DNA of 16,045 bases. Origin: an uncultured Actinomycetes bacterium (GTDB lineage Bacteria; Actinomycetota; Actinomycetes; Nanopelagicales; Nanopelagicaceae). The position numbers and the translations under genes were made by a program. The stretch covers positions 1 through 16,045 of the forward strand of contig CAJAFH010000253.1 of assembly GCA_903939005.1 (NCBI GenBank), written 5' to 3'. The first letter of the stretch is position 1. Every line of letters begins with the position of its first letter. The notes under the pieces are model-generated. The model was not told the DNA's origin, did no database searches, and saw only the letters and a program-made list of their open reading frames with translations. Shown here piece by piece: positions 1-16,045 of the stretch.

Positions 1-98
1 ATGCCAGTAGACTGGAAAAACTTAGAGCTACTGGAGGTTGCGTAATGATTCTGTTAGGTGCCTCCGTAATATTTTCGACCGCGTTAGGACTCCTGTGA
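1..98 (+). CDS. 3' end of an upstream gene (partial, unidentified)
   Basis: The frame starting at position 3 is open from the window edge to a TGA at 96-98. It encodes the last 31 residues of a protein, with a basic helix-like stretch (SRLEKLRATGG) followed by a hydrophobic strand-like stretch (VMILLGASVIFSTALGLL). The TGA overlaps the GTG start of the next gene in a GTGA arrangement, a common form of translational coupling, which supports both the end of this gene and the start of the next. The helix-strand pattern would fit the C-terminus of a phosphoribosyltransferase of the ComF kind, but 31 residues are too few to say. The identity is unknown; only the frame and the coupling are seen. 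Confidence 0.55.
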   Translation, partial: ASRLEKLRATGGCVMILLGASVIFSTALGLL

Positions 99-775
99 TC
101 AAGAAACCAGCAAAGCCCGCACGCGACACAATCGCTCCAAGTGATTTAACTTTTGGTTTAAGTACTTGCAAGCGTTGCATCTGGATTAAGTACTGGTTCA
201 AAGTAACTCTGCCCGGGCAATTTCCGATCGTTGGCACTTTATCTAAATTACAAGAAGCTCAGTTTCGCGGTGCGAGTATGCCCGACCTTGATCCTTCACT
301 GCGCCCCGGCAAGATAACTAAATGGGGTGAATGGGTTAAGAGCGATTACATCAGCATCAATGGCAGTAAAACGCCCTGGCGAATCCTGGGTATCTACGAT
401 GTCCTGGCCGAAAACGATGATGGAACACTTGGTTTAATTGATTGCAAAGTTTCTGAATCAGAACGCGATAGCGGCCAGTTCTATGCCCCGCAGCTTGAGT
501 CATACGCGTTTGCTTTAGAAAATCCAGCGGCCGGAAAAGCGCGCGAAGTAGCGTCGATGGGTCTATTGGTTTGGAAACCAAATTCGGTGCTTGGCGACAA
601 TGCGACTAACTATGGGTTCGGCGTCGAACAAAAGTATGTTGCCGTTGAACGCGAGCCAGATACTTTCTTTAAGGTAATTGAAGAGCTGATCACCGTGATC
701 GATGGTGAATTTCCAGATTCAGGTTCTAGTTGCGGAACTTGTAACTACTTAAGCCAACGCTTGGGGTTAGAGTAA
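95..775 (+). CDS. PD-(D/E)XK nuclease-like protein with four cysteines (Cas4/RecB-like)
   Basis: A 226-residue protein. The nuclease core is visible: D102 in GIYDVL, D116-x-K118 in LIDCK, and Q133-x3-Y137 in QLESY, which match the D, (D/E)xK and QxxxY motifs of the PD-(D/E)XK superfamily as in Cas4, AddB and RecB nuclease domains. Two CxxC pairs flank the core, C25/C28 near the N-terminus and C213/C216 near the C-terminus, suggesting an Fe-S cluster or zinc site that ties the ends together. The GTG at 95 was chosen because it overlaps the TGA of the upstream frame (GTGA) and has AGGA at 86-89. A TTG at 38 would add 19 residues but has GGAGG directly against it with no spacing. No cas genes or helicase are nearby, so a CRISPR role is not supported. 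DNA repair or processing is inferred; the exact substrate is unknown. Confidence 0.75.
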   Translation: MIKKPAKPARDTIAPSDLTFGLSTCKRCIWIKYWFKVTLPGQFPIVGTLSKLQEAQFRGASMPDLDPSLRPGKITKWGEWVKSDYISINGSKTPWRILGIYDVLAENDDGTLGLIDCKVSESERDSGQFYAPQLESYAFALENPAAGKAREVASMGLLVWKPNSVLGDNATNYGFGVEQKYVAVEREPDTFFKVIEELITVIDGEFPDSGSSCGTCNYLSQRLGLE

Positions 776-785
776 AAACTACTCT
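769..785. terminator. Short hairpin at convergent gene ends
   Basis: AGAGTA (769-774) and TACTCT (780-785) form a perfect 6-bp stem with a 5-nt loop (AAAAC). It spans the stop codons of the two convergent genes (TAA at 773-775, TAG on minus at 781-779). It is small and has no clear U-tract on either side, so termination in both directions is possible but weakly supported. Confidence 0.3.
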
Positions 786-1474
786 TCTTCGTCAGCTATC
801 TGTTCTTTTCGCTTTGTGGCATAAATGTCAACATACTCTTGGCCTGAGAGTTCTTGAATCTTCTTCATAATTTGGTCGGTGACTTCGCGCAAGTAATTCA
901 AGTCGCTTGAATCGCCTTCGAAATACATTGGCTCACCGAAGATCATTTCAACGCGCATCACTTTTGGGATCACGGTGCCGGTTGGTTGAATTTTTTCGGT
1001 ATTAAACATAGCGATCGGAATAATCGGAGCGCCGGAATCGATAGCTAAGCGAGCGATGCCAGTGCGTCCTTTATAAAGACGGCCATCGGGTGAGCGAGTG
1101 CCTTCAGGATAAATTCCTAAACACTTTCCTTGAGCTAGAACACTCAAGCCAGTTAGCAAAGCAGCTTCACTTCGACGTCCGCCTGAGCGATCTACTGATA
1201 CTTGACCGAGCGCTATGAAAGTTAATTTCTTAAGTAGTCCCTTAGGTCCAGGCGAAGTGAAGTACTCACTCTTGGCCAAGAAAGTAACTTTGCGCGGAAC
1301 AACCAACGGCATGAAGATCGAGTCACTAAATGAGAGGTGATTTGAAGCCATGATGACTGGACCCTTGAGCGGAACATTGCGCAGCCCTTTTACCTTAGGT
1401 CTAAATGCCAGCATTAAAAATGGAGTTAGGAAGGAGCGCAATAGACCATATGGAACATCATCAGCTTTGCCCAT
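779..1474 (-). CDS. plsC: 1-acyl-sn-glycerol-3-phosphate acyltransferase (PlsC family)
   Basis: A 231-residue acyltransferase expected to transfer an acyl chain to lysophosphatidic acid at the membrane, giving phosphatidic acid for phospholipid synthesis. The family blocks are all present: NHLSFSD (H46 and D51, the HX4D catalytic pair), the FLAK segment (66-69), YPEGTRS (122-128, the glycerophosphate-binding EGTR block) and the IIPIAM segment (151-156). The acidic tail (IADEEE) is ordinary for this group. The ATG start has a strong Shine-Dalgarno sequence (AAAGGAG, complement of 1482-1488), and a possible -10 box TAGGAT lies at 1510-1515 on minus, so this gene, unlike many neighbours, has a leader. 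It ends 3 nt from the convergent nuclease-like gene. Some actinobacterial relatives are acyltransferases with other lipid acceptors, so the precise substrate is inferred. Confidence 0.9.
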   Translation of the reverse strand: MGKADDVPYGLLRSFLTPFLMLAFRPKVKGLRNVPLKGPVIMASNHLSFSDSIFMPLVVPRKVTFLAKSEYFTSPGPKGLLKKLTFIALGQVSVDRSGGRRSEAALLTGLSVLAQGKCLGIYPEGTRSPDGRLYKGRTGIARLAIDSGAPIIPIAMFNTEKIQPTGTVIPKVMRVEMIFGEPMYFEGDSSDLNYLREVTDQIMKKIQELSGQEYVDIYATKRKEQIADEEE

Positions 1475-1571
1475 TCGGTTACTCCTTTTCTCGCTCGGAC
1501 TAGAGGGTAATCCTACGCACTTCCTAATTTAACGCTAAATCGGTTCCATTGCACCGAATTCTTATGCAATT

Positions 1572-2180
1572 ATGGCACTCGTGAGCGATGATTTAACTCC
1601 CCCAGATCTGATTCTTAAAGGTTCTGGCGATAAGGCAGACATTGCAGTTTTAATAATTCTTGGTGTTCGTCAGCCAATTGAAGATGCCATTGATCTTTGT
1701 GCCAGTTTTCAAGAACAAGGCCACACGGTAGTTGTTACTCATGCAAACGTTGATGACGATGATTACAAAGTTCCGCTACTCATTAACGAATATGAAATAG
1801 TGGGTAAGAATATTCATGATTTAAGGAATGATGATGATTCTGAGTTAGTAAATGCTGAATTCGATTCTATTGTTTCCACTCTCTCGCTTGATCAATCATC
1901 ACCAACTATCTATTTAGATCAACTAGATGCGATTGATGATTCTGAACGCTTTGTTGCACCAGATCCAGATTTACCCAGAATTAAAGAGCGAGCAAACAAA
2001 ATTGCTGTAATGGCGTTGATTGTTGGGCCCATTTGGATTATTGCATCTGCAGTTATCGGTTTTGATCCATTTGGCCTCGAACCTTGGCCAGGACTGTTAG
2101 CAACAACTGGCGGACTCGCTACTCTTCTTTATCGTTGGAATCTAACTAGGGAAGAAGGCGAAGATGGCGCACACATCTAA
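1572..2180 (+). CDS. Unknown acidic protein with two C-terminal membrane segments
   Basis: A 202-residue protein that I do not recognise. Residues 1-130 look soluble and acidic, with Asp-rich runs (DDDDYK, RNDDDSE) and an alternating strand/helix pattern (IAVLIILGV near the start, then TVVVTHA). Two hydrophobic segments follow at about 142-163 (IAVMALIVGPIWIIASAVIGF) and 170-188 (PGLLATTGGLATLLYRW), so the protein is probably anchored in the membrane by a C-terminal hairpin with the acidic part in the cytoplasm. The ATG at 1572 is taken as the start, although no clear Shine-Dalgarno sequence or well-placed -10 box precedes it; GTG at 1581 is an alternative. The 3' end overlaps the oxidoreductase gene by 17 nt, so the two are probably co-translated. 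No function is assigned. Confidence 0.7.
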   Translation: MALVSDDLTPPDLILKGSGDKADIAVLIILGVRQPIEDAIDLCASFQEQGHTVVVTHANVDDDDYKVPLLINEYEIVGKNIHDLRNDDDSELVNAEFDSIVSTLSLDQSSPTIYLDQLDAIDDSERFVAPDPDLPRIKERANKIAVMALIVGPIWIIASAVIGFDPFGLEPWPGLLATTGGLATLLYRWNLTREEGEDGAHI

Positions 2181-3177
2181 CTCTGAGTTTTCCAAACCTG
2201 AATTCAGATGGGGAATTATTGGAACTGGTGGAATTGCCAAGGCTTTTGCTCGCGATCTTTCTTACTTTAATAGTCACATCGTGCAAGCAGTTGGTTCACG
2301 TTCGTTAGAAAAAGCTAGCGACTTCGCACTTGAGTTCCCAGGCTGTACTGCATATGGAAGTTACGAAGAGTTAGTTGCTGACCCAATGATCGATGCGGTC
2401 TATGTGGCAACCCCTCACCCACAGCATGTGGCAAATACAATTCTGGCGCTTAACGCTGGCAAGCCAGTTCTTTGTGAAAAACCATTTGCGGTAAATGCCG
2501 TTGAAGCCCAGGCGATGGTTGCTGCGGCTATAGATAACAATGTTGCACTGCTTGAGGCAATGTGGACACGCTTTTTGCCACATATCGCACAGGTTCGCGA
2601 ACTCTTGAGCAGCGGCGTTATTGGCGAAGTAATAAATGTTGAAGCTGATCATGGACAGTACCTAATTGATCATGAAAACCCACGGTTAACAGAACCGTCC
2701 CTTGCTGGTGGCGCACTACTTGATTTAGGAATTTATCCAGTCTCATTTGCTCACATGGTTCTTGGTACTCCTGCGCGTATCACCGCAACTGGCGTGCTGA
2801 CGGAGAAAGGTGTTGACAGCCAAACTTCGGCAATTTTGGATTACGAAAATGGCGCACAAGCAGTCCTGACTACAACTTTGATTACAAGCACACCGTGCAG
2901 AGCAACGATTGCAGGCACGTTGGGCCGAATTGAAATTGATCGCACTTTCTATAACCCAGCTAATATGAGATTGGTAATGCAAGATGGCACGACTACCGAG
3001 TATCCAAATACTTATAAAGGCCATGGACTGCGTGAACAAGCTGCCGAATTAGAACGCATGGTTAGAAATGCCGAAATTGAATCACCATTGTTAACGCATA
3101 AAATGAGCATCGAAATTATGCAAACCCTCGATGAAATAAGAAATCAGATTGGTTTGCGATACCCGTTCGAAAATTAA
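2164..3177 (+). CDS. Gfo/Idh/MocA family NAD(P)-dependent oxidoreductase
   Basis: A 337-residue dehydrogenase. The Rossmann fold begins at WGIIGTGGIAKAF (16-28, GxGGIA nucleotide loop). The family signature CEKPF (104-108) supplies the conserved lysine K106. The second domain carries GGALLDLGIY (182-191) with D187 and Y191. The DLGIY form, together with LEAMWTRF (130-137), is closest by eye to the dihydrodiol dehydrogenase/glucose-fructose oxidoreductase branch, so a sugar or cyclitol substrate is likely but not determined. The ATG lies inside the upstream gene, with AGAAGG at 2153-2158 at good spacing, which points to coupled translation with the unknown membrane protein. Its TAA shares the TTAA at 3174-3177 with the stop of the convergent glucokinase gene. 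Proximity to a glucokinase fits sugar metabolism, but the two are on opposite strands. Confidence 0.9.
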   Translation: MAHTSNSEFSKPEFRWGIIGTGGIAKAFARDLSYFNSHIVQAVGSRSLEKASDFALEFPGCTAYGSYEELVADPMIDAVYVATPHPQHVANTILALNAGKPVLCEKPFAVNAVEAQAMVAAAIDNNVALLEAMWTRFLPHIAQVRELLSSGVIGEVINVEADHGQYLIDHENPRLTEPSLAGGALLDLGIYPVSFAHMVLGTPARITATGVLTEKGVDSQTSAILDYENGAQAVLTTTLITSTPCRATIAGTLGRIEIDRTFYNPANMRLVMQDGTTTEYPNTYKGHGLREQAAELERMVRNAEIESPLLTHKMSIEIMQTLDEIRNQIGLRYPFEN

Positions 3178-4118
3178 TTACGAGCTAGATCTGCAACGCC
3201 GACTAAGCCAGCTTCATTGCCAAGTTCGGCTGCCACAATTTCTGGATAAGGATGCTTGCCTGCAAATGGCATATACCGCTTCATTGCCTCGCGAGTTGGC
3301 GCAAGCAGAATTTCTCCGGCATCGATGACTCCCCCGCCGATAACAACGCAAGATGGATCGAGCAACACTGCCAGGGATGCAATTCCAGCGCCTAAATATT
3401 GCGCAGTGGTTTGAAAAGCAGCAAGTGCAACAGCGTCACCTTCGCGGGCTGCATCTGTAATTGCTTGACCCGTTAAACCATCGATCGTGCCATCTCCGCG
3501 CGCCAGCAAATTACGGGCTAAATCTGGTGATGCGCTAATTGCTTCGCGAGCATGACGTCGTAGCGCACTTCCTGATGCATATTGCTCAAAACAGCCACGT
3601 GCGCCGCAGCCACATAGGTGGCCTTCAGGAACAACACGTAAGTGACCAAACTCTGCGGCAATTCCAAACGCTCCGCGGTAGAGCTCGTTATTAACAACTA
3701 TTCCGCCACCAACACCAGTACCGATCGTTAGCATCATCATGTGTGCTTGATTGCGACCCGCACCAAATTTTGCTTCACCCCAAGCTGCAGCGTTAGCATC
3801 GTTTTCAATTACAACTGGTAGCCCAATTAACTTGGTTAACTCAACATCGAGTTGAACACCATTCCAATCAGCAATGTTCGGTGTAGCCAACATTGTTTTG
3901 CGGTCTGAGGAAACGAAACCTGCTGCTGACACCCCGACTGCGGTGATCTCATGTTCCTGCATTAATTCAAGTGCAACTTCAGCGATAGTTTTAGTCAGTG
4001 CACTGCCACCTTCGCGCGGAGTATCCCGACGTGAGGTTGCTAAAACTTTTCCAGATGCATCAACCACGCCACCTAGAACTTTGGTGCCGCCGACATCTAC
4101 GCCAACAGTTAAAGACAT
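3174..4118 (-). CDS. glkA: ROK family glucokinase
   Basis: A 314-residue sugar kinase expected to phosphorylate glucose to glucose 6-phosphate in the cytoplasm. It shows the N-terminal phosphate-binding DVGGTK (8-13), the catalytic block ENDANA (E105, N106, D107), the GTGVGGG loop (133-139), and the ROK zinc site with H159 of EFGH and C169, C171 and C176 in CGCGARGC. There is no DNA-binding domain, so it is a kinase and not a ROK repressor. The ATG has AGAAGG upstream (complement of 4130-4135, 11 nt away), inside the end of the SRPBCC gene. The gap to that gene is only 7 nt, so they form an operon read SRPBCC then kinase. From memory, glkA of Streptomyces sits in a similar neighbourhood. Use of ATP versus polyphosphate as phosphate donor cannot be read from the sequence. 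Confidence 0.88.
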   Translation of the reverse strand: MSLTVGVDVGGTKVLGGVVDASGKVLATSRRDTPREGGSALTKTIAEVALELMQEHEITAVGVSAAGFVSSDRKTMLATPNIADWNGVQLDVELTKLIGLPVVIENDANAAAWGEAKFGAGRNQAHMMMLTIGTGVGGGIVVNNELYRGAFGIAAEFGHLRVVPEGHLCGCGARGCFEQYASGSALRRHAREAISASPDLARNLLARGDGTIDGLTGQAITDAAREGDAVALAAFQTTAQYLGAGIASLAVLLDPSCVVIGGGVIDAGEILLAPTREAMKRYMPFAGKHPYPEIVAAELGNEAGLVGVADLARN

Positions 4119-4125
4119 GAACTAT

Positions 4126-4563
4126 TTAGCCTTCTAGATGCGATTTCAATTGATCAAGAGCTTGATCAATCGTCGTTTGCTCAGCTTTCTTGCGCATCAT
4201 TGCTGGAATTGGCATCGAGATTTCAACACCCATTTCATAAGTGACCTCAGTGGTGTCCTCATCAATTTTCTTAATTGTGTAAGAACCTTCCATGCCGGTT
4301 AATAAATCGGCATCATTAAATGAAAATGAAAGTTTGCTGGGAGCCTCTGACCACTCATAGTCAAGAGTGACTTTATCTTTCATCATGCCAGCATCGATTA
4401 CGAACTTGCCAGAGGTTAAACGCCCCTGCTCATCGGTAGCTAGAACTTCGACTGACTTAATCGACGTCGACCATTCGGGGTACTTGGCAATCTCGAAAAG
4501 GGCTGCCTGCACCTCGCTGATCGGGGCATCAATAGTGATTTTTCCGCTGCTTAATTCGCTCAT
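4126..4563 (-). CDS. SRPBCC (START/polyketide-cyclase-like) protein
   Basis: A 145-residue single-domain protein with the pattern of the SRPBCC superfamily: an early strand with IDAPISEV (11-18), the helix ALFEIAKYPEW (21-31), a run of strands and a long C-terminal helix (MRKKAEQTTIDQALDQLKSHL). This group binds hydrophobic ligands in a deep cavity; the ligand here is unknown. A longer reading frame to 4749 exists, but the added 62 residues overlap the acyl-CoA ligase gene and look like shadow sequence. The ATG at 4563 is preceded by TACCCT and 7 nt, which fits a leaderless start. It is the first gene of an operon with the glucokinase. Similar small proteins sit beside an acyl-CoA ligase in Mycobacterium (Rv2185c, from memory), which hints at a role with lipids. 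Confidence 0.82.
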   Translation of the reverse strand: MSELSSGKITIDAPISEVQAALFEIAKYPEWSTSIKSVEVLATDEQGRLTSGKFVIDAGMMKDKVTLDYEWSEAPSKLSFSFNDADLLTGMEGSYTIKKIDEDTTEVTYEMGVEISMPIPAMMRKKAEQTTIDQALDQLKSHLEG

Positions 4564-4570
4564 GGCGCAA

Positions 4571-4576
4571 AGGGTA
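4571..4576 (-). promoter_or_regulatory. Leaderless promoter -10 box for the SRPBCC-glucokinase operon
   Basis: TACCCT on the minus strand, then 7 nt, then the ATG at 4563. Transcription would begin at or next to the A of ATG. No good -35 match was seen. It decides the short start of the SRPBCC gene and lies back to back with the acyl-CoA ligase promoter. Confidence 0.55.
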
Positions 4577-4605
4577 CCCTCTTCCATTTCTGATAGTCGC
4601 CACGC

Positions 4606-4611
4606 TAGCGT
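4606..4611 (+). promoter_or_regulatory. Leaderless promoter -10 box for the acyl-CoA ligase operon
   Basis: TAGCGT, then 6 nt (TCTCCC), then the ATG at 4618. No Shine-Dalgarno sequence is present, which fits a leaderless transcript. The only -35 candidate is TTCCAT at 4582-4587, which is weak. The two divergent starts are 54 nt apart, so the promoters are likely to influence each other. Confidence 0.55.
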
Positions 4612-4617
4612 TCTCCC

Positions 4618-6411
4618 ATGAACGAAATGACCATACCTGCCCTTGTCCCTTCTGCGACCGAGGGGAACCTGACAAACCTTGTCGCCGAACGCGCTTGGTT
4701 TGAACCAGAACGCATAATGCTCTCTCGCCCACTTGGCGAAGGATGGCAACCAGTAACTGCCCGCGAGTTTGAAACTGAAGTGCGCACTGCTGCTAAAGGC
4801 TTAATCGCAGCTGGTATTCAAATCGGTGATCGCGTTGCGATCATGTCTCGCACTCGCTACGAATGGACGATCTTAGATTTTGCAGTTTGGTATGCCGGCG
4901 GCGTTGTTGTGCCGGTCTATGACACTTCATCAGCTGAGCAAATTGATTGGATTCTTAATGACTCAGGTGCAGTAGGCATCATTGTTGAGACTCCAACTCT
5001 GCGTGAATTAGTTGAAACGGTAAGACCAGCTCATACCCGTCATGTTTGGACTATGACCGATGGTGTTCTAGATATTTTGACCGCATCGGGTGCTCACATT
5101 GGTGATGATGAAATTGATCGCAGACGTAACGCACTGGTTCCAGATACTTTGGCAACTTTGATTTACACATCTGGCACAACCGGAAAACCAAAAGGTGTTT
5201 CGCTTACTCACGGCAATTTCCTTGCTGAGTGCGGCAATGTTGTTCAAGGCGCTAAGGATTTATTCTTAAAGCCAGATGGTTCCACTTTGCTTTTCTTACC
5301 GGTTGCACACGTATTCGGTCGCATGGTGCAGATTGGTGCGATCACTGCCGGATTACACCTAGCTCACTGCAGCGATCCAGTTGGTCGCTTATCAGCCGAC
5401 TTAGCGTCGTTCAAGCCAACCTTCGTACTTGCAGTGCCACGTATTTTTGAAAAGATTTACAACGGCGCAGAGGCAAAAGCAGAAGCTGCTGGCAAGGGTG
5501 ACATCTTCCGCAAAGCCGCTGCTGTCGCAATTGCATATAGCGAAGGCTTAGATACCAAGAAAATATCGCTATCACTTCGTTTGAAGCACGCGCTCTTCGA
5601 CAAATTGGTTTACTCAAAGATCCGTACCGCAGTTGGTGGTCGCGTTGAGGCAGCAATTTCTGGTGGCGCTCCCCTAGGAGCTCGCTTAGGCCACTTCTAC
5701 CGCGGTGCCGGAATTACTATTTTGGAAGGTTACGGTTTAACTGAAACTACTGCTGGCGCGACACTTAATTTATCCACCGCGCTTCGAGTTGGCTCAGTTG
5801 GTAAACCAATTCCCGGAACCTCAGTCAAGATTGCCGAAGATGGCGAAGTACTACTTAGAGGTCCAATTGTTATGCGCGGTTATTGGCAGAACGATGCAGC
5901 CAATGCTGAAGTTTTTGATGCTGATCGTTGGTTTAAAACTGGTGACCTTGGAAAGTTAGATGAAGATGGATTCTTATTTATAGTTGGCCGCAAGAAGGAA
6001 CTTATCGTTACTGCTGGTGGCAAGAATGTGGCTCCTGCAGTTCTAGAAGATCGCTTGCGCTCACATCCACTAGTTAGCCAATGTGTTGTTGTGGGCGATG
6101 CTCGTCCATTCATTGGCGCTCTAATTACCGTTGATCAAGATTTGTTAAAGCCTTGGATCGCAGCAAATAAGAAACAAGGTGCATCAATGGCTGAATTAGC
6201 AGTCGACCCACAATTAATTAGTGTTATTCAAACTGCAGTTGATGAAGCTAATAAAGCGGTAAGTAAGGCTGAATCAATTCGTAAATTCAGAATCTTAACT
6301 ACCGACTTCACAATCGCGGGCGGACAGTTGACTGCAAAGCTATCAATCAAGCGCCATGTGATCGCGCAAGAATTCGCAGCTGAAATCGAAGCGCTCTACG
6401 AAAAAGAGTAA
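4618..6411 (+). CDS. fadD: Long-chain acyl-CoA synthetase (AMP-forming, FadD15-like)
   Basis: A 597-residue adenylate-forming enzyme that should activate a fatty acid with ATP and CoA. Visible blocks are the P-loop YTSGTTGKPKG (183-193), GYGLTETTAG (371-380), TGDLG (441-445) and GRKKELIVTAGGKNV (457-471). The C-terminal A10 block reads LTAKLSIKR (571-579); in the common form LTPTxKxKR the residue two places before KR is lysine, whereas here it is S576, with K574 and K578 nearby. The length is usual for the bacterial ACSL/FadD15 class. It is the first gene of an operon: its TAA is followed at once, in the same frame, by the TTG start of a histidine kinase. Activated acyl chains could feed the lipid acyltransferase and the beta-oxidation genes in this window, though the substrate length is not determined. 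Confidence 0.92.
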   Translation: MNEMTIPALVPSATEGNLTNLVAERAWFEPERIMLSRPLGEGWQPVTAREFETEVRTAAKGLIAAGIQIGDRVAIMSRTRYEWTILDFAVWYAGGVVVPVYDTSSAEQIDWILNDSGAVGIIVETPTLRELVETVRPAHTRHVWTMTDGVLDILTASGAHIGDDEIDRRRNALVPDTLATLIYTSGTTGKPKGVSLTHGNFLAECGNVVQGAKDLFLKPDGSTLLFLPVAHVFGRMVQIGAITAGLHLAHCSDPVGRLSADLASFKPTFVLAVPRIFEKIYNGAEAKAEAAGKGDIFRKAAAVAIAYSEGLDTKKISLSLRLKHALFDKLVYSKIRTAVGGRVEAAISGGAPLGARLGHFYRGAGITILEGYGLTETTAGATLNLSTALRVGSVGKPIPGTSVKIAEDGEVLLRGPIVMRGYWQNDAANAEVFDADRWFKTGDLGKLDEDGFLFIVGRKKELIVTAGGKNVAPAVLEDRLRSHPLVSQCVVVGDARPFIGALITVDQDLLKPWIAANKKQGASMAELAVDPQLISVIQTAVDEANKAVSKAESIRKFRILTTDFTIAGGQLTAKLSIKRHVIAQEFAAEIEALYEKE

Positions 6412-6957
6412 TTGAATACCAGGGGCACAAACCAGATTGCGCGCCAAATCCACGATGGAATAGCGCAAGATTTGGTTGCCCTGGGTTACTCACTTGACCA
6501 ATCTCTAGGTGCACCTGAGTTACCAACTTCTACCCGCGCTGAACTGCGGACCCTTAGGTTTGAAGTTACTGGTCTAATTGAAAAAGTTCGTCGCGAGATC
6601 CTAAATCTACGTAGCACTTCACCTGACTTGGGTGAACTAGCTGTCGCGATCTGCGGCGATCGTCTCGGCAAAGTCGATCTGACCATCCCCCTTGATCAAG
6701 TACTTAGCCCCATAGCCATTGAACTCTTGCGTAATGCAGCTGAGCACTCTGGGGCTAGCGTGATTAATCTGCACACTTATAGCGACGATGCTCTTACTGT
6801 TATCGAAGTTAGCGATAACGGGATTGGCGGTGTTGAAATGAAAGCTGATCGATTTGGCTTAGTTGGTATTTCCGAGGCGGTAGCTGAACTATCTGGAAAA
6901 ATTGAATTCATAAACCTCACACCCGGTCTCTTGATTCGAGTATCGATTCCCAGTTGA
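6412..6957 (+). CDS. Sensorless NarL-type histidine kinase (HisKA_3 plus HATPase)
   Basis: A 181-residue kinase made only of catalytic parts. The dimerisation/phosphoacceptor block begins almost at the first residue, IARQIHDGIAQD (9-20, phosphoacceptor H14). The ATP-binding domain has an N box ELLRNAAEH (104-112, N108), a G1 box VSDNGIGG (133-140) and a G2 region FGLVGISE (148-155). No transmembrane segment, PAS, GAF or HAMP region fits before H14, so the protein is cytoplasmic and must take its signal from another partner. The TTG at 6412 is the only standard start before H14; it directly follows the ligase TAA (TAATTG), in the same frame, with no good Shine-Dalgarno sequence. The end overlaps the regulator gene by 4 nt (TTGA). 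The partner regulator is clear; the signal is not. Confidence 0.85.
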   Translation: MNTRGTNQIARQIHDGIAQDLVALGYSLDQSLGAPELPTSTRAELRTLRFEVTGLIEKVRREILNLRSTSPDLGELAVAICGDRLGKVDLTIPLDQVLSPIAIELLRNAAEHSGASVINLHTYSDDALTVIEVSDNGIGGVEMKADRFGLVGISEAVAELSGKIEFINLTPGLLIRVSIPS

Positions 6958-7571
6958 ACCGCCGAGTTCTAATCGTTGATGATCATCCGATAGTTCGCGC
7001 TGGGTTGGAGCAAGCACTGGTTAAGGCCAATTTCACAATCTGTGCCGTTGCCGCCAGCAAGAACGAAGCAATAGCGCAGATTGCACGAACAAACCCAAAC
7101 CTAATTTTGCTGGACCTAAATCTTCCTGATGGCAGTGGGTTCGAAGTGGCTAACTGGGCTAGAGGGATTTCCGATGAAATTGGAATTGTAATTCTTACCC
7201 TTAACGACGCACCTGAATTATTGCTTACCGCTCTTTCGGCCCAAGTAAGTGGCTTTGTATTAAAAAGTGCGCCAATATCAGAAGTCATCGCAACATTAGA
7301 ACGCGCTCTGATTACGCCGCTGAGTTTTACCGCATCTGGTTTACAAAAAGCGCTCAAAGCAAAAGAGCGGTTACCGAGTTTGAGTTCGAGAGAATTAGAG
7401 GTTCTAACAATTTTGGCCACGGGTAAAAGCACCAAAGAAATAGCTCGTCAACTTTATTTGGGTGAGCCAACTATCAAAACGCACTTAGCAAGTATCTATC
7501 GCAAACTTGAGGTCAGTAATCGAATCTCAGCAGTTGCAGTTGCCCGTGATAATTCTTGGTTAGGCGAGTAA
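6954..7571 (+). CDS. NarL/LuxR-family response regulator
   Basis: A 205-residue regulator. The receiver domain (about 1-120) has the acidic pair D9/D10 in VDDH, phosphoacceptor D54 in LLDLNLPDG, T82 in ILTLND and K104 in VLKSA, all in the expected order. After a short linker, the C-terminal GerE helix-turn-helix begins at LSSRELEVL (143-151) and continues through STKEIARQL and TIKTHLASIYRKL. It should be phosphorylated by the adjoining kinase and bind DNA as a dimer. The start is TTG inside TTGA, overlapping the kinase stop, so translation is coupled. The 3' end overlaps the convergent pimB gene by 12 nt. The regulated genes cannot be read from the sequence; the envelope and fatty-acid genes nearby are a reasonable guess. 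Confidence 0.9.
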   Translation: MNRRVLIVDDHPIVRAGLEQALVKANFTICAVAASKNEAIAQIARTNPNLILLDLNLPDGSGFEVANWARGISDEIGIVILTLNDAPELLLTALSAQVSGFVLKSAPISEVIATLERALITPLSFTASGLQKALKAKERLPSLSSRELEVLTILATGKSTKEIARQLYLGEPTIKTHLASIYRKLEVSNRISAVAVARDNSWLGE

Positions 7572-8699
7572 CGCCGCGTATCTAGTAGCCCAAATTTCCC
7601 AGCGCCAGTTTTCAATAATCCAAGCTCTTCCATTTGCACCCATGAGTGCGCAGAGTTCTGGATTATTTAGTAATTCAATACAGGCATCAGCAATCTCAGA
7701 AGGGTTCGTGCCATCAACAACTACGCCGGTTTCGCCAACTAGAACTGCATCGGGTGCTCCCCCAGATTTTCCGCCTACTACCGGTAACCCACACGCGCTA
7801 GCTTCGAGATAGACAATGCCTAATCCCTCTACTTCTAGCCCGAAGAAACGTGAACGCGAAGGCATTGCAAAGATATCTCCCAAGCAGATGTATTTAGGGA
7901 GTTCGGCGTAGTTAATCCGGCCAATAAATGTTACGCAATCACTAACTTTGAGTTTGAGAGCTAATTTTTCTAGATAATCCTGGTGCGGACCAACCCCAAC
8001 TAAAACTAGATGCACATTAGGCACCGCGGATTTGATTGCAGGTAGCGCTGCAATTAACTTGTCCTGCCCCTTGCGATGAACTAACCGACCAACGCTGATA
8101 ATTACCGACTTATCAGTTAGTCCTAGTTCGGCTCGCAACTTACTAGAATCAGTAGGAATGAAATGGTCAACATCAATGCCGGGTGCAATCTGCACCAACT
8201 TGCTTGCATCGGCTTTGCTTAGTGCCTTGCTGATCTCACCTCTGGTGTAATCGCCCAAATATGTAATCGCATCAATATTTTTACTCATATACCTAATCGC
8301 AAAAGTGAACGGTGGAACTTTGGCCCACCAAACTTCGTGGCCATGTGTAAGCGCCACAATCTTTTGTGCGCCCGCACGACGCATTGCTCGAGCCATAATT
8401 GCAAGTGGTGCGGCGGCACCAAATGTCACTTTCGATAAATTTCGATCGTTAATTATTTTTTGACAAGTTTTGACAACACGAGGAGTTGGCAGCAGGATTT
8501 TGCTGCGATCACGAATAACTTCAACGCCGTAATTGCGTAGCCATTCTGCATCGAAAGCTTGTGCGTTAGTTTGAGCGCTGGTGTAAACAATGACCGAACC
8601 TTTGGGCAAGCGTTCAATTAATCCGTGTACAAAAGTTTCAATCCCCCCAGCTCTGGGGCCAAAGTCATTAGTTATAAAAAGAGTCGTTGCAACCATCAC
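7560..8699 (-). CDS. pimB: PimB'-like GDP-mannose:phosphatidylinositol mannoside alpha-mannosyltransferase
   Basis: A 379-residue GT-B glycosyltransferase of family GT4. It has the N-terminal loop FGPRAGGIE (13-21), HGHE (119-122), the donor-site residues R205 and K210 in GRLVHRKG, and the EX7E motif E291-E299 in VEGLGIVYLEA followed by GGKSGGAPDAV (309-319). The segment MPSRSRFFGLEVEGLGIV closely resembles the PimB' signature. In mycobacteria and corynebacteria PimB' adds the second mannose to phosphatidylinositol mannoside on the cytoplasmic face of the membrane. The start is GTG at 8699, which shares one base with the TAG of the NlpC gene; ATG at 8696 is an equal alternative. No Shine-Dalgarno sequence is seen, so translation probably depends on the upstream gene. 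Whether this organism makes PIMs is inferred. Confidence 0.85.
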   Translation of the reverse strand: MMVATTLFITNDFGPRAGGIETFVHGLIERLPKGSVIVYTSAQTNAQAFDAEWLRNYGVEVIRDRSKILLPTPRVVKTCQKIINDRNLSKVTFGAAAPLAIMARAMRRAGAQKIVALTHGHEVWWAKVPPFTFAIRYMSKNIDAITYLGDYTRGEISKALSKADASKLVQIAPGIDVDHFIPTDSSKLRAELGLTDKSVIISVGRLVHRKGQDKLIAALPAIKSAVPNVHLVLVGVGPHQDYLEKLALKLKVSDCVTFIGRINYAELPKYICLGDIFAMPSRSRFFGLEVEGLGIVYLEASACGLPVVGGKSGGAPDAVLVGETGVVVDGTNPSEIADACIELLNNPELCALMGANGRAWIIENWRWEIWATRYAALLA

Positions 8700-9721
8700 T
8701 AGAACCGGCGAACGGCAACGAGCGGTTTGCGACCTAGCGCCGTAGAAGCGTTAGATACAACTTTCACACGTGAACCAGAACGTGGGGCGTGAACCATCTT
8801 GCCGCCACCTAAGTAAATTGCCACATGTGAAATAGGCCGCCCATAGAAGAGTAAATCGCCGGGCTTTGCCGACTTATACGAGACTGAGCGGCCATAACGC
8901 GATTGCGCCCTAGATGAATGTGGCAGTGATACTCCGGCCGACTGATAGGCACGCATGGTTAGGCCCGAGCAATCCCAGGTTACGGTGCCTGCAGAGCCAA
9001 AGACATATCGATCACCGATCTGCTTTAGCGCATACTTAATCGCTATTCCAGCGCGACCTGAAATCGCACCCGCACTGCTTGCATATGCTTTAGAAGAAGC
9101 TTGGTCGGCATCCTCTTCAGCTGCCTTCAGAGCAGCCAAACGAGCTCGGTCTTCCTTCTTTAATTTCGCTAATATTTTTTCGGCAGCCGCTAATTTAGAT
9201 TTTGCTTGTGCCGACTTCTGAGCAAACCTTTTCTGCGCCGCTTGTACAAGTGCCAGCTTGTCATCAACCGTAAGCTTTGTTGCATTAAGGCGTTGTTCTG
9301 CCGCTTCGAATTTCCTTAATTGAGAACTCTTTGCTCGAGTGATTGACTCCAATGAACCTGCCGAACTTAAATAAAGTTCTGGGTTAGCCGAAAAAAGAAG
9401 TTCTAAGCCTTGGCTCAATCCCCCGGCTTTGTATTGTTCAATTGCAATTGTGCCTAATGATTTCTTAAGTGCATCCACTGTTGCGCCTTGCGCAGCAGCC
9501 TCTTGCTTAAGTCCATTTAGCGTTTTGGTTAAAGTCGCTAGTTGAACCTTTGCCGCCTGTGCGCCTTCGGCAGCGGCAGTTGCATCTTCTTCAAGTTGGC
9601 GAACTTGGGCTTGAATTTGAGCCAGGGTTGGAGCAGCTTGAGCAATGGGTGCGATTAATGCGCTAGCCATAGTTACAGCCACGCCAATTGCGAGCGCGCT
9701 TCGTAAACCTATGCGTGACAT
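8699..9721 (-). CDS. Secreted coiled-coil NlpC/P60 peptidoglycan hydrolase
   Basis: A 340-residue secreted hydrolase expected to cut peptide stems of peptidoglycan. A signal peptide covers 1-29, with basic SRIGLR, a hydrophobic core and AQA before the cut. Residues 31 to about 210 are Ala-, Lys- and Gln-rich with heptad character, the coiled-coil regulatory region seen in actinobacterial RipA/RpfB-partner type enzymes. The C-terminal NlpC/P60 domain (about 222-340) has catalytic C251 in WDCSGL, H299 in SHVAIYL and H311 in HAPRSG. The ATG at 9721 is preferred over one at 9754 because a promoter (TTGAGT, 18 nt, TAGCCT) ends 7 nt before it and the signal peptide then starts properly. The stop shares one base with the pimB start, so the two envelope genes form an operon. 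Confidence 0.9.
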   Translation of the reverse strand: MSRIGLRSALAIGVAVTMASALIAPIAQAAPTLAQIQAQVRQLEEDATAAAEGAQAAKVQLATLTKTLNGLKQEAAAQGATVDALKKSLGTIAIEQYKAGGLSQGLELLFSANPELYLSSAGSLESITRAKSSQLRKFEAAEQRLNATKLTVDDKLALVQAAQKRFAQKSAQAKSKLAAAEKILAKLKKEDRARLAALKAAEEDADQASSKAYASSAGAISGRAGIAIKYALKQIGDRYVFGSAGTVTWDCSGLTMRAYQSAGVSLPHSSRAQSRYGRSVSYKSAKPGDLLFYGRPISHVAIYLGGGKMVHAPRSGSRVKVVSNASTALGRKPLVAVRRF

Positions 9722-9728
9722 GGAGAAG

Positions 9729-9758
9729 AGGCTATCGGTGGGTACTTGCGCCACTCAA
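9729..9758 (-). promoter_or_regulatory. Leaderless promoter of the NlpC/P60-pimB operon
   Basis: On minus: -35 TTGAGT (9753-9758), an 18-nt spacer, -10 TAGCCT (9729-9734), then 7 nt to the ATG at 9721. This is one of the two promoters in the window with both elements at good spacing before a leaderless start. It favours the 9721 start over the longer 9754 frame. Confidence 0.6.
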
Positions 9759-9777
9759 CCTCAAACCGCGCCTAACT

Positions 9778-9798
9778 GCCTAAAAGCGCAATTTAGGC
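9778..9798. repeat. Hairpin B between the CxxC gene and the NlpC gene
   Basis: GCCTAAA (9778-9784) and TTTAGGC (9792-9798) form a perfect 7-bp stem with a 7-nt loop. It lies 3 nt from the larger hairpin at 9802-9827, upstream of the NlpC promoter. There is no U-tract. It may be part of a terminator pair or a binding site. Confidence 0.4.
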
Positions 9799-9801
9799 TC
9801 A

Positions 9802-9827
9802 GAATTCGCCCACAAATCGGCGAATTC
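9802..9827 (-). terminator. Hairpin A, terminator-like, after the CxxC gene
   Basis: GAATTCGCC (9802-9810) and GGCGAATTC (9819-9827) form a perfect 9-bp stem with an 8-nt loop. It begins 18 nt beyond the stop codon of the small minus-strand gene. No U-tract follows, but U-poor terminators are accepted in Actinobacteria. It could instead be an operator. Confidence 0.4.
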
Positions 9828-9845
9828 ACAGGAAAGTTTGGCTGA

Positions 9846-10019
9846 TTAGGCGAGAAAACGAAGTGGCGGAACGATCCCTCGAGATGAGAGAAGTTGGAGA
9901 GCATCCGCAGTTTGGTTACTTAAATCCACCGAGTCTTCAGCTTTGTTGAGAAAGAATGAAACAACGCAATCTTTACAAGCCAAATCTCGCAGGGAACAAG
10001 AATCGCAGTCAATGATCAT
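9846..10019 (-). CDS. Small conserved-type CxxC/CxxC protein (57 aa)
   Basis: A 57-residue protein beginning MIIDCDSCSLRDLACKDC, with C5-x2-C8 and C15-x2-C18, and ending IVPPLRFLA before a TAA. The four closely spaced cysteines suggest a metal (Zn or Fe-S) site; the remainder looks like one or two helices. An in-frame TAG lies just upstream of the ATG, so this is the only possible ATG start, and TACTCT plus 7 nt precedes it as a leaderless promoter. From memory, small proteins with a DC..C..RD.AC.DCVV start and a GLVPPLR end are common in Actinobacteria beside NlpC/P60 genes, usually annotated as hypothetical. The gene lies 124 nt upstream of the NlpC gene on the same strand. Function is unknown; it is shorter than 60 residues and easily missed. 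Confidence 0.82.
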   Translation of the reverse strand: MIIDCDSCSLRDLACKDCVVSFFLNKAEDSVDLSNQTADALQLLSSRGIVPPLRFLA

Positions 10020-10026
10020 GTTCTAA

Positions 10027-10032
10027 AGAGTA
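10027..10032 (-). promoter_or_regulatory. Leaderless promoter -10 box for the CxxC protein
   Basis: TACTCT on minus, then 7 nt (TTAGAAC), then the ATG at 10019. No good -35 match is visible. The same TANNNT-N7-ATG arrangement precedes the SRPBCC and NlpC genes. The 91 nt between this ATG and the divergent reductase start at 10111 hold no other feature that I could see. Confidence 0.55.
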
Positions 10033-10110
10033 AAGGCCGCCACTGACATTGATTTTGATAAACCACAAAAGATTTAAGGCCAGACACTCAAGAATCTACG
10101 CCCTAAACCG

Positions 10111-10626
10111 ATGGCAACCCCCTACCTTTTCTCCGTGCCTGTTATCGCCTCATTAGTCGTTGGTTCCGATGGATCCACTAGCAAAGATGGCCGTTCGGCT
10201 GGAGTTTCTAGCGCCGCTGATCGCCGTGCTTTCTTAGCTCGCCGCCGAACTGCAGACGCGCTGCTAATTGGTGGCAATACCGCTCGTAATGAGCCGTATC
10301 AAAAGACGCCTGTACCAGTTGTGGTTGTTTCTAAATCAATGCTAAACCCGCTTTCAAATAATCGCTTAGCCCATTGGTGGAATTGCGAGCCAACCGAAGC
10401 GTTAGCACGAGCCCAACGCCTATTTGGCGAAACGATTGTGATCGAATCTGGCGTTTCGATAATCGAAGAGTTAATTGCAGCGAAGAAAATTGATCGCCTC
10501 GAGTTAAGCGTTACCTCAGTTACTGCTGGCGAAGATCAAGTTGACTTTAAAAAGTTACTGAGCAAATTTTCGAATGTAACTGAACGAGTTGAAGAAGATA
10601 CAACTTTTTATACTGCAACAAATTAG
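10111..10626 (+). CDS. RibD C-terminal-like (dihydrofolate reductase fold) reductase
   Basis: A 171-residue protein of the RibD_C/DHFR-fold family, whose members reduce a pyrimidine or related substrate with NADPH. Visible are the first strand and substrate loop VIASLVVGSDGSTS (11-24), the helix AADRRAFLARRRTADALLIGG (35-55) that leads into the nucleotide-binding NTARNEPY, and the later ESGVSIIEELI (112-122) followed by a LELSVTSVTAGED strand. It lacks the N-terminal deaminase domain of full RibD and is shorter than usual for a stand-alone reductase (often about 200-250), so either a compact enzyme or a paralog outside riboflavin synthesis is possible. The ATG has no Shine-Dalgarno sequence and only an imperfect -10 (TACGCC at 10097-10102). 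It converges on the transporter gene, 2 nt away. Confidence 0.75.
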   Translation: MATPYLFSVPVIASLVVGSDGSTSKDGRSAGVSSAADRRAFLARRRTADALLIGGNTARNEPYQKTPVPVVVVSKSMLNPLSNNRLAHWWNCEPTEALARAQRLFGETIVIESGVSIIEELIAAKKIDRLELSVTSVTAGEDQVDFKKLLSKFSNVTERVEEDTTFYTATN

Positions 10627-10628
10627 TT

Positions 10629-11480
10629 TTAAAAAGCAGAAAGTATTGCGACTCCGGCAACAGCTAAGAAAACTCCCACATACTGAACTTTATGTAGTCG
10701 CTCGTGTAATAACTTAAAGGCGAGCAAAACTGTGAAAACTGGATAAAGCGAACCAAGCACCATAACCAAGGAAACCAGACCTTCTTGGGTAGCGAGCCCA
10801 AGTGTGAAGTTAGCTAGAAAGTCCGCAACTCCAATGAAAATTAATGAAGGTGCATCAGCAACACTAAATCCGCCGGTCGTGCGAAATCTAATTGCGATAG
10901 CGATCGTAAATAGCGCAGTAGTCGCGCGCATTGTCACCATAGTCATTAACGCACTTGAGTCAGAACCGATACCCATCAGAGTCAATGCAGTACCGAAACC
11001 AAAAGCTGCACCGAAAGCTAAAGCCACTGGCTTTAATGGAAAGCCTTGCGAAATCTCAGGGCCACTTGCACAGAAAGCGCCAGCAAGTGCGATGACCACA
11101 CCAATCCAGCGACCACGAGAAAGTTGTTCACCGCCAATTAACGCGAACATAACTGGCACAACAGCACCGAGTGAACTAATCGGTGAAACAACACCCATGC
11201 GGCCAGAACTAAGGCCAACGTACAAACAGATTAATCCGATATATCCGAGTACTCCAGCAAATACACCTGGCCAGAAAAAGCCAGAGAAAAATCCGTCATT
11301 TCCAAAAGCAACCGCGCCACTTTCGCCGGTTGCAAAGATCAAGAAAATTCCAAAAGCTAAGCCAATCAATTGGGTAATACCAAGGACTGCAAAAGCTTTG
11401 TACTTCTTGCTCATTCGCCCCGCTTGAAAATCGGCGCTACCCCAAAGGGCGCTCGATAAGAGTGCTAGTGCGAAAGCCAT
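10629..11480 (-). CDS. EamA/DMT-family transporter
   Basis: A 283-residue membrane protein with about ten hydrophobic segments arranged as two EamA repeats. The first repeat begins at the N-terminus with ALLSSALWGSADF and ends near GRWIGVVIALAGAF; the second begins around LKPVALAFGAAFGFG and ends with LHERLHKVQYVGVFLAVAGVAIL. The phrases SLGAVVPVMFALIGGEQLSRGRW and SLYPVFTVLLAFKLLHERL are the usual pair of helix-Glu elements of this family. It should move a small metabolite across the cytoplasmic membrane; the substrate cannot be predicted. The ATG is preceded by TAACCT and 6 nt, a leaderless start. It is a single gene, divergent from DUF3000. Confidence 0.88.
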   Translation of the reverse strand: MAFALALLSSALWGSADFQAGRMSKKYKAFAVLGITQLIGLAFGIFLIFATGESGAVAFGNDGFFSGFFWPGVFAGVLGYIGLICLYVGLSSGRMGVVSPISSLGAVVPVMFALIGGEQLSRGRWIGVVIALAGAFCASGPEISQGFPLKPVALAFGAAFGFGTALTLMGIGSDSSALMTMVTMRATTALFTIAIAIRFRTTGGFSVADAPSLIFIGVADFLANFTLGLATQEGLVSLVMVLGSLYPVFTVLLAFKLLHERLHKVQYVGVFLAVAGVAILSAF

Positions 11481-11486
11481 TTGCGT

Positions 11487-11492
11487 AGGTTA
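11487..11492 (-). promoter_or_regulatory. Leaderless promoter -10 box for the EamA transporter
   Basis: TAACCT on minus, 6 nt (ACGCAA), then the ATG at 11480. No convincing -35 element. It shares the 60-nt divergent gap with the DUF3000 promoter. Confidence 0.5.
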
Positions 11493-11528
11493 CCGCCCCG
11501 CCTCCCCTAAATTGCCTTCCGTCATCTT

Positions 11529-11534
11529 TACACT
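11529..11534 (+). promoter_or_regulatory. Leaderless promoter -10 box for the DUF3000 gene
   Basis: TACACT, then 6 nt (CAGGTA), then GTG at 11541. The spacing supports GTG as the true first codon, so this would be a leaderless message with a GTG start. No convincing -35 element. Confidence 0.55.
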
Positions 11535-11540
11535 CAGGTA

Positions 11541-12128
11541 GTGGATGCTGCAGCCTTTGATCGTTTGATTGATCAACTTAGAACTGTAGATACCCGTTCA
11601 GAAATTATTCTGGAGGAAGTCCCTGCCCCTCAGAAACTAGCCAAATTTTCTTTTGCTTTTTCCGCCGATGTAAGCAATGGCTTAACTGGTGATGCCGAAG
11701 ATGGTGTTGGCTCGGGCCGCTTTGTTTTGTTGCACGAACCAGGTGGCCAAGAAACTTGGGAATCTGACTTTCGCTGCGTGACTTTCATGAGTGCAGATGT
11801 TGAAGCCGATATGCATGAAGATCCGATGCTCGCTGAAGTCGGTTGGTCTTGGTTTTTAGATTCCCTCGCTGATGCCGGTTGTGAATACAGCGCACCAAGT
11901 GGAACAGTTACTCGCGTTACTAGCGCCTCATTCGGCAAACTAACTGGGCGCCGCAATGAAGCTGAGATTGAAATTCGTGCGTCTTGGTCACCAATTATTA
12001 AATCTGCCGATGAATTGTTTAACCACGTTACTGCTTGGTGCAATCTGCTTGCTACGGTGGCCGGTCTGCCACCAATTCCAGATGGGGTCTCGGTAATTTC
12101 CCCATCACGTAAACGACGCACAAGTTAA
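11541..12128 (+). CDS. DUF3000 family protein
   Basis: A 195-residue protein recognised as DUF3000, a family of unknown function found, to my knowledge, in Actinobacteria. The family core is clear: GRFVLLHEPGGQETWESDFRC (about 59-79), then MLAEVGWSWFLDSLADAGCEY (95-115) and APSGTVTRVTSASFG (117-131). The end is basic (SRKRRTS). The GTG start is supported by a leaderless promoter box 6 nt upstream. The RNase D start codon follows 9 nt after its stop, so the two are probably co-transcribed. In Streptomyces, from memory, hemE lies between DUF3000 and RNase D; here it is absent. No catalytic residues can be named. Confidence 0.9.
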   Translation: MDAAAFDRLIDQLRTVDTRSEIILEEVPAPQKLAKFSFAFSADVSNGLTGDAEDGVGSGRFVLLHEPGGQETWESDFRCVTFMSADVEADMHEDPMLAEVGWSWFLDSLADAGCEYSAPSGTVTRVTSASFGKLTGRRNEAEIEIRASWSPIIKSADELFNHVTAWCNLLATVAGLPPIPDGVSVISPSRKRRTS

Positions 12129-12137
12129 TTTGTTTTG

Positions 12138-13403
12138 ATGACCGACGATGAGGCAGTAACAGCCACGCCATTACTAGTACCGGCTGCCGGCACTCCCCCA
12201 GTAATTGCTGATGAAGAATCATTTAAAGCAGCGCTAGCGGAATTAGCAAAAGGTGCCGGGCCATTTGCCGTCGATGCAGAGCGAGCTTCTGGTTATAAAT
12301 ACAGTGCTCGTGCTTATCTCATTCAAATAAAGCGTAATGGTGGCGGTTTACATTTAATTGATCCGATTCCATTTGGCCCTGGTCATCAATTATTTGCCGA
12401 ATTAAATGAACTACTAAATACCGATGAAGTAATTCTGCACGCTAGCACCCAAGATTTACCTTGTTTGCGCGAGCTAGGTATTAATCCAAAACTATTATTT
12501 GATACTGAATTAGGTGGACGTATTGCAGGTTTGCCTCGTGTGGGTCTCGGGCCATTACTTGAAGCGCACCTTGGCGTATTGCTCGCAAAAGAACATTCGG
12601 CAGTGGATTGGTCGGTTCGCCCACTGCCACTTGATTGGCTTAATTACGCAGCTCTAGATGTTGAACTACTAATTGAACTGCGAAACATAATTGCGCAGTT
12701 ATTGCTCGATGCGAAGAAATTACCTTGGGCCGAAGCTGAGTTCGCTGCGATTCTGGCGGCACCCCCTAGTCCGCCACGGGTTGACCCATGGCGCCGCACT
12801 TCTGGAATGCACAAAATTAGAAAACGTAATCAGTTGGCAGTAATTCGCTCACTTTGGAATGTGCGAAATCAAATCGCTGAATCACTCGATGTTTCACCGG
12901 GTAAGTTATTAAATGACAGCGCAATCGTTGAACTTGCCATGAACCCACCAACTAATAAACGTGAGTTCGATAAAGTTCTTCGGCCAATTGGTTTGCGTGC
13001 CCGATGGAAAGAAAATTTAGATATCTGGTTAGCAGCAATTGCCTCAGCTGTGGCGTTGCCCGAAAACGATCATCCAGAAATGCGCGCGGCCGGTGATTCA
13101 ATGCCACCAACTAAAATTTGGAAAGAACGTTTCCCGGAAAAATACGCACCCTTTACTCATGCTCGTGCTGCAGTGGAACTTCGGGCCGCAGAGTTAAATA
13201 TTCCAGTTGAGAATTTAATTTCACCTGAGGTAATTAGAAAATTGGTTTGGAAAGCATCAACCGATGTCAGTAAAGATGCCCTCGAACTTGGCGCTCGCCC
13301 TTGGCAGGTGGCCGAAATAGCCGATTTAGTCAGCGCTGCCCTGCTCGAACGAGAGCCACTAGCGGTGCCTGAAGCGCCAGAGGCGGCCGTTGAGCCAGAG
13401 TGA
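12138..13403 (+). CDS. rnd: Ribonuclease D (DEDD 3'-5' exonuclease with HRDC domain)
   Basis: A 421-residue 3'-5' exoribonuclease expected to trim tRNA and other structured RNA precursors. The exonuclease domain has Exo I D46-x-E48 in FAVDAERA, Exo II D107 in HASTQDLPCL and Exo III Y170-x3-D174 in NYAALDVELL, which gives the full DEDDy set. An HRDC domain follows at about 228-305 (AVIRSLWNVRNQIAESLDV, then LLNDSAIVELA), and the C-terminal extension is longer than in E. coli, as in other actinobacterial members. A TTG at 12135 precedes the ATG at 12138; the ATG is chosen. No Shine-Dalgarno sequence is seen, so translation may rely on the DUF3000 gene upstream. It ends with TGA 4 nt before a strong inverted repeat. 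Confidence 0.92.
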   Translation: MTDDEAVTATPLLVPAAGTPPVIADEESFKAALAELAKGAGPFAVDAERASGYKYSARAYLIQIKRNGGGLHLIDPIPFGPGHQLFAELNELLNTDEVILHASTQDLPCLRELGINPKLLFDTELGGRIAGLPRVGLGPLLEAHLGVLLAKEHSAVDWSVRPLPLDWLNYAALDVELLIELRNIIAQLLLDAKKLPWAEAEFAAILAAPPSPPRVDPWRRTSGMHKIRKRNQLAVIRSLWNVRNQIAESLDVSPGKLLNDSAIVELAMNPPTNKREFDKVLRPIGLRARWKENLDIWLAAIASAVALPENDHPEMRAAGDSMPPTKIWKERFPEKYAPFTHARAAVELRAAELNIPVENLISPEVIRKLVWKASTDVSKDALELGARPWQVAEIADLVSAALLEREPLAVPEAPEAAVEPE

Positions 13404-13407
13404 TACG

Positions 13408-13435
13408 AATTACGCAACATTAGAGTTGCGTAATT
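13408..13435. promoter_or_regulatory. Perfect 11-bp inverted repeat: RNase D terminator or efeU operator
   Basis: AATTACGCAAC (13408-13418) and GTTGCGTAATT (13425-13435) are exact reverse complements around a 6-nt centre (ATTAGA). It starts 4 nt after the RNase D stop, so it can fold as a terminator hairpin, though no U-tract follows. Its right arm also contains TTGCGT, the -35 element of the iron permease promoter, so it equally suits a dimeric repressor site. Confidence 0.6.
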
Positions 13436-13454
13436 AAATTGACGCTAGTACGTT
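13426..13454 (+). promoter_or_regulatory. efeU: Leaderless promoter of the efeU gene
   Basis: -35 TTGCGT (13426-13431), a 17-nt spacer, -10 TACGTT (13449-13454), then 6 nt to the ATG at 13461. It is one of the two leaderless promoters in the window with both elements at good spacing. The -35 element lies inside the right arm of the inverted repeat at 13408-13435. Confidence 0.65.
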
Positions 13455-13460
13455 AATCCC

Positions 13461-14291
13461 ATGTTGAGTACATTCATAATTGCCCTGCGCGAAGGTCTAG
13501 AAGCTGCCCTAATCGTAGGAATTCTCGTTGCCTACCTCGTAAAGACGGGCCGTAAAGCCCTTCTCGCCCCGTTATGGGCGGGTGTAGCAGTCGCTGTAGT
13601 CGTAAGCCTGGCTACTGGGGCATTCCTGACAATTACCTCAACCGAGTTAAGCCCCCGCGGTGAAGAATTCTTCGCCGGCACCACCTCATTCCTAGCAGTT
13701 GGCTTCGTTACCTGGATGGTTTTCTGGATGAAGCGCACTGCTCGTCATCTAAAGGGTCACCTAGAAGGTCAGATGAGCACCGCTGTTCTAGCGGGCCCGT
13801 TAGCACTAGCTGCGGCTGCTTTCTTTGCCGTGGTTCGCGAAGGGCTAGAAACTTCACTCTTCATTTATGCCAACTTTAAGACGGTTTCATCAACTCCATC
13901 AGCAACAGTCGGCCTCGTCTTAGGGCTCGGTGTAGCAATTACGCTCGGTTACTTGATTTATCGCAGTTCGATCAAGATAAATCTATCTAAGTTCTTTAAC
14001 TACACCGGAATTGCCTTGATCGTGGTTGCAGCAGGCGTCCTGAGCTACGGCATTCACGAATACCAAGAACTTGGTTGGTTGCCTGGCGTTGACTTCTTCC
14101 TCTGGGATGTGACCTCAGTTATCGCCAAGGAATCACTACTCGGTGGCATCCTTGCGGGCACAATCGGCTTTGATACGACAATGTCGTTACTGCAGTTTGT
14201 TTTCTGGGGAGCGTACTTAGCGATCGTGCTAGCGCTCTACTTGAAGCCAGCGACAAGCAAGCCAACGCCTGCTAAATCTGCCGCTGCTTAA
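13461..14291 (+). CDS. efeU: FTR1/EfeU-family iron permease
   Basis: A 276-residue membrane protein of the FTR1 family, which imports iron across the cytoplasmic membrane. Both iron-binding REGLE motifs are present, at 10-14 in ALREGLEAAL and at 126-130 in VVREGLETSL, each in a hydrophobic helix, and about seven membrane segments can be counted. The C-terminus (KPATSKPTPAKSAAA) is a soluble tail. In many bacteria EfeU works with EfeO and the peroxidase EfeB; neither is found here, since thiolase follows directly. It may act alone, or the partners may lie elsewhere. The ATG has a leaderless promoter whose -35 overlaps an inverted repeat, suggesting metal-dependent control, though no known Fur or DtxR box was recognised. 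Confidence 0.92.
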   Translation: MLSTFIIALREGLEAALIVGILVAYLVKTGRKALLAPLWAGVAVAVVVSLATGAFLTITSTELSPRGEEFFAGTTSFLAVGFVTWMVFWMKRTARHLKGHLEGQMSTAVLAGPLALAAAAFFAVVREGLETSLFIYANFKTVSSTPSATVGLVLGLGVAITLGYLIYRSSIKINLSKFFNYTGIALIVVAAGVLSYGIHEYQELGWLPGVDFFLWDVTSVIAKESLLGGILAGTIGFDTTMSLLQFVFWGAYLAIVLALYLKPATSKPTPAKSAAA

Positions 14292-14319
14292 TTAGTAGCG
14301 CAGTTAACTAGCGGCTTAG

Positions 14320-14370
14320 TTGCTGCTTAACCTTACCGACCAGTAACCTTTGGTAACACTTACCGAAGGG
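14320..14370 (+). promoter_or_regulatory. Promoter and ribosome-binding site of the thiolase gene
   Basis: A possible -35 TTGCTG (14320-14325), 18-nt spacer and -10 TAACCT (14344-14349) precede a short leader with GAAGGG at 14365-14370, 8 nt before the ATG at 14379. Unlike the leaderless genes, this one has a clear ribosome-binding site. The direct repeat GTAAC-N5-GTAAC (14343-14357) overlaps the -10 box. Confidence 0.45.
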
Positions 14371-14378
14371 CTCCTGCA

Positions 14379-15566
14379 ATGTCGCGCTCAGTTGTCATAG
14401 TTGATGCAGTTCGAACTCCATTTGGAAAAGCGGGCAGTTTATATGCCGGCACCCGCGCCGACGATTTAATCGTTCGCGCTATTCGTGGCCTACTCGAGCG
14501 CAATCCAAAAGTTGATCCAAAGACAATTGATGATGTGGCAATCGCTGCTGCAACCCAAAGTGGTGATCAAGGTATGAACATTGGTCGCAGTGCGGCACTG
14601 CTATCTGGTCTGCCAAATAGCGTTCCCGGATATTCAATCGATCGTTGGTGCGCAGGTGCGCTAACTGCCGTTACAACTGTTGCGGGTTCAATTGCAATGG
14701 GTGCCTACGATGTTGCAATCGCTGGCGGTGTTGAACATATGGGTAATCACCCAATGGGCGAAGGTGTTGATCCAAACCCGCGTTATCTAGCCGAGAAAAT
14801 TGTTTCCACCGATGCTCTTGCGATGGGAAATACAGCGGAGAATTTGCATGACCGCTTCCCTACCATCACCAAAGAACGCGCTGATCGCTATGCGCTGAAT
14901 TCGCAAGTAAAAACTGCTGCAGCTTATGAAGCTGGCATCATTCAAAAAGATTTGATTCCAACTGCAACTCGTAACCCAGAACTTGGTTGGAGCGTTGCAA
15001 CTGTTGATGAACCGCCACGCCCTGGCACAACAATGGAAGCACTTGCTGCGTTGAAAACTCCATTTCGGCCAGGTGGTCGCGTAACACCCGGAAACGCCGC
15101 TGGCTTAAATGATGGCGCAACTGCTGCCCTAGTTATGGCTGAAGATAAAGCGATCGAACTTGGCTTAACGATTAAAGCGCGCATGGTTACTTTCGCATTC
15201 GCAGGTGTCGAACCAGAGATTATGGGCTACGGACCAGTGCCTTCCACAATTAAGGCGCTGGCAAAAGCTGGCTTGAAGATTGAAGATATTGGTTTGTTCG
15301 AAGTTAACGAAGCTTTTGCAGTTCAAGTACTTAGCTTCCTTGAGTACTTTGGAATCGCAGATGATGATCCTCGCGTTAATCCAGTTGGTGGCGCTATTGC
15401 AGTTGGCCACCCACTTGCTTCCTCTGGCGTTCGTTTAATTCTTAACTTGGCGCGCGGCTTTGAAGCCCACCCAGAGGTGCGTTATGGCATCACAACAATG
15501 TGTATTGGTTTAGGTATGGGCGGCACCATTATCTGGGAAAACCCAAACTTCAAGGGAGGCAAATAA
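14379..15566 (+). CDS. fadA: Acetyl-CoA C-acyltransferase (thiolase, FadA)
   Basis: A 395-residue thiolase that should catalyse the last step of fatty-acid beta-oxidation, splitting 3-ketoacyl-CoA with CoA. The active-site residues are in place: nucleophile C91 in IDRWCAGAL, N310/E311 in FEVNEAFAV, H344 in VGHPLASSG and C375 in CIGLGMGG. The nucleophile block is a variant of the more common RFCSSGL form, with tryptophan before the cysteine, but the cysteine is kept. The length is standard. The following gene, encoding the multifunctional FadB, starts 2 nt after the TAA with its own ribosome-binding site inside the thiolase end, so the pair form the usual fadAB operon and their products probably form one complex in the cytoplasm. 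The start has a clear Shine-Dalgarno sequence. Confidence 0.93.
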   Translation: MSRSVVIVDAVRTPFGKAGSLYAGTRADDLIVRAIRGLLERNPKVDPKTIDDVAIAAATQSGDQGMNIGRSAALLSGLPNSVPGYSIDRWCAGALTAVTTVAGSIAMGAYDVAIAGGVEHMGNHPMGEGVDPNPRYLAEKIVSTDALAMGNTAENLHDRFPTITKERADRYALNSQVKTAAAYEAGIIQKDLIPTATRNPELGWSVATVDEPPRPGTTMEALAALKTPFRPGGRVTPGNAAGLNDGATAALVMAEDKAIELGLTIKARMVTFAFAGVEPEIMGYGPVPSTIKALAKAGLKIEDIGLFEVNEAFAVQVLSFLEYFGIADDDPRVNPVGGAIAVGHPLASSGVRLILNLARGFEAHPEVRYGITTMCIGLGMGGTIIWENPNFKGGK

Positions 15567-15568
15567 AA

Positions 15569-16045
15569 ATGGCTACTGAAATCATCATGCCGGAAGGCGC
15601 TCCCGAAGAAGTAATCACAAACGCTCTTGTTCGCGAAGTTGATTTGGCCCCTTTTGGCGCCACCGGCAAATTGGCGCTAATCACTTTAGATAACGGACAA
15701 GATCACAATCGTCCTAATACTTTTGGTCCTAAATCACTTATGGCCCTAGATGCCGCGATTACTGATGCCGCTGCGCGCGATGTGGTCGCAGTAGCAATTA
15801 CTGGTAAACCGTTTATCTTTGCAGCTGGCGCCGATCTCTCTGCGCTTTCGTTTCTCACCGAACGCGAACAATCTGTTGCGATTGGAAAGTTAGGCCACGA
15901 TGTATTCCGTCGCTTAGGAGAACTTGGAAAACCTTCCTTTGCGTTCATTAATGGTTTAGCACTCGGCGGCGGCTTAGAAGTTGGTTTGCATTGCAATTAC
16001 CGCACTTTGGCTTCAACTGCTTTAACTGGTCTACCTGAAGTTTTC
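15569..16045 (+). CDS. fadB: FadB N-terminal part: enoyl-CoA hydratase domain of the multifunctional enzyme (partial)
   Basis: The frame is open from the ATG at 15569 to the window end (159 residues, 3' end missing). It has a crotonase domain: the oxyanion-hole segment FAAGADLSAL (84-93), GLALGGGLEVGL (129-140) and the two catalytic glutamates E137 and E157, exactly 20 residues apart as in enoyl-CoA hydratases. A GAP-rich extension of about 30 residues precedes the domain, and the pairing with thiolase makes a full FadB (hydratase plus 3-hydroxyacyl-CoA dehydrogenase) much more likely than a stand-alone hydratase, though the dehydrogenase part is outside the window. The start has a strong Shine-Dalgarno sequence, AAGGGAGG (15552-15559), 9 nt upstream. 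Confidence 0.85.
   Translation, partial: MATEIIMPEGAPEEVITNALVREVDLAPFGATGKLALITLDNGQDHNRPNTFGPKSLMALDAAITDAAARDVVAVAITGKPFIFAAGADLSALSFLTEREQSVAIGKLGHDVFRRLGELGKPSFAFINGLALGGGLEVGLHCNYRTLASTALTGLPEVF

Follow-up and report, generated by a model that had tools for sequence, protein, structure and literature searches.

The window is the whole stretch of 16,045 nucleotides of DNA that was analysed, and its minus strand carries a small gene of 57 codons whose product, P0001, reads MIIDCDSCSLRDLACKDCVVSFFLNKAEDSVDLSNQTADALQLLSSRGIVPPLRFLA on translation. The original prediction had described this frame as complete, with cysteines at residues 5, 8, 15 and 18, an in-frame stop just before the ATG and a leaderless promoter box, and all of these are present at the locus, which comprises the following features.

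10111..10626, plus strand: divergent gene for a RibD-C-like reductase
10041..10048, minus strand: TGTCAGTG, the -26 element of a RecA-NDp (PafBC-type) promoter
10027..10032, minus strand: TACTCT, the -10 element, 8 nt from the -26 element and ending 7 nt before the ATG (leaderless arrangement)
10023-10025, minus strand: in-frame TAG between the promoter and the ATG of the small gene
9846..10019, minus strand: small gene for a CxxC-x6-CxxC protein, with ATG at 10017-10019 and TAA at 9846-9848
9802..9827, minus strand: perfect 9-bp inverted repeat, GAATTCGCC/GGCGAATTC, lying between the small gene and the NlpC/P60 gene and lacking a T-run
9729..9758, minus strand: separate promoter-like element of the NlpC/P60 gene, TTGAGT-N18-TAGCCT, followed by the ATG at 9721
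8699..9721, minus strand: gene for an NlpC/P60 protein with a signal-peptide-like N-terminus, whose best NCBIfam match is RipC, far below cut-off
7560..8699, minus strand: gene for a GT4 glycosyltransferase, PimB-like by context only and common to many relatives

The in-frame TAG rules out a longer, MSV-type N-terminus here, and the plus strand of 9846..10019 contains three stops in the one frame that was translated. The inverted repeat is possibly where the transcript of the small gene ends. The NlpC/P60 frame had been called from the GTG at 9754 (8699-9754), and its start is most likely the ATG at 9721, which lies 7 nt after a -10-like box of its own. Farther along, positions 6412-7571 encode a short HisKA_3-type kinase with no visible sensor part and then a response-regulator-like frame, for which 22 of 57 long loci also have matches on the opposite strand.

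Relatives of the small protein are widespread in actinobacteria. A search of a 5.8-billion-protein set at E<=0.01 returned 57 homologues. Used singly as the query, the protein found a match in 55 of 100 related genomes (28 of 36 genera). With a 21-row profile, 250 of 394 genomes of the class (95 of 137 genera) gave a match, and with a 106-row profile so did 70 of 296 phylum genomes, 58 of which belong to other classes. Named mycobacterial carriers of relatives are Mycolicibacter sinensis and M. longobardus. Four contigs from metagenome-assembled genomes that carry the small gene (L182; L193; L212, labelled Bifidobacterium breve; and L226, labelled Spirochaetaceae) resemble other actinobacterial lineages, and their organism labels may be wrong. 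Within the window's genus, the single-protein search matched 24 of 60 other genomes. The gene is truly absent in places: none of the eight genomes of family f19 listed in the phylum search (7-10 Mb) has it, and the profile found no match in six single-contig genomes of the window's genus, from which we conclude that the gene is dispensable.

Where the gene is present, its conservation is far above chance. The four cysteines and L44 are invariant in the 106-row alignment, with the four-cysteine pattern in 106 of 106 aligned members, and the loop that separates the CxxC pairs has 6 residues in 103 members and 7 in three; this loop is longer in P0053-P0058. The C-terminal half is conserved too (L..G.VPPLR). 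Substitutions respect the frame, falling mostly at third codon positions (173, 145 and 495 differences at positions 1, 2 and 3 over 26 non-overlapping pairs). Values of dN/dS are 0.027, 0.092 and 0.077 for the three closest sequences, lie between 0 and 0.33 for pairs differing at fewer than one fifth of sites, and have a median of 0.31 and a maximum of 0.91 over 137 pairs. The small gene is under purifying selection.

The family is without a name or function and is undescribed as far as we searched. The window's protein belongs to no Pfam or NCBIfam family. When the 106 members were compared with Pfam, seven families were matched, each weakly and in one or two members, none of them a division inhibitor, and comparison with NCBIfam gave no matches. 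A sequence search of the PDB with the small protein found no relative (best E 0.65). The two CxxC pairs, as found in small zinc-ribbon or knuckle proteins, suggest that the protein may bind metal through its four invariant cysteines; one of the 106 members matches Zn_ribbon_5, weakly (0.0067). An Fe-S cluster of the endonuclease III type was considered and is not favoured, there being one weak match (0.047) and a CxxC loop of mostly 6 residues. No membrane segment is present in the window's protein, whose best Kyte-Doolittle mean over 19 residues is 0.71; a 19-residue mean of 1.6 is reached by 15 of 106 members. In agreement with the view that the family is unstudied, we found no paper describing the small gene in the open-licence full texts searched. 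The gene may well be listed as hypothetical in regulon tables, and the main text of PMC8151990 is without the terms Rv2188 to Rv2191. The protein is nonetheless present in databases, partly as "hypothetical protein" and in many entries with an extended N-terminus (described below), so that the word "overlooked" of the original prediction is only partly true.

The main point, which the original prediction missed, is that the box before the small gene belongs to a RecA-NDp/PafBC-type DNA-damage promoter. Upstream of the small gene the order is TGTCAGTG-GCGGCCTT-TACTCT-TTAGAAC-ATG, which matches the published RecA-NDp (P1) consensus of tTGTCRgtg, 8 nt and TannnT (PMC5656591), and for a transcript beginning at the ATG, TGTCAGTG would be centred near -26. 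RecA-NDp is the promoter through which PafBC activates its targets (PMC6789036), and the helix-turn-helix of PafB contacts the -26 motif as PafBC redirects the housekeeping polymerase (PMC11804915). A scan for a sigma-70 consensus gave no match at the small-gene locus, as expected for a PafBC-type promoter.

This promoter recurs with the family. Of 99 unique small-gene loci (116 found minus duplicates), 84 have the core TGTCRG-N10-TANNNT in the 150 nt upstream and 52 have the full form TGTCRGTG-N8-TANNNT there, compared with 12 (core) and 4 (full form) of 1261 control frames, which are the other frames of at least 120 codons in the same loci and are in many cases probably spurious. Mononucleotide shuffles gave a mean of 0.055 loci with the core, and spacers of 5 to 15 nt other than 10 occur in 0 to 4 of the 99 loci. 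All 37 loci of the window's family have the core, as does at least one locus in 23 of the 28 class families sampled, and a looser TGTC-N12-TANNNT is found in 27 of the 28. Fifteen of the 99 loci are without the core; in family f26, two of seven loci have it and the other five keep TGTCGG and not the TA of the -10 element. In a set of named genomes, which partly overlaps the 99 loci, 60 of the 78 loci having 150 nt upstream carry the core (80 loci in all). Outside the class, the strict core occurs within 250 nt in two of 28 loci, and the looser motif in 11 of 28 compared with 0 of 599 control frames.

The position of the box divides the 84 motif-bearing loci almost evenly: it ends 6-9 nt before the start codon in 41, a leaderless arrangement, and lies 17-120 nt upstream of it in the 43 leadered loci. 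Among the 57 database homologues, 37 have an MSV-type N-terminus, that is, ATGTCRGTG read as codons. We read these N-termini as promoter sequence annotated as coding, which would be a recurrent annotation error; for Rv1955, a RecA-NDp motif has been reported within a wrongly annotated N-terminus (PMC2897130). Part of the element is also present in Mycobacterium tuberculosis, where a published cloning primer for Rv2190c, placed about 500 bp upstream, contains TGTCGGTG-CTCGCGAT-TA, i.e. TGTCGGTG-N8-TA (PMC3432046), so that at least the first 18 bases of the promoter element precede ripC in that species. Taken together, the promoter comparisons make it very probable that the small gene is damage-inducible through a PafBC-type promoter, and the best-supported part of our interpretation is that the gene would be a phylum-wide and often leaderless member of the PafBC-type damage regulon. 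It was not reported as a member of that regulon in the open papers searched.

We also followed the motif genome-wide. In the window's genome TGTCRGTG-N7to9-TANNNT occurs four times, compared with once for the reversed-pattern control; the two N8 sites precede the small gene and a gene for DUF6504, after which comes a PHP-domain (DnaE2-like) frame, and the two N7 sites lie inside long frames. A TGTCRGAC variant has 36 sites, compared with 4 for the reversed pattern, in seven genomes that were picked for carrying it at the small gene, so that it precedes the small gene in all seven by choice. Among 30 of these sites that were fetched, six belong to the small gene, one to DUF6504 and seven to repair-type genes from five of the seven genomes (uvrB, sbcD, mgsA/rarA, a radA-like gene, an AP endonuclease gene and, twice, recA), and for 16 the target is a different gene or is unclear. 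In relatives, an element of this kind thus stands before recA, uvrB and a radA-like gene, as in the PafBC regulon. Twelve genomes of the window's family hold 1 to 7 exact TGTCRGTG-N8 sites each, 43 in all compared with 12 for the reversed control, and of 30 that were fetched, seven belong to the small gene and two to DUF6504-like frames. The motif is enriched and is noisy when used alone.

Some of these sites precede other short frames. In the closest relative a 100-aa frame with no Pfam match (L316:1195-1494, minus strand) begins 6 nt after an exact PafBC-type motif, and in another genome of the window's family the same is true of a 115-aa frame (L330:1150-1494, minus strand). In small genomes, exact RecA-NDp motifs lie 6-7 nt before membrane-protein-like frames (L312:654-1493 and L326:684-1493, both minus strand; the former Rce1-like by Pfam) and before a 67-aa cysteine-rich frame (L334:1294-1494, minus strand). 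In two genomes without the small gene, an exact motif lies 24 nt before a 160-aa frame (L314:997-1476, minus strand; L319:1547-2026, plus strand), which we take to resemble CarD.

Of 41 genomes of the family, 39 have adjacent pairs of WYL-domain genes, as expected of PafBC, and the closest relative (G033) is among them; in G403 two WYL frames lie on separate contigs, and in the window's own assembly, which is 74% complete, we saw no adjacent pair and only a 735-codon WYL frame. Loss of PafBC as the cause of loss of the small gene is not supported, as WYL pairs remain. DUF6504, which marks the dnaE2 cassette, occurs in 39 of 41 genomes regardless of whether they have the small gene. The small gene therefore does not track the dnaE2 repair system, and its membership in the dnaE2 mutasome is not supported.

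The original prediction placed the small gene upstream of an NlpC/P60-pimB operon, and the part of this claim that concerns the neighbour stands. Of 57 long class loci, 43 have an NlpC/P60 gene downstream on the same strand, within 0.8 kb in 42 of them, and in 47 of 63 named class loci with enough sequence an NlpC/P60 gene directly follows the small gene; GT4 is within reach in 32 of the 57 and 38 of the 63. Membership of the small gene in the operon is not shown, the NlpC/P60 gene having its own promoter-like element. There are also loci in which GT4 is next and the stretch contains no NlpC match (e.g. L070, L078, L092, L184, L231, L272 and L275). On the divergent side, the RibD-C-like gene is a neighbour only in the window's family among the 57 long loci (11/57). 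In 27 loci hand-picked from 158 for a long upstream frame, that frame matches a DEDDh-type exonuclease (PF00929) in 19 and GIY-YIG in seven.

Loci of the window's family that are without the small gene bear on whether the damage promoter serves NlpC. We inspected 20 such loci from 26 that were fetched, leaving out L151-L156; absence was judged by the profile, or by the single-protein search for G039, G047 and G054, and for G040, which is among the 20, the profile gave a weak match (E 0.006). NlpC remains in these loci, with the promoter-like element in 19 of 20, and the damage motif is absent from all 20. By the strict pattern, the NlpC element was found in 25 of 43 loci of the family with the small gene, a count that includes repeat fetches of one locus, compared with 19 of the 20 without it. 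A damage promoter serving NlpC is not supported in the window's family, because NlpC has its own element and the loci without the small gene are without the motif.

Outside the class the neighbours are different. None of the 28 out-of-class loci has an NlpC match. Thirteen of them have GT4 downstream on the same strand and 12 have a QueG-like frame there, in 11 cases next to the small gene, and SepH (DUF3071, PF11268), which regulates FtsZ directly (PMC7968930), is the next gene in eight. Because the "longest ORF" downstream is often spurious in GC-rich loci, downstream frames were checked by protein searches. Among class members, SepH directly follows the small gene in L158 and L165, and in L060 and L099 it comes right after NlpC, which places it near the small gene in 4 of about 179 loci (next in 2), in locus sets that overlap. 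Pfam confirms SepH in 7 of 12 loci (L274, L256, L253, L060, L099, L158 and L165). In the window SepH is not adjacent to the small gene, and each of the 41 family genomes, the window's included, encodes it. Longer clusters have the orders small gene, NlpC, SepH, GT4 (L060), small gene, NlpC, SepH (L099) and small gene, SepH, QueG-like, GT4 (L254), which are possibly traces of an ancestral order.

Several readings of the small protein must be weighed. In one, the protein is a DNA-repair accessory that would aid repair directly by attaching to DNA or to a nuclease (the divergent DEDDh exonuclease or GIY-YIG protein, for instance) and would have no role in division. The damage-type promoter, the nuclease frames upstream in the hand-picked loci and the repair genes among other bearers of the motif are all consistent with this, but the divergent neighbour in the window's family is RibD instead and the dnaE2-cassette marker persists regardless of the small gene, and we consider a repair accessory unlikely. 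The invariant cysteines could also make the protein a sensor of metal or thiol redox state, in which a CxxC pair would sense oxidants or zinc during damage and adjust envelope enzymes or buffer zinc. Oxidative-stress genes are included in the PafBC regulon (PMC8223512), which fits such a sensor; however, the holding of metal would not by itself explain the conserved C-terminal half, and we regard this role as quite unlikely.

The original prediction proposed a metal-binding regulator or assembly factor of the envelope, which as a dedicated factor for the adjoining NlpC/P60 hydrolase would act independently of DNA damage. The frequency of NlpC downstream in the class speaks for it, and the envelope idea is partly supported, yet a factor specific to NlpC is hard to reconcile with the damage-type promoter, with an NlpC gene that has its own promoter-like element and persists alone, and with the class loci in which GT4 is next and all 28 out-of-class loci, where no NlpC match was found; we judge it very unlikely. 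Lastly, the frame could be a leaderless, cysteine-responsive leader peptide, in which translation and not the product controls the downstream genes. It is leaderless in about half of the motif-bearing loci and precedes other genes on its strand, and small, leaderless, cysteine-containing upstream ORFs are known ahead of other genes in mycobacteria (PMC4633059). Those ORFs, however, lie at cysA2, Rv0485 and nirA, are proposed to act in cis and, at cysA2, have their cysteines clustered at the C-terminus (PMC4633059), whereas the small protein has no run of cysteines but the spacing C-x2-C-x6-C-x2-C, both of its halves are conserved and close pairs have low dN/dS, the gene that follows differs between loci (NlpC, GT4, QueG-like, SepH), and the remaining motif-bearing loci are leadered. 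An attenuator is highly improbable.

We favour, with modest confidence, the reading that the small gene encodes a PafBC-induced metal protein acting on division or envelope growth. DNA damage would produce single-stranded DNA, PafBC would bind it and redirect RNA polymerase to the -26/-10 element at 10027-10048, and a leaderless mRNA would start at the ATG of the small gene. The 57-residue protein would fold round a metal held by its four cysteines and act on the machinery of division or envelope growth, either SepH-FtsZ or an FtsEX-RipC-type hydrolase, such that division would be held until repair. Sequence comparison establishes the gene and its selection, the promoter motif with its conservation, the occurrence of that motif before repair genes, and the neighbours linked to division and envelope. 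That the gene is transcribed, that it depends on PafBC in this organism, that its product binds metal and that division is the target are all predictions. The division or envelope target is a tentative guess from neighbourhood, proposed because two unrelated neighbours are linked to division (SepH and the RipC-like NlpC) and because of a parallel in Caulobacter; against it, QueG-like and GT4 neighbours occur at least as often.

In that parallel, the WYL regulator DriD drives the small division inhibitor DidA after damage, independently of SOS (PMC4211646). The likeness to our proposal would lie in the type of regulator, the very small protein and the neighbours that in some loci point to division. 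In contrast, DidA is a small transmembrane inhibitor that binds FtsN (PMC4211646), and the window's protein has four cysteines and is without a membrane segment, which also sets it apart from SidA. Delaying division during repair, as ChiZ (Rv2719c), DivS, SulA and YneA do (PMC3989709), is only proposed for the small protein, and DivS, SulA and YneA are described as SOS-linked and ChiZ and YneA as carrying a LysM domain (PMC3989709). By Pfam and NCBIfam, the small protein has no family match to the damage-induced division inhibitors SulA, SidA, DidA, YneA, ChiZ and DivS. SepH is a possible target that is linked to the small gene by neighbourhood only, and its protein family is unlike that of the small protein. 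RipC (Rv2190c) is an FtsEX-dependent NlpC/P60 hydrolase (PMC12067865) and is, below cut-off, the best NCBIfam match of the window's NlpC/P60 neighbour. In L265-L267 the gene order is small gene, NlpC, GT4, whereas the available text of PMC12067865 names a hypothetical protein and pimB near ripC and no small gene upstream. The fullest form of the proposal, a phylum-wide, SOS-independent damage checkpoint in which PafBC, on sensing single-stranded DNA, would induce a tiny leaderless metal protein that acts on SepH-FtsZ (and, where linked, on FtsEX-RipC) and halts division until repair, as a counterpart of DriD-DidA with an unrelated, soluble effector, is rather doubtful.

PafBC is reported to raise the majority of damage-induced genes in mycobacteria (PMC6789036). 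Its effectors are mostly thought of as repair enzymes, and the small family is often found beside division or envelope genes. The small gene has been retained in many genomes only about 1.3 Mb in size, in which promoters of this kind are few, and its product is a testable candidate for tying repair to division in actinobacteria.
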